Assembly: GCA_018662405.1 (NCBI GenBank)
Contig: JABJGE010000068.1
Coordinates: forward strand, 1 to 58,520
Length of the DNA: 58,520 bases
Reading direction: 5' to 3'
DNA from: Campylobacteraceae bacterium
GTDB taxonomy: Bacteria; Campylobacterota; Campylobacteria; Campylobacterales; Arcobacteraceae
In this document: positions 1-58,520 of the stretch, one piece after another
Numbering within the stretch: the stretch's first letter is position 1
How the letters are laid out: every line of letters begins with the position of its first letter
The notes under the pieces: model-generated
Database searches by the model: none
What the model was told of the DNA's origin: nothing
Seen by the model: only the letters and a program-made list of their open reading frames with translations
Translations under genes and position numbers: made by a program

Positions 1-587
1 ATTTTTGGTACAAAAGATTTATCAAATACTCCAATTAATTGTTTTTGAACATCTGCAGGATTAGTTAATGGTCCTAATATATTAAATATTGTTCTATGAT
101 CTAAAGATTTTCGTATAGGCATAATATATTTCATAGCTGGATGATGATTAACAGCAAACATAAATACAAATCCAGTTTGCTCTAACATCTTAACTTGAGA
201 ATCAATATCTAAGTCTAAATTAACTCCTAAAGCTTCTAGCATGTCTGCACTACCACTTTTACTAGTAATACTTCTATTACCATGTTTAGCTACCTTACAG
301 CCACATGCACTTAATAAAATAGATACTGTAGTTGATACATTAAAACTATTACTTTTATCTCCACCTGTACCACAATTATCTACTAATTGTGTCTTTAGGT
401 TTTCATCATTAATAGGTAATTTAATAGAATGTTCTCTCATTACAGATGCTGCTGCTGCAATTTGTTGAGCAGTTTCACCATTTGTATACATATCTACTAA
501 ATATTGTTTACTAGTTTCTACATCCCAAGTATTTGAAAAAATATTTTCGAAATCTTCTTGTATTTGTGTATCTATTTTATTTGACAT
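1..587 (-). CDS. trpD: Anthranilate phosphoribosyltransferase, C-terminus beyond left edge
   Basis: Transfers phosphoribosyl from PRPP to anthranilate, the second step of tryptophan synthesis, in the cytoplasm. The minus frame is open from an ATG at 585-587 to the window edge (195 codons), starting MSNKIDTQIQEDF. It contains the PRPP-binding GTGGD loop within DNCGTGGDKSNSFNVST and the following KHGNRS and SADMLEALG motifs, all diagnostic of the family. Only the N-terminal half is present; the family is about 330 residues long. The start overlaps the end of the S4-domain gene by 16 bases, so translation is probably coupled. No other trp gene is adjacent; trpF lies about 41 kb away in this window, so the trp genes are dispersed. 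Confidence 0.95.
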   Translation of the reverse strand, partial: MSNKIDTQIQEDFENIFSNTWDVETSKQYLVDMYTNGETAQQIAAAASVMREHSIKLPINDENLKTQLVDNCGTGGDKSNSFNVSTTVSILLSACGCKVAKHGNRSITSKSGSADMLEALGVNLDLDIDSQVKMLEQTGFVFMFAVNHHPAMKYIMPIRKSLDHRTIFNILGPLTNPADVQKQLIGVFDKSFVPK

Positions 588-820
588 ACATACTCTCCTT
601 GAGCTGATTTAGGTGTTGATTTTGTTTTTGGTATTTGTAAAATTTTATAAACTTCATCATATTCTAAATATTGTAATTTTATTGTATCACCAATTTTAAC
701 TTCTTTGGCTTTTTTAACTGCAATATCATTTAGGAAAACAACTTTATTTGCTAACATATCTTCTGCTATTGATCTTCTTTTTGTAAGATTTACACTGTTT
801 AAAAACTTATCTATTCTCAT
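572..820 (-). CDS. Small S4-domain RNA-binding protein
   Basis: 82 residues. The N-terminus MRIDKFLNSVNLTKRRSIA, followed by ANKVVFLNDIAVKKAKEVKIGDTI, is the alpha-L RNA-binding (S4) motif, which occupies nearly the whole protein. Stand-alone S4 proteins of this size resemble Hsp15/YlmH-type ribosome- or rRNA-binding factors. The specific RNA partner cannot be told from sequence. It lies between the Sua5-like gene (18-base gap upstream) and trpD (16-base overlap downstream), in one co-directional run starting at carB. An AGG about 10 bases before the ATG is a weak ribosome binding site. Confidence 0.8.
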   Translation of the reverse strand: MRIDKFLNSVNLTKRRSIAEDMLANKVVFLNDIAVKKAKEVKIGDTIKLQYLEYDEVYKILQIPKTKSTPKSAQGEYVCQIK

Positions 821-838
821 AGTTTATACTACCTAACT

Positions 839-1234
839 TTATCTTATTTTTTTAATTCTATTGTTTGTAATTTTATATATCTTTGATGATTGGTTTTCAC
901 TAAATCCATCTTGGTCTTCTACAATAATATCTGCTTTTTCTATAGCCCAATCTTTTTCAAATTGTTTTTTAGTAAGATTTGCTGATGTCGAATACATTGT
1001 CTTAAACTTTCTTATAAATTCATAATGCTTATGATTTTTATCTACTACACGAAAGCTTGTTGTATTAGGATATATAAATGTAGTTAATTTTGATTTTCGT
1101 ACTTTTTTCTTAAATTGCTTTGGTACTCTAGTATGCTTTAAAAGTGTTTTAAAACAATCAACCTCACAAAGCATCTTTTGCTCTGTGGGTCTATTTTTTA
1201 TTAATGAAAGTTTATGCCAATCATTACTTAGCAA
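839..1234 (-). CDS. Sua5/YciO/YrdC/YwlC family protein, short form; start unresolved
   Basis: The C-terminal part carries the TMYSTSANLT segment typical of the YrdC/Sua5 fold (threonylcarbamoyl-AMP synthesis for tRNA t6A, or a paralogue). The first start codon in frame is TTG at 1232-1234, giving 131 residues. The open frame continues upstream to 1309, and those codons encode [11 protein letters not shown], which matches the N-terminal strand of the family (compare YPTEAVFGL in TsaC). No ATG, GTG or TTG precedes that segment, although an AGGGA sequence sits just before it, inside the end of carB. Either a non-canonical start is used or the start codon is mutated. The short length (about 143 residues if extended) fits a Campylobacterota-specific paralogue rather than full-length TsaC. 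Confidence 0.65.
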   Translation of the reverse strand: MLSNDWHKLSLIKNRPTEQKMLCEVDCFKTLLKHTRVPKQFKKKVRKSKLTTFIYPNTTSFRVVDKNHKHYEFIRKFKTMYSTSANLTKKQFEKDWAIEKADIIVEDQDGFSENQSSKIYKITNNRIKKIR

Positions 1235-1266
1235 ACCAACCGTAGTTTGTGTTTGCGTAAGATAGA

Positions 1267-4200
1267 CTAGATCCCTAGAAAGTCTTGTATTGATTTTGGA
1301 TCCATATCTTTAGTTTTTGAAGCTTTAATACCCTCTATAGATGCTAAAGCAGCTGCTACAGTAGTAACATAAGGAGTATTCATTCTAAGAACTGTTCTTC
1401 TAATTTTAATTCCATCATCTTTACTTGATACATTTTCATCAGCAGTATTAATAGCCATTACAATCTCTTCATTCATTAAAGAGTCAATAATATGAGGTCT
1501 ACCTTCACTTACTTTTAAAACTTTTTCACAATCAATTCCAGCATCTGTAATTACTTTATGAGTTCCACCTGTAGCAACAATATCAAAACCTTCTGCTTTT
1601 AAATCTTTTGCAATTTGTGGTGCAAATTCTTTATCAAGATCTGCTAATGACATAAATACTTTTCCACCATTTTGTGGTAAGAAGTTTTTAGCAGCATCTT
1701 GTGCTTTTGCAAAAGCACTACCAAAGCTACATGAAATACCCATAACTTCACCAGTAGATTTCATCTCAGGTCCTAATATTGTATCTGCACCAGTAAGTTT
1801 ATTGAATGGGAATACCGCTTCTTTTACAGCTACATGATCTTTTAATATTGGTTTTAATACACCATTTTCTTCTGTAACAATATTTTTATCATATACAGCA
1901 AGAGCATCTTTTAATGTCTGACCAAACATAACTCTAGTTGCAACTTTTGCTAAAGGAATTCCTGTAGCTTTTGATACAAATGGAACTGTTCTTGATGCTC
2001 TTGGATTAACTTCAATTAAGTATATTTTACCTTGGTGAATTGCATATTGAGTATTCATTAAACCAATTACACCTAATTCTAATGCCATAGCTTTAGTTTT
2101 AGTTTCTACATCTGCTAAAATCTCTTTACTTAATGAAATTGGAGGTAAACTACAAGCTGAATCACCAGAGTGAATCCCTGCTTCTTCAATATGTTGCATA
2201 ATTCCACCAATATAAACATCTTTACCATCTGTAATACAATCTACATCAAGTTCAATTGCACGATCTAAGAATTTATCTACAAGAACTGGAGCATCATTTG
2301 ATACAGATACTGCCTCATCCATGTATTGTTTTAATTCATCATCAGAATATACAATCTTCATACCTCGACCACCAAGTACAAATGAAGGTCTTACAAGTAC
2401 TGGATATGTAACTCTATTTGCAATTTCTAATGCTTCTTCAATAGTTACAGCAGTTCCATTGTCTGGTTGTAATAATCCAGCTTTTTCTACAAATGTAGAG
2501 AATTTTTCTCTATCTTCTGCAAGATCAATAACTTCAGCAGTTGTACCAATAATTTTACCACCCATATCATGAATAGCATTTGCTAACTTAAGTGGAGTTT
2601 GTCCACCAAAATGAACAATAATACCATCTGGATTTTCAGCCTCAATTACACTACTTACATGTTCAAAATCAATTGGTTCAAAATAAAGAATATCAGAAGT
2701 ATCATAATCTGTAGATACAGTTTCTGGATTACAGTTATACATGATTGTTTCAACACCCATTTCATTTAATGCAAATGACGCATGACAACAACAATAATCA
2801 AACTCAATACCTTGTCCAATTCTGTTTGGTCCACCACCAATAATTAAAACTTTTTTCTTATCAGATTTAGGTTTTTCTACTTTTGGTAATTTAGTAATAT
2901 TTGTTGTTGAATAAAGGTAAGGAGTTAATGCTTTAAATTCTGCAGCACATGTATCAACTTCATTATATTCTAATACAACATCTAATTCTTTTCTTAGAGA
3001 AGATACATCTTTTTCTAACTTACCAGTTAATTGAGCAATCATAGCATCACTAAATCCAAATGTTTTAGCTTTTCTCATTAATGTCTCATCAATAGAAGAT
3101 GCTGCTTTTAATTCACATTCACAATTATAAAGATCTCTAAATTGCGTTAAGAACCACGGATCAATAGCACAAATATCAAATAATTCTTCATTTGATAAAC
3201 CTTGTCTATAACCATCCATTAGATATAAAATTCTATCAGCATTTGGTCGTCTAATTTCTTTTTTGATTAAATCTAAATCTTCACTCATTGAATCAAAACC
3301 AACAATTCCAGTTTCTAAACTACAAAGTGCTTTTTGCATAGATTCTTTAAAAGTTCTACCCATAGACATAACTTCACCAACAGATTTCATACCAGTTGAT
3401 AAAGTAGAATTAGCATTTGGGAATTTTTCAAAAGTAAATCTTGGAATTTTTGTAACAACATAATCAATTACTGGTTCAAATGATGCTGTAGTACCTGTAA
3501 TATCATTTTCAATCTCGTCAAGTGTAAATCCAACAGCAAGAAGAGTTGCTACTTTAGCAATAGGATAACCTGTAGCTTTTGATGCAAGTGCAGAAGATCT
3601 TGAAACTCTTGGATTCATCTCAATTACAATCATTCTTCCTGTTTTTGGACATATTGAGAATTGTACATTTGATCCACCTGTATCAACACCAATCTCTCTT
3701 AAGATATCAAAAGATGCATTTCTCATGTTTTGGTATTCTTTATCTGTAAGAGTTAAAGCAGGAGCAACAGTAATACTATCACCTGTATGAACACCCATTG
3801 GATCTAAATTTTCAATAGAACATACGATAATACAGTTATCTTTATTATCTCTGATAACTTCCATTTCATATTCTTTCCATCCAAGCATAGATTCCATAAT
3901 CTCAATTTCATTAATTGGACTTGCTTCAATTCCAGCTTCTGCTAATTCTTTGAATTCTTCCATATTGTATGCAACACCTGATCCACCACCAGCAAGCGTA
4001 AATGATGCTCTAGAAATTACAGGGAATCCTATCTCTTTTGCTTTTTTAATTGCTTCATCAACAGTATATGCATTTGCACTTTTTGGTAAGTCCATACCAA
4101 TTTTTATCATTGCTTCATTGAAAAGATGTCTATCTTCACCTTTTTTAATTGCATCTGGATGAGCTCCAAGGAACTCAATACCATCAAGCATTCCTTTGTC

Positions 4201-4509
4201 ATACATAGTTGTAGCAACATTTAATGCAGTTTGTCCACCCATTGTAGGTAAGACTGCATCAATATTTTCCATTTCAATGATTTTTGCAATCATCTCTTCT
4301 GTAATTGGTTCTATGTATGTTTTGTCAGCAAACTCAGGATCTGTCATAATTGTTGCTGGATTAGAATTGATTAATACTACTCTATAACCTAATTCTTTTA
4401 GTGTTTTAGTAGCTTGAGTACCAGAATAATCAAACTCACAAGCTTGACCAATAATAATAGGACCAGATCCTATTAGTAATATAGACTTTATATCTTCTCT
4501 TTTTGGCAT
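1267..4509 (-). CDS. carB: Carbamoyl-phosphate synthase large subunit
   Basis: Makes carbamoyl phosphate from bicarbonate, ATP and glutamine-derived ammonia, feeding pyrimidine and arginine synthesis. It has 1080 residues, the normal family length. Two homologous ATP-grasp halves are visible: [20 protein letters not shown] near the N-terminus and [19 protein letters not shown] near residue 555. A C-terminal MGS-like allosteric domain contains [16 protein letters not shown]. The ATG at 4509 follows AAGGAT, a good ribosome binding site. A -10-like TAAAAT at 4545-4550 suggests its own promoter behind hspR. argG in the same window uses the arginine-branch product downstream of carbamoyl phosphate. 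Confidence 0.98.
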
Positions 4510-4544
4510 TAATAATATCCTTAAATATTTGGTAAAATTTGATT

Positions 4545-4550
4545 ATTTTA
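4545..4550 (-). promoter_or_regulatory. Putative carB -10 element (GGATAAAAT)
   Basis: On the minus strand the sequence reads GGATAAAAT about 36 bases before the carB ATG. It matches the GATANAAT extended -10 pattern seen before several other genes in this window. No clear -35 is visible, which is usual for Campylobacterota sigma-70 promoters. Confidence 0.45.
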
Positions 4551-4578
4551 TCCAAAATATGCTTAGGAATTACTTGAT

Positions 4579-4956
4579 TTATTCTTTGAATACCACGATA
4601 TCAAAAGATGTTTTTTGTACTACAAGAGCATTTTTTGTACCACCATTCCCATAGCGTGTAATGTCTTCTTGTTTTTTTTCATATACATTAATTTTATCTT
4701 GCATAGATGATATAATTTGATTTTGTTCTAGTATCATTTTTACACCTGCAATATTTATACCAAGTACCCTTGTAAGTTGTAAAATATATTTAATTTCATC
4801 AATGTCTATTTGTGAATATAATCTAATTTTGCCATTTGTACGAGAAGGAATTATTAATCCTTCTCTTTCATATTGTCTTAATGTTTGTGGATGAATATCT
4901 AACATCTGAGCCACATTACTAATTAAATGAACAGGTTCTTCACAATAACTTGACAT
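4579..4956 (-). CDS. hspR: MerR-family heat-shock repressor HspR
   Basis: 125 residues. The N-terminal MerR winged-helix domain is visible as LISNVAQMLDIHPQTLRQYE followed by EGLIIPSRTNGKIRLYSQID, then a coiled-coil-like dimerisation helix around residues 60-100. HspR represses chaperone operons by binding HAIR inverted repeats, usually with help from chaperones. It follows cbpA by nine bases, and its AAGGAT ribosome binding site overlaps the cbpA stop codon, so the two are translated from one message. A near-perfect HAIR element in front of cbpA (5897-5917) strongly supports the identity and points to autoregulation. The alternative MerR relative GlnR is less likely given the DnaJ-family neighbour. 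Confidence 0.92.
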   Translation of the reverse strand: MSSYCEEPVHLISNVAQMLDIHPQTLRQYEREGLIIPSRTNGKIRLYSQIDIDEIKYILQLTRVLGINIAGVKMILEQNQIISSMQDKINVYEKKQEDITRYGNGGTKNALVVQKTSFDIVVFKE

Positions 4957-4965
4957 ATCAAATCC

Positions 4966-5850
4966 TTATTGAGGTAATTTTTCTTCCATTAATTTCACTA
5001 AATCTTCATCTAATTCATCTACAGCAGGTAAGATAATATTTGCTTTTAAATATAAATTACCTTTGACTTTTGTCTTACCATTTAGAGCCCCAAGCTCTTT
5101 TACTCTAAACTTTTGATGTTGTTTTGTATTTTGTGGCATCTTTAAAGTTATATCTTTATGGATAGTTTTTATCTCAATTTTACCACCAAAAAGTGCAGTC
5201 TTTAACGGTACATCAAATATCAATGTTAGATCATCATCTTCTCTTGTATAATCTGGGCTAGATGCAATATTAATTTTAATAATCAAATCACCTCTTTGAG
5301 ATCCCATTGATTTACCTTTACCTTTTGCACGAATTTTTTGACCATCTTTAATACCTTCTGGTATTTTAATATCAAAGCTATCATTTTGTAGTGATATATT
5401 CTGCTTACCACCTAATATAGCAACATCAAATGGAATAGTAATTTGTGCTTGAGTATCTAAATCTGGCTGTTGATATCCACCACCAAAGCCACCTTGGTTT
5501 CCAAATGGAGATCCTCCACCAAAACCACCTTGGAAGCCTTGAGATCTACCACCACCAAACATTTGGTTTAAAATATCATTAATATCTACACCAGCACCTT
5601 GACCTTGTGCAAAATCATGGAAGTTTTGACCACCAAACATATCATCACCATGCATATCATATTGACTCTTTTTTTGATCATCACTTAATACTTCATATGC
5701 TGCATTAATTTCTTTAAATTTCTCTTCTGCTTCGGGTGTTTTATTAATATCTGGATGATATTGTTTTGCTAGTTTTCTATATGCTTTTTTAATTTCACTC
5801 TTATCAGCACCTTCACTGATTCCAAGTGTCTCGTATAAACTTTTTGCCAT
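4966..5850 (-). CDS. cbpA: DnaJ-family co-chaperone CbpA
   Basis: 294 residues. The J domain (about residues 1-70) contains the HPD tripeptide in [17 protein letters not shown], which stimulates DnaK ATPase. A Gly/Phe-rich linker (about residues 75-130, repeated GGFGGG) follows, then the two-lobed DnaJ C-terminal substrate-binding domain. There is no CxxCxGxG zinc finger, so this is a CbpA-type class B J-protein rather than DnaJ itself. It is the first gene of the cbpA-hspR operon, with a consensus promoter and HspR operator directly upstream. Confidence 0.93.
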
Positions 5851-5883
5851 TTATAATTCCTTGATTGTTAATAATATTAAATT

Positions 5884-5912
5884 ATTATATCACAAACTTG
5901 AGTCTATGTCAA
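5884..5912 (-). promoter_or_regulatory. Consensus sigma-70 promoter of cbpA-hspR
   Basis: On the minus strand a perfect -35 TTGACA (5907-5912) is separated by exactly 17 bases from a perfect -10 TATAAT (5884-5889), about 34 bases before the cbpA ATG. A full consensus -35 is unusual in this window, where most promoters show only a -10 element. It suggests a strong promoter held down by the overlapping HspR operator. Confidence 0.85.
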
Positions 5913-5917
5913 TCAAG
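5897..5917. promoter_or_regulatory. HAIR operator for HspR
   Basis: The plus strand reads CTTGAGT, seven bases, then AATCAAG. The HAIR consensus known for HspR is CTTGAGT-N7-ACTCAAG, so 13 of 14 arm positions match. It covers the -35 hexamer of the cbpA promoter, where a bound repressor would block RNA polymerase. Confidence 0.88.
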
Positions 5918-5936
5918 GTTTGAGTTTAGAGTATTG

Positions 5937-6401
5937 CTAAAACTCTTTTATATTTTGTCGAACAACTTCGTATGCTACTACTGATACAGCATTTGCAATA
6001 TTTAAACTTCTTGCTTCATTTACCATTGGTATATTGATACAAGTTTCCTTATTGTTTTCAAGTAAATCTTCTGGAAGACCGGCATCTTCTCTACCAAAGT
6101 ATAAAAAATCACCTTTATTATATTCTGGATCAAAATAATATTTTGTAGTTTTTGTTGTAGCAAAAAAGTGTCTATCATTTATTGGATTTTTAGCCCAAAA
6201 TTCTTCAATATTTTCATATTGATACCATTCTAAACGATCCCAGTAATCTAAACCTGCTTTTTTAACTTCTTTTTGTGTAATGTCATTACCCCAACCATAA
6301 GGCTTTATAAGATGTAATGCTCCACCAAGGGCAACAACAGTTCTACCAATTGTACCTACATTTCCACTTGTTCTAGGCTCTAATAAAACTATATTTACCA
6401 T
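5937..6401 (-). CDS. trmL: tRNA (cytidine(34)-2'-O)-methyltransferase TrmL
   Basis: 154 residues, a normal length for the SPOUT-fold enzyme that 2'-O-methylates the wobble base of tRNA-Leu. Visible family motifs are the N-terminal IVLLEPRTSGNVGTIGR, the knot-region FGREDAGLPEDLL and the C-terminal MVNEARSLNIANAVSVVAYE, which together form the SAM-binding trefoil knot. Its ATG overlaps the stop codon of purU by one base (TAATG), so it is the last gene of the malic enzyme-purU-trmL run. Confidence 0.92.
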   Translation of the reverse strand: MVNIVLLEPRTSGNVGTIGRTVVALGGALHLIKPYGWGNDITQKEVKKAGLDYWDRLEWYQYENIEEFWAKNPINDRHFFATTKTTKYYFDPEYNKGDFLYFGREDAGLPEDLLENNKETCINIPMVNEARSLNIANAVSVVAYEVVRQNIKEF

Positions 6402-7234
6402 TATAAGATTACTGTCTTATTTGAATATGTAAGGACTTTATCATCAAGCAATAATTGTAGTGCATTTGATAATACAACTTTCTCTACGTTTCTACCAGCA
6501 TTTCTCATATCTTGCCAAGAATAAGTATGATCTACTCTTGTAATGTCTTGGAAAATAATTGGACCTTCATCTAAATCATTTGTCACATAGTGTGCAGTAG
6601 CTCCAATTATTTTAACACCACGACTATGTGCTTGTTTATATGGGTTAGCTCCAATAAACGCAGGTAAAAATGAATGATGAATATTAAGTACTTTACCTTC
6701 ATAATATCCTACAAATTTAGAAGTTAAAATTCTCATATATTTTGCAAGTACAATAATCTCTGGATTATATACATCAATTTGATTAATTAACTTTTGTTCA
6801 TGTTCTTCTCTAGCTAAATCTTTTGTATCTACAAAGTGATATGGAATATCAAACTTCTCAACTAAAGTTCTTAAATGATCATGATTTGATACTACTGCTT
6901 TTATATTTGCATTTAATTCACCACTTACATATCTAATTAAAATATCGCCAAGTACATGTGATTCTTTTGTAACTAATAATACAATATCTTTACAAGTTTG
7001 TGGTTTTAATTTAATAATATGATTTTGAGGTAATAAACCTTTTATATCTTTTAATAATTTAGCTTCATTAAATTCTCCACTTATAACTGTTCTCATAAAG
7101 AATTTATTTTCTTCACTATCAACATATTCACTATTTTTATCAATATTTAAACCATGTTCAAATAATACTTTTGATACATTGTAAACTAAACCTTTAGCAT
7201 CCGTTGTTTCAATTAATAATGTAAATTTTTCCAC
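6401..7234 (-). CDS. purU: Formyltetrahydrofolate deformylase
   Basis: Hydrolyses 10-formyl-THF to formate and THF, balancing one-carbon pools. It has 277 residues. An N-terminal ACT domain (LLIETTDAKGLVYNVSKVLF) is followed by a formyltransferase-type domain with LNIHHSFLPAFIGANPYKQA, whose Asn-His pair is catalytic in the family, and GATAHYVTNDLDEGPII. The presence of the ACT domain distinguishes it from PurN. One-base overlaps with malic enzyme upstream and trmL downstream show tight translational coupling. Confidence 0.95.
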   Translation of the reverse strand: MEKFTLLIETTDAKGLVYNVSKVLFEHGLNIDKNSEYVDSEENKFFMRTVISGEFNEAKLLKDIKGLLPQNHIIKLKPQTCKDIVLLVTKESHVLGDILIRYVSGELNANIKAVVSNHDHLRTLVEKFDIPYHFVDTKDLAREEHEQKLINQIDVYNPEIIVLAKYMRILTSKFVGYYEGKVLNIHHSFLPAFIGANPYKQAHSRGVKIIGATAHYVTNDLDEGPIIFQDITRVDHTYSWQDMRNAGRNVEKVVLSNALQLLLDDKVLTYSNKTVIL

Positions 7235-8499
7235 TATAATAATCCTTTTAATCTTTCTCTATATGCATCATAATCAAAATCTTTTGCTTGAGCTACACCT
7301 GTATCAACAGCAGCTTTTGCAACTGCTGAACTAACTTCTACAATTAATCTTTTATCAAATGGTGTAGGTATAATATAATCTTTTGCAAAACACATATGTT
7401 GTTTATTGTATGTATCTTTTATATCTTGTGGTACTGGCTGTTTAGTAAGTTCATTTAATGCTTTTGCTGCTGCAATTTTCATAGCCATATTTATCTTTCT
7501 AGCTCTTACATCTAAAGCACCTCTAAAGATAAATGGAAAACCTAGTACATTATTTACTTGATTATCAAAATCACTTCTACCTGTAGCTATAATTGCTTTA
7601 TCTCGAATTTTTCTTACATCATCTGGCATAAGTTCTGGAGTTGGATTAGCTAAAGTAAATACCATTGGTTCATCTGCCATTAATGCAATATCCTCTAGAG
7701 TTAATGTACCAGGTACAGATAAACCAAGAACTACATCTGCATTGGCAAAAGCATCATGTCTTGTACAACTTTTATCAGTTGCAAATTCTAATTTATATTT
7801 ATTTAAATCATCTCTATGCTTATGAACCTGACCTTTAGAATCATACATAAATATATTTGTAATACCTAAAGCTTTATACATTCTACCACATGATATAGCA
7901 GCAGCTCCTGCTCCAATAATTACAACTTTTAAATCTTCTATTTTCTTATTTACAAGCTCACACGCCCCCATAAGTGCAGCACTAGAAATAATTGCTGTAC
8001 CATGTTGATCATCATGCATTACAGGAATATCAAGCTTATCTACTAATCTTTTTTCAATCTCAAAACATTCTGGTGCTTTGATATCTTCTAAGTTAATTCC
8101 ACCAAATGTAGGACTAATAGCTTCAACTGTTTTACAAATATCATCGATACTAGTTTGATTTATTTCAATATCAAAACTATCAACTGCTGCAAAATTTTTA
8201 AATAATACAGATTTACCCTCCATAACTGGTTTAGAAGCTAAACAACCAATATTACCAAGTCCAAGAACTGCTGTACCATTAGAAATAACTGCAACTAAAT
8301 TTGCTTTTGCAGTATATTTATATGCATTATGAGCATCTTTTTCAATCTCTAAACAAGGATTTGCAACACCAGGTGTATAAGCTAATGCTAAATCTTTTTG
8401 AGTTGAAAATGGTACTGTAGTTTGTGTCCCTAATTTTCCTGGATTTGGAAATTCATGATAATCTAAACTTTCCTGTACTGTAACAGTAATATTTGACAT
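7234..8499 (-). CDS. NAD(P)-dependent malic enzyme
   Basis: Oxidatively decarboxylates malate to pyruvate. It has 421 residues with an N-terminal malic domain (LAYTPGVANPCLEI, then VLGLGNIGCLASKPVMEGK with the catalytic Lys) and an NAD-binding domain (VVIIGAGAAAISCGRMY). The metal and substrate segment MHDDQHGTAI and the late ATGRSDFDNQVNNVLGFPF are also present. There is no C-terminal phosphotransacetylase domain, unlike E. coli MaeB, so it is the short bacterial form. It supplies pyruvate from the malate pool that the nearby malate:quinone oxidoreductase also drains. Cofactor preference cannot be judged reliably by eye. Confidence 0.94.
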   Translation of the reverse strand: MSNITVTVQESLDYHEFPNPGKLGTQTTVPFSTQKDLALAYTPGVANPCLEIEKDAHNAYKYTAKANLVAVISNGTAVLGLGNIGCLASKPVMEGKSVLFKNFAAVDSFDIEINQTSIDDICKTVEAISPTFGGINLEDIKAPECFEIEKRLVDKLDIPVMHDDQHGTAIISSAALMGACELVNKKIEDLKVVIIGAGAAAISCGRMYKALGITNIFMYDSKGQVHKHRDDLNKYKLEFATDKSCTRHDAFANADVVLGLSVPGTLTLEDIALMADEPMVFTLANPTPELMPDDVRKIRDKAIIATGRSDFDNQVNNVLGFPFIFRGALDVRARKINMAMKIAAAKALNELTKQPVPQDIKDTYNKQHMCFAKDYIIPTPFDKRLIVEVSSAVAKAAVDTGVAQAKDFDYDAYRERLKGLL

Positions 8500-8505
8500 A
8501 TTATT

Positions 8506-9087
8506 TTATCCTTTGATTTGTTTTATTTTAGAAGCTATTTCTAAATTTAACTTTTCTATTTCCTCAACAGACATACTTCCATCTAATGCACCATCTTTTA
8601 CTTTTCCATCAAATAATTTAGCAATTTGATTATCTTTCATTAAAAATACTTCATATGTTGCAGCATTATCAGATTTAATTTTAAAAAAGTTTTTTACAAT
8701 TCCACTTTCATCATATACCCAAGCCGTTTTACTATCAGCTTTTAAAGCAATAAGTTTTTCTGGAATTATCCATTGTTTTACAAACCAAGGAGCTGCAGAA
8801 ATATTTGTAACAATCACTACATTTTCAATATACTTATCTAATGTATTTACAACAGCAATTGAATCATGATTTGTCACAACAATAACTGATCCATTTTTAA
8901 TAATTGAGCTTGTAGCATATTCTATATCATCATCTAAAAGCTTTACCATTTTTGGCATATATTTCATATTTATTGTACTAGTAGTTGTATCCACTTTTAC
9001 AGGTGGCTTTGCTGTCATATATATAATCATTCCTAGAAATGCAATTGTTAATATTGATATTTTTAAGATTGCTTTAAAATTGTGCAT
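8506..9087 (-). CDS. Membrane-anchored protein of unknown function, possibly thioredoxin-like fold
   Basis: 193 residues from the ATG at 9085-9087, chosen because AAGGAA lies just upstream; a longer frame from 9114 would swallow that site. A single N-terminal membrane helix (about residues 6-25, AILKISILTIAFLGMIIYM) precedes a periplasmic domain. The pattern NVVIVTNISAAPWFVKQWII, then a WVYDESGIVKNFF strand and VFLMKDNQIAKLFDG, resembles the core of thioredoxin-like YtfJ-type proteins. The protein contains no cysteine, so it cannot be a redox-active thioredoxin. The fold is inferred and not certain. Its start overlaps the stop of the flavoprotein upstream (TAATG). Confidence 0.6.
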   Translation of the reverse strand: MHNFKAILKISILTIAFLGMIIYMTAKPPVKVDTTTSTINMKYMPKMVKLLDDDIEYATSSIIKNGSVIVVTNHDSIAVVNTLDKYIENVVIVTNISAAPWFVKQWIIPEKLIALKADSKTAWVYDESGIVKNFFKIKSDNAATYEVFLMKDNQIAKLFDGKVKDGALDGSMSVEEIEKLNLEIASKIKQIKG

Positions 9088-10262
9088 TAAGATTTCCTTG
9101 CCTTTTTGACCCATCTTTTAAAGAGCCTATTTGGCGTGATTATATCATAAAGTTTCTCATCTTTAATAATGTATTGAGATAATTGTTTAGCGAGATATGG
9201 AGCCAAGACATATCCTCTTCCTCCAACACCATTTATTACATATAAATTATCAAATTTTGAAAATCTTTCATCTTGAACATTTGTACCATTTACAAGGTAT
9301 GGAAACTCTTCAATTGTTTTTTTACTATCTATTAGTTCTCCAACAATTGGAAAATAATCAACACTACATGCTCTTGCACCTGCTAATTCATTAATAACTT
9401 TAATATCTTCAAGCTCTGTAATATCTTTTGCTTTTTTAATTAGGTTCTTTGTGTCATCTGCACTAATACAAACATTTGAGCATTGAGTACATAGTTCTTT
9501 TGTCATTTTTGGTATATTAGTATCATCTTTATGAATCTCATTACCTTCTACAAGTCTATGATGTGTAGCACCAATAGAAAGAGTATAGGTATTTTTATTA
9601 TTTTTTATACTTCTTGATACTGAACATTCTTTATGATAATTTACATTTATACAAGATGTAGTTTCCACTACTATTCTTTGTCCCCAAACTGCACGAATAT
9701 TAAAATATTTTTCATCTATAAGTTTTGTATTTGCACCTGTAGTTAATATTAATTTTTTAGCAATGATTTGATTATTTATATGCCATACATTATTTTTATA
9801 TTTAATAGTATGTACATCAAAATTAAATTGAGTTTGAATATCTTTTATTAAAGTTTTACATATATTATATCCATCAACTACACTAGCATTTTCAAAAAAA
9901 TAGCCACCATCTTTTGCTGTATATTCAAAATCCATATGCTCAATATAGCTATCAAATTTTTCTTGATCTTTTTGATCTTTTGGGATTCTTACAGTACCAC
10001 ACTTGTCGATATATTCACTTGTATTATCCAAATAAAATTGTGTAGAATATTTTAAGGCATCTGTTACTAAGTCTTTAAATTTATTTGCTTTCCCAAGTAG
10101 TGGTGAAAGAAATGCTCCAGCAGCTCCAGATGCCCCTTGTGCTACATCAATATTTTTATCAATTAGAAGTATAGAGTCTGTATGCTTTTTTAACTCATGT
10201 GCTATAGTACATCCAGAAATTCCAGCACCAATTATAATATAATCATATTCTTTTTCAGTCAA
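9087..10262 (-). CDS. FAD-dependent oxidoreductase, MnmC C-domain-like
   Basis: 391 residues. The N-terminal FAD-binding Rossmann motif is YDYIIIGAGISGCTIAHEL. GASGAAGAFLSPLLGKANKF and the C-terminal GARACSVDYFPIVGELIDS and VINGVGGRGYVLAPYLAKQL match the DAO domain of MnmC. In MnmC that domain removes the carboxymethyl group from cmnm5s2U34 of tRNA. The MnmC N-terminal methyltransferase domain is absent, so this would be a stand-alone MnmC2, or a related amino-acid oxidase. The tRNA-modification assignment is inference from motif likeness. The next gene starts on its stop codon. Confidence 0.75.
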   Translation of the reverse strand: MTEKEYDYIIIGAGISGCTIAHELKKHTDSILLIDKNIDVAQGASGAAGAFLSPLLGKANKFKDLVTDALKYSTQFYLDNTSEYIDKCGTVRIPKDQKDQEKFDSYIEHMDFEYTAKDGGYFFENASVVDGYNICKTLIKDIQTQFNFDVHTIKYKNNVWHINNQIIAKKLILTTGANTKLIDEKYFNIRAVWGQRIVVETTSCINVNYHKECSVSRSIKNNKNTYTLSIGATHHRLVEGNEIHKDDTNIPKMTKELCTQCSNVCISADDTKNLIKKAKDITELEDIKVINELAGARACSVDYFPIVGELIDSKKTIEEFPYLVNGTNVQDERFSKFDNLYVINGVGGRGYVLAPYLAKQLSQYIIKDEKLYDIITPNRLFKRWVKKARKS

Positions 10263-10314
10263 TTAATAAGCCTATTTATTTAATATGACGATTATATCTA
10301 ATTATATTTTCTAA

Positions 10315-10632
10315 TTACTTTATACCCTTATTATATGCTTTTATTTCTACAATAGGTATGAGTTTTAAATACTCATCTTTGTATTCTGATTCAAATTGAT
10401 CTATGAGTGGTTTATACTTTAAATAATTTTGCCAAACAATATTTGCATTTTCATAGCGTTGTTTTTTATGAAGTTCAAAAGAAACTGCACAATTTATAAG
10501 TCCCTTTACAAATAATACTTCAGGAGTTTTAGTTTTTCTTTTAGGAAACCACCACTCTTCTAAATGCTCATGTGCATCATAGTATTGTGACATATCTAAT
10601 GATTCTTTAAATCTTTTTATACAGTTAAACAT
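10315..10632 (-). CDS. DUF309 family protein
   Basis: 105 residues. The segment YYDAHEHLEEWWF, followed by FVKGLINCAVSFELHKKQRY, is the hallmark of the all-helical DUF309 family, whose function is unknown. Conserved His and Glu residues in AHEHLEEWW could bind a metal, but this is a guess. It lies between the glycosyltransferase (38-base gap) and the MnmC2-like flavoprotein (52-base gap), in the same direction as both. Confidence 0.75.
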   Translation of the reverse strand: MFNCIKRFKESLDMSQYYDAHEHLEEWWFPKRKTKTPEVLFVKGLINCAVSFELHKKQRYENANIVWQNYLKYKPLIDQFESEYKDEYLKLIPIVEIKAYNKGIK

Positions 10633-10670
10633 TATAATATATAAAAGGATAGTAAATAAAATATAAATAA

Positions 10671-11780
10671 CTATATTTCATTTAATTTATCACTTAATTG
10701 TTTTGCTAATGTTTTATAGTTTCTTTTTAAGCTTAATAATTTCAGTTGACCTTTATTACCAATTTCAGATAGCTTAACATTCGAAGTATTAATTAGTTCT
10801 TCTAATTTTAAAGAAATATCATTACTATTAAAATCACAGAATATAGCTTCTTCATTTTTAAATATAGAATTATTTTTTTTATTATTAGTTAATAGAGCTG
10901 GTAATGAACAAGTAGCATAATCAATAACCTTATCAGCTATTACAGTATCATAAAGATCAATTTGTGGTAATAACGCAATACCAACATCATGTTCATTAAT
11001 TTGTGCTCTAAGCTCTTCTAGAGAATGTGTAGTAGCCAAATTAATATTATCATGTAGTTTCGGATATTTTTTTATCAAATCAGTTACATATGTTTTATCT
11101 GTAGTAGATACAGTTAGTTTCCAATTTTTAGTTTGTATCTTATTAAAAGCATCTAGAATAATGTTAAATTCTCTTAACTTATCTATTGTTCCTACATATA
11201 TAAAATTTTTAATATTATCATTTGATATTATATGAGTATTTAATTTATCAGGATCAAGACCAGGAAAAACAGGAAAAGATGTAATATTAATTTCCGAATA
11301 AAATTTTTCTTTTGATTCTACAGAAGATGGTAAAAATAAATCACATTTATTAATTAATTGTGTTTTCTTTTTGATCTTTGTCTTATAAAGTATTGCTTTA
11401 ATTACTTCAAAAGGATTTAAAAGATTTAATAATTTTAATTTATGATATTTTTTTGGATATGAAATTCTAAAGGCTATTTTATAAGAATACCTATCTTTAT
11501 TTTTTAATACATTTTCTAAATATTTTTTTTTGTTTCTAACAAAAATAAAATTATAAGAAGATATATCAATATCTTTTGACTCTAAATATTCAATTATATT
11601 TTCTTCATTTATTGCAGGAACAATAAAATGATTATCTTTTATTTGAAAACTAAATTTATATTTAGTAATAAATACAAAATCAATATTAAAATATTCTCTA
11701 AGATAATTATCAAACAAAGCTGTTAATGTACCATTTTGGCTATACTCTTCTTGGTCAGTTATGTATAAAATCTTTTTCAT
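10671..11780 (-). CDS. Glycosyltransferase, GT4-like
   Basis: 369 residues. The C-terminal half has the GT-B layout: NFIYVGTIDKLREFNIILDA (start of the second Rossmann domain), then HDVGIALLPQIDLYDTVIADK and a sugar-nucleotide region ending in NEEAIFCDFNSND, where GT4 enzymes keep an acidic residue. The acceptor and donor sugars are not predictable. It is strikingly AT- and Lys/Asn/Ile-rich even for this genome and separates metabolic genes, so it may be a later insertion. It follows mqo by only three bases and so is probably cotranscribed with it. Confidence 0.72.
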   Translation of the reverse strand: MKKILYITDQEEYSQNGTLTALFDNYLREYFNIDFVFITKYKFSFQIKDNHFIVPAINEENIIEYLESKDIDISSYNFIFVRNKKKYLENVLKNKDRYSYKIAFRISYPKKYHKLKLLNLLNPFEVIKAILYKTKIKKKTQLINKCDLFLPSSVESKEKFYSEINITSFPVFPGLDPDKLNTHIISNDNIKNFIYVGTIDKLREFNIILDAFNKIQTKNWKLTVSTTDKTYVTDLIKKYPKLHDNINLATTHSLEELRAQINEHDVGIALLPQIDLYDTVIADKVIDYATCSLPALLTNNKKNNSIFKNEEAIFCDFNSNDISLKLEELINTSNVKLSEIGNKGQLKLLSLKRNYKTLAKQLSDKLNEI

Positions 11781-11783
11781 ATA

Positions 11784-13127
11784 TTAATCCTTTAGTAAAT
11801 CTTTATTAAATTTTTCTTCATCAAAATCTAATTTTAAATATTCACATATTATTTTCATATCTCTTAATCCATTTCCTAAACATGATGTCGCTCCAGGAGA
11901 AGGTGTCATATTAAAAACAATCCCATTATTTGTATTAATTGATGCTTCACCTAGCATTAATTTTTCATTTTCTTTATCTAAGATCTGTGCTCTTACTCCA
12001 CCAAAGCCACTAGCATATTCTATATCTGACATTTCAAGAGATGGGATAATCTTTCTTGCATCTTTTAAAAACATTTTTTTACCAAAATATGGTATTTCAA
12101 AAATGAAATTTCTTAAAATATAATTTCTAATATCACTATCACTTAACAAGTCTTTGAAAATTCTTATTACATTTATATTTAATCGAAGAGTTGATACAAA
12201 ATCTAAAAATGTACCACTTCTAAATCGTTCAAGTTTAGGTAATACCAAAGCAGTTGGACCAAACCTAGTATTTTCATTTAAAACAACATCAGGATCACCA
12301 TGAAGTGCTGCAAATGGTAATTTTGGATTTTGTACCATATAAACTTTACCATTTAATATCCTTCTACTTGATTTGTAAAAGCTACCTGCTACTGGAAGTT
12401 GTCCATAATTAAGTCCATATCCCATTTTATGTGCAATATGTAAACTATGTGCTCCTGCATTTACAATTACCATCTTAGCTTTATAACTTTTTTTATCTTT
12501 TGTTGTTACAGTATATATACCATTATCATTTTCTATAGTATCAACTTTAGAATTAAAAAATAAATCAGTAACTAAATCTTTATTCTTTTGTGCATTTTCA
12601 ATAAATGAATCACTTAAAGCTTTAAAGTTTACAGTAGTATATTGACTTGATGTCCCTACTCCTATTATCTCTTCATCTCTACCATTTCCATTTTTATCTA
12701 AAATAAGTGATGGCTCTATTTTTTCAAGAGTTTGTTTGTCATAAACTTCTAAATAAGGATATAGTTCTTTAAATTCTTCATATCTTTTTATCATAAAACG
12801 ACATTCTTTATACCCTATACCAATTGCCATCTTTTGATGTTTAAACATAAATTGTTCTTCATATCCATGTTGTAAACAATAGTTTTCAACCATTTTTGCT
12901 GTTTTTTTAACTTTCTTTGCTTTTTCAAGAGTATAGTTTGTTTCTATATCTCCACAATGAATTGTCTGTGAATTTGCTGTAGCATTTGAATTTAACATAG
13001 AAATATCATCGTACTTCTCAAGTAAACATATTTTTTGTATATTTGTATACTCGCTTAATTCATAAAACAATGCAGAGCCAGAAACTCCACCACCAACTAT
13101 TAATAAATCATAAGTTTCTATTTTCAT
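11784..13127 (-). CDS. mqo: Malate:quinone oxidoreductase, Campylobacterota type
   Basis: 447 residues. The N-terminal FAD motif is YDLLIVGGGVSGSALFYEL, with NSQTIHCGDIETNY and the C-terminal NMTPSPGATSCLGNGLRDM typical of Mqo. The enzyme oxidises malate to oxaloacetate and passes electrons to the quinone pool at the membrane, replacing or supplementing malate dehydrogenase. It directly abuts gltA: the gltA stop is followed at once by its ATG, with GGGAAA as ribosome binding site. Oxaloacetate made here is the substrate of that citrate synthase. A related FAD oxidoreductase such as L-2-hydroxyglutarate oxidase is a less likely alternative. Confidence 0.85.
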   Translation of the reverse strand: MKIETYDLLIVGGGVSGSALFYELSEYTNIQKICLLEKYDDISMLNSNATANSQTIHCGDIETNYTLEKAKKVKKTAKMVENYCLQHGYEEQFMFKHQKMAIGIGYKECRFMIKRYEEFKELYPYLEVYDKQTLEKIEPSLILDKNGNGRDEEIIGVGTSSQYTTVNFKALSDSFIENAQKNKDLVTDLFFNSKVDTIENDNGIYTVTTKDKKSYKAKMVIVNAGAHSLHIAHKMGYGLNYGQLPVAGSFYKSSRRILNGKVYMVQNPKLPFAALHGDPDVVLNENTRFGPTALVLPKLERFRSGTFLDFVSTLRLNINVIRIFKDLLSDSDIRNYILRNFIFEIPYFGKKMFLKDARKIIPSLEMSDIEYASGFGGVRAQILDKENEKLMLGEASINTNNGIVFNMTPSPGATSCLGNGLRDMKIICEYLKLDFDEEKFNKDLLKD

Positions 13128-14420
13128 TTATTTCCCAATATATAATTGTCTAGGTCGTGCTATTTTTGACTGAGAATCTTTTTTAAATTCTGTCCATTGA
13201 GTTATCCAACCAACTGTTCTTCCTATTACAAATATAGGAGTAAACATTTGTTTTGGTATTTTAAGTGCCGTTAAAATTACACCAGAATAAAAATCAATAT
13301 TTGGATATAGTTTTCTTTTTACAAAATATTCATCATTTAAAGCTATCTCTTCTATTTTTGATGCAATTTGCATAAGTTTAGAATCAAGAGATAATTTTTC
13401 TTTTAGCTCATCTTGTAAACTTTTTAAAACTCTTGCTCGTGGATCAAAATTTTTATATACTCTATGACCAAATCCCATTAACTTAAATTTATCATTTGGA
13501 TCTTTTGCTTTTTGAATATATTTATCAACATTTGAAACATCACCTATCATCTCTAGCTGAGCTATTACTGATTCATTTGCTCCACCATGAGCTCTTCCCC
13601 ATAAGGCATTTATACCTGAAGATATAGCTACATATGGATGAGCACCAGTAGAAGCAACACCTCTAACAACATTTGTAGAAGCATTTTGCTCATGATCAGC
13701 ATGAAGTGTAAATATTGTATCTAAAGCTTTAATCTCAACTTCACTAATATCCTCAACTCCATCTTTTGTTATTTTTAATCTACTATGAGGATAAGAACGA
13801 AGCATAGATAAAAAATTATGTGTAAAACTAAGATTTATATCTGGTTCAATATAAGATATACCAATAGAATGTCTATAAGCAAAAGCAGCAATTGTAGGTA
13901 TTTTTGCTATTAATCTACAAGCCATCTCTTGATATTCTTCTTCATTATCTATATCTAAATGATCAAAATAAAATGATGCTAATGATGTAACACCAGCAGA
14001 TAATGTTGCCATGGGATGAGCATTGTCAGGAAAGGCATTAAAAATTTGTTTTAATCCTTCATGCAAAAAAGATCTATGCCTAAGTTCTAAATCAAAATCT
14101 TCTAATTGTTCTTTGTTTGGTAAAACACCATTTATAAGTAAATAACAAGTTTCTAAGTAAGTATGATTTAAAGCTAGTTCTTTAATTTCGATACCACGGT
14201 ATCTTAATTCACCTTTATTTCCATCTATAAAAGTAATATCTGAAGAGCATGATGCTGTTGATGTAAAACCAACATCATAAGTGAATAGTCCTGTATCTGT
14301 ATAAAAACTTCTCATATCTAAAGCACATGGACCTCTAGAACTTTTTAAAATATTATATTTAAATATTTTTTCTTCGCCATCTTGATTAAATGTAATTATT
14401 GCTTGATTGTCATTTTGCAT
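13128..14420 (-). CDS. gltA: Citrate synthase
   Basis: Condenses oxaloacetate with acetyl-CoA. The start is taken as the ATG at 14418-14420 (430 residues) because AAAGGA lies six bases before it; a longer frame from 14435 would include that site in the protein. Catalytic residues are visible: His in HADHEQNAST, His in WGRAHGGANE and Asp in NIDFYSGV. The length and N-terminal beta domain fit the hexameric NADH-sensitive bacterial type II enzyme. It leads the gltA-mqo-glycosyltransferase run. A perfect AT-rich inverted repeat at 14438-14464 lies directly upstream over the likely promoter. Confidence 0.96.
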   Translation of the reverse strand: MQNDNQAIITFNQDGEEKIFKYNILKSSRGPCALDMRSFYTDTGLFTYDVGFTSTASCSSDITFIDGNKGELRYRGIEIKELALNHTYLETCYLLINGVLPNKEQLEDFDLELRHRSFLHEGLKQIFNAFPDNAHPMATLSAGVTSLASFYFDHLDIDNEEEYQEMACRLIAKIPTIAAFAYRHSIGISYIEPDINLSFTHNFLSMLRSYPHSRLKITKDGVEDISEVEIKALDTIFTLHADHEQNASTNVVRGVASTGAHPYVAISSGINALWGRAHGGANESVIAQLEMIGDVSNVDKYIQKAKDPNDKFKLMGFGHRVYKNFDPRARVLKSLQDELKEKLSLDSKLMQIASKIEEIALNDEYFVKRKLYPNIDFYSGVILTALKIPKQMFTPIFVIGRTVGWITQWTEFKKDSQSKIARPRQLYIGK

Positions 14421-14437
14421 AAAATATCCTTTCAATA

Positions 14438-14464
14438 TATACTATAATATATTATTATAGTATA
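14438..14464. repeat. Perfect inverted repeat over the gltA promoter region
   Basis: Arms TATACTATAATA (14438-14449) and TATTATAGTATA (14453-14464) are exact reverse complements around a three-base centre. Each strand presents TATAAT, so the palindrome contains potential -10 elements in both directions. It lies 18 bases before the gltA ATG, so it may be an operator, but chance symmetry in AT-rich promoter DNA cannot be excluded. Confidence 0.55.
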
Positions 14465-14576
14465 GGTCTTGCGTAGCATAGGAATAACTATAGTATTATT
14501 TAGTTTGATTTATAATCAATTGAAGGTATTAATTTTATATATTAATATTTGATAAAAAGAAGAAATAACAAATCCT

Positions 14577-14607
14577 CCAAATATTTATGCGTACATAATA
14601 TATTTGG
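14577..14607. repeat. Imperfect hairpin downstream of glyS
   Basis: Starting with CCAAATATTTATG and ending with CATAATATATTTGG around a CGTA loop, this can form a 12-13 bp stem with one small bulge. It lies 22 bases past the glyS stop on the minus strand. No strong T-run follows, so it is a weak candidate for a terminator or 3'-end stabilising hairpin. The rest of the 14421-14628 gap shows only AT-rich DNA and the gltA inverted repeat. Confidence 0.45.
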
Positions 14608-14628
14608 CTTCATTGATGAATAGTTTAT

Positions 14629-16620
14629 TTATATTGTAATTTCTTTAATATCAGCTATTGTTTTAAATGCTTGATATACATTTCCGATAGTATTTTTTCT
14701 ATTAGTTTTAATAACTTCATTTTCATGATTTACAAATACTTCTTCAAAAAATTTATCAAGTTGTGGTTTTAATCCAAATAAAGCTTCAAGTTGTTCATCA
14801 TATGTAACATACTCTTTTGAAATAACATTTTTATAGCTAATATATAATTGTTTTTCTGCTTCATCTTCAAATAATGATTCATCAATAGCCAATGTCGATG
14901 AAGTATCTAAGTCTTTAATAATATTTGCAACTCTTTTAAATGTCGCACTATATTCTTTAAAATCACTACTTTGCACAATTGGATTAAGTGCGTTTAGCTT
15001 AGAGTCAATTTCAAGAATATCACCCTCACCTGTACTTAAAACAGCTTTAATTACACTTGGATTTATATGAGAATAAATTTTAAATAATCTTTCATTGAAA
15101 AATTCTACTATATCACTTGATACTAATGTTTTAATATCTAAATTTAATTTATGTTCTATACATATTTTCACTATTCCAGCAGCTGCACGTCTAAGTGCAA
15201 ATGGATCTCTACTTCCCGTTGGAATCATTCCTACACTAAATAATGCTTTGATTGTATCTAGTTTATTAGATAATGCTACAATTGCTGAAAATTTACTTGA
15301 GGGAAGATCACTATCTTCCCCATCTGGAAGATATTGTTCTTTAATTGCTGTATAAACCTTTTCATCTTCTCCCGCAGCTTTTGCATAGTAATATCCCATT
15401 AAGCCTTGTAAGTCTGTAAATTCATATACCATATCTGTTAAAAGATCTGATTTACTCATCATCACAGCTTTTTCTAAAAGAATAATATCTTCATTTGTCA
15501 TATCAAACGATTTAGCTAGCTCTTGAGCTAACTTAGCTTCTCTTTGAATTTTTTCATGTAAAGAACCCATACCTTCAACAAAAGTAATCTTTTTTAAACC
15601 TTCATTATTTAGTCCATTCTTTAAATCATTTTTATAGAAGAACATACCATCTGCAAGTCTAGGTCTTAAAACTTTTTCATTTCCAGCAATAATTTCTGTA
15701 AAATCTTTTGTATATGAATTTGAAACTACAATAAATTTATTTGTAATTTGTCCATTTTCAAATACTTCAAAATATCGCTGGTGTTCTTTCATTGATCCAA
15801 TAATAACTTCTGTAGGTAATTCTAAAAATTCTTCATCAAAATTTCCTACAAGTGCAGTAGGATATTCTGTAATTGCTACAACTTCATCAAGAAGATCTTC
15901 ATCAATAATAATTTCAAAACTATTTTCAGATTCTATTTTTTTCATCTGATCTAATATTAATTTTCTTCTTTCATCTTGATATAACACAACACCATTCTTA
16001 CCAAGCTTACAGAAATAATCTCCTGCAAAATCAAAATCAAATTTATCATAAGAAACCATTCTATGAGCAAAACTAGATTTTGAAGACTTCATACCATAAA
16101 GCTCACCATCTACAAGATCATCACCTAAAACAATTGATAATCCACGAATTGGTCTAATAAAGCTATCTTTTCTACTTCCCCATTTCATTGATTTACCAAA
16201 ATTAAGTGATTTAATAAATTCATTTACCATATCATTTAATAGTTCTTTTGATTCTTTACCTTTTACTTCTTGCTTGAAATAAAGTACTTCACCTCTACCT
16301 TTATCAATACTTGAAAGTTCAGATATATCTACACCACACTTCTTTGCAAATCCAATAGCTGCACCAGTTGGTTCACCATCTTTGTATGCAATTGAAACTG
16401 GAGCTCCAAGCTGTTCAACTACAGTATCATCTTGAGCTACTTTAAATTCCCTATGCCAAAACACAAGTCTTCTGGGAGTATAGTAAAAATTAAACTCACA
16501 TAATAAATTATTTGCTTCTAAAATATCAGCCCATTTTTTTTCAATATTTGGTAACTCTTTTAAAAATGGTATTGCAGGTAATTCTTCAACTGTAATCTCA
16601 ACTAATAATGGTTTAATCAT
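14629..16620 (-). CDS. glyS: Glycyl-tRNA synthetase beta subunit
   Basis: 663 residues, slightly shorter than the roughly 690 of E. coli. The N-terminus LLVEITVEELPAIPF and the internal segments MKWGSRKDSFIRPIRGL and MKEHQRYFEVFENGQI are signatures of the bacterial alpha2beta2-type beta subunit, which binds tRNA-Gly. The alpha subunit (glyQ) is not in this window. The start overlaps the preceding 60-residue membrane-protein gene by eight bases. Confidence 0.96.
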   Translation of the reverse strand: MIKPLLVEITVEELPAIPFLKELPNIEKKWADILEANNLLCEFNFYYTPRRLVFWHREFKVAQDDTVVEQLGAPVSIAYKDGEPTGAAIGFAKKCGVDISELSSIDKGRGEVLYFKQEVKGKESKELLNDMVNEFIKSLNFGKSMKWGSRKDSFIRPIRGLSIVLGDDLVDGELYGMKSSKSSFAHRMVSYDKFDFDFAGDYFCKLGKNGVVLYQDERRKLILDQMKKIESENSFEIIIDEDLLDEVVAITEYPTALVGNFDEEFLELPTEVIIGSMKEHQRYFEVFENGQITNKFIVVSNSYTKDFTEIIAGNEKVLRPRLADGMFFYKNDLKNGLNNEGLKKITFVEGMGSLHEKIQREAKLAQELAKSFDMTNEDIILLEKAVMMSKSDLLTDMVYEFTDLQGLMGYYYAKAAGEDEKVYTAIKEQYLPDGEDSDLPSSKFSAIVALSNKLDTIKALFSVGMIPTGSRDPFALRRAAAGIVKICIEHKLNLDIKTLVSSDIVEFFNERLFKIYSHINPSVIKAVLSTGEGDILEIDSKLNALNPIVQSSDFKEYSATFKRVANIIKDLDTSSTLAIDESLFEDEAEKQLYISYKNVISKEYVTYDEQLEALFGLKPQLDKFFEEVFVNHENEVIKTNRKNTIGNVYQAFKTIADIKEITI

Positions 16621-16795
16621 TTTTATTTTGTCCTTCTAAATTCTTTTTTTCTTCTTCAAGTTCTTTTCTTCTTTTTGCAGTTTTCTCTAGCATATCAGCA
16701 TGTTTTTGTGTTTGAGTATCATTCATACCTCTTACAAATACAAATAAAAGGAAGATAAATCCACCCCACACAATTACATCTAAAATTTCTTTCAT
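16613..16795 (-). CDS. Small single-pass membrane protein of unknown function
   Basis: 60 residues. A hydrophobic helix (about residues 5-23, ILDVIVWGGFIFLLFVFVRG) is followed by a highly charged helix rich in Lys and Glu (about residues 30-60), probably a cytoplasmic coiled coil. It overlaps bioV by four bases upstream and glyS by eight downstream, and these tight couplings argue that it is a real gene. I do not recognise a family. Confidence 0.65.
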   Translation of the reverse strand: MKEILDVIVWGGFIFLLFVFVRGMNDTQTQKHADMLEKTAKRRKELEEEKKNLEGQNKND

Positions 16796-17301
16796 AATAT
16801 ATGACCTTTATCTTTCATAAAATAAACAATAGAGACTTTTTTAAAAAATTTAAAAGCTTCACTACTATCTATGATTTTGTCATCTTCACCTAAAAATACT
16901 TCTATCTTAATATCTTTATTTATTAGAGTATCCAGGTCTGATTTTTCCCAATTATAGTATAATAATTCTTCAAGTTCTTTTTGACTGCCTGCCTTTAAAT
17001 ATGGTGCTAAATCTATATTAGAATCAGCACAAACATTTTGAAGAAAATTATTACAATAGAGTTCTTTATCTTTATTAAAAAACATTAATTGTAATCTTTT
17101 ATACTTTTTATCTTTAGTTTGAAAAAAAGCTGGTGAGAATAATTGAAGTTTATCAATTCTTTTATCACTATTTAAAGCATATTCAAAAGCTTTAATAGCA
17201 CCATAAGAAAATCCACTGACAGTAAAATCATTTTCTTCTAAATAGTCTTTAAATATCTCTTTTTCATTTTCTAATGAAAATCCACTAAAATACAACTTCA
17301 T
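16792..17301 (-). CDS. bioV: Pimeloyl-ACP methyl ester esterase, BioV type
   Basis: 169 residues, an unusually small alpha/beta-hydrolase. The nucleophile elbow is GFSYGA with Ser32; the candidate acid is in LGEDDKIID (around Asp140) and the candidate His is His167, three residues from the end (KGHIL). BioV frees pimeloyl-ACP from its methyl ester so that biotin synthesis can start, and it is known from Helicobacter and relatives that lack BioH. Identification rests on size, elbow and the terminal His together with lineage; no other biotin gene is nearby. It overlaps the FtsH-like gene by 17 bases. Confidence 0.72.
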   Translation of the reverse strand: MKLYFSGFSLENEKEIFKDYLEENDFTVSGFSYGAIKAFEYALNSDKRIDKLQLFSPAFFQTKDKKYKRLQLMFFNKDKELYCNNFLQNVCADSNIDLAPYLKAGSQKELEELLYYNWEKSDLDTLINKDIKIEVFLGEDDKIIDSSEAFKFFKKVSIVYFMKDKGHIL

Positions 17302-18736
17302 CCTTTAGAAGAGTCTCTTTTAATTTCAATATTTCATCTTTATTATATTTTATCATTTCATTTAGTAGTGCTTTTGTTTCACTTATTAAATCATCTACAC
17401 TTAAATGTGATAGCTTGTATCTATTGATAATATCATCAGCAATTTTATATGCTTCTTTTATCTCACTTTCAAATACTATATGTTCATTATTATTTAGTAC
17501 ACCTACACCTACACTACCTGCAAGATATGCAAATACTTGTTGTTGTAATTGTATTTTTGAGGGATATACTAAATCATCAAAACTAATACCTTCATCAAAT
17601 AATGCAACTTTCTTCCTTGTAGCAAATGCTTTTGTGGCTTGATAAGTAGCTAATATATCTTTTTGTTCAGTAGTTAAAATATGAATTTGTTTTTTACCAA
17701 ATTGGATTTTATTTTTAGCTACATCAATATCTATATCCAATATAGTTGTACCATCTCTTTTAATCATATTTAGTAATGCTTCATTTACAATAGTAATTAA
17801 TGCCGCACTATTAAATCCAGAAGTATCTGTAGCTAACTGTTCCACATCAAATTTATATTGTCTATTTTCTAATGCTTTATTTAAGATTTTAGTTCTATCT
17901 TCTTTTGTGGGAAGTTGTAAAAATACTCTTCTATCAAATCTACCCGCTCTTAAAAGTGCTTCATCTAATACTTCAACTTTGTTTGTAGCAGCAACTACCA
18001 TAACAGTACTTGAATCATCAAAACCATCCATTTGAGTTAATAGTTCATTTAAAGTAGCTTCTCTTTCATCATTACCACCAACACCTCTTGACTTTCCAAT
18101 AGCATCTATCTCATCTATAAATATAATTGATGGAGAATTTGACTTAGCAACGTTAAATAATTCTCTTACTTTTTTTGCACCCATTCCAACATATATATGT
18201 ACAAAACTAGCACCACTTTGATAATAAAAAGGAACATTAGCTTCACATGCTACTGCTTTTGCTATCATGGTTTTACCAACACCTGGAGGACCTACAAGCA
18301 ATACCCCCTTTGGCAGCGATACATCATATTTTAGATATTTTTCTGGCTTATTTAAAAAATCAACCACTTGTGTCAATTCTTCTTTTACCTCATCAATACC
18401 AGCAATATCATCAAATTTTATATTTGTTGTTACAGCTTCAATATTTGAATTTAGATTATTATCCTCTGTTGATAATTCTTTTTTTGTACTAGATTTAACT
18501 TGATTGTTTTTTACTTCATCTGCTTCATTAAATGGTGACTTCTGTTTTAATCTAAATGCAACTGCAAGCATTAAAGCAAGGATTCCTATACCTATTAAAT
18601 AATTTCCACTATTTAGTCCATTTTGAGAATTTTGAAATAATACATAAATTAATAGTAAAGTAATTACTATTGCAGAAAAGACCATCATATTTAATGTATT
18701 ATTTTTATTTTTATCATTATTTAAATCTTGAAACAT
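17285..18736 (-). CDS. FtsH-like membrane AAA+ ATPase lacking the protease site
   Basis: 483 residues, against about 640 for FtsH. Two N-terminal membrane helices (about 17-35 and 46-62) precede an AAA+ domain with Walker A GPPGVGKT (149-156), Walker B IIFIDEID (204-211) and a second region of homology ending LLRAGRFDRRVFLQLP. In FtsH the HEXXH zinc motif follows; here the matching place reads ATYQATKAFATRK, so both metal-binding His residues and the catalytic Glu are missing. The remaining C-terminal helices are shortened. It probably unfolds or remodels proteins without cutting them. Homologues next to mtaB are known in Helicobacter. It overlaps mtaB by 20 bases. Confidence 0.88.
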   Translation of the reverse strand: MFQDLNNDKNKNNTLNMMVFSAIVITLLLIYVLFQNSQNGLNSGNYLIGIGILALMLAVAFRLKQKSPFNEADEVKNNQVKSSTKKELSTEDNNLNSNIEAVTTNIKFDDIAGIDEVKEELTQVVDFLNKPEKYLKYDVSLPKGVLLVGPPGVGKTMIAKAVACEANVPFYYQSGASFVHIYVGMGAKKVRELFNVAKSNSPSIIFIDEIDAIGKSRGVGGNDEREATLNELLTQMDGFDDSSTVMVVAATNKVEVLDEALLRAGRFDRRVFLQLPTKEDRTKILNKALENRQYKFDVEQLATDTSGFNSAALITIVNEALLNMIKRDGTTILDIDIDVAKNKIQFGKKQIHILTTEQKDILATYQATKAFATRKKVALFDEGISFDDLVYPSKIQLQQQVFAYLAGSVGVGVLNNNEHIVFESEIKEAYKIADDIINRYKLSHLSVDDLISETKALLNEMIKYNKDEILKLKETLLKDEVVF

Positions 18737-20000
18737 TTAAATCTCCTATTACATTATAATTATCTAAATAGATCCAGTCACCAATTAATTCAGAATCACT
18801 TTGAACCTCAACTTTATTAAAAAATTGATCATACCCCACATAAGTATCATTTGTATTGTCTTTTTTAGACTCAATTAAAACTTCAAGTGGTGATTTTTCT
18901 ATAGATAACTTTTCTCTGAAAAGTCTATTTTTTTCATTTACTATATTTATTAATTCAATATTACGCTCTTTAGAAATAGCTCCATTAATTTCACCTTTCA
19001 TAATTGCACTAGGTGTGCCATCTCTTTTACTATATGTAAATGAATGAATATGTGTTAATGGGAAATTTTGTAAATTAGCCATAGCTTCTTTCCAAAGCTC
19101 ATCTGTTTCACCAGGATGTCCTACTATAAAGTCTGTACCTAATGCATAACCTTTATTTGCTATATATTCAAAAAGCTCTAAATCACTTTTTAATTTATTT
19201 CTTCTATTCATAAGATTTAGCATATCTTTTGTTGTATGCTGTAACGCAATATGTAAATGTTTTGCCATCCAAGGTTCATCTAAAAGTTCTTTAAACTCAT
19301 CAGTAATCTGAATAGGTTCAACACTTCCTAGTCTAACTCTTCTTACCCCTCTAATCATTGAAATCTTCTTAAGGAGCATTGCTAAACCATCTTTACCATC
19401 TTCACTCTTACCATATGAACCTAGGTTTGTACCTGTAAGTATAAATTCACCAAAACCATTTGAAGCTAATAAGGTAACTTGCTCTAAAATCTTTTGTTCA
19501 CTATAAGATCTTGAATTTCCTCTTACATAGGGGATAATACAATAGCTACATCTAAAATCACATCCCTCTTGTATTTTTATAAATGCTCTACTCTTACCAA
19601 TCATCTTATCTATAATTGTATCATCTATATGTTCCAAATCACCTGCTTGAAAAAATCTAGTATCATCTTTTAGAAGTGTATTTATTTTTTCTTTTTCACT
19701 ATGACCAAATAAGGCATCAACTTTATTAGTTTTAAATAAATCTTCACCTTTTGTCCATACTCCACAACCTGTAAATATAACTCTAGGATCTAATGGCAAT
19801 TTTTTTAAACTATTAATATATGATCTTGCTGTAGAATCTGCACTGTTTGTTACAGTACATGAGTTAATGACAACAATATTTGCTTCTTTTTCATCAAGTG
19901 TTATATCAAAGTCTTCAAGTTTATTCATCATAACTTGAGTATCAAATACATTTGTACGACACCCAAATGTCTTAAAATATACCTTTTGTTTATTGTGCAT
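18717..20000 (-). CDS. mtaB: tRNA t6A37 methylthiotransferase MtaB
   Basis: Radical-SAM enzyme that adds a methylthio group to t6A37 of tRNAs reading ANN codons. The UPF0004 domain has Cys residues in FKTFGCRTNVFDTQ, INSCTVTNSAD and FTGCGVW, which hold one iron-sulphur cluster. The radical-SAM motif is EGCDFRCSYCIIPYVRG (CxxxCxxC). The family also has a C-terminal TRAM region, here near residues 365-425. The ATG at 20000 (427 residues) is preferred over an upstream TTG at 20018 that would lengthen the overlap with the channel gene. The t6A substrate pathway also uses a Sua5/TsaC protein; a short paralogue lies at 839-1309. Confidence 0.92.
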   Translation of the reverse strand: MHNKQKVYFKTFGCRTNVFDTQVMMNKLEDFDITLDEKEANIVVINSCTVTNSADSTARSYINSLKKLPLDPRVIFTGCGVWTKGEDLFKTNKVDALFGHSEKEKINTLLKDDTRFFQAGDLEHIDDTIIDKMIGKSRAFIKIQEGCDFRCSYCIIPYVRGNSRSYSEQKILEQVTLLASNGFGEFILTGTNLGSYGKSEDGKDGLAMLLKKISMIRGVRRVRLGSVEPIQITDEFKELLDEPWMAKHLHIALQHTTKDMLNLMNRRNKLKSDLELFEYIANKGYALGTDFIVGHPGETDELWKEAMANLQNFPLTHIHSFTYSKRDGTPSAIMKGEINGAISKERNIELINIVNEKNRLFREKLSIEKSPLEVLIESKKDNTNDTYVGYDQFFNKVEVQSDSELIGDWIYLDNYNVIGDLNVSRFK

Positions 20001-21618
20001 CAAAAAATCCATTTGCACCAGTCCCAGGAAGCATAGCTTCTGCTTGAGCTTGATGATTTGATACTCTTAATGTTTGAGTTGGGTATGCAATTTGAATATC
20101 ATCTATTTCTTTATAAGCATCTAATATTTCCATACTAATTTTACTTCTTAGTGCTAAAGTAGCATATGAGTTTGTTTGATACCATGCCGATATTACAATA
20201 CCATAAGGTTCTATAAATGAAAATACTCTAGGTTCTGGATTCATACTTCTTAATACATATTTTGTTTTCATTTTTTGAAGTCTTTTCTTAGCTAATTCCG
20301 TATATCCATGAGCATGCTTTTCAGCTATTCTTTTTGCAATCTCTGAAGCTTTTTTATGATTAGATTCAAAGGTAATGTATATATCTATTCCATCCCAAAC
20401 TGTTCGTAAATCATCATATGTATAATTTGCTATAAGATCAGTAAAAATATAGTTATTAGGAATAAAGAATACTCTACCTGTTCTTCTATTAGTCATATAT
20501 GATGTAATAGTTACATCTTCTCTAACAGAAATCTTAAATAATGATATATCTAATACATCACCTACAACCTCAACACCATCTCTTGTAACTTTAATTCTAT
20601 CACCTACATGAATAGCACCACTTGTCATAATTGCCATCCATCCAAACATAGACATAAACCAATCTTTTAATGCAATAGCAATACCAGCTGATGCAAATCC
20701 AAGGAATGTAACTAAGTATGATGCATTATCTATATATGAAAACAATAAAACAAAAACAGATATTAAGATAACAGAGAAATTAATAATTTTATTTACTGTA
20801 TATTCTTGATCATCATCTTTTTGTGTTAAATATTTTTTTATAATAAGTTTAAGTCCAAAGGCAATTGCAAAGAAAACAAATATTATAAATAAAATTTTAA
20901 ATGTTCTAAAAAACTCCTCATTAATTTGTTCTTCAACTTCTAATGTAATTTGCTCTATTCTTTTCCCAAATACTCCATCTGTTGTAGATACAATATCAAC
21001 AACCATTACAAAGTCTTTTATTTCACTTTGCAGAGCTTTTCTATCTTCTAATAATAGTTTTGAATCTTGAACAATCTTCAATTCATTTAAAATATTTTCA
21101 TTTTTAATAAGCAACTCAAGAACTTCATTTAATTCAACATTGATCTTTTTATAAGCTTCTTTTTCATCTTCTAATTGTGCAATATAAGAATAAGCCTCAA
21201 TTATTGCAAAAGGGTTTGTAACCTCTGGGGCTTTTTGTATTGTGTGAGGCTTAATCTTATTCCCAATAGGAGAATCTCTATATTCACTAATTAGTTCAAG
21301 CTCATTTTCCTTGATCTTAATTTTATTTTTAAGCTGATATGATTTCTCTTTCCACTTTTCACCCTTCCAATTGGCATATTTTTTTGCATCTTTTTTAATT
21401 ACTTTTAATTCATTTTCAATACTTCTGTATGTAAGATAATTGTTATATCTTTTGATCCAAATATTATCTTTTAAAGATTCTTCAATATCTTGAATCTGTT
21501 CTTTGTATATTCTAATGTTTTTAAGATCTACTTTTGTTAATTCTTTTTTATTTTCAGCATTTGAATAAGTACATAGTAATACTATAAATAAAAATATTTT
21601 AAGCAAATATTTTATCAT
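19990..21618 (-). CDS. MscS-family mechanosensitive channel with long periplasmic N-terminus
   Basis: 542 residues. A cleavable-looking signal (about 1-21) is followed by some 210 residues predicted as periplasmic coiled coil, rich in Lys and Glu. Then come membrane helices (about 236-262 and 275-297) and the pore helix in LGFASAGIAIALKDWFMSM, which matches the glycine/alanine-rich TM3 of MscS. The beta domain has HVGDRIKV and FIPNNYIFTDLIANYTY. It protects against hypo-osmotic shock. It overlaps aroB by four bases and mtaB by eleven; the same aroB-channel-mtaB order is known from Helicobacter. Confidence 0.9.
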   Translation of the reverse strand: MIKYLLKIFLFIVLLCTYSNAENKKELTKVDLKNIRIYKEQIQDIEESLKDNIWIKRYNNYLTYRSIENELKVIKKDAKKYANWKGEKWKEKSYQLKNKIKIKENELELISEYRDSPIGNKIKPHTIQKAPEVTNPFAIIEAYSYIAQLEDEKEAYKKINVELNEVLELLIKNENILNELKIVQDSKLLLEDRKALQSEIKDFVMVVDIVSTTDGVFGKRIEQITLEVEEQINEEFFRTFKILFIIFVFFAIAFGLKLIIKKYLTQKDDDQEYTVNKIINFSVILISVFVLLFSYIDNASYLVTFLGFASAGIAIALKDWFMSMFGWMAIMTSGAIHVGDRIKVTRDGVEVVGDVLDISLFKISVREDVTITSYMTNRRTGRVFFIPNNYIFTDLIANYTYDDLRTVWDGIDIYITFESNHKKASEIAKRIAEKHAHGYTELAKKRLQKMKTKYVLRSMNPEPRVFSFIEPYGIVISAWYQTNSYATLALRSKISMEILDAYKEIDDIQIAYPTQTLRVSNHQAQAEAMLPGTGANGFFDAQ

Positions 21619-22649
21619 CTAAAATCCTTTAAAACATCAATTATAGTTTCCTTTGGTGTTTCATCTGTGATAATACAATCACCAATACCACGAGCTAATA
21701 TAAATTTAATTTTATTATCTAATGCTTTTTTATCTAAAAAGAAATGATCATAAAAATCATCAACATCATTAATTTTATAACTCGTAGGTATATCATATTT
21801 TTCTAATAGCACTTGAACTCTATTAACTTCATCATTTGTCATAAGATTTTGAGCTACAGACACTTTATTAGCCATAATAATTCCAATACCTACAGCTTCT
21901 CCATGCAAGTATTTTTCATAGTTTGTTTCATTTTCAATTACATGCCCAAAAGTATGTCCATAATTTAAGGCTGCTCTTATACCATTTTCTTTTTCATCTT
22001 GATTTACTACAGAAGCTTTTGTTTCTACAGACTTTTGAATTGCAATGTTAATATTATTACCATCTCTTAAATCATTTTGCTCTAACCATTCAAAAAAATC
22101 TTTATTAAAACATACTGCCATTTTCACTATCTCAGCTACTCCTGCTCCAAATTCTCTAGCAGGTAAGGTAGTTAAAAAGAAAGGATCTATATAGACAGCT
22201 CTTGGTTGATGAAATGCACCGATTAAGTTTTTTCCATATTTATTATTTACCCCAGTCTTACCACCAACACTTGCGTCAACTTGAGATAATAATGTTGTAG
22301 GTACTTGAATAAAATCAATACCTCTTTGATATAAACTTGCAGCAAATCCAGTCATATCACCAATAACACCACCACCAAATGCAATCAGTACAGATTTTCT
22401 ATTTAGCTTATGCTCAAAGCAATGATCTAATATTTGCTCTATTGTTTCCATATTTTTGTATTGTTCACCATCTGGTACAGTAACTACACTCAAATCTTTT
22501 GATTTTACCTTTGACATTAAATAATCAAGATGAAATCCACTTACAGTTGGATTTGTAACAATTACAGTTTTTGTATCTATTTGAATTTCTAATAATTTGT
22601 CAATTGTAACCTTATAATTACAATCCGGTAAGTTTATATCTATGATCAT
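21615..22649 (-). CDS. aroB: 3-dehydroquinate synthase
   Basis: Second step of the shikimate pathway. It has 344 residues, the family's normal length. The NAD-binding GGGVIGDMTGFAASLYQRG and the metal-site motif with FIQVPTTLLSQVDASVGGKTG are clear, and GYGHTFGHVIE-type His ligands appear as NYGHTFGHVIENE. The ATG at 22649 follows AAAGG. It is the first gene of a run continuing through the MscS channel and mtaB, and it is divergent from argG. Confidence 0.97.
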   Translation of the reverse strand: MIIDINLPDCNYKVTIDKLLEIQIDTKTVIVTNPTVSGFHLDYLMSKVKSKDLSVVTVPDGEQYKNMETIEQILDHCFEHKLNRKSVLIAFGGGVIGDMTGFAASLYQRGIDFIQVPTTLLSQVDASVGGKTGVNNKYGKNLIGAFHQPRAVYIDPFFLTTLPAREFGAGVAEIVKMAVCFNKDFFEWLEQNDLRDGNNINIAIQKSVETKASVVNQDEKENGIRAALNYGHTFGHVIENETNYEKYLHGEAVGIGIIMANKVSVAQNLMTNDEVNRVQVLLEKYDIPTSYKINDVDDFYDHFFLDKKALDNKIKFILARGIGDCIITDETPKETIIDVLKDFR

Positions 22650-22685
22650 ATGCGAAAGCCTTTAAAATATGTTTATATAACCTTT

Positions 22686-22691
22686 ATTATA
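22686..22691 (-). promoter_or_regulatory. Putative aroB -10 element (AGATATAAT)
   Basis: The minus strand reads TTAGATATAAT about 37 bases before the aroB ATG, a perfect TATAAT with the AGA extension shared by other promoters in the window. No -35 consensus is present at the usual spacing. Confidence 0.6.
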
Positions 22692-22703
22692 TCTAAGTTT
22701 TGA

Positions 22704-22709
22704 TAAAAT
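22704..22709 (+). promoter_or_regulatory. Putative argG -10 element (TGATAAAAT)
   Basis: TTTTGATAAAAT lies about 50 bases before the argG start and faces away from the aroB -10, so the 112-base intergenic region holds two divergent promoters. A weaker TATACA at 22735-22740 is an alternative. Confidence 0.4.
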
Positions 22710-22760
22710 ATCTGTAAATAAATTATTTATTAATTATACATATATTTAGGGAGTTTACAA

Positions 22761-24011
22761 TTGAGTAAAAAACAAGATAAAAAAGTAAAAAAAGTTGTAC
22801 TAGCGTATTCTGGAGGATTAGACACATCAGTAATTTTAAAATGGTTACAAGATGAATATAACGCGGAAGTTATTACATTTACTGCAGACCTTGGTCAAGG
22901 TGAAGAGGTTGAACCTGCACGAGCCAAAGCATTAGCATGTGGTATTAAACCTGAAAATATTTTCATACTTGATATTCAAGAAGAATTTGTAAAAGATTAT
23001 GTATTCCCAATGTTTAGAGCAAATGCAATATACGAAGGTGAATATTTACTTGGTACTTCTATTGCAAGACCACTTATTGCAAAAAAACAAATTGAAATTG
23101 CTGCTCAAATGGGTGCAGATGCTGTATCACATGGAGCAACTGGAAAAGGTAATGATCAAGTTAGATTTGAACTTGGATATTTAGGTCTTAATCCTGATAT
23201 CACTGTTATTGCACCTTGGAGAGAATGGGATTTAAATTCAAGAGAAAAACTTTTGGCATATGCAAGAGAACATGGTATTTCTATTGATGCTAAGCATTTA
23301 GATGAAAATGGGACACCAACAGTAAGCCCATATTCAATGGATGCAAATTTACTTCATATCTCTTATGAGGGACTTCACTTAGAAAATCCAATGAATGAAC
23401 CTGAAGATTCTATGTGGCTATGGACTACATCTCCAGAAAAAGCTCCAGATGAACCTGAATATATTACAATTGGATATAAAAATGGTGATCCTATTTCTAT
23501 TGACGGAAAAGAATTATCACCAGCAACAATGTTAAGAACTTTAAATGAATATGGAAATAAACATGGTATAGGAAGACTTGACATAGTTGAGAATAGATTT
23601 GTAGGTATGAAAGCAAGAGGTTGTTATGAAACTCCAGGTGGAACAATTATGCTTAAATCTCATAGAGCAATTGAATCTATTTGTTTAGATAGAGAAGAAG
23701 CTCATATGAAAGATGGAATGATTGCTAAATATTCTGAACTAATTTATAATGGTTTCTGGTTCTCTCCTGAGCGAGAAATGATGCAAGCAGCTATTGACTG
23801 TACTCAAAAATATGTACAAGGTAATGTTAGACTTAAACTTTATAAAGGTAATGTAACTGTTGTAGGTAGAGAATCTGATATGTCTTTATACTCAGAAGAA
23901 CACTCAACATTTGAAGAAGATGAAGTTTATAATCAAAAAGATGCAGAAGGTTTTATTAGACTTAATGCATTAAGAAGAATTATCGCTGGTAAAAAAAGAG
24001 CTGGTAACTAA
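22761..24011 (+). CDS. argG: Argininosuccinate synthase
   Basis: Joins citrulline and aspartate with ATP in arginine synthesis. It has 416 residues. The N-terminal PP-loop [34 protein letters not shown] and the C-terminal [15 protein letters not shown] define the family. The TTG start is chosen because a strong AGGGAG lies eight bases before it; the first dozen residues are a basic extension ahead of the core. It stands alone in a divergent unit with aroB and is followed 64 bases later by the ligase/peptidase block. Confidence 0.97.
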
Positions 24012-24075
24012 TTCTTGAAATAATATGATCGCCATATAAAGGCTAACCACTCAATACAATAAAGGAAATATAGTA

Positions 24076-25170
24076 GTGAAGTACTTACATGATTTAAAAC
24101 AAATTATTGAAATCAACTCTTATACTCAAAATAAAGATGGAGTTGATAAGGTTGGTCTTCAAATGCAAAAGTGGTTAGAAGATATTGGATTTGAAACAAA
24201 AAGATATCAAAGAGACTTAATTGGTGATCATCTATTATTTACTACCCCAAAAACTAATGGTCCAAAAATATTACTTTTAGGACATAATGATACAGTATTC
24301 CCATTTGGTACATTTGAAGGTTTTAGAGAAGATGAAAATTGGATCTATGGACCTGGTGTATGTGATATGAAAGGTGGAAATATAGTTGCCCTTGAATCAT
24401 TAAGAAATTTACATAAAACAAATAAGCAAATAACTAATATAGATTTCCTTTTAGTTTCAGATGAAGAAACTGGAAGTGATGATAGTAAATTTGTTACATT
24501 AGAACTTGCAAAAAACTATGACTATTGTTTTGTATTTGAAGCAGCTGGAGAGAATCTTGAAGTTGTAACAAGTAGAAAGGGTGTAGGAACATATACCATA
24601 TCAATTCAAGGCGTTGCAGCACATGCAGGTACTAGCTATTTAAAAGGTACTAATGCTAATCTTGAAGCAGCTTATAAACTTCAAGAACTTACAAAATTAA
24701 CTAACCTAGATATTGGAACTACTGTTAATGTTGGACAAATAACAGGTGGAATTGGAGCAAATACAATATCTCCTAAATGTGAACTTCTTCTTGAAATTAG
24801 ATACACTAAAAATAGTGAAAGAGATAGACTATTAAAAGCACTAGATACTATTACAAATACTTCATATGTAGATGGTACAAAATCAACTTTAAGTGGATTA
24901 ATTCAAAGAGATGTAATGGAAGAGAATCATACTCAATTAGAATTTGTAAAACAACTTGAAGAGATTACTAATACAACAATACCTCGTGAGCAAAGAGGTG
25001 GTGTTAGTGATGCAAATCATGTTGCATCATGTGGAGTTATCACACTAGATGGCTTTGGTCCTTTTGGAGATGGAGATCATACAATTAATGAAAGAGCATT
25101 AAAAAGTAGTTTTACTCAAAGAATATCTATGATGAGTAAAATATTAAATTCAATTAAAGGGGAGAATTAA
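24076..25170 (+). CDS. M20-family carboxypeptidase, glutamate carboxypeptidase (CPG2)-like
   Basis: 364 residues, no signal peptide. Di-zinc ligands of the M20 family are all visible: His70 and Asp72 (LLGHNDTVFP), Asp97 (CDMKGG, the bridging Asp), Glu130/Glu131 (SDEETGS, general base and ligand), Glu155 (FVFEAAGE) and His335 (GDGDHT). The lid or dimerisation domain contains GVAAHAGTSY. CPG2-like enzymes remove a C-terminal Glu or similar residue. The GTG start follows AAAGGAAA by seven bases. Its stop overlaps the ATG of the ATP-grasp ligase by one base, so the two are coupled, which suggests it trims a product or precursor of that ligase. Confidence 0.85.
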   Translation: MKYLHDLKQIIEINSYTQNKDGVDKVGLQMQKWLEDIGFETKRYQRDLIGDHLLFTTPKTNGPKILLLGHNDTVFPFGTFEGFREDENWIYGPGVCDMKGGNIVALESLRNLHKTNKQITNIDFLLVSDEETGSDDSKFVTLELAKNYDYCFVFEAAGENLEVVTSRKGVGTYTISIQGVAAHAGTSYLKGTNANLEAAYKLQELTKLTNLDIGTTVNVGQITGGIGANTISPKCELLLEIRYTKNSERDRLLKALDTITNTSYVDGTKSTLSGLIQRDVMEENHTQLEFVKQLEEITNTTIPREQRGGVSDANHVASCGVITLDGFGPFGDGDHTINERALKSSFTQRISMMSKILNSIKGEN

Positions 25171-26087
25171 TGGCTAAAAATAGAACAATAGGGATTTGGA
25201 TGTATCAAAACGGTGGTGGAGATATCATCGAACAAAAAATGGTACAAAAATTAAAAGAACGAGGAATAGATTGTATTACAGGACTTAATTTAAGAAATGC
25301 AATATCAAAGAATGGTTCTATAATTTGTCAAGATGTTAATGGTAAAGATATAAAAATGGAAACTTTAGATTTAATGTTTTCATATAATGCAGGTGAACAA
25401 ACACAGTATCAAACATATTTATACCAAGCATTAAATAGAATTGTACCTATGATTAATTCATATGAGTCTTTTGCACTTACTGAAGATAAATTTCATACAT
25501 CATTTGTACTAAGAAATGCAGGTATTGCAACTGCTGATTATAAACTATGTCATAGAGATGATGCACATCAGCTTAAAAAGATTATCACGAAATGGGATAA
25601 AATGGTATATAAACCAACTGATGGTTGGGGTGGTATGGGTCTTACAAAGATAGAAAATGAAGACACTCTTGATATGCTTATGCCATTTTTAAATCAAATG
25701 GATTTAAGATATTTCTATGTGGAAAAATTCATTACGTATGATAATAGTGACTTTAGAGTTGATATTGTTGATGGTGAATTTGTAAGCTGTTACGGTAGAA
25801 AAGCTAGTGGTAATGATTGGCGTACAAATATTACAGCAGGTGGATCTGTATTTATGAGAGATGCAAGCGAAGAAATTATTGATGTAGCAAAACGAGCATG
25901 TGAAGCTTGTGGTGTTGATATTGGTGGTGTTGATATTATTTATGATGAAGAAAAAGAAGAGTATGTAGTATTAGAAGTAAATGGAATACCTGCTTTTGCT
26001 ACACCTGAACAAGAAGGAATGGGACTTAAATTTAACGATAGAAAAATTGATTTAATTGTTGATTTAATAGACAGAAAAACTAAGTAA
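25170..26087 (+). CDS. RimK/LysX-like ATP-grasp ligase
   Basis: 305 residues. The ATP-grasp fold is seen from the P-loop-like lysine segment VYKPTDGWGGMG (Lys148), the acidic hinge YVEKFI, the substrate Arg-containing strand SDFRVDIVDGEF, RTNITAGG (Arg218, Asn220) and the metal site GGVDII (Asp255) with LEVNGIPAF (Glu269, Asn271). All catalytic positions are present. RimK-type enzymes join an amino acid to a carboxylate via an acyl phosphate. The substrate is unknown. The N-terminal pre-ATP-grasp domain is distinct from RimK. It is coupled to the M20 peptidase by a one-base overlap, with GGGGAG as ribosome binding site. Confidence 0.85.
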   Translation: MAKNRTIGIWMYQNGGGDIIEQKMVQKLKERGIDCITGLNLRNAISKNGSIICQDVNGKDIKMETLDLMFSYNAGEQTQYQTYLYQALNRIVPMINSYESFALTEDKFHTSFVLRNAGIATADYKLCHRDDAHQLKKIITKWDKMVYKPTDGWGGMGLTKIENEDTLDMLMPFLNQMDLRYFYVEKFITYDNSDFRVDIVDGEFVSCYGRKASGNDWRTNITAGGSVFMRDASEEIIDVAKRACEACGVDIGGVDIIYDEEKEEYVVLEVNGIPAFATPEQEGMGLKFNDRKIDLIVDLIDRKTK

Positions 26088-26188
26088 ACGTGTAGATTCG
26101 TAACATTAGATTATTTTATACTATTACTTTAATAATATATTAATTATTTTTTAGATAGAATCCGAAAATTATGAAAAAGGGAAATAAT

Positions 26189-27610
26189 ATGGCACTAAAA
26201 AACAAAGACTTACCAACACTTGGATTTTTATACATGGATTATGTATTAAGATTTTTTGATCACTCAAACTTCAAAGGTTGGCCAAATAAAATAGAAACAG
26301 CAACTTACCACTGGGGTAATGATAAAGATAGATTTATCAAAGAAGTAAAAAGAAAAAAAATTGATATTTTAATTGGTAATGTACCTGCAACTGCATATGA
26401 AACTTTTAGAGAAATTGCAAGAGAATTACCTCATGTACAATTTATCCCTTCTTTAGATACTCAATTTTCTAATAAATCAAAAGAAAATGTTACTAGATTT
26501 GCTTGGAAGTATGACTTACCAATCCCTAAGACTTATATATACTATAATAGACCAAATGCCTATAAATTCCTTAAAAAATGTGAATATCCAAAGATTATAA
26601 AAAAATCATATGGACCATCAAACTACGGTGGATACTTTGTACATAAAGTAGACGATGAGAAAGAAGCAGCCAAACTATTCAATGAAAAGAAATATCATCC
26701 AATGTATATGCAAGATTTTGTACCTATGGAAGCAGATATTAGAGTTATGCTTATTGGTCATAAACCTGTATGTGCATTCTGGAGAAGAGCCCCTGAAGGT
26801 GAGTGGTTAACAAATACTAGTCAAGGTGGATCTATGGACTACATGGATGTTCCTAAAAATGTTTTAGATTTAGCTGTTCAAGTATCTAAAGATGCAAAAG
26901 CTGAATATTGGGCATGTGATGTTGCATATGGACTAGATGGTGTTCCACGAATTTTAGAGTGTGCTACGGCATTTGCAGCATTCCCATATATTAGAGACTG
27001 GATTGGTCAATATATTATGTGGAATTTAAGCGAAGGTAGATTTAGAAAACCTCATATGCCAATGTTTAACTGGGAAGAATTAGGTAAAGTTTCTCCAGAT
27101 TTACTAAGAACTATGAGACATATTACATTTGGTAAATATGATTCTTCATATGATGGTGAATACTTTGGAAATAAAAAGAAAATGTATGGTGAAGGTGAAA
27201 GATACTTACATGAACTTGATGATGAATATAAGGTTTATAAAGTAAAAAGAAGATGGACAGAAGAATGGCCAAGTGAAAAATGGAACTATCAAGATAATCT
27301 TTCTTTAGAAAATTTAAAATCAATGAAAGTACCAAACCTTACAGATAAAAATACACCAAATCCAGATAAAAATGAAGATGAAGAATCTGTTCAAACTAAA
27401 GATGTTTCAAAAGAAGAATTAAAAGAAGTTTTAACTTCAATTGATGGTATTGGTAATAAAAAATTTGATAAAATAATTGAAGAAGTTGGATCAACACAAG
27501 ATGTAGTTGGAGTACTTGATCAATCTCCTGCAATCCTTATAAATATTAAAGGTATCACAAAGAAGCTTATAGATAAAATCACAGATTCTTGGGAAAATTT
27601 CAGAAAATAA
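26189..27610 (+). CDS. ATP-grasp protein with C-terminal helix-hairpin-helix domain
   Basis: 473 residues from the ATG at 26189, chosen because AAAAAGGGAAA lies just before it; an ATG at 26171 would read through that site. The middle resembles the RimK-type ATP-grasp (IIKKSYGPSNYGG around residues 136-148, ADIRVMLIGHKPVCAFWRR near 182-200, NTSQGG, ACDVAYG with Asp244). The usual Glu-x-Asn metal pair reads Glu257-Cys-Ala, so the Asn is missing. An acidic linker leads to two helix-hairpin-helix repeats at the C-terminus (about 405-473: SIDGIGNKKFDKIIEEVG, then NIKGITKKLIDKI), a fold that usually contacts nucleic acid. Function unknown; a 101-base gap separates it from the first ligase. Confidence 0.75.
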   Translation: MALKNKDLPTLGFLYMDYVLRFFDHSNFKGWPNKIETATYHWGNDKDRFIKEVKRKKIDILIGNVPATAYETFREIARELPHVQFIPSLDTQFSNKSKENVTRFAWKYDLPIPKTYIYYNRPNAYKFLKKCEYPKIIKKSYGPSNYGGYFVHKVDDEKEAAKLFNEKKYHPMYMQDFVPMEADIRVMLIGHKPVCAFWRRAPEGEWLTNTSQGGSMDYMDVPKNVLDLAVQVSKDAKAEYWACDVAYGLDGVPRILECATAFAAFPYIRDWIGQYIMWNLSEGRFRKPHMPMFNWEELGKVSPDLLRTMRHITFGKYDSSYDGEYFGNKKKMYGEGERYLHELDDEYKVYKVKRRWTEEWPSEKWNYQDNLSLENLKSMKVPNLTDKNTPNPDKNEDEESVQTKDVSKEELKEVLTSIDGIGNKKFDKIIEEVGSTQDVVGVLDQSPAILINIKGITKKLIDKITDSWENFRK

Positions 27611-27622
27611 GGGTCAATTAAT

Positions 27623-30232
27623 TTGAAACAACAATATAAATCTTATCAACAAACTTGTGATTTTTTAGAAGATTGTGTAAGAAAATATCCAGATTTAATT
27701 AAAATTAAATCAATAGGAAAAACATGGGAAAATAGAGATATTATGCTTGCAACAATATCTCTAAATGTTGAACAATCTCATTTAAAACCAGCTATGCTTT
27801 ATACAGGGTCTATCCATGCTAGAGAATGGATAGGTAATGAGTTAGGTGTGGCTTTCATAGAATATTTATTAGAAAATCATTCATCAAATCCTAGTGTATT
27901 AAAAACACTTACTAAAAATACACTCTATATTGTACCTTGTCTAAATCCAGATGGATTTGAGTATAGCCGTTCTCATTTTTCTTTTTGGAGAAAAAATAGA
28001 CGAGATAATGGAGATGGTACATTTGGTGTAGATTTAAATAGAAACTTCTCTATTGGTTATCAAAAATCTAATAATACATCATCAAATGTGCATAGTGGTC
28101 CTCACCCTTTTAGTGAACCAGAAACACTTGCTATGAAAAAATTTGTAGATGCACATGAAAATATAACTATTGCTTTAGATTATCATTCGCAAGGAAATGT
28201 TTTCTTTCCTGCACATAAATTCAAACATGAATCAGAAATTGAAGGTACTGACCTTAATACATTATGTGCAAATATGAATTATGAAATTCAAAAAGTAACT
28301 GGTAGAAAATACGGAATCCATAGAGGTAAGCCACCTACAAAATTAATCTCTGGTAGTGGTAGAGAGTATTATTATAGTCGTGGTATTATTTCTGTAGTTG
28401 TAGAAGTAGGAACAAGAAATATTCCTGACTTTATGCAAAATATGCAAGAATCAATTGATGAAAATATTCCTGCACTACTTAGATCACTTAGAGAAGCTAA
28501 AAATTATTCAAAAAATGCTCCAAAAAGAGTAAATAATTTCAGTACATCTAATGTTTCAAAAAATGAAGTTACATTAACTTGGGATTATCCAGAAAATAAA
28601 GATATTTACTTTCAAGTTTTTAGAAATACTGAAAATAAAGAGTCTTGTACTAAAAACAATATGGTATGTGAAACTTACAATAGAACATTTACAGATATTC
28701 AACTTAAAAGTTCTACATCATATTATTATTATATTAGAGCCGTTAATAACCTAACTGATGTTAAATCACCTTATGCTCCAAAAGCTAAGGTAAGAACACT
28801 TCTTGATGATGACGAATTTGCAAAAACTATTTTTCCAAATCCTAAATCAGTAGGTTATGTTGCACAAAAATCTATTGAAACTAATTTAAAACATTTTGGA
28901 ATCAATTCTCTTTTTATAGGTGTTAATGAAACTAAAGGTAAAAGTTTTGGAGTAATGGAATTTGATTTAAGTTCAATACCAAAAAATGCAATTATTAAAG
29001 ATGTTCAAATATCTTTATACCCTTTAAACAGAGTGAATGCAAAAATTGAAAAATTTGGTGAATGGAAAGTATCATTTATAGATCAAGAGACAGTATCACA
29101 AATTAGTGATTATGATCAAATTAATAACGCAACAATTATTGAAACATTAGGTGATTCAATACCATCTGAAAAATTAACTCAAGGTATTTGGAGTCATTGG
29201 AATTTTACTGGATCAGAAAAAAGTATTTTAGAAACACAATTACAAAACAATAGTAAAGTCCTATTTAAAATACATGGACCAGAAGTACTTCCTGACGGTA
29301 GAGATTCTCAAATGATGATGTTTGATCTAGGATACGGTAAATTTGGTGGTGGTTTACACTACAGACCAAATATAGACATTACATATACTATTCCTAGTAC
29401 AAAAGTTGAGATTAAAGCATCTACAATATCATCAATTTATGAAGATAATATTAATACTAATGAACTTATTTGTGGATTTGATAAAAATAACAATAAAATA
29501 TACGGTCTTATGGAATTTAATTTAGATTGTTTACCAGATGCAAATAAAACTGTAATTACAAATAGCTACATACAAATAAAAAATAAAAGTGCTTCAAAAA
29601 CAAAAGAAGATATTAGATATAACGTAGAGTTTGTAGAACTTAATGGCTCATCTTATGAATCAATGCAAAATAGAGAAAGAATTGAATTTATAGGATATGA
29701 AGTATCTCGTTCAGATATTCAAAAGAAAAAAACTCATAAATTCATTTTTGATAAATATTCTACAATGGCTCTAGAGGATATCCATAATTCAAAAAAAGAT
29801 GCAAAATTTATAATAAAACCTACTTCATCTGATATTAAAAACCATATAGTATCTTGGCATACAACAGGTAATCAAAGTCAAGTTAAACTTGTAGTGGAAT
29901 ATATAAATAAAAGAAATGAGTCTGTTAATACTATTGAAAATTTAAAATGTACTGTTAAAAGAGGTAAAATAAATCTTACATGGGATAGTCCAAGTGATGA
30001 AGATTTTAGTGGTGCATATGTAGTAAGAAATAGATTTAGAATACCAAAATCTCCACTTGATGGAGATAAAATATATGCAGGAAAAGACAACTATACAATA
30101 GATGATTTTGGAAGTATAGATATCTGTAAATATTATTCAGTATTTTCATATGACGATGTTCCAAATTATTCTCAAGCAGTATCTATTAAATATGATAGTA
30201 ATGGATCAGTAGCTTGTTTAGAAGTATGCTAA
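27623..30232 (+). CDS. M14 zinc carboxypeptidase with FnIII- and DNRLRE-like domains
   Basis: 869 residues. The M14 domain (about 1-295) has zinc ligands His65 and Glu68 (GSIHAREWIG) and His188 (LDYHSQG), substrate residues Asn139-Arg140 (VDLNRNF) and catalytic Glu261 (VVVEVGT). A fibronectin-III-like domain (about 300-392, ending YYIRAVN), two DNRLRE-like beta domains (about 400-590 with GVMEFDLSSIPKNAII, and 594-770 with GLMEFNLDCLP) and a second FnIII-like domain (about 775-869) follow. Such accessory domains are normally extracellular, yet no signal peptide exists. The TTG start cannot be moved upstream because the previous gene's TAA is in the same frame, only four codons away. Confidence 0.85.
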   Translation: MKQQYKSYQQTCDFLEDCVRKYPDLIKIKSIGKTWENRDIMLATISLNVEQSHLKPAMLYTGSIHAREWIGNELGVAFIEYLLENHSSNPSVLKTLTKNTLYIVPCLNPDGFEYSRSHFSFWRKNRRDNGDGTFGVDLNRNFSIGYQKSNNTSSNVHSGPHPFSEPETLAMKKFVDAHENITIALDYHSQGNVFFPAHKFKHESEIEGTDLNTLCANMNYEIQKVTGRKYGIHRGKPPTKLISGSGREYYYSRGIISVVVEVGTRNIPDFMQNMQESIDENIPALLRSLREAKNYSKNAPKRVNNFSTSNVSKNEVTLTWDYPENKDIYFQVFRNTENKESCTKNNMVCETYNRTFTDIQLKSSTSYYYYIRAVNNLTDVKSPYAPKAKVRTLLDDDEFAKTIFPNPKSVGYVAQKSIETNLKHFGINSLFIGVNETKGKSFGVMEFDLSSIPKNAIIKDVQISLYPLNRVNAKIEKFGEWKVSFIDQETVSQISDYDQINNATIIETLGDSIPSEKLTQGIWSHWNFTGSEKSILETQLQNNSKVLFKIHGPEVLPDGRDSQMMMFDLGYGKFGGGLHYRPNIDITYTIPSTKVEIKASTISSIYEDNINTNELICGFDKNNNKIYGLMEFNLDCLPDANKTVITNSYIQIKNKSASKTKEDIRYNVEFVELNGSSYESMQNRERIEFIGYEVSRSDIQKKKTHKFIFDKYSTMALEDIHNSKKDAKFIIKPTSSDIKNHIVSWHTTGNQSQVKLVVEYINKRNESVNTIENLKCTVKRGKINLTWDSPSDEDFSGAYVVRNRFRIPKSPLDGDKIYAGKDNYTIDDFGSIDICKYYSVFSYDDVPNYSQAVSIKYDSNGSVACLEVC

Positions 30233-30233
30233 T

Positions 30234-30761
30234 ATGATATTAAAATTCAAAAAATGGTTTCCTAAAATTAAAAAATCAGCTTGGATTGCTCCAAGTGCTG
30301 ATGTAATTGGAAATGTTAAAATTGGAAAAGATTCTTCAATATGGTTTGGAGTAGTTATTCGTGGAGATGTACATAAGATTAGAATTGGTAAAAGAACATC
30401 AATTCAAGATTTATCTATGGTGCATGTAACTCATTACAAAAAACCTGATATGTCTGATGGTCATCCTACAATAATTGGTGATGATGTAACTATTGGTCAT
30501 AAAGTTATGCTTCATGGTTGTACAATAGAAAATGGATGTTTAATTGGTATGAATGCTACTATTTTAGATGGTGTAATAATTGGCGAAGGTAGTATCGTTG
30601 GAGCACATTCACTAGTAACATCAAATAAAGTATTTCCACCAAATTCTTTAATAATGGGATCACCAGCTAAAGTTGTTAAAACACTATCAAAAGAAGAATC
30701 ACAAAACTTAATTGAACATGCTGCTAGGTATGTAAAGTTCAAAAAAGAATATCAACACTAA
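30234..30761 (+). CDS. Gamma-carbonic anhydrase-like left-handed beta-helix protein
   Basis: 175 residues made of hexapeptide repeats (VIGNVKIGKDSSIWFGVVIR, TIIGDDVTIGHKVMLHG, CLIGMNATILDGVIIG). His residues in MVHVTHYK and TIGHKVMLHG match the three zinc ligands of gamma-class carbonic anhydrases. It may hydrate CO2, but many family members have other or unknown roles. It begins one base after the M14 carboxypeptidase stop (TAATATG), so it is the last gene of the block. A strong hairpin follows 18 bases later. Confidence 0.9.
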   Translation: MILKFKKWFPKIKKSAWIAPSADVIGNVKIGKDSSIWFGVVIRGDVHKIRIGKRTSIQDLSMVHVTHYKKPDMSDGHPTIIGDDVTIGHKVMLHGCTIENGCLIGMNATILDGVIIGEGSIVGAHSLVTSNKVFPPNSLIMGSPAKVVKTLSKEESQNLIEHAARYVKFKKEYQH

Positions 30762-30779
30762 ACTTAATCTAATTCTTTA

Positions 30780-30810
30780 TTAAAAGTATTGCAAATTGCA
30801 ATACTTTTAA
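30780..30810. terminator. Perfect hairpin, probable terminator of the ligase/peptidase block
   Basis: Arms TTAAAAGTATTGCAA and TTGCAATACTTTTAA are exact complements around one central base, giving an A-rich upstream side and a T-rich downstream side (ACTTTTAAAT). It lies 18 bases past the gamma-carbonic anhydrase stop and before radA, so it probably ends the upstream unit. Confidence 0.75.
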
Positions 30811-30862
30811 ATATTATCAAACAAAACTGCTATTATTCTTTTATAATAAAAAGGATTTTCAA

Positions 30863-32212
30863 ATGGCAAAGAAAAAATCAAATATATTTGAGTGTCAACA
30901 CTGTGGAGAACAAAGTCAAAGATGGCTTGGAAAATGTCCAAGTTGTGGAGGATGGGATAGCTTTGTTGAACTTAGTACAGAGCAGCAAGAAGTAATAAAA
31001 AAAACAGCTAAACTATCAACAGAAACTTCAAAAGCTACACCCATCACTCAAGTAATGCAAGATAATATTACTAGATTTTCAACTTCTAATGAAGAATTTG
31101 ATCTTGTACTTGGTGGTGGAGTTGTTCCTGGAAGTTTAACACTTATTGGAGGAAGTCCTGGTGTTGGAAAGTCAACATTACTATTAAAAATTGCTGGAAA
31201 TATAGCTAAGACAGGAAAAAAAGTTTTATATGTATCAGGAGAAGAATCAGCTGGTCAAATAAAAATGAGAGCTACTAGACTTGAAGCAAATGAAGATAAC
31301 TTATTTTTATTATCTGAAATATCTCTGGAGTCTATCAATGATGAACTATTAAGACAAGATTATGAAGTAGCAATTATAGATTCAATACAAACAATTTATT
31401 CAAATAATTTAACATCAGCACCTGGTAGTGTATCTCAAGTTAGAGAGATTACATTTGAATTAATGAGAAAGGCAAAAGAATCAGAAATTGCAATGTTTAT
31501 TATTGGACATATTACAAAAGATGGTTCAATTGCAGGTCCAAGAGTATTAGAACATATGGTAGACACTGTACTATATTTTGAAGGTGAAAGTAGTAAAGAA
31601 CTTAGAATGCTACGAGGATTTAAAAATCGTTTTGGTAGTACTAGTGAAATAGGTATATTTGAAATGACACAAAATGGATTAGAAAGTGCAAAAGATATAA
31701 ATAGAAAATTCTTTACAAATACAAAACCACAAAGCGGATCTTGTCTAACTGTTGCGATTGAAGGTAGTCGTGCATTAATACTTGAAGTACAAGCATTAGT
31801 TAGCGATAGTAATCATCCTAATCCAAAACGAAGTGCTACAGGATTTGACACAAATCGTCTAAATATGCTTTTAGCTTTACTTGAAAAAAAATTAGATTTA
31901 CCATTAAATCAATATGATGTATTTATCAATATAAGTGGTGGAACAAAAGTAAAAGAAAGTTCCTGTGATTTAGCTGTAATTGCAGCAATTATTTCTAGTT
32001 TTAGAGATCGTCCTATTTCTAAAGAGTCTGTATTTATTGGTGAAGTTAGTCTTACTGGCGAAATAAAAGATGTTCATGGAATGGAAAATAGACTAAAAGA
32101 AGCATCATCACAAGGTATTACAAAAGCTATAATCTCGACAAAACCTAAAGCAAAAATAAATATAAAATTATTTGAAGTAGAAGAAGTACCTAAAATGTTA
32201 GAACTATTTTAA
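30863..32212 (+). CDS. radA: DNA repair/recombination protein RadA
   Basis: 449 residues. An N-terminal C4 zinc finger (FECQHCGEQSQRWLGKCPSC) is followed by a RecA-like ATPase with Walker A GGSPGVGKST, the RadA-specific KNRFG motif (LRGFKNRFGSTSEIG) and a C-terminal Lon-protease-like domain (VFINISGGTKVKESSCDLA, without a catalytic Ser-Lys pair that I could confirm). RadA helps branch migration during homologous recombination and natural transformation. The ATG follows AAAAAGGA. It starts a new unit after the strong hairpin. Confidence 0.97.
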   Translation: MAKKKSNIFECQHCGEQSQRWLGKCPSCGGWDSFVELSTEQQEVIKKTAKLSTETSKATPITQVMQDNITRFSTSNEEFDLVLGGGVVPGSLTLIGGSPGVGKSTLLLKIAGNIAKTGKKVLYVSGEESAGQIKMRATRLEANEDNLFLLSEISLESINDELLRQDYEVAIIDSIQTIYSNNLTSAPGSVSQVREITFELMRKAKESEIAMFIIGHITKDGSIAGPRVLEHMVDTVLYFEGESSKELRMLRGFKNRFGSTSEIGIFEMTQNGLESAKDINRKFFTNTKPQSGSCLTVAIEGSRALILEVQALVSDSNHPNPKRSATGFDTNRLNMLLALLEKKLDLPLNQYDVFINISGGTKVKESSCDLAVIAAIISSFRDRPISKESVFIGEVSLTGEIKDVHGMENRLKEASSQGITKAIISTKPKAKINIKLFEVEEVPKMLELF

Positions 32213-32223
32213 TCATTTTTAGA

Positions 32224-32229
32224 TAAAAT
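32224..32229 (+). promoter_or_regulatory. Putative -10 element (AGATAAAAT) before the 92-residue protein
   Basis: TTTTTAGATAAAATG begins just after the radA stop codon and lies about 35 bases before the next ATG. It matches the GATANAAT pattern shared by other promoters in the window and suggests that the small gene and ybeY have their own start site. Confidence 0.5.
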
Positions 32230-32264
32230 GAATTGAATTTAATAATAAATACTAGGAGATTTTT

Positions 32265-32543
32265 ATGGTAAGAGATATGTGTGGGGAAGTAAGAATGGAA
32301 GAAGGTTTTATGAGAACTGTTATTGAATATGGTACTAATGAAAGTAAGAAAAAGATTCAAGCTGCAATAGCTTTAATAGAAGAACAACAAAATATATTTC
32401 CTACTGTAATTAGAAAAGCAATTAGCAGCACTGCTGGTAATATATCAATAGAGTTTGAAACAGGTGGATGTGATAGAGAAGCAGGTACTTTTTCTGAAGC
32501 TCTTCTAAAGGAATTAGATATTAAAGCTTGTGAAGTACACTAA
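32265..32543 (+). CDS. Small conserved-looking protein of unknown function
   Basis: 92 residues, no signal peptide or membrane helix. It has three cysteines (DMCGEV, GGCDRE, KACEVH) that could bind metal or form disulphides, an amphipathic helix (SKKKIQAAIALIEEQQNIF) and a beta-rich part (NISIEFETGG). The ATG follows AGGAG by seven bases, a strong ribosome binding site, and ybeY starts two bases after its stop, so it is a real gene. I do not recognise a family. Confidence 0.7.
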   Translation: MVRDMCGEVRMEEGFMRTVIEYGTNESKKKIQAAIALIEEQQNIFPTVIRKAISSTAGNISIEFETGGCDREAGTFSEALLKELDIKACEVH

Positions 32544-32545
32544 AA

Positions 32546-32977
32546 GTGGATATTGATTTAGATAATCATTGTAAATATGATATAAATATTGATGAGTTAA
32601 AAGAGATCACAGCTGAAGTTACAGACAAAGACATAGAACTTCTAGTGACATTTAATGAACAAATACAAGAGTTAAATAAAAATTTTAGAGATATAGATAA
32701 GCCTACAGATGTATTGAGCTTTCCATTTGATATTATGCCATTTGCTCCACTTGGAAGTATAGCAATTAGTACAGATTTTGTAGAAGAAAAAGCAAAAGAA
32801 TATGGACATGATTTTAATGATGAATTGAAATTATTATATATTCATGGTCTTCTACATTTAGTTGGATATGATCATGAAGTTGATAATGGTGAACAAAGAG
32901 CAGAAGAAGAAAGATTAATTAAAAAATTCAATCTTCCTAATAGCTTAATAATTAGAACAGAAGAAAAGGAATTTTAG
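32546..32977 (+). CDS. ybeY: Endoribonuclease / rRNA maturation factor YbeY
   Basis: 143 residues. The family's zinc motif H-x3-H-x5-H is exact in IHGLLHLVGYDH, preceded by the conserved DVLSFPF strand. YbeY takes part in 16S rRNA 3'-end maturation and ribosome quality control. The GTG start is two bases after the preceding gene's stop and lacks a clear ribosome binding site, so it is probably coupled. The antiporter gene follows after one base. Confidence 0.94.
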   Translation: MDIDLDNHCKYDINIDELKEITAEVTDKDIELLVTFNEQIQELNKNFRDIDKPTDVLSFPFDIMPFAPLGSIAISTDFVEEKAKEYGHDFNDELKLLYIHGLLHLVGYDHEVDNGEQRAEEERLIKKFNLPNSLIIRTEEKEF

Positions 32978-32978
32978 C

Positions 32979-33896
32979 TTGGATATTTTAATATTTGTAG
33001 TTTCAATGGGTGCACTAATATATGGTGCAGATTTTATTATCGAAGAAAGTGAAAAAATTGCTTTACATTTTAAAATTTCACCTTTTATAATTGGAGCTAC
33101 ACTAATTGCTCTTGGTACTAGTTTACCAGAAATGGCAGTAAGTATGAGTGCATCAGTGCAGGGTAGCGGTGATATTGCTGTTGCTAATGTAATTGGTAGT
33201 ACAATTTTTAATATATCACTAGTACTTGGTACAGTATTTATATTATCAAAAAAAATAAGTCCTAAAAGAGATCTTTTTGCTCAAGATTCAGCATGGTCAC
33301 TTTTCCCAATATTAATTTTTATTTTAATGGGTATAGATGGTAAGCTATCAATGCTTGATGGTATATTATTTTTAATATTAATGGGTGCTTATTTACTATT
33401 TCTTATTCAAAGTAATCAAGTTGATGAGATTGATGAAGATATTGCAAATGAAAAATTTGCCTGGAATAAATCATTAGGATTACTTTTAGTTGGATTTATT
33501 TTTGTTGTTGGTGGTGCAGATTTTGCAATTGATAGTGCAGGAAATATTGCTAGAGACTTTGGTGTTAGTGAATGGATTATTGGACTATTTTTAGTTGCCT
33601 TTGGTACAAGTTTACCTGAATTAACTGTAGCAATTAAAGCAGCAAGAGCAAATAATGCAGATATGGCAATTGGAGCAATTATCGGTTCTAATGTAGCAAA
33701 CTTTACTATGGTTCTAGGTCTTAGTTCAATTATAAATCCATTAAATGTAGATTTTAGTGCGAATTTCTTTGATATTATGGCTGCTACTATTGTATCAATC
33801 ATGCTTGTATTTATAACAGCAAATAAATTATATAACAAAAGTGCAGGAATTGTACTATTAACAGTACTAGCATTAGTTATATCTAATAGTTTCTAG
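32979..33896 (+). CDS. Calcium/sodium antiporter, CaCA family
   Basis: 305 residues, about ten membrane helices. The two alpha repeats of the Ca2+:cation antiporter family are clear: IGATLIALGTSLPEMAVS with NVIGSTIFNISLVLG in the first half, and GLFLVAFGTSLPELTVAI with AIIGSNVANFTMVLG in the second. The acidic Glu in each SLPE is the ion-binding residue. It is a YrbG-like inner-membrane protein. The TTG start follows AAAGGA by eight bases and begins one base after the ybeY stop. Confidence 0.93.
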   Translation: MDILIFVVSMGALIYGADFIIEESEKIALHFKISPFIIGATLIALGTSLPEMAVSMSASVQGSGDIAVANVIGSTIFNISLVLGTVFILSKKISPKRDLFAQDSAWSLFPILIFILMGIDGKLSMLDGILFLILMGAYLLFLIQSNQVDEIDEDIANEKFAWNKSLGLLLVGFIFVVGGADFAIDSAGNIARDFGVSEWIIGLFLVAFGTSLPELTVAIKAARANNADMAIGAIIGSNVANFTMVLGLSSIINPLNVDFSANFFDIMAATIVSIMLVFITANKLYNKSAGIVLLTVLALVISNSF

Positions 33897-33907
33897 ACTT
33901 ATTTAAA

Positions 33908-35416
33908 GTGAAGTTCCTACTTTTACTTTATATACTTTTTTTAACTACTGTAAATGCACTTACATTTACAGTAGCTACATATAATGTAGAAAACTTATTT
34001 GATTTAAAATATCAAGGTAATGAATACTTAGAATTTAAACCTCATACTAAAAAATGGAACAAAAAAAAATTAGAAAATAAATTAAAAAATATAACTAAAG
34101 TTTTAAATACTAAAAAACTAGATATTGTTTCACTACAAGAAATAGAATCAAAAGAAGCACTTGATCTTCTTTTACAGAAACTACCACAATACAAATATAG
34201 TCACTTTTATAAAAAACCTAATAGTGCTATTGGGTTAAGTATTATTAGTAAATACCCAATTATATCAAATGATATTATTCCTGTGCAAAAATATAATAAA
34301 AGAAGTAGAGATATACTTAAAAGTACAATATTAATTGATAATAAAAAACTTATTATTTTTACTAATCATTGGCGATCTAAAAAAGCTGGAGAAAATGCAA
34401 GAATACCTTATGCAATAGCTCTTATGAAACATCTTCAAACTATAAACAAAGATATTGAATATCTAATATTAGGTGACCTAAATTCAAATTATAATGAATA
34501 TAAAACATTTAAATACAATAAAAAATTAAATACTACATCAGGTATTACTGGTATTAATCAAATTTTAAATACAACTATAAAACAAAATTTTATCACTAAA
34601 AATAATATAAAAAATCAAGATGAAATAGTACATTATAACCTATGGTTGGAAAAGTCAAAATATCATAGATATAGTTATAAATATAGAGGAGAGAAAGAAA
34701 CACCAGATAATATTATTTTAGCACAAACTCTTTTTGATAATAAAAATATATCTTATATTGATAATTCATTTGATGTACTATATTCAAAAAATAAACAATC
34801 TGATCATCTTTTAATATATGCTTCATTTTCTACAAACAAGGCATATTCTAATATAGGTAATACTCCTATTAACAATAGTGCTTCATCCGTTTATAAAGTT
34901 GAGAATATAGAAAAACCAATTAATATTAATAATTCACTCATAATATATAAGATAAGTTCAAACAGTGCAATAGCAAAAGAAAAAGGAAAGAGAGCAATAT
35001 ATTTATATAAATGTGCAGGTCAATTAAAAATTGGAAATAAATATAATTTTACCATTAATGAAATAGATAATTTTAATGGATTAATTGAAGTGACAAATAT
35101 ATCTAATATAAAGAGTATTTCCGATAAAAAAGAACATATTAAAAATTATTTTTTAGAGGCTAAAGATATAGATATATTTAATCTAAAATATCAAAATGAA
35201 ATAGTAAAAAATTTAAAAGGTATTTATAAAAATAGATATTTATATTTTACATATAATGGTAAAAATAAAAAGATTAGATTATATGCAAAAGATAAAAATA
35301 TTCTACCAAAAGATAATCAAAATATTATTGTAAACTCAGGACATATATCAATATATAAGTCAAAAGTACAAATTACATTACATAAGAAAAGTGACTATAT
35401 CGTTATTAAGAAATAA
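33908..35416 (+). CDS. Secreted endonuclease/exonuclease/phosphatase-family protein
   Basis: 502 residues. A signal peptide (about 1-17, MKFLLLLYILFLTTVNA) precedes an EEP domain (about 18-310). It has VATYNVENLFD, the catalytic Glu in VSLQEIES, FTNHWRSKKAG, the Asp-Asn pair in LILGDLNSNYNEY and the terminal SDHLLIYA. The C-terminal 185 residues are Lys/Asn/Ile-rich and beta-predicted, possibly with OB-like strands (GQLKIGNKYNFTINEI). Related proteins are extracellular nucleases; the substrate is unproven. The GTG start has no clear ribosome binding site. It ends tail-to-tail with the dipeptidase gene with an 11-base overlap. Confidence 0.82.
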   Translation: MKFLLLLYILFLTTVNALTFTVATYNVENLFDLKYQGNEYLEFKPHTKKWNKKKLENKLKNITKVLNTKKLDIVSLQEIESKEALDLLLQKLPQYKYSHFYKKPNSAIGLSIISKYPIISNDIIPVQKYNKRSRDILKSTILIDNKKLIIFTNHWRSKKAGENARIPYAIALMKHLQTINKDIEYLILGDLNSNYNEYKTFKYNKKLNTTSGITGINQILNTTIKQNFITKNNIKNQDEIVHYNLWLEKSKYHRYSYKYRGEKETPDNIILAQTLFDNKNISYIDNSFDVLYSKNKQSDHLLIYASFSTNKAYSNIGNTPINNSASSVYKVENIEKPININNSLIIYKISSNSAIAKEKGKRAIYLYKCAGQLKIGNKYNFTINEIDNFNGLIEVTNISNIKSISDKKEHIKNYFLEAKDIDIFNLKYQNEIVKNLKGIYKNRYLYFTYNGKNKKIRLYAKDKNILPKDNQNIIVNSGHISIYKSKVQITLHKKSDYIVIKK

Positions 35417-36683
35417 TGTCTTTTAATACTTTATAAACATTATGAACCGAACTTATATCACATTCTTCTCTATGTGAATGTGGAAAATATATATTTGGCC
35501 CAATTGAGCAAATCTGCATATTTGGATATTTCTCTTTAAATATCGCACACTCAAGCCCTGCATGAATAGCTTCTAAACTAGCATCTTTATTATGTCTCTT
35601 GTATATATTTAATACTTTAGATGTAAATTCACTTTGTTGTGGTTTCCATGCTGGATATTTACCACTAGTTTCTACATTAAATCCAAATGCTTCTAGTAAT
35701 ACTATAGTCTCGTTTTTAATAATTAATAACTCTTCATTATCCATACTTCTAGCACTTAGTTCAACTTTAAAATCATCAATAGATGTTGAAACAATTGCAA
35801 TATTAATTGATGTTAATACACTCTCTATCTCTTTATCGTATCCTCTTACACTATTTGCGAAAGAATAAATAAAATCTATAATTTTTGAATCAAGTTTTCT
35901 ATAATGTTTTGTTGGAGCATCTATTGTTTTTATATTCATATTTTCATGAGATATTTTTGGAATCTGTGAAGATGCTATAATAGCTTTTGCACTCTTTGGA
36001 ATTGAATTAATTCTTTCTCCACCATTTAACTCTAAAAGATCAGCATGACATTCTTTAATAGTCCTAGTAATTAATTTTAAAGCATTTGGAACATTTTTAT
36101 CAATATCAACACCACTGTGCCCTCCATCAAGCTCATCTATAGTAATCTCATAAAGTATTTTATTCTCTTTATTTTCAATATATTCACTAATAGTGTTTGT
36201 AGCAAAAATATCAATTCCACCAGCACATCCAATACAAATCTCACCCTCTTCTTCACTATCAAGATTTAACATCTTTGAAGATTGTAAATTAAATTCTATA
36301 TCATTTGCACCAAGTAATCCAATCTCTTCATCACAAGTAAAAAGTAATTCTAGATTTTTATTTTCTTCCATTAGAGCTAACATATATGCACACCCTATTC
36401 CATTATCTGCACCAAGTGTTGAATTTACAGCTTTTAAGTATCCATCTACTTCCATAATCTCAGGTACTTTTCCATCTTCTAAACATACGATATCATAGTG
36501 TGATTGAAGGCAAATATCAGGAGTTTGATTTTGTTTATAACATAAAATATTATTTGCATTATCGACTTTACAAATATAATCATTTTTTAAAGCAAAGTTT
36601 TGAATAAATTGTATAAATGGTTTATGCGTACCACTACATCGTGGTACGACTGTTATTTCTTTGAATAGTTCAATTACTCTCAT
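35406..36683 (-). CDS. pepD: Aminoacyl-histidine dipeptidase, M20C family
   Basis: 425 residues. Metal and catalytic residues of M20 peptidases are visible: His and Asp in LQSHYDIVC, Asp in TLGADNGIG, the Glu pair in TCDEEIGLLG, Asp in LNLDSEEEGE and the C-terminal His in FPHSHREECD. The N-terminus VIELFKEITVVPRCSG is typical of PepD, which hydrolyses Xaa-His dipeptides such as carnosine. The family is often about 485 residues, so this is a shorter member. It has no signal peptide and follows ccsBA by three bases on the minus strand. Confidence 0.88.
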   Translation of the reverse strand: MRVIELFKEITVVPRCSGTHKPFIQFIQNFALKNDYICKVDNANNILCYKQNQTPDICLQSHYDIVCLEDGKVPEIMEVDGYLKAVNSTLGADNGIGCAYMLALMEENKNLELLFTCDEEIGLLGANDIEFNLQSSKMLNLDSEEEGEICIGCAGGIDIFATNTISEYIENKENKILYEITIDELDGGHSGVDIDKNVPNALKLITRTIKECHADLLELNGGERINSIPKSAKAIIASSQIPKISHENMNIKTIDAPTKHYRKLDSKIIDFIYSFANSVRGYDKEIESVLTSINIAIVSTSIDDFKVELSARSMDNEELLIIKNETIVLLEAFGFNVETSGKYPAWKPQQSEFTSKVLNIYKRHNKDASLEAIHAGLECAIFKEKYPNMQICSIGPNIYFPHSHREECDISSVHNVYKVLKDIIS

Positions 36684-36686
36684 AAT

Positions 36687-39431
36687 TTAAACTTTTAATT
36701 TTGATAGATCTCTTTTTCTAAATGCAATTGCTATTACAGTAAATACAAGTGCAGTTAATACATATACCCAAGTTGGAACTGGTACAGGATCTCCTGTAGC
36801 ATAAGAATGCATTCCAGATAGATAGAAGTTAACTCCAAAGTATGTCATAAGAATACATGCAAATGCCAATGTAGAAGCTACTGCAAATACATATGGTTTA
36901 TTTAGTTTTGTCATCATTCTTAAATGCAGTACCATTGCATAAGCAATTATTGATACATAAGCCCAAGTCTCTTTTGGATCCCATCCCCAGTATCTACCCC
37001 AAGATTCATTTGCCCATACTCCACCAATAAAGTTTCCAACAACAAGCATTGCAAGACCGATAATAAGAGATGCTTCATTTATTGCTGTAATTTGTCTAAT
37101 AGTATCATCTAAATGTGGTCTTTTATCACTTCTAAATATAAATAGTAATAATGCCATAAATCCTAACATAGCACCAATTGCTAAGAATCCATATGAACCT
37201 GTAATAATAGATACATGAATTGTCAACCAATAAGATTTAAGTACAGGTACTAAGTTTGTAATTTGTGGATCAATTCCACTTAAATGTGCTGTAAACATAA
37301 ATACACCTGCCATTACAACTGTAGCACTTAATGCCATTAAAGATTTTCTGAAGAAAAATAATCCAGCAAACATGGCTGACCATGCAATATATACAAGTGA
37401 TTCGTAAGTATTACTCCAAGGAGCGTGACCACTTACATACCATCTCATCCCCATACCGAAAGTTTGAATAGCAAATAATATAGCAAGAACAATAAATATA
37501 ATTGTATTTAATTTACTCGATGATAATTTCTGATTAAATACCGTTATAAACGCTACTATAAATAATAAAAGTCCAATAATTACATATGCTAATGTAAGTT
37601 TTGGGAATACATCAAGCTTGTTTAGAAAGATTTCTGCATCAATAATATCTTGAGGAGGAATTACTTCTGAACCTGCTTTTTCTTGATACATTTTTATAAA
37701 CTCAAGGAATTTCATAGCTTCTGGATAATTACCAGCAGCTACATTTGAAATAAATCCTCTTGTAATTGTACGAACAACTTCTTTATCTTTATCATGGAAT
37801 CTTTCAATTGCATCCATTGGAGCATACCATTTATTTGTATTACTATGTGCATGTCCATCTTTTGGTTCAGGAAAAATGTTAAATAACATACCACCAAATA
37901 CTTGATAAGCAATACTTAATCTTTCATCAAACTTAATAATATCCTTTTCAAATGTACCTCTTTGATTTGGATTCATTGCATTAGCTTCTTTACTTTGCTT
38001 TGCTAAAACATACCCATCCTCATTAAAGACTTCAGAAAATGATAAATACTTTCTACTAGAATCAATGCCTAATAACTTTTTTAATTTAGGTGTTGTGATT
38101 TTTAACATTTTCACTTCACCCCAAAGTTTTGGATTAGTCATCATTCCTAATACAATTTGGTTTGAATTAAGCCCTAAAAATGTACTCTTTTTAGTTAGCT
38201 TTTGTACTATCTCTTTATTTAAAGTATCAAGAGGTTTCATTCGTCCCATACCAGACTGAGTCACTATTTTTCCAAATGATTGTGCAATTTCTAATGATTG
38301 TGTTTTATAATCTTTTAAATACTGAGCATTATCAATATCTTTGGCTTGTACTTGTTGAGTATTAACTAATGTAAATAAAGCAGCTGCAACAATAGCTACA
38401 TTAAATTTTTTGATATATTGTGTCAATTTAATAAATCTACTACTCTTGTCAAACATATTCATTAATAGTCCTAGTGTTAATAAAAAATATCCAATATATG
38501 TAGGGATTGTTCCTGGATCATTATTCACAGATAATACTGTTCCTTTTTCATCTTGATCATATGAACTTTGGAAAAACTGATAACCACCATATTTTAATGT
38601 TGAGTTCATAAAAATTCTATAGTCAAATTCTACATCATTAGCTTTATCAATTAGTGTAATTTCACTAGCATATGAAGATGGTGCCATAGATCCTGGATAT
38701 CTATCTAATTGGAAATCATTTAATTTAATTGCAAATGGAACTGTCATATATTTTGAACCATACGTTAATTTAATTTTTACATCATTTTTAAATTCTAGAT
38801 CAAGAACTCTTCCTACATTTCCTCTTTGACCTACTAATTTAACTTCTTGATTTTCTCCATCAAATGTAACTTTAGTTGTAATAAGATTCATTGATGCTGA
38901 TTGTTTTTTAGCAAACTTGTAGCTAAGCATATAAAGATTTAAAACTCTATTATCAAATGGAATATCATAAGAAAAACTATTATCTCCAATTGCAGAAAAC
39001 TCTTTTGGGAATATTTTTGTTACTGATTTATCACCTTGTGTAATTGTAGCTTGCACATATGGTTCAAGTGAAATCATTGAAGATTGTGTTTCACCTTCTC
39101 TAATTTGCATAATACCTTCATATCCTACAAATCTTGTAAGGGAAGCCCCAATTAACATTACTACAAATGATACGTGAAATATAAATCTACCATTTATTTT
39201 TTTATACATTTTTCTTCTGTATATAATACCACTTAGATTAATAATAGAAAGAGTTAAAACAATTTCATACCATAAATGATTATACACAAGAACTCTTGCA
39301 GTTGATGTACCATAATCATTTTCAATGAATGTTCCAACTGCAGCACCGACTGCTAATAGTGTAAACATTAAGAGCATTGTCCAATATGAAAACAGTATAT
39401 CTGTATATTTTTGAGTTAAAGTAGATTTCAT
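36687..39431 (-). CDS. ccsBA: Fused ResB-CcsA cytochrome c synthase (CcsBA)
   Basis: 914 residues. The first half is ResB/CcsB-like, with membrane helices near 15-35, 60-75, 85-105 and 310-330 and a periplasmic region between. The second half is CcsA, a multi-spanning haem handler with the WWD-type motif WGRYWGWDPKETWA at 811-824 and His-bearing segments. The protein exports haem and attaches it to CXXCH apocytochromes at the periplasmic face (system II). The fused form is characteristic of Campylobacterota. The ATG follows AAGGAAA. A thiol pathway partner, the periplasmic rhodanese, follows upstream on the same strand but with its own leader. Confidence 0.95.
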   Translation of the reverse strand: MKSTLTQKYTDILFSYWTMLLMFTLLAVGAAVGTFIENDYGTSTARVLVYNHLWYEIVLTLSIINLSGIIYRRKMYKKINGRFIFHVSFVVMLIGASLTRFVGYEGIMQIREGETQSSMISLEPYVQATITQGDKSVTKIFPKEFSAIGDNSFSYDIPFDNRVLNLYMLSYKFAKKQSASMNLITTKVTFDGENQEVKLVGQRGNVGRVLDLEFKNDVKIKLTYGSKYMTVPFAIKLNDFQLDRYPGSMAPSSYASEITLIDKANDVEFDYRIFMNSTLKYGGYQFFQSSYDQDEKGTVLSVNNDPGTIPTYIGYFLLTLGLLMNMFDKSSRFIKLTQYIKKFNVAIVAAALFTLVNTQQVQAKDIDNAQYLKDYKTQSLEIAQSFGKIVTQSGMGRMKPLDTLNKEIVQKLTKKSTFLGLNSNQIVLGMMTNPKLWGEVKMLKITTPKLKKLLGIDSSRKYLSFSEVFNEDGYVLAKQSKEANAMNPNQRGTFEKDIIKFDERLSIAYQVFGGMLFNIFPEPKDGHAHSNTNKWYAPMDAIERFHDKDKEVVRTITRGFISNVAAGNYPEAMKFLEFIKMYQEKAGSEVIPPQDIIDAEIFLNKLDVFPKLTLAYVIIGLLLFIVAFITVFNQKLSSSKLNTIIFIVLAILFAIQTFGMGMRWYVSGHAPWSNTYESLVYIAWSAMFAGLFFFRKSLMALSATVVMAGVFMFTAHLSGIDPQITNLVPVLKSYWLTIHVSIITGSYGFLAIGAMLGFMALLLFIFRSDKRPHLDDTIRQITAINEASLIIGLAMLVVGNFIGGVWANESWGRYWGWDPKETWAYVSIIAYAMVLHLRMMTKLNKPYVFAVASTLAFACILMTYFGVNFYLSGMHSYATGDPVPVPTWVYVLTALVFTVIAIAFRKRDLSKLKV

Positions 39432-39468
39432 GGTAAAATAATTTCCTTAAAGTTTGTTATTATTGGAG

Positions 39469-39474
39469 ATTGTA
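39469..39474 (-). promoter_or_regulatory. Putative ccsBA -10 element (AGATACAAT)
   Basis: The minus strand reads TTTAGATACAATC about 38 bases before the ccsBA ATG. The same eleven-base core TTAGATACAAT recurs before rpe and lepA. Confidence 0.6.
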
Positions 39475-39507
39475 TCTAAAAATATATATAATATTTCTTG
39501 AACTTTT

Positions 39508-39534
39508 AAAACTAAATATTATATTTTATTTAGT
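39508..39534 (-). terminator. Possible terminator after the rhodanese gene
   Basis: On the minus strand ACTAAATA and TATTTAGT can pair around an eight-base loop, overlapping the rhodanese stop codon and followed by TTTAAAAG. The stem is short and AT-only, so this is a weak call. Confidence 0.35.
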
Positions 39535-39927
39535 AGTTTTTCGACCTTCTTGTATCCATGAAACAATTCCATGTTCTAAGTGATATACATTTTTAAATTT
39601 TAATTGTTTAGATAAAAAATCACCTACAACACCTGTCCTACTACCTGTACGACATACTAAAACAAATGCTGTATTTTGGTCTTCAATAAGCATTGATAAT
39701 TTATTCAACCAAGCTTGAACATCATATGTACCATTAGGAGTAAAAAACATCACTTTTTTACTTGTAGGTACTACACCTGTAAATTTCCATTCTTCTGGTG
39801 TTCTTATATCAATCACTACAACTTTTTGATCTATTTTTTCTTGTAATTGGGCTGAATTTATTCCTACAAAAGAAGCATAACTTATTGTTCCGTAAACTAA
39901 AAACATTATTAATAAAAACTGTTTCAT
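39526..39927 (-). CDS. Periplasmic rhodanese-domain protein
   Basis: 133 residues. A signal peptide (about 1-18, MKQFLLIMFLVYGTISYA) precedes one rhodanese domain with the active-site loop around Cys92 (LVCRTGSRTG) and IDIRTPEEWKFTG. Single-domain rhodaneses move sulphane sulphur or sense thiols; here it would act in the periplasm. It lies upstream of ccsBA on the same strand with a 94-base gap. It is divergent from cmoB across 92 bases. Confidence 0.88.
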   Translation of the reverse strand: MKQFLLIMFLVYGTISYASFVGINSAQLQEKIDQKVVVIDIRTPEEWKFTGVVPTSKKVMFFTPNGTYDVQAWLNKLSMLIEDQNTAFVLVCRTGSRTGVVGDFLSKQLKFKNVYHLEHGIVSWIQEGRKTTK

Positions 39928-40019
39928 GATATTCCATTTATTTTTTACTTATTATATTTAAACTCTATTAATAAAGCATTAATGTATAATAAGAATAATT
40001 TAATGAATAGGAATATTTT

Positions 40020-40937
40020 TTGCAAAATGTAGATGAAATAAGACAAGAACGACAAAAATGGTTTAACTGGAAAAATATAAAACCACTTTATGATGCTGTA
40101 GAGAAAGTTAAACAAATCAAAACTGATGATTTAAATATTGAACTTGGAGACTATGTTAAAGTTGGATCAAAAGATAATTTAAACGATACAGATCATGAAA
40201 TTTTACTTGATGCAAAAAAAAGTCTAATCCCATGGAGAAAAGGTCCATTTGATCTTTTTGATTCAAAACTTGAAACAGAATGGAGAAGTGATAAGAAATA
40301 TAATCTCATCAGACCTCATTTTAATCTTAAAGACAAAATAGTAGCAGATGTAGGTTGTAACAACGGTTACTACATGTTTCGTATGCTTGAAGATAAACCT
40401 AAAATTTTAAAAGGCTTTGATCCCTCTCCATTTTTTAATCTTCAATTTGATTTAGTAAATCATTTTGTAAAATCAGATATAAAATTTGAACTACTTGGAG
40501 TTGAACATCTTGAAATTTATGAACATAAATTTGACTTTATATTTATGCTTGGTGTTCTATATCATAGAGCAGATCCTATTGGAACTTTAAAATCATTAAA
40601 TAGAGCATTAAATAAAAATGGTGAAATTATTATTGATACATTTATGATAGATGGAGAGGAAGAAGTAGCACTTACTCCACATAGTCGATATTCAAAAATG
40701 CCAAATATTTATTTTGTACCAACAATACCAGCACTTAAAAACTGGCTAAATCGTGCAGGATTTATAGATATTGAAGTTATTGCGACTACAACAACGGATA
40801 GTGAAGAACAAAGAGTAACTCCATGGACATTTGAACAAAGTTTAGATGATTATTTAGATAGTGAAGATAAAACTAAAACAGTTGAGGGATACCCTGCTCC
40901 AAAACGAGTATATATAAAAGCTAAAAAGAAAAACTAA
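40020..40937 (+). CDS. cmoB: tRNA U34 carboxymethyltransferase
   Basis: 305 residues. A methyltransferase domain with SAM-type motif VADVGCNNGYYMFRML and FMLGVLYHRADPIGTLKSL is preceded by the CmoB N-terminus (WFNWKNIKPLYDAVEKV, then LIPWRKGPFDLFD). CmoB uses carboxy-SAM, made by CmoA, to convert ho5U34 to cmo5U34 in tRNA; cmoA is not in this window. The TTG start follows AGGAA by about six bases. A TATAAT at 39985-39990 is the likely -10. Confidence 0.94.
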   Translation: MQNVDEIRQERQKWFNWKNIKPLYDAVEKVKQIKTDDLNIELGDYVKVGSKDNLNDTDHEILLDAKKSLIPWRKGPFDLFDSKLETEWRSDKKYNLIRPHFNLKDKIVADVGCNNGYYMFRMLEDKPKILKGFDPSPFFNLQFDLVNHFVKSDIKFELLGVEHLEIYEHKFDFIFMLGVLYHRADPIGTLKSLNRALNKNGEIIIDTFMIDGEEEVALTPHSRYSKMPNIYFVPTIPALKNWLNRAGFIDIEVIATTTTDSEEQRVTPWTFEQSLDDYLDSEDKTKTVEGYPAPKRVYIKAKKKN

Positions 40938-40953
40938 TTTAGCTTTTCTTTTT
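40923..40953. terminator. Bidirectional terminator at the cmoB / exonuclease junction
   Basis: AAAAAGAAAAACTAA (40923-40937) and TTAGCTTTTCTTTTT (40939-40953) pair with a single mismatch around one base; the T-run extends to 40956. On either strand the stem is A-rich on the 5' side and T-rich on the 3' side. The cmoB stop codon and the exonuclease stop codon are both inside the stem. Confidence 0.72.
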
Positions 40954-41712
40954 TTTATTTATAATATTATCAGATAAACTAAATTTAACTAGCTCATCTG
41001 CAGTCTTGATATCATCAGGAAGATCTTTTAAACATCTTTCAAGAACAATAGTAGAACTTAAAGCATCACTATATGCTCTATGATGATTATCTATATTTAT
41101 ATCAAGTAGTTCTTTTAAAAATTTCAAACCATACTTTTCACTCTCGATAACTCTTTTTGCTAAATCTATAGTACACATTTTAGCATTACAAAGTTCACCT
41201 AGATCATATTGTTTAAAACTCTCACTAATAAATCCATAATCAAATTTAATTGCATGAGCTACGAAAATATCATCTTGTAAAAAAGTTTTAAAATCTTCTA
41301 AAACACCTCTTAATTCTGGTGCATCTTGTAGCATATCAGTTGTAATACCTGTAACTTTTGTAATTTGTTCTGGAACTTCTTTACAATATACAAGCTGATC
41401 AAATTTATCTATAATTTGACCATTTTTATATTTAACTGCTCCAAGTTCAATAATTTGACCTATGCTTGGTTTTCCTGCTGTTGTTTCAATATCAACAACA
41501 CAAAATACTTGATCTTTAATATCTGTAATTGTAGGTTTATATACAATATCATTTTTTACAATATCTATAGGGAAACCATTTAATAGTAAAAGTTCAAACT
41601 CTAGTTGAGGATCATTAAAGACAGATTTCTGATTTTCTAAGAATAATAAAAATTCATCTATATCTATCGCTGATTTTTGAAGCTTAGGAATTAGTTTATT
41701 AAGATATTGCAT
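40939..41712 (-). CDS. DEDDh 3'-5' exonuclease, DnaQ-like
   Basis: The exonuclease domain contains all family motifs: ExoI CVVDIETT (Asp and Glu metal ligands), ExoII VAHAIKFDYGF, and ExoIII HHRAYSDA (DEDDh type with catalytic His). A unique roughly 65-residue N-terminus precedes it. It may act as a proofreading subunit or a repair exonuclease; DNA polymerase III epsilon role is inference. The ATG at 41712 is preferred (257 residues, 14-base overlap with trpF); a longer frame begins at 41733. It is the last gene of rpe-trpF-exonuclease. Confidence 0.88.
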   Translation of the reverse strand: MQYLNKLIPKLQKSAIDIDEFLLFLENQKSVFNDPQLEFELLLLNGFPIDIVKNDIVYKPTITDIKDQVFCVVDIETTAGKPSIGQIIELGAVKYKNGQIIDKFDQLVYCKEVPEQITKVTGITTDMLQDAPELRGVLEDFKTFLQDDIFVAHAIKFDYGFISESFKQYDLGELCNAKMCTIDLAKRVIESEKYGLKFLKELLDINIDNHHRAYSDALSSTIVLERCLKDLPDDIKTADELVKFSLSDNIINKKKKS

Positions 41713-42301
41713 ACACTGCTTTACAAAAATCAATCATTTTTTGATTATCTTTTTTACCTTTACTTTGCTCTACTCCACTACTTACATCAACACCATAAAA
41801 TCCAAAAACTTGAAGCTCATTTAAATTTGATGAATTTAATCCACCTGCTATTATCATTTTTGAACAATCTAGACCTTCAAACCAACTAAGTTCAAGTCGC
41901 TTACCTTCACCACCGTATTGTTCTACAAAAGCATCTACAAGTATATATTCATCTTTATATTTCAATAAATCTTCTCTACTCTTTGCTCGTACTACTTTCA
42001 TATGCTTTGTTTGTAATGATTTAAAAAACTTTTCATCTGCTTCAAAATGAATTTGCGCAATATCTATAGCTGATCTCTTACAAATAAAGTCAATTTGTGT
42101 AGCAGGTAAATTTACAAATAATCCTACACTTTGAACAAATGGAGGTATTTTATCTATAATTTTTTTAGCCTCTATAGGAGAAATATATCTAGGTGATTTC
42201 TCATAAAATACAAAACCTAAAGCATCAGCTCCTGCTTTTATAGCATCATTTGCATCTTCAAGTGATGTAATTCCACAAATCTTAATTCTTGTCTTTTTCA
42301 A
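41699..42301 (-). CDS. trpF: Phosphoribosylanthranilate isomerase
   Basis: 200 residues. TIM-barrel enzyme of tryptophan synthesis. The N-terminal catalytic Cys is in IKICGITSLEDA, with DALGFVFYEKSPRYI and the C-terminal phosphate site GGLNSSNL and GVDVSSGVE. It converts the product of TrpD, whose gene is at the left edge, into CdRP. It is the middle gene between rpe and the exonuclease, with an 11-base gap upstream. Confidence 0.96.
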   Translation of the reverse strand: MKKTRIKICGITSLEDANDAIKAGADALGFVFYEKSPRYISPIEAKKIIDKIPPFVQSVGLFVNLPATQIDFICKRSAIDIAQIHFEADEKFFKSLQTKHMKVVRAKSREDLLKYKDEYILVDAFVEQYGGEGKRLELSWFEGLDCSKMIIAGGLNSSNLNELQVFGFYGVDVSSGVEQSKGKKDNQKMIDFCKAVYAIS

Positions 42302-42312
42302 AATTATTTTAC

Positions 42313-42954
42313 CTAAACTTGTAAACTTTTAATCGCTTTACTATAATCAGATGAACCATATACATAAGATCCAGCTACTACTACATCAACACCTGCTTCT
42401 TTTAGATCATGGATATTTTTATCATTTACTCCACCGTCTACTTCAATTAAACAATTTGGATTTCTTTTATTGATTAGCTCTTTTAATTTAGCTGCTTTTT
42501 CTATTACACTTGGAATAAATTTTTGACCACCAAATCCAGGATTAACTGACATTAAAAGTACCATATCAAGATCTTCAAGTAAATATTCAATAGATTCTGG
42601 AGTACTATGTGGATTTAATACAATCGCTGGTTTAATTCCTAAACCTCTTAACTTTTGAATTACTCTATGAGGATGTTTTTCACTTTCAATATGAAAAGAT
42701 ATATATTCAGGTTTAAGTGGGGCATATAGATCAATAAAGAAACTATTGTCTTCTACCATTAAATGGATATCTAAAGGTTTTGTAGCAGCTTTTGCTACTG
42801 GACCAACCACTACTGGACCTATTGTCATATTTGGTACAAAATGACCATCCATAACATCTACATGAATTAAATCACAACCACCATCACAAATAGCTTTAAT
42901 CTCTTCATTTAATTTACCAAAATCTGCACTTAATATACTTGGAGCTACTAACAT
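42313..42954 (-). CDS. rpe: Ribulose-phosphate 3-epimerase
   Basis: 213 residues. The N-terminus VAPSILSADFGKLNEEI, the metal-binding HVDVMDGHFVPNMTIGP, LMSVNPGFGGQKFIP and EVDGGVND are full-length family signatures. It interconverts ribulose-5-P and xylulose-5-P in the pentose phosphate pathway. It leads the rpe-trpF-exonuclease unit, with a clear AGATACAAT -10 32-37 bases upstream. Confidence 0.97.
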   Translation of the reverse strand: MLVAPSILSADFGKLNEEIKAICDGGCDLIHVDVMDGHFVPNMTIGPVVVGPVAKAATKPLDIHLMVEDNSFFIDLYAPLKPEYISFHIESEKHPHRVIQKLRGLGIKPAIVLNPHSTPESIEYLLEDLDMVLLMSVNPGFGGQKFIPSVIEKAAKLKELINKRNPNCLIEVDGGVNDKNIHDLKEAGVDVVVAGSYVYGSSDYSKAIKSLQV

Positions 42955-42985
42955 ACCAAACCCTTACATTTCTTATATTTAAGTG

Positions 42986-42991
42986 ATTGTA
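42986..42991 (-). promoter_or_regulatory. Putative rpe -10 element (AGATACAAT)
   Basis: Minus strand TTAGATACAATCAC, identical in its 14 bases to the element before lepA on the plus strand. No -35 consensus is seen. Confidence 0.65.
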
Positions 42992-43052
42992 TCTAATGTT
43001 TAATTAAGTGGTTATTTAATATATTTTTATACAAAACAAAAGGATTTAATCA

Positions 43053-43400
43053 ATGCAAAAAGAAAATCTACTTATAGTTATATCTACACCTAACAAAGAT
43101 TCAATCATGAAATTTCCACTACTTTATGGTGGAGTATCTATCCCTAGAGGATATTGGGAAAGAGTACATGTGATGTTTTGGGGAGCATCTATTCAAACTG
43201 TACAAAATGAAATTATCATAAGAGAAAAAGTCCAAGAGATGCAAAAAGATGGTGTTGAATTTAGCTCATGTATTGTATGTGCCGAAGAATACAATGCAGT
43301 TAAATATTTGGAAGATATAGGAATAATTTGTAATCATACAGGTGAACTTCTAACAACTGCTCTTAAAAATGATGATACTTGGGCTATGTTGACAATATAA
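43053..43400 (+). CDS. DsrE-family protein
   Basis: 115 residues. The pattern LLIVISTPNKDSIMKFPLLYG, VHVMFWGASIQTV and KDGVEFSSCIVCAEEYN fits the small DsrE/DsrF-like fold, used in sulphur relay and related roles. The CIVC pair (CxxC) could be the sulphur-handling site. No sulphur-oxidation genes are adjacent, so the role is open. AAAGGA lies eight bases before the ATG. It converges with the MOSC gene after four bases. Confidence 0.75.
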   Translation: MQKENLLIVISTPNKDSIMKFPLLYGGVSIPRGYWERVHVMFWGASIQTVQNEIIIREKVQEMQKDGVEFSSCIVCAEEYNAVKYLEDIGIICNHTGELLTTALKNDDTWAMLTI

Positions 43401-43404
43401 TTTA

Positions 43405-43863
43405 CTAAAAAATTATTTTATTTCCTACTTCTATAGTTCCACTTTTAATTACAGTAGCTCTGTATCCACCTATATATTTTAAGCCTTTCATAATATCTAC
43501 ATCTAATAGCTTTGAAAGATATCTGCATGGTGGTGCAGTTCTTATTATTTTAAACTTTGCATTTCCTATAGTAAATTCTTTATCTTTTAATTTTTCTACA
43601 TCAAAATTTTTTATAATTAAATTTCTTCTAAAATCTTTAAAGTCTAAGTTTGAATTTAATCTATCATTACACTCTTTAAGTGATTCAAATGCAAATATAC
43701 TAATTTCTCGTACATTTTGATTTAGTTGTGGTTTATTAAAAGTTCCATCTTTAAAGAAATATCTATCCCCTTCTAAACCTCTTGATTCTATTGCATATAC
43801 ATTATTTACATAATGAAGTTCTTCTTTAGCTTTTTTACCAATAATTATATGTATTAATTCCAT
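43405..43863 (-). CDS. MOSC-domain protein
   Basis: 152 residues, one MOSC domain. RRNLIIKNFDVEKLKDKEF is followed by IRTAPPCRYLSKLL, in which the Cys corresponds to the conserved cysteine of MOSC proteins that binds molybdenum cofactor sulphur. The function may be moco transfer or detoxification of N-hydroxylated bases, as in YiiM-like proteins. It is a single gene between convergent DsrE and divergent lepA. Confidence 0.88.
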   Translation of the reverse strand: MELIHIIIGKKAKEELHYVNNVYAIESRGLEGDRYFFKDGTFNKPQLNQNVREISIFAFESLKECNDRLNSNLDFKDFRRNLIIKNFDVEKLKDKEFTIGNAKFKIIRTAPPCRYLSKLLDVDIMKGLKYIGGYRATVIKSGTIEVGNKIIF

Positions 43864-43925
43864 ATGTTAAAATCCTAAATTTATATACTAAAAGTATATC
43901 ATTAAATTATAAAGCAATAATTAGA

Positions 43926-43931
43926 TACAAT
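43926..43931 (+). promoter_or_regulatory. Putative lepA -10 element (AGATACAAT)
   Basis: TTAGATACAATCAC lies 39 bases before the lepA TTG start, matching the rpe element over 14 bases. A second TACAAT at 43942-43947 is closer to the gene. Confidence 0.6.
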
Positions 43932-43964
43932 CACGAATAAATACAATATATTAGGACTATTCAA

Positions 43965-45755
43965 TTGCAAAGTAAAATCAGAAATTTTTCAATCATCGCA
44001 CATATTGATCACGGTAAAAGTACATTAGCAGACAGAATCATTCAAGAATGTGGTTCAGTAGCAGATAGAGATATGTCAGCACAAGTAATGGATACAATGG
44101 ATATTGAAAAAGAGCGTGGAATTACTATTAAAGCGCAATCAGTAAGACTAAACTATGAAAAAGATGGAGAGCATTATATACTTAACCTTATTGACACTCC
44201 AGGACATGTTGATTTCTCTTATGAAGTTTCTAGATCACTAGCTTCATCTGAAGGTGCTTTACTTATTGTAGACTCTACTCAAGGTGTTGAAGCACAAACA
44301 ATTGCAAATGTTTATATTGCTTTAGAAAATGAATTAACACTTATGCCTGTTGTAAATAAAATTGATTTACCATCAGCAGATCCAGATAGAGTATTAGAAG
44401 AGACAGAAGAAGCAATTGGACTTGACTGTACAGAACATAATCTAATTTCAGCAAAAACAGGACTTGGAGTTAGGGATTTAATAGACTCTATTGTAGATAG
44501 AATGCCAGCACCTAATGGTGATGAATTGGCACCTACAAAAGCACTTATTTATGATTCTTGGTTTGATAATTATCTTGGAGCATTAGCACTTGTAAGAGTT
44601 TATGAAGGAAGCATCAAAAAAGGTCAAGTACTTAAAATGATGAATACAAAATTTGAACATAAAGTTCTAGATTTAATGTATCCACATCCACTTAAACAAG
44701 AAAAAACTAATGAAATTAAAACAGGTGAAATTGGTATTGTAGTACTTGGTCTTAAAACAACAGAAGCAATTGCAGTTGGTGACACAATGACTGATGCAAA
44801 AAATCCAACAGCTGAAGTAATTGATGGATTTGAACCAGCTAAGCCATTTGTTTTCGCTGGTTTATATCCAATAGATACAGATAAGTTTGAAGACTTAAGA
44901 GATGCTCTTGAAAAATTAAGCTTAAATGATAGTTCAATCTCATTTGAACCAGAAAGTTCTGCTGCTTTAGGTTCTGGATTTAGAACAGGTTTCTTAGGTA
45001 TGCTTCATATGGAAGTTATCAAAGAAAGACTAGAAAGAGAATTTAATCTTGATCTAATTGCGACTGCACCTACAGTTGTATATCAAGTACTTAAAACTGA
45101 TGGTACAGAATTAATGATTCAAAATCCTTATGAACTGCCTATAGTTAATCATATTGAGACAATTTCGGAGCCTTATGTAAAAGCTACTATTTTAGTACCA
45201 GATGAATATCTTGGAAATGTAATTAAACTTCTTAACGACAAAAGAGGTATCCAAGTAAAAATGGATTATATTCAAAAAAGAGTTCTTCTTGAATATGACA
45301 TCCCTATGAATGAAATAGTAATGGATTTTTATGATAAATTAAAATCAACTACAAAAGGTTATGCATCTTTTGATTATGAAGTAACTGGATTTAGACCAGG
45401 AAATCTTAAAAAACTTGATGTATTAGTTGCAGGTGAACCTGTAGATGCGTTAAGTATTATTGTACCAGAAGAAAAAGCAGTTGCTCGTGGAAGAATATTT
45501 GTAAAACAATTAAAAGAATTAATTCCTAGACAACTTTTCGAGGTAGCTATTCAAGCAAGTATCGGTAAAGATATCATTGCAAGAGAGACTGTAAAATCAA
45601 CAGGTAAAAATGTAACAGCAAAATGTTATGGTGGAGATATTACAAGAAAAAGAAAACTTCTTGAAAAACAAAAAGCTGGTAAAAAAAGAATGAAAGCAAT
45701 TGGTAAAGTTTCTGTACCACAAGAAGCATTTATGGCAGTATTAAAACTAGACTAA
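43965..45755 (+). CDS. lepA: Elongation factor 4
   Basis: 596 residues, the normal length. GTPase motifs are G1 [10 protein letters not shown]3 [12 protein letters not shown] and G4 NKIDLP. Domains II-V follow, and the LepA-specific C-terminus ends [20 protein letters not shown]. LepA is a ribosomal back-translocase or biogenesis factor. The TTG start follows TTAGGA by eight bases. It opens a long plus-strand series; the transporter starts two bases after its stop. Confidence 0.98.
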
Positions 45756-45757
45756 AT

Positions 45758-46735
45758 ATGCAAAAAAACTTATTAGGAATTTTAATAGCTACAGCCATTG
45801 GAATGGTAGCTATTTTATTATCAAATTTCATTACAATAGGTTCAGTTGCTATTGCAATTATTGTTGGTGTATTTATAGGTAATACAATTAAACTTGATAA
45901 AAAGTTTTCTCCGGGAATTACTTATAGTGAAAAAACACTTTTAGCCTATGCAATTGCACTTATGGGTATCAATCTTGATTTTTCTATTTTAGTTGCTCTT
46001 GGATTTAAAACTATTACTTTAATCATTATTGCTCTTGCTATAACTTTACTAGCATCAATATATCTAGCAAAAATATTTAAATTTGATACGAAATTTGCTC
46101 TAATGCTTGGTATTGGAAATGGAGTATGTGGTAGTGCTGCTATTGCGGCAACAAAAGATATAGTAAAATTAGATCAAGAAAAAGTTGGTTTATCTGTAGC
46201 TATTGTAAACTTTCTAGGTACAGTTGGAATATTTTTAGTTCCAATGATTGGAACATATTTTCTTACACTTAGTGATGTAAATAATGGTGTTTTAATAGGA
46301 AATACTCTTCAAGCTGTAGGTCAAGTAATCGCTGGTGGATTTAGTATCAATGATACAGCTGGACAAACTGCTACTATTGTAAAGATGGGTAGAATTCTTA
46401 TGCTTACTCCTCTTATATTTGTATTAATATATTTTATCAATAAACAAGCAAAAAATATAAATAGTGCCTCAACGACTAAACTTGAAATACCAATGTTTAT
46501 TACTGGGTTTGTACTATTCTCAATAATTGCAACTATTGGAATACTACCTGAATCTATGGTATCTATGATTTCTATTACTAGTAAATACTTACTTATTATC
46601 GCAATGGCTGCTATTGGTCTTAAAATTAATTTCAAAACTATTTTACAGCATGGATCAACTGCACTTTTAATTGGTACATTAATATTTATAATCCAAATTG
46701 TATTTTCTAGTTTGGCAATTATTTTACTTTTTTAG
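45758..46735 (+). CDS. YeiH/UPF0324-family membrane transporter
   Basis: 325 residues, about ten membrane helices. The N-terminal AIIVGVFIGNTI, the LGIGNGVCGSAAIAATKDI loop and the GQVIAGGFSINDTAGQTATIVKMGR segment are signatures of the YeiH/PSE (putative sulphate exporter) family. The substrate is not established. It lies between lepA and comF with gaps of two and eight bases. Confidence 0.88.
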   Translation: MQKNLLGILIATAIGMVAILLSNFITIGSVAIAIIVGVFIGNTIKLDKKFSPGITYSEKTLLAYAIALMGINLDFSILVALGFKTITLIIIALAITLLASIYLAKIFKFDTKFALMLGIGNGVCGSAAIAATKDIVKLDQEKVGLSVAIVNFLGTVGIFLVPMIGTYFLTLSDVNNGVLIGNTLQAVGQVIAGGFSINDTAGQTATIVKMGRILMLTPLIFVLIYFINKQAKNINSASTTKLEIPMFITGFVLFSIIATIGILPESMVSMISITSKYLLIIAMAAIGLKINFKTILQHGSTALLIGTLIFIIQIVFSSLAIILLF

Positions 46736-46743
46736 GCTTTTAG

Positions 46744-47316
46744 ATGAGATGTATTTCATGTGAGTCTTTATCATGGAATATAATCTGTAAAAAATGTCAA
46801 TCTAATTTACTTCAAGCTTCTTTTCACAAAAGAGAACTTGAAAATAATATTTTTGTATATAGTTTTTATGAATATGAAGATATAAAAAATCTAATAAATA
46901 CAAAATACAAATTTCATGGTGATAGAGTTTTTAATATACTTGCAAAACTTGCATTCAAAAAATTTGCTCAAAATTTTAACTTCAATTCAAATGTAGTTGC
47001 TATACCAATAGATGACCACACAAGACATGATTTTTCTCAAAGTGCAATATTGGCTAAACATCTAAAATCAAATCATATTAAACCAATATACAATACACTC
47101 AAAGCTACAAATATTATAAAATATGCCGGAAAAGATTTGAATTTTCGGAAAAATAATAAACGAAATTTTGTATATACCGGAGCAAAAAATATACAAGTGA
47201 TATTAGTAGATGATTTAGTAACAACAGGACTTACAATTTTAGAAGCAAAAGAGTGTCTTGAAAATCATGGTTGTGAAGTATTATTTGCATTAACTCTAAG
47301 TGATGCTAGGGTATAA
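46744..47316 (+). CDS. comF: ComF-family phosphoribosyltransferase-like protein
   Basis: 190 residues. An N-terminal C4 zinc finger (Cys3, Cys6, Cys15 and Cys18 in MRCISCESLSWNIICKKC) precedes a phosphoribosyltransferase fold with the PRPP loop VILVDDLVTTGLT. ComF proteins support DNA uptake in natural transformation, probably with helicases. radA, another transformation factor, is also in the window. TTAGG before the ATG is a usable ribosome binding site. Confidence 0.88.
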   Translation: MRCISCESLSWNIICKKCQSNLLQASFHKRELENNIFVYSFYEYEDIKNLINTKYKFHGDRVFNILAKLAFKKFAQNFNFNSNVVAIPIDDHTRHDFSQSAILAKHLKSNHIKPIYNTLKATNIIKYAGKDLNFRKNNKRNFVYTGAKNIQVILVDDLVTTGLTILEAKECLENHGCEVLFALTLSDARV

Positions 47317-47363
47317 TTCAAAAAATATTTAATATAAATTCATACTTTATAAGAAGGTCTATT

Positions 47364-47972
47364 GTGGTAGCTATTGTTGATTATAATATGGGAAATTTAG
47401 CAAGTGTATTTAATGCATGTAAACTAATTGGAGTAGATGCACATATTGTTTCTAATCCAGATGAACTAAAGAATTATGGCAGAGTAATTTTACCAGGTGT
47501 TGGTGCATTTGGTGATGCAATGGAACACTTAGAATCTACAGGTATGAAAAAAGCTGTTTTAGATTTTGCAGCATCTGGAAAACCAATAATTGGTATTTGT
47601 TTAGGTATGCAATTACTTTTTGAATCAAGTGAGGAGTTTGGGGATCATAAAGGTCTAGGATTAATTCCAGGAAAAGTTATAGCTTTTGATAAATCAAAAA
47701 TGAATATGGAAGAACATAAAGTTCCACATGTTGGATGGAATAAATTATTTAATAAACCATCACCACTTTTTAATACACTTACAAACCCTTATTTATATTT
47801 TGTACATTCTTTTCATGCCGTTACTGATAATAAGTATATAATAGGTAGAACACATTATGGATACGATTTTACAAGTGCAGTAAACAAAGATAATATTTAT
47901 GGTTTTCAACCACACCCTGAAAAATCTCATGATAATGGGATACAAATACTTAAAAATTTCATGGAAATCTAA
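47364..47972 (+). CDS. hisH: Imidazole glycerol phosphate synthase subunit HisH
   Basis: 202 residues. Class-I glutamine amidotransferase with the nucleophile Cys in GICLGMQLLF, the N-terminal DYNMGNLASV and a His-Glu pair in QPHPEKS. It supplies ammonia to HisF in histidine synthesis; hisF is not in this window. The GTG start follows AGAAGG by six bases. A TATAAT at 47312-47317 across the comF stop may be its promoter. hisA follows after one intervening gene. Confidence 0.96.
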   Translation: MVAIVDYNMGNLASVFNACKLIGVDAHIVSNPDELKNYGRVILPGVGAFGDAMEHLESTGMKKAVLDFAASGKPIIGICLGMQLLFESSEEFGDHKGLGLIPGKVIAFDKSKMNMEEHKVPHVGWNKLFNKPSPLFNTLTNPYLYFVHSFHAVTDNKYIIGRTHYGYDFTSAVNKDNIYGFQPHPEKSHDNGIQILKNFMEI

Positions 47973-47975
47973 ATT

Positions 47976-48839
47976 ATGAAAAAAATAGCAATTACAGGTG
48001 CAAGCGGTTTTGTAGGAACTTATCTTACAAAAATGCTTCAAAACAATGGATATCAAGTAGCTACTATTAGACGAACTGATTTAAACAATGATGAAAAATT
48101 AATATCTATAGTTGATTCATGCGAAGTAGTGATTAATTTAGCTGGTGCAAATATCATTGCAAGATGGACTCAAGAATATAAAAAAATACTTTATAGTAGT
48201 AGAATAGATACAACCAAGGCTATTTTAAAAGCTATGAACAATTGTGAAAATAAACCAAAACTTTTTATCTCAACATCTGCTGTAGGTATATACAAAAATG
48301 ATATACAATACGATGAAACAACAAATAGCTTAGCTGATGATTTTTTAGGAAATCTTTGTAAAGATTGGGAAAAAGAAGCTTTAAAAGCACAAGAGTTAGA
48401 TGTAAGAACTATTATATTTAGATTTGGTATTGTTCTAGGGAAAGATGGTGGAGCATTATCACAGATGCTAACTCCATTTAAATTTGGACTTGGTGGAACA
48501 ATCGGAGATGGAAGTCAATCTTTTTCATATATTCATATAGAAGATTTAGTAAATGCTTATAAATATGTAATTGAAAATGATTCAATTAATGGTCAATGCA
48601 ATATGACTGCACCAAAACCCACAACAAATAAAGGCTTAACAAAAGCATTAGGAGATAGTTTACATAGACCAACTATCTTACCAATCCCAGAATTTATTTT
48701 AAAATTAATTTTTAGTGAAGGTGCAAAGGTTTTAACAGATGGACAAAGTGTAATTCCAAAAAAATTAGAAGATTCAGGATTTGAATTTAAATATAAAACA
48801 ATAGAAGATACAATAAAAAATTTAGTAGGAGAAAAGTAG
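47976..48839 (+). CDS. TIGR01777-family NAD(P)-dependent epimerase
   Basis: 287 residues. A Rossmann motif GASGFVGTYLTKML is followed by VVINLAGANI, WTQEYKKILYSSRI, STSAVGIY and LGKDGGALSQMLTPFKFGLG, which identify the YfcH-like subgroup of SDR proteins. The catalytic role of this subgroup is not defined. It sits between hisH (three-base gap) and hisA (direct abutment), so it is cotranscribed, but nothing in its sequence links it to histidine synthesis. Confidence 0.88.
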   Translation: MKKIAITGASGFVGTYLTKMLQNNGYQVATIRRTDLNNDEKLISIVDSCEVVINLAGANIIARWTQEYKKILYSSRIDTTKAILKAMNNCENKPKLFISTSAVGIYKNDIQYDETTNSLADDFLGNLCKDWEKEALKAQELDVRTIIFRFGIVLGKDGGALSQMLTPFKFGLGGTIGDGSQSFSYIHIEDLVNAYKYVIENDSINGQCNMTAPKPTTNKGLTKALGDSLHRPTILPIPEFILKLIFSEGAKVLTDGQSVIPKKLEDSGFEFKYKTIEDTIKNLVGEK

Positions 48840-49547
48840 ATGGATATATTACCAGCAATTGATTTAAAAGACGGAAAAGCAGTAAGGCTAAGTAAAGGTC
48901 TTATGGACAGTGCTAAGATTTATAGTGATGAGCCTTGGCAAGTAGCAAAGAGATTTGAAGAATTAGGCTCTAAGTGGCTTCATATAGTTGATCTTAATGG
49001 TGCTTTTGCTGGAGAACCCGCAAACTTAGAGCAAATTAAAAAGATCAGAGAAAACTGTAATCTTAAAATTGAACTTGGTGGTGGTATTAGAGATGAAGAA
49101 ACTATCAAAATGTATGTTGAACTGGGTGTTGATAGACTAATTTTAGGTTCTATTGCAGTAAAAGATCCACAGTTTGTAAAAGATATGGCTTCAAAATATC
49201 CAATTGCTGTAGGTATTGATGCGATGGATGGTATGGTTGCAGTAGAAGGTTGGGCAGAGGTTTCAAATATGAAAGCTACTGATCTTGCTTGTGAGTTTGC
49301 ATCTGCTGGTGTAGAAGCTATTATATGTACTGATATCTCAAAAGATGGTATGCTATGTGGTGTAAATGTAGAATGGACACAAGAAATTGCAGATGCAAGT
49401 GGTGTAGATACAATTGCATCTGGTGGAGTGAAGGATATTACTGATATTACTAATTGTAAAGCAAATGGACACATAGCAGGTGTGATTGTTGGAAAAGCAT
49501 TTTATGAAGGGACTTTAGATTTAGAAGAAGGCTTTAAAGCTCTGTAA
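48840..49547 (+). CDS. hisA: Phosphoribosylformimino-AICAR ribotide isomerase HisA
   Basis: 235 residues, half-barrel repeats of the (beta-alpha)8 fold. Catalytic Asp residues are in [13 protein letters not shown] and [14 protein letters not shown], with phosphate sites [10 protein letters not shown] and IASGGVKDI. It carries out the fourth step of histidine synthesis. The ATG begins right at the end of the epimerase stop, with GGAG upstream. Confidence 0.96.
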
Positions 49548-49571
49548 AAAGAGATTTAAATCAATTTTAGG

Positions 49572-49577
49572 TACAAT
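49572..49577 (+). promoter_or_regulatory. Putative ctpA -10 element (GGTACAAT) very close to the start
   Basis: TTTTAGGTACAATC lies with its last base nine bases before the ctpA ATG at 49587. A transcript starting six to seven bases after it would have almost no 5' leader, and there is no ribosome binding site in AATAATATG. Confidence 0.4.
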
Positions 49578-49586
49578 CTTAATAAT

Positions 49587-50894
49587 ATGAAAAACACAAT
49601 TTTAATTACACTTATTTTATCAATATTTATGACATTAGTATCAGCAGTCGACACTGATACTAAAGATAATGAACCAGAACCTACAAGACTTGAATCTCTT
49701 GCTAAATTATCTGGGGTTATTCAACTTGTAGAGCAATACTATGTAGACGATACTAAATTTGACAACATAATAAATAAATCTATTAAAGGCCTAATGCAGG
49801 AACTTGATGCACATTCAACATACATGGACGCAAAACATTTCAAAGAGATGAAAGTTCAAACAAAAGGTGAATTTGGTGGTCTAGGGATTGTTGTTGGATT
49901 AAGAGATGGTGCATTAACTGTAATCTCTCCAATAGACGATACTCCTGCACAAAAAGCTGGTGTTAAATCTGGTGACATTATTTTAAAAATAGATAATAAA
50001 TCAACAATAAACATCACTCTTGATGAAGCTGTAAAGCATATGAGAGGTAAACCTAAAACTGATATTGAAATAACAGTTGTAAGAAAAGGTGAGCTTAAAC
50101 CAATCAGCATTAAAATCACAAGAGATATTATAAAAATTCAATCTGTATATGCAAAAATACTAAATGACGATATCTTATTTTTAAGAGTTGCATCATTTGA
50201 TTCTAAAGTAGCTAAAGACCTAGCAAAATATATCAAAAAATATCAAAAAACTACAAAAGGTATTATATTAGATCTTAGAAATAATCCTGGTGGATTATTA
50301 ACACAAGCAATTGATACTACAGATCTTTTTGTCAACAGTGGAACAATTGTATCTCAAAAAGGTAGAGATACAAAAGATGAAGAAATCTTCACTGCAAAAC
50401 GTGAAACTACACTTACAAATGTACCAATGGTTGTACTAGTAAATGGTGGAAGTGCAAGTGCAAGTGAAATTGTTTCTGGGGCTTTACAAGATGCAAAAAG
50501 AGCTGTTGTAATTGGTGAGAAAACATTTGGTAAAGGTTCAGTTCAGGTTGTACTACCTATTACAAATGATAAAAAAGAAGGTATTAAACTAACTATTGCA
50601 AAATACTATTTACCAAGTGGAAGAACAATTCAAGCAGTTGGAATTACTCCAGATATTTTAAGCTTTCAAGGTAAGTCTATAACTAAAAAGAAAGATGACT
50701 TTAGTATTAAAGAAGCTGATCTTAAAAAACATCTTGAAGGTGAACTTGAAAAAGTAGATGGAATTAAAAAAGATACTCCTAAAAAAGATGAGAAAGAAGA
50801 TAAAACAATTCTTACTCAAAAACACTTAGACGATGACAATCAACTACAAACAGCTGCTAATGTATTAAAAGCACTAATCTTAACAAATAAATAA
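49587..50894 (+). CDS. ctpA: C-terminal processing protease, S41 family
   Basis: 435 residues. A signal peptide (about 1-20) is followed by a PDZ domain (about 90-175, GGLGIVVGLRDG) and the S41 protease with the catalytic Ser in NGGSASASEIV (289-294 region) and Lys316 in EKTFGKGSVQ. A charged Lys/Glu-rich C-terminal tail (about 365-415) follows. It cleaves periplasmic proteins from their C-termini. Thirty-nine bases separate it from hisA. It lacks a clear ribosome binding site. Confidence 0.93.
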   Translation: MKNTILITLILSIFMTLVSAVDTDTKDNEPEPTRLESLAKLSGVIQLVEQYYVDDTKFDNIINKSIKGLMQELDAHSTYMDAKHFKEMKVQTKGEFGGLGIVVGLRDGALTVISPIDDTPAQKAGVKSGDIILKIDNKSTINITLDEAVKHMRGKPKTDIEITVVRKGELKPISIKITRDIIKIQSVYAKILNDDILFLRVASFDSKVAKDLAKYIKKYQKTTKGIILDLRNNPGGLLTQAIDTTDLFVNSGTIVSQKGRDTKDEEIFTAKRETTLTNVPMVVLVNGGSASASEIVSGALQDAKRAVVIGEKTFGKGSVQVVLPITNDKKEGIKLTIAKYYLPSGRTIQAVGITPDILSFQGKSITKKKDDFSIKEADLKKHLEGELEKVDGIKKDTPKKDEKEDKTILTQKHLDDDNQLQTAANVLKALILTNK

Positions 50895-50912
50895 ACTAAT
50901 TAAAGGAATAAA

Positions 50913-51866
50913 ATGAATATAAGTAAAATTATTGAACTTGGTCTTTGGCCTCAATCAAAGAAAACTACATCTGAAAAAGGTATACCTGAACTAGAAAACT
51001 TAGGATATAACCTATTTTATATTGGTAAAAATGCAGACCTTTATACTTGTCCAGGTGAAGATCAAAAGGTATTATTAGTAAGAAGTGACCGTTGTTCTGT
51101 ATTTGATATTCCATTAAATTTAGAGATTGAAGGGAAAGGTATTTCTCAAACAATTATCTCTAATGATGGAGCTATGTTTGCTAAAGAGTCTGGAATAAGA
51201 ACAGCAATTTTAGAAGAAAAAATTGATGAGTCATTAAGTATATCTCCAAGATGTCAGCTTATGGAACTATGTAAACCATTAGAGGCTGAAATTGATGGTG
51301 ATGTTGTACAATTTGAGTTTATCTTTAGAAATTACCTTACAGGATCTTTATATGAAGCATGCCAAACAGGAAATGATCCTTATGGTTTAAATCTAGATTC
51401 AAGTCTATCACAATGGCACAAATTTGAAACGCCAATTTTTACACCTACAACAAAAGGTATAAAAGATGAGCCATTAAATTCTACTGAAGTAAGAAATTTA
51501 TTCCCAGAAATCATTTCAAGTTTAGAAAAACTATTCAAAGATTTCACACAATTTGCCCAAGATCAAGGTATTATTGTAGTTGATACAAAACTTGAAGTAT
51601 TTATTGGTGCCAATGGAGAGTGGATTCTTGGCGATGAAATACTAACACCTGAAAGTTCAAGATTTATTGCAAAAGAAGATTTTGATAAAGGTAATTATAT
51701 TTCAATGGATAAACAAATTCTTAGGGATTTTGGTAAAGAGAATAATTGGAAAGAAAAATCAAAAGATTTATCTGCTGGGCAAAAGCTAGATGTTGATGTT
51801 CCAGATTCTATTAAAAATACAATTTTAAGTGGATATGCAACTATCCATGATAGACTACATAGATAG
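50913..51866 (+). CDS. purC: SAICAR synthetase
   Basis: 317 residues. Phosphoribosylaminoimidazole-succinocarboxamide synthase of purine synthesis. NLFYIGKNADLYTCPG, RSDRCSVFDIPLNLEIEGKG, FRNYLTGSLYEA and LGDEILTPESSRF match the family. It is nearer the longer eukaryote-like or alternative PurC form than the 237-residue E. coli enzyme. TTAAAGGAATAAA before the ATG provides the ribosome binding site. purS and purQ follow 94 bases later with their own promoter. Confidence 0.92.
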   Translation: MNISKIIELGLWPQSKKTTSEKGIPELENLGYNLFYIGKNADLYTCPGEDQKVLLVRSDRCSVFDIPLNLEIEGKGISQTIISNDGAMFAKESGIRTAILEEKIDESLSISPRCQLMELCKPLEAEIDGDVVQFEFIFRNYLTGSLYEACQTGNDPYGLNLDSSLSQWHKFETPIFTPTTKGIKDEPLNSTEVRNLFPEIISSLEKLFKDFTQFAQDQGIIVVDTKLEVFIGANGEWILGDEILTPESSRFIAKEDFDKGNYISMDKQILRDFGKENNWKEKSKDLSAGQKLDVDVPDSIKNTILSGYATIHDRLHR

Positions 51867-51922
51867 TTATAAAAAGATTTTAAGGCGATTTTCTAATCTA
51901 ACTGATATAAGGCAGATTTAGA

Positions 51923-51928
51923 TATAAT
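51923..51928 (+). promoter_or_regulatory. Putative purS-purQ -10 element (AGATATAAT)
   Basis: TTTAGATATAATCGC lies 33 bases before the purS start, with perfect TATAAT and the shared AGA extension. No -35 hexamer is seen at the 17-base position (AACTGA). Confidence 0.65.
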
Positions 51929-51960
51929 CGCAAAATAATATAAAGACTGAAGGAAAGAAA

Positions 51961-52206
51961 TTGAAAGCAATTATAAACATAGCACTTAAAAATGGAGTAT
52001 TAGACTCTCAAGGTAAAGCAACTCATCATACACTAGATACTCAAGGATTTAAAGAAATCGTTGCTGATGTTAGAGTTGGTAAACAAATTATTATGGAATT
52101 AAACTGTAATGATGCTGCAACTGCAAAAGATGAAGCTACAAAAATGTGTGAACAACTTCTTGCAAATACAGTAATTGAAGATTACGATATTACAATAGAA
52201 GCATAA
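51961..52206 (+). CDS. purS: FGAM synthase subunit PurS
   Basis: 81 residues, family length. KAIINIALKNGVLDSQGKAT at the start, then VRVGKQIIMELN, match PurS, the small adaptor that joins PurQ and PurL in the three-part formylglycinamidine ribonucleotide synthase. The TTG start follows AAGGAAAG by five bases. purQ follows after two bases; purL is not in the window. Confidence 0.95.
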   Translation: MKAIINIALKNGVLDSQGKATHHTLDTQGFKEIVADVRVGKQIIMELNCNDAATAKDEATKMCEQLLANTVIEDYDITIEA

Positions 52207-52208
52207 TT

Positions 52209-52880
52209 ATGAAAGTTTCTGTATTACAATTTCCTGGTACAAACTGTGAGTACGATACAAAGTATGCATTTGAAAAACTAGGTGCTGAAGTTAATATTAT
52301 TTGGCATGAAGAAACTACATTACCAGAAGATACAACACTAGTTGTTGTACCTGGTGGATTTTCTTATGGTGATTATTTAAGAAGTGGTGCTTTAGCTAAA
52401 TTTGCTCCTATTATGACTGCAGTAAAAGATTATGCAGCTAACGGTGGTAAAGTTTTAGGTATTTGTAATGGTTTCCAAATTTTAACAGAAACTGGTTTAT
52501 TACCAGGTGCTTTAAAAAGAAATGATAACTTACACTTCATATCTAAACATCATCACTTAAAAATTATTAATAATGACAATACATTTTTATCTGAATTAAA
52601 TATTAACGATGTTGTAAATATTCCTGTTGCTCACCATGATGGAAATTACTTTATTGATCCTGATGGATTAAAAGAATTAGAAGCAAATGGTCAAGTATTA
52701 CTTAGATACTGCGATAAAGATGGAAACAATCAAGTTTTAAATGGTAGTGTTGAACAAATTGCTGGTGTTTGTAATAAAGAAAAAAATGTATTTGGTTTAA
52801 TGCCTCATCCTGAAAGAGCTATGGAATCGTTACTAGGTTGTGACGATGGAGTAAAAATGCTTCAAGGTTTCTTCAAATAA
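52209..52880 (+). CDS. purQ: FGAM synthase glutaminase subunit PurQ
   Basis: 223 residues. Class-I amidotransferase with nucleophile Cys in GICNGFQILTE, the oxyanion-loop region GGFSYGDYLRSGA and the His-Glu pair in MPHPERAME. Hydrolyses glutamine to feed ammonia to PurL. It directly follows purS. Confidence 0.96.
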   Translation: MKVSVLQFPGTNCEYDTKYAFEKLGAEVNIIWHEETTLPEDTTLVVVPGGFSYGDYLRSGALAKFAPIMTAVKDYAANGGKVLGICNGFQILTETGLLPGALKRNDNLHFISKHHHLKIINNDNTFLSELNINDVVNIPVAHHDGNYFIDPDGLKELEANGQVLLRYCDKDGNNQVLNGSVEQIAGVCNKEKNVFGLMPHPERAMESLLGCDDGVKMLQGFFK

Positions 52881-52903
52881 TTTAATGAAAGTAGGATAAA
52901 AAT

Positions 52904-53941
52904 ATGAAAATAATATTATTTATCCTAACTTTCTTTATGTCCAGTCTTTTTGGACAAAATATTTATCTAAAAAATATAGAATATCCATCTAATGTATATA
53001 CAAATCAAATATTTAAAATCAAAGTAAAAGCTACAATAGTTGTAGATGACTATGATGCTATTGAAACAAACTTTTTTGATAGTAAGAATATTACATTATT
53101 AAATAAAGATTCAAAATGGAAAATTATAAATAAAAATGAATTCCATAATACATTTATCTATAAAGCAAATCATGAACAATTTATATTACCAAAACTAGAA
53201 ATGTTATTAAAAGATTCTGACGATAATATTAAATATGCAGAAACTGTGGAACCTGTTAATATCGCTTTTAATAATATTGCAGTTGAAGATAAATTATTTT
53301 CTCAAATAATTGCAAAACAACTTACAGTTGTAGGACAGAAAACAAAACAATATAGTAATAATCTATTATTAACAGTACTAAAAATTAATGCTTATAACTC
53401 TAATCTTGAAGACTTTAAGCTAAATGAATATCAACAACAAGGTATTGATGATTTTACAGTAGAAGATGATTTAAAATCAATATACTACTATATAATAATT
53501 CCAAGAGACAATAAAGCATTGAGATTTAAATATTATAATTATATTTCAAAAGAATTTGAAACAATAATAGTTCCAATTGAACTATCAAATGATTTAATAA
53601 GTACTCAAACAGATTTAAATCCAAAGAATTCAAAGTTATTATTTTATCAAAAAGTTTTAATTTCAGTACTTACTATTATATTTTTAGCCTTATACTTTAT
53701 TTATAAAAGAAATATTACTTTAGTTGTAATATTTCTTTTAATATGTTTATTTATAATACTTTCTTTACCAAATAAAACTATTACCGTATCTAAGAATACA
53801 AAGATATATATTTTACCACTTAAAAACTCTACAATATTTGATACTACAAACGAAGATATTGAAGTAGAATTTTTAAAATCAAAAAATGGTTTTACCAAAA
53901 TCATTTTACCAAATCAAAAAATAGGATGGATTAAACAATGA
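52904..53941 (+). CDS. Signal-peptide membrane protein with C-terminal SH3-like domain
   Basis: 345 residues. A signal peptide (about 1-17) leads to a beta-rich domain (about 18-245) with an N-terminal NIEYPSNVYTNQIFKIKVKA strand pattern like the first domain of BatD-type proteins. Two adjacent membrane helices (about 250-268 and 271-289) follow, then a short SH3-like domain (about 295-345, KTITVSKNTKIYILP and GFTKIILPNQKIGWIK). The architecture suggests a cell-envelope or oxygen-tolerance-type function, but no member was identified by name. Its last bases overlap plsC by four. Confidence 0.7.
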   Translation: MKIILFILTFFMSSLFGQNIYLKNIEYPSNVYTNQIFKIKVKATIVVDDYDAIETNFFDSKNITLLNKDSKWKIINKNEFHNTFIYKANHEQFILPKLEMLLKDSDDNIKYAETVEPVNIAFNNIAVEDKLFSQIIAKQLTVVGQKTKQYSNNLLLTVLKINAYNSNLEDFKLNEYQQQGIDDFTVEDDLKSIYYYIIIPRDNKALRFKYYNYISKEFETIIVPIELSNDLISTQTDLNPKNSKLLFYQKVLISVLTIIFLALYFIYKRNITLVVIFLLICLFIILSLPNKTITVSKNTKIYILPLKNSTIFDTTNEDIEVEFLKSKNGFTKIILPNQKIGWIKQ

Positions 53942-54624
53942 TTATATTTCAATACTTAAGATTTTTATTTACTATATTACAACTTTTAATTACTGTAACT
54001 ATAGTAATAATTTTAATGTTTTTATTTAATAAACATAACCGTAAAATTAGAATAGCATGGGGTAAATTACAATTATTTCTACTAGGAATAAAGCTAGATA
54101 TTGTGGGTTCTATTGATGAAGATGCTGATCTTCTAATGATAAATCATCAATCAATGTTAGATATTATAATATTTGAAGCAATTTTAAAAAAAGACATTGC
54201 ATGGATAGCTAAAAAAGAAATTTCAAAAGTACCATTCTTTGGTCTTGTTCTTAAATTACCAAAAATGATTATAGTTGATAGAGAAAATAAAGCAGGATTA
54301 GCAAAGCTTCTAAAAGAAACTAAAGTTAAAAAATTTGAAGAAAAAAGACCTGTTGCAATCTTCCCTGAAGGAACAAGAGGTAAAGGTAAACGATTATTAA
54401 AATTCAAATCTGGGGCAAAACTAATTGCTCAAAAACATAATATGAAAGTACAGCCAATTATCCTTATGAAAACTAGAGAGTTATTAGATTCTCAAGGATT
54501 TAAGGCAAAAAGTGGAACTGTTAAAGTAATATATTTACCAGCAGTTGAAGCTTCAAAAGGAACTAATTGGTTTGAAGATACTGAAATGTTAATGAATGAA
54601 ACTTTTAATCACAATAAAGTCTAA
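53938..54624 (+). CDS. plsC: 1-acyl-sn-glycerol-3-phosphate acyltransferase
   Basis: 228 residues. An N-terminal membrane helix (about 6-30) anchors the enzyme to the inner membrane. Catalytic H-x4-D is His70 to Asp75 in NHQSMLD, and FPEGTRGKGK forms the substrate-binding motif. It acylates lysophosphatidate to phosphatidate in phospholipid synthesis. It overlaps the preceding gene by four bases and converges with murG across six bases. Confidence 0.93.
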   Translation: MIIFQYLRFLFTILQLLITVTIVIILMFLFNKHNRKIRIAWGKLQLFLLGIKLDIVGSIDEDADLLMINHQSMLDIIIFEAILKKDIAWIAKKEISKVPFFGLVLKLPKMIIVDRENKAGLAKLLKETKVKKFEEKRPVAIFPEGTRGKGKRLLKFKSGAKLIAQKHNMKVQPIILMKTRELLDSQGFKAKSGTVKVIYLPAVEASKGTNWFEDTEMLMNETFNHNKV

Positions 54625-54630
54625 TTATAT

Positions 54631-55650
54631 TTAATTTTTTAAAATAATATCCAACATATTATCAATACCATTTGGCTTGATTAATTTAATCAAGCCTTCA
54701 CTTTTACTTTTTATATCACTTTTCATAAATTCAAAAAATAAATTTTCATTTAAATTATCTTGTTCTAATAATATTCCAAGATCTAAGTCTGTAATTGATT
54801 TGGCATTGTAGTATTGATGATTAGCTGCAGCATATGGATATGGAACATATAATGCTGGTATTCCTAAAGCACATAACTCCCAAACTGTACCTGCTCCTGA
54901 TCTACAAACTGCAATATCAGCTTTATTCAACTTTTCAAATAATTCACTTGTAAATCCAAAACAATCTACTTCTATATTAAGTTTTTTATATTCTTTTATC
55001 ACATTATCTACATTATTTTTACCAGCTTGATGAATTATATTAATTCCCAGTTGACTTAATTTAGGAGCAACTTTAATTGCAAAATTATTAATAGCTACAG
55101 ATCCTTGTGAACCACCTAAAAATATAATAGTTTTAACATCTTCTCGTATTTTTTGATTATCAAAAAATATTTTAGAAACAGGGTAATCAACTTTAATTGT
55201 GGCATTTGAATACGAACCAAATACTTCTTTTGCCCATTTAGAACTTATTTTATTTAATTTACCCATTACTGAATTTTGTTCATGAATATAAAAGTCTTTT
55301 CTTATTAATAATGCTGCAAATGAAGCAGGTGACGCAGAAAATCCACCAACACTAATAACCTTAGTTACATTATGCTTTTTAAATATATTAATACACTTTA
55401 ATGTAGCTTTTAAAATATTTAATAATGAAATAAATTTACCAATAAACTTTTGATTTACTACCCCTTTTGTATCTAAGAAATAACTCTTCTGTAATTTAGA
55501 ATAGTCTTTAAACCAATCTTGATCTGCCCCTTTAGTAGAGCCTATAAATATTACATCATGACCTAAATCATGTAATCTATTAATTAATACCTTAGCTATA
55601 CTTAAATGTCCACCAGTACCTCCACCTGTAATTACTATTGTATTTTTCAT
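54631..55650 (-). CDS. murG: UDP-GlcNAc:lipid I transferase MurG
   Basis: 339 residues. The N-terminal GGGTGGHLSIA glycine loop, ISVGGFSASPASFAA, HEQNSVMGKLN, FLGGSQGS and CRSGAGTVWELCALGIPALYVPYPYA are the family motifs. It makes lipid II on the inner face of the membrane. It follows ftsW by two bases on the minus strand. Confidence 0.97.
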   Translation of the reverse strand: MKNTIVITGGGTGGHLSIAKVLINRLHDLGHDVIFIGSTKGADQDWFKDYSKLQKSYFLDTKGVVNQKFIGKFISLLNILKATLKCINIFKKHNVTKVISVGGFSASPASFAALLIRKDFYIHEQNSVMGKLNKISSKWAKEVFGSYSNATIKVDYPVSKIFFDNQKIREDVKTIIFLGGSQGSVAINNFAIKVAPKLSQLGINIIHQAGKNNVDNVIKEYKKLNIEVDCFGFTSELFEKLNKADIAVCRSGAGTVWELCALGIPALYVPYPYAAANHQYYNAKSITDLDLGILLEQDNLNENLFFEFMKSDIKSKSEGLIKLIKPNGIDNMLDIILKN

Positions 55651-55652
55651 AT

Positions 55653-56888
55653 TTAGCTATACCTTTTTTCTATCTTTGGCATTTTTCTACTAATTGATAA
55701 TACAGTTCCGATAGCTATACACAACGATAACATTGAACTACCTCCATAGCTTAAAAAAGGTACTGCCATGCCCTTAATTGGTATAGAACCTGTAATACCA
55801 CCAAAATTAATTAATAATGCTATTGAAATTAAAAGTGCAATTCCTAATGTGAATAAATGATATTTAGCATTTTCAACTCTTCTTGAAATTCTAATTATCC
55901 TTTGTATTACAAATACTAGTGTAAAAATAACTAAACTAAGACCTAATAAACCTATCTCTTCAGTGATACCAGCAAGAACAAAGTCAGTATGTACTTCACT
56001 TAAATATCCCATCTTAATTGTACCCTCACCTAATCCACTCCCAAAATATCCACCATTATATATTGCATTTAATGAATGGCCTACTTGATATGGTTCGGGT
56101 AAGTTATCTAATCTAAATTTACTAGCAATTGATTCTGGGAAAATAGACAATATGCCATCCTGGACCATACTCCACCAACTATATACTCTATTTAATCTAT
56201 GAGGGGCTGCAATAATTAATGCAATAAATCCAAGTATAGATAATATTCCTAATAATGCAAATACTCTATAACTTCTATTTGAAAATGCTAACATAATAAA
56301 TGTCATAAAAAGTATTAGTACTAATTGACCAAAATCTTTTTGTGCTACAGCAATAATTGGAACAAGCATTCCAATTAGAATAATATAAGGTATATATAGT
56401 TTTACTTCATCTTTTGCTTTTAAATGCTTTTGCTTAGTAAGTAGATTTTTATTAAATGATCTCGCAAGAAAATATGCAAAACCTATTTTAAAAAACTCTA
56501 CAGGTGCAATTGAAATACCTGGAAATTTAACCCACCTTCTTGCACCTAGGGTTTCAGTTACTAAAGCATCAGGTAAAAATGGCATAACAGCCATAAGAGA
56601 TAAAAATAATATAAAGAGGATTGTTCCTATATAATCAATAAATTTATCAGGGTTTATTTTAGACATAAACCACATGATTGATATTCCCACAATCCCAACT
56701 GCTGCTTGACGTACAAAGAAATGAAATTGACTAAAATCATGGTTTGTAACTGTGTAAATAGATAAAGAATATGAGAAAATAATACTAGTAATAATTAATG
56801 CAGAAGTAGCGTAAAACAGTAACATATCAGGTTTATTATTAATATAACAATGGTCATCTTCTTTAATAATTCTTTTGATATAATCCAT
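55653..56888 (-). CDS. ftsW: Peptidoglycan polymerase FtsW/RodA family
   Basis: SEDS-family glycosyltransferase with about ten membrane helices. ARRWVKFPGISIAPVEFFKIG contains the family's conserved Arg and Pro residues, followed by QKDFGQLVLILFMTF and a late GGSSMLSL. The nearest ATG is 56886-56888 (411 residues); a TTG at 56901-56903 would add five. Which paralogue (FtsW or RodA) cannot be decided by sequence alone, but adjacency to murG favours FtsW. It diverges from the penicillin-binding protein gene. Confidence 0.9.
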   Translation of the reverse strand: MDYIKRIIKEDDHCYINNKPDMLLFYATSALIITSIIFSYSLSIYTVTNHDFSQFHFFVRQAAVGIVGISIMWFMSKINPDKFIDYIGTILFILFLSLMAVMPFLPDALVTETLGARRWVKFPGISIAPVEFFKIGFAYFLARSFNKNLLTKQKHLKAKDEVKLYIPYIILIGMLVPIIAVAQKDFGQLVLILFMTFIMLAFSNRSYRVFALLGILSILGFIALIIAAPHRLNRVYSWWSMVQDGILSIFPESIASKFRLDNLPEPYQVGHSLNAIYNGGYFGSGLGEGTIKMGYLSEVHTDFVLAGITEEIGLLGLSLVIFTLVFVIQRIIRISRRVENAKYHLFTLGIALLISIALLINFGGITGSIPIKGMAVPFLSYGGSSMLSLCIAIGTVLSISRKMPKIEKRYS

Positions 56889-56939
56889 AATTGAAGTATA
56901 CAAAATAATTGTTTAATTAACGGTATTAAAGGTAGATAA

Positions 56940-58520
56940 TTGGATCATAAAAATTCATCAAATTTTACATCTATGCAAACAAAAACAAAGAAGCTTGGTA
57001 TCATTATTGGACTACTAGTTTTCATCATATTTTTACTTTTAAACTCAGTATCAAACACAATCAATCAAGATAGAAAACTACCAGCTGTTTATAGTTCAAA
57101 AAAAGAACTTTCAGTTAGAGGTGATATTAAAAGTTCAGATAATTTTAAAATATCTACATCAAAAAAAATTTATAAAGCAACAATAGACACTCGATGTTTA
57201 GATTCAAACAAAAAAGATCTTTTTATTACATTGTTCTCAATATATAGTGGAATAAAAAAAGACATCATCTCAAAAAAGATCAATCACTCTTTACAAAAAA
57301 ATAAAGGGAGATTAGTTTTATCATACAATATTAATTCAAGAGATGCAAAAAATTTAAAATTACTTAGCTATAAATTAAGACAATTACATGTTTTTAAAGC
57401 TATTCTCATTCATGGTAGTAAAATAATTATTGGCCTAGATATTAGTGAGAGTGGCGAAAAACGAATATTCCCATATGAAAATACACTTACACCGGTAATA
57501 GGCTATCTAAAAAAATTTGAAACAAAAAAGTCAAAAACAAAAGTTAAAGGTATAAAAGGACTTGAAAGCCAATACAATAAACAGCTTGATTCTTCAAAGG
57601 ATGGTATCCTAAAGGGAGAAAGAGATGTATTATCAAGAATATCATTTAATAAAAACTCAAAAATAAATAGAAGAATTGATGGAGCTACAGTTAATCTAAA
57701 TATACCACTAAAATTACAAAAAAATATAGAAATTATATTAGATCATTATAAAGAAAAACTTGGAGCAAAGGAAGTGATGGCCTCTGTAATGGATAGTACA
57801 ACAGGGAAAATATTAACACTTGCTACATCAAATAGATATAATCCAGAACGAATTAAGCAATCAGATGTAGATAATGGATATTTACCTGTTAATACAATTG
57901 AATATCAATTTGAACCAGGAAGTGTAATAAAACCTATAGCAATATCTCTTGTAATGGATCATGGAAGAATCAAAGATGGTGAAATATTCAAAGCACACAA
58001 CAAAGGTCCAAGAAATAAAAAAGGAGAATATAAAAAAGGTGTTTATAAAATTGGAAGATGGCCAATTAGAGATGATCATCAATTTAAAAAGAAATGGTTA
58101 ACATTAGATGATATATTAATCTATTCAAGTAATATAGGAACTCTTAAATTAGCACAAAGATTAAGTGGACTTGAATTTTATAATGGATTTAAAAAATTTG
58201 GACTATCAAAAAAAACAGGTATAGATTTACCATTTGAAAGAACTGGAGTAATTCACTCAATAGCTCAATATAAAGCCTATGAAAATAGAATACCAAAAAG
58301 AGATAATATTTTTAAAGCTACAGATTCATATGGTCAAGGTATCACAACAACCTTCATGCAATTACTCAAAGCATATTCTACATTTAATAATGAAGGTAAA
58401 ATTGTAACTCCTCAAATTGTAAATAATATTCAAGAAGAAGGTAAAAAACAATATCCAATAAAAAAAGAATCAATTCAAATTATTAAAAAATCAACTGCTA
58501 AGGAAATAAAAAGATTATTA
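56940..58520 (+). CDS. ftsI: Class B penicillin-binding protein, FtsI/PBP2-like, incomplete at the right edge
   Basis: Reads in frame from a TTG at 56940 through the window end (527 codons so far). AAAGG lies about seven bases before the start. One membrane helix (about residues 19-36) is followed by a dimerisation domain and the transpeptidase domain, with SxxK at Ser328-Lys331 (GSVIKP) and SxN at Ser396-Asn398 (YSSNIGT). The KTG motif and C-terminus lie beyond the window. It makes septal cross-links together with FtsW, whose gene is divergent across about 50 bases. Confidence 0.93.
   Translation, partial: MDHKNSSNFTSMQTKTKKLGIIIGLLVFIIFLLLNSVSNTINQDRKLPAVYSSKKELSVRGDIKSSDNFKISTSKKIYKATIDTRCLDSNKKDLFITLFSIYSGIKKDIISKKINHSLQKNKGRLVLSYNINSRDAKNLKLLSYKLRQLHVFKAILIHGSKIIIGLDISESGEKRIFPYENTLTPVIGYLKKFETKKSKTKVKGIKGLESQYNKQLDSSKDGILKGERDVLSRISFNKNSKINRRIDGATVNLNIPLKLQKNIEIILDHYKEKLGAKEVMASVMDSTTGKILTLATSNRYNPERIKQSDVDNGYLPVNTIEYQFEPGSVIKPIAISLVMDHGRIKDGEIFKAHNKGPRNKKGEYKKGVYKIGRWPIRDDHQFKKKWLTLDDILIYSSNIGTLKLAQRLSGLEFYNGFKKFGLSKKTGIDLPFERTGVIHSIAQYKAYENRIPKRDNIFKATDSYGQGITTTFMQLLKAYSTFNNEGKIVTPQIVNNIQEEGKKQYPIKKESIQIIKKSTAKEIKRLL

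Follow-up and report, generated by a model that had tools for sequence, protein, structure and literature searches.

A RimK/LysX-like ATP-grasp protein with a Glu-Cys-Ala metal motif and C-terminal helix-hairpin-helix repeats in a four-gene cassette of Campylobacterota

The Locus and the Core Fold of GRASP2

The window analysed here is a stretch of DNA of 58,520 nucleotides from a Campylobacteraceae bacterium (contig JABJGE010000068.1, positions 1 to 58,520). It contains two ATP-grasp proteins, GRASP1 and GRASP2, flanked by two metallopeptidases in the order M20 - GRASP1 - GRASP2 - M14. The carboxypeptidase genes around GRASP2 are a context that was missed in the original prediction for this DNA. 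The features are the following:

24076..25170, + strand: M20 metallopeptidase, nearest solved relative carboxypeptidase G2 (profile match, structure-relative search; catalytic residues conserved)
25170..26087, + strand: GRASP1, RimK/MptN-like ATP-grasp ligase with a full E-V-N motif (PF08443, 63 bits; MptN_Meth, 143 bits, below its cut-off; alignment)
26189..27610, + strand: GRASP2, RimK/LysX-like ATP-grasp protein with an E-C-A metal motif and a C-terminal (HhH)2 (Pfam RimK and HHH_5; fold match to ArgX, LysX and RimK; start placed by the ribosome-binding site)
26936..27001, + strand: invariant metal-site block of GRASP2, from about D244 to E257-C-A-T-A-F-A-A (D, E, C and A in 63/63 sequences)
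27410..27604, + strand: tandem helix-hairpin-helix of GRASP2, residues ~408-472 counted from ATG 26189 (PF14520, AlphaFold2 helices)
27623..30232, + strand: M14 zinc carboxypeptidase with fn3 and a weak DNRLRE-type C-terminal part, Arg247 at position 255 in CPA numbering (profile matches, alignment; 49/49 rows with residues)

The GRASP2 reading frame spans 26171-27610 (+) and encodes 479 aa. Translation probably begins at ATG 26189, with AAAAGGG as ribosome-binding site a few bases 5' of it, which confirms the coordinates and residue numbers originally given for this gene. Counted from this ATG, Asp250 and Glu263 of the 479-aa frame are D244 and E257.

Pfam RimK (PF08443) matches residues 113-251 of the 479-aa frame with 43.4 bits (cut-off 21), so that GRASP2 carries a RimK-like ATP-grasp domain. 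The core aligns with ArgX, LysX and RimK by sequence and by predicted fold, ArgX and LysX being the nearest solved structures on both counts. The AlphaFold2 model is of moderate quality, with a mean pLDDT of 66.7. At a finer level, GRASP2 remains below the curated cut-off of the RimK subfamily (TIGR00768, 77 bits vs. 143.4) and far below that of the RimK equivalog (PRK10446, 18 bits vs. 331); GRASP1 is also below the curated RimK subfamily cut-off. In the window's own genome, only GRASP1, GRASP2 and one PurT-like protein match PF08443, with no further RimK-like ligase there. A phage origin was rejected, as cyanophages gave only distant matches of the S6-ligase type.

Metal Site and Helix-Hairpin-Helix Domain of GRASP2

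At the metal site, GRASP1 reads E269-V-N271 vs. E257-C-A259 in GRASP2. That these residues lie opposite each other had been proposed from the letters of the two proteins, and the profile-profile alignment bears it out: both motifs fall together (LEC--ATAFAAF for GRASP2, LEVNGIPAFAT for GRASP1), a two-residue gap falls directly after the Glu-Cys of GRASP2, and either way, no Asn stands at Glu+2. In place of the Glu-x-Asn metal motif of RimK, Glu-Cys-Ala is found in 63/63 GRASP2 sequences. The substitution sits within the block ILECATAFAAFPYIRDW, unvaried across the family: E-C-A-T-A-F-A-A-F-P-Y is the same in all 63 Campylobacterota homologues, as are Asp250 and Glu263 (479-aa numbering), and the Photobacterium homologue, at 56% identity, has an identical E-C-A block. 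Little or no variation is seen in the Lys of the ATP site or in the Arg pair and TNTSQGG (the RR...TNT..GG acceptor motif), all of which align with LysX and RimK.

Not every ATP-grasp protein has an Asn at Glu+2: the corresponding place is occupied by E-V-S-P-R in the PurT-like protein of the same genome and by E-V-V in synapsin. Because the block is fixed family-wide, the other active-site residues are kept and PurT and synapsin do without the Asn, the E-C-A sequence is better read as a variant site under selection than as decay. An ATP-grasp protein without Glu-x-Asn can be strongly selected, and loss of the motif is by itself no sufficient sign of lost activity.

The original prediction had read the missing ligand as a possible mark of a non-catalytic partner. 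On this view, GRASP2 would assist or regulate GRASP1 and bind ATP and nucleic acid without catalysis of its own. Synapsin, an ATP-binding protein of the ATP-grasp fold, likewise lacks the Asn, and GRASP2 adjoins GRASP1 in most cassette loci. However, the conservation of the ATP-site Lys, Asp, Glu, Arg-Arg and TNT..GG and the E-V-S of PurT speak against such a role, as does the persistence of GRASP2 apart from GRASP1 in genome G051 and in Sulfurimonas. The non-catalytic partner is therefore not favoured, and we regard it as improbable.

The second half of that prediction, two helix-hairpin-helix (HhH) motifs at the C-terminus, fared better. HHH_5 (PF14520) matches residues 419-474 (479-aa frame) with 27.7 bits, just over the cut-off of 27, and AlphaFold2 places five helices at 408-472 (block pLDDT ~78-89) in a tandem (HhH)2 layout; in relatives, a ComEA-like HHH_3 is found. 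HhH domains occur across the GRASP2 family. Judged from the aligned sequences, the E-C-A and the HhH of GRASP2 are not chance features, since none of the 63 sequences departs from E-C-A or its partner Asp and the HhH is family-wide. Beyond the window, the HhH match in the same genome belongs to a RecD2-type helicase.

The kind of HhH varies within the family. The window clade carries HHH_5 (RecD2/UvrC-like), and a second, well-supported clade carries a tandem ComEA-like HHH_3 (94 bits). In one further locus (L010), HHH_3 is joined to a window-type GRASP2 body, the placement of this member being weakly supported. Two independent changes of the HhH are likely in the sequences compared. The domain is cleanly lost in L076, L013 ends after its first half, and the C-terminus of the Photobacterium protein aligns across the HhH part, yet reaches no Pfam HhH family. 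As one HhH family has been replaced by another, the swap suggests selection on a generic HhH property, most simply docking on nucleic acid; HhH domains can mediate protein-protein contacts too. It had also been suggested that GRASP2 may act on a nucleic-acid-associated protein. A ligase fold with an HhH, next to a second ligase, makes this part of the suggestion plausible, apart from the non-catalytic role that came with it.

In the linker before the HhH, many window-type members show a short acidic Asp-Glu-Ser/Ala motif near residue 399, counted from ATG 26189 (window ~27383). Glu399 is invariant in alignment A1, the linker being otherwise unconserved, and the motif is a possible interaction or modification site.

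The Cassette and Its Peptidases

The hosts of the cassette are marine sulfur-cycling bacteria. Often argG precedes the cassette and a gamma-carbonic-anhydrase-like gene stands behind it (both named from their reading frames, with no profile). The gammaproteobacterium Photobacterium sp. DA100 has all four genes on a 2.1-Mb replicon, with M20 inverted. Because these four are carried together there, the four-gene set is considered the unit.

Co-occurrence was examined in 60 genomes, those of the window's own organism and its relatives, some of them drafts. GRASP1 and M20 are found in an identical set of 28, GRASP2 in 27 and M14 in 30 of the 60 (pairwise Fisher p ~2e-12 or less, a statistic that ignores phylogeny and linkage). 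All four genes are retained in G046, spread over four contigs, and in G051, where a long distance separates GRASP2 from the rest. Incomplete sets also exist: G024 and G044 have GRASP1 and M20 without GRASP2 (G044 also without M14), G007 has only GRASP2 and M14, and G027 and G036 only M14. GRASP2 is not indispensable, since G024 and G044 do without it and the HhH is lost or halved in the two loci named above. Some genomes have an additional, more divergent copy of GRASP1 within or next to the cassette (L040:11702-12619 and L046:5173-6123). A defence system was rejected: PADLOC gave no match for the ligases or M20, and one weak match within M14.

The M14 protein resembles carboxypeptidase O at its active site. 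Its zinc ligands, Glu270, Asn144/Arg145 and a basic residue at 255 are all invariant (49/49 rows with residues, Photobacterium included). Position 255 (CPA numbering) is the S1' specificity position, and the phmmer alignment of SGSGRE in M14 with SGSSID in carboxypeptidase A4 places Arg247 there. In carboxypeptidase O, Arg255 gives the preference for C-terminal acidic residues (PMC9925722). Because it has the same Arg, the M14 of the cassette is predicted to be a C-terminal Glu/Asp-specific carboxypeptidase. It differs from carboxypeptidase O in being bacterial and in its long C-terminal extension with fn3. A short-fragment PDB search aimed at carboxypeptidase O returned unrelated matches only. 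Part of the extension (window 29597-29950, residues ~659-776) gives a weak match to a C5-cytosine methylase profile, below the curated cut-offs and probably due to chance.

The M20 protein, with its conserved catalytic residues, has as best solved relative carboxypeptidase G2, which is a glutamate carboxypeptidase. By eye, the frames of the window, M14 and M20 included, show no evident signal peptide, which sets both apart from carboxypeptidases O and G2; the process is hence assumed to be cytoplasmic.

Proposed Function and Candidate Targets

All four proteins point to the addition and removal of acidic residues, most likely glutamate: M14 by its Arg255, M20 by its likeness to carboxypeptidase G2, and both ligases by belonging to a superfamily in which most known members attach glutamate or aminoadipate. 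We tentatively propose that GRASP2 is an active ligase, that it is part of a set of four genes by which such residues are added and removed, and that its HhH docks on DNA or RNA. This reading is suggested by the alignment with ArgX, LysX and RimK, the fixed active-site block, the cassette and its co-occurrence even when unlinked, the Photobacterium copy, the two peptidase assignments and the use of two HhH families.

GRASP2 would be a carboxylate-amine ligase of the RimK/LysX type, with a variant metal site made up of Asp and Glu but no Asn, and would join an ATP-activated carboxylate to an amine on a target near DNA or RNA. As writers, GRASP1 and GRASP2 would add acidic residues, most likely glutamate, to the C-terminus or a side chain of a macromolecule. 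M14, acting on C-terminal Glu or Asp, and perhaps the carboxypeptidase-G2-like M20, would serve as erasers or recyclers, and the HhH would dock GRASP2 on DNA or RNA so that a substrate associated with the nucleic acid is reached. From sequence and predicted fold, we infer catalysis by GRASP2, glutamate as donor, reversibility and nucleic-acid docking.

Nearly as likely as the tailing of a macromolecule, and thus possible although doubtful, is a small-molecule pathway. The ligases would build a glutamyl peptide or a metabolite of the N-acyl-glutamate type (store, solute or cofactor tail), the peptidases would recycle it, and the HhH would serve dimerisation or as a scaffold. GRASP1 is indeed nearest to MptN, a cofactor glutamate ligase, M20 is nearest to a trimmer of small glutamyl compounds, and the cassette often lies behind argG. 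However, the adjacency to argG is not general, and such a pathway leaves unexplained why the HhH is retained and exchanged for another HhH family.

Under the tailing reading, the cassette can be compared with known systems. RimK glutamylates ribosomal protein S6, and the tail is trimmed by the protease RimB (RimABK). The ligase is an ATP-grasp of the same superfamily, and the logic of ligase and peptidase is similar. On the other hand, GRASP2 has an HhH and E-C-A, both ligases fall under the curated RimK cut-offs, the place of a retropepsin-like protease is taken by M14 and M20 metallopeptidases, and the S6 tails do not covary with the cassette. LysX and ArgX, the closest structures, differ from GRASP2 in the HhH. 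In tubulin polyglutamylation (TTLL/CCP), an ATP-grasp-like ligase works together with an M14 carboxypeptidase by which acidic residues are taken off; this parallel comes from general knowledge, and the cassette is bacterial, unrelated at the subfamily level and has an extra M20 and a second ligase. We propose by analogy that the cassette works like RimK/RimB or TTLL/CCP and is a member of neither.

Acidic tails that are added and removed again are well documented for tubulin; in bacteria, they are known mainly from ribosomal protein S6. A more specific version, and a rather unlikely one, is that of a horizontally mobile bacterial writer/eraser system, which would set reversible glutamate tails on a protein associated with DNA or RNA and whose writer would be held on the nucleic acid by an exchangeable HhH. 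If true, such a system would be the prokaryotic equivalent of TTLL/CCP polyglutamylation as far as its logic is concerned. With its pair of ATP-grasp ligases, its pair of glutamate-type carboxypeptidases and its nucleic-acid module, the cassette would represent a new system of regulation or metabolism in Campylobacterota, of which Photobacterium has a copy. In the literature covered, which mostly leaves aside subscription papers, nothing specific was found on the combination of ligase, HhH and carboxypeptidase. The cassette itself, a variant of known ligase/peptidase logic, is the more interesting object.

Among candidate targets, ribosomal protein S6 is not supported: its tails look alike in cassette-positive and cassette-negative genomes. 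Neither is a LysW carrier, as none was found over the cut-off in the 31 genomes searched, with the profile positive in the controls Thermus, Deinobacterium, Haloferax and Sulfolobus. Modification of elongation factor P (EF-P, gene efp) by GRASP2 or the cassette would be a further alternative. In Sulfurimonas-type loci where GRASP2 stands apart, efp lies upstream of it (immediately so in all but L074), and in L073, it lies upstream of the cassette. EF-P retains the modifiable Lys loop HVKPGKGAAF, and no EpmA was found over the cut-off in 60 Campylobacterota genomes. However, this adjacency may reflect one or two historical events, and efp is located elsewhere in the window's genome. Since the loop is identical with and without the cassette, EF-P is only a minor rival and a very unlikely one.

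The loci with efp on the same strand, upstream of GRASP2 (of the cassette in L073), are L054-L057, L059, L064, L065, L068, L074, L035 and L073. In several loci with efp and GRASP2, a DnaE-like gene, named by eye, stands behind.
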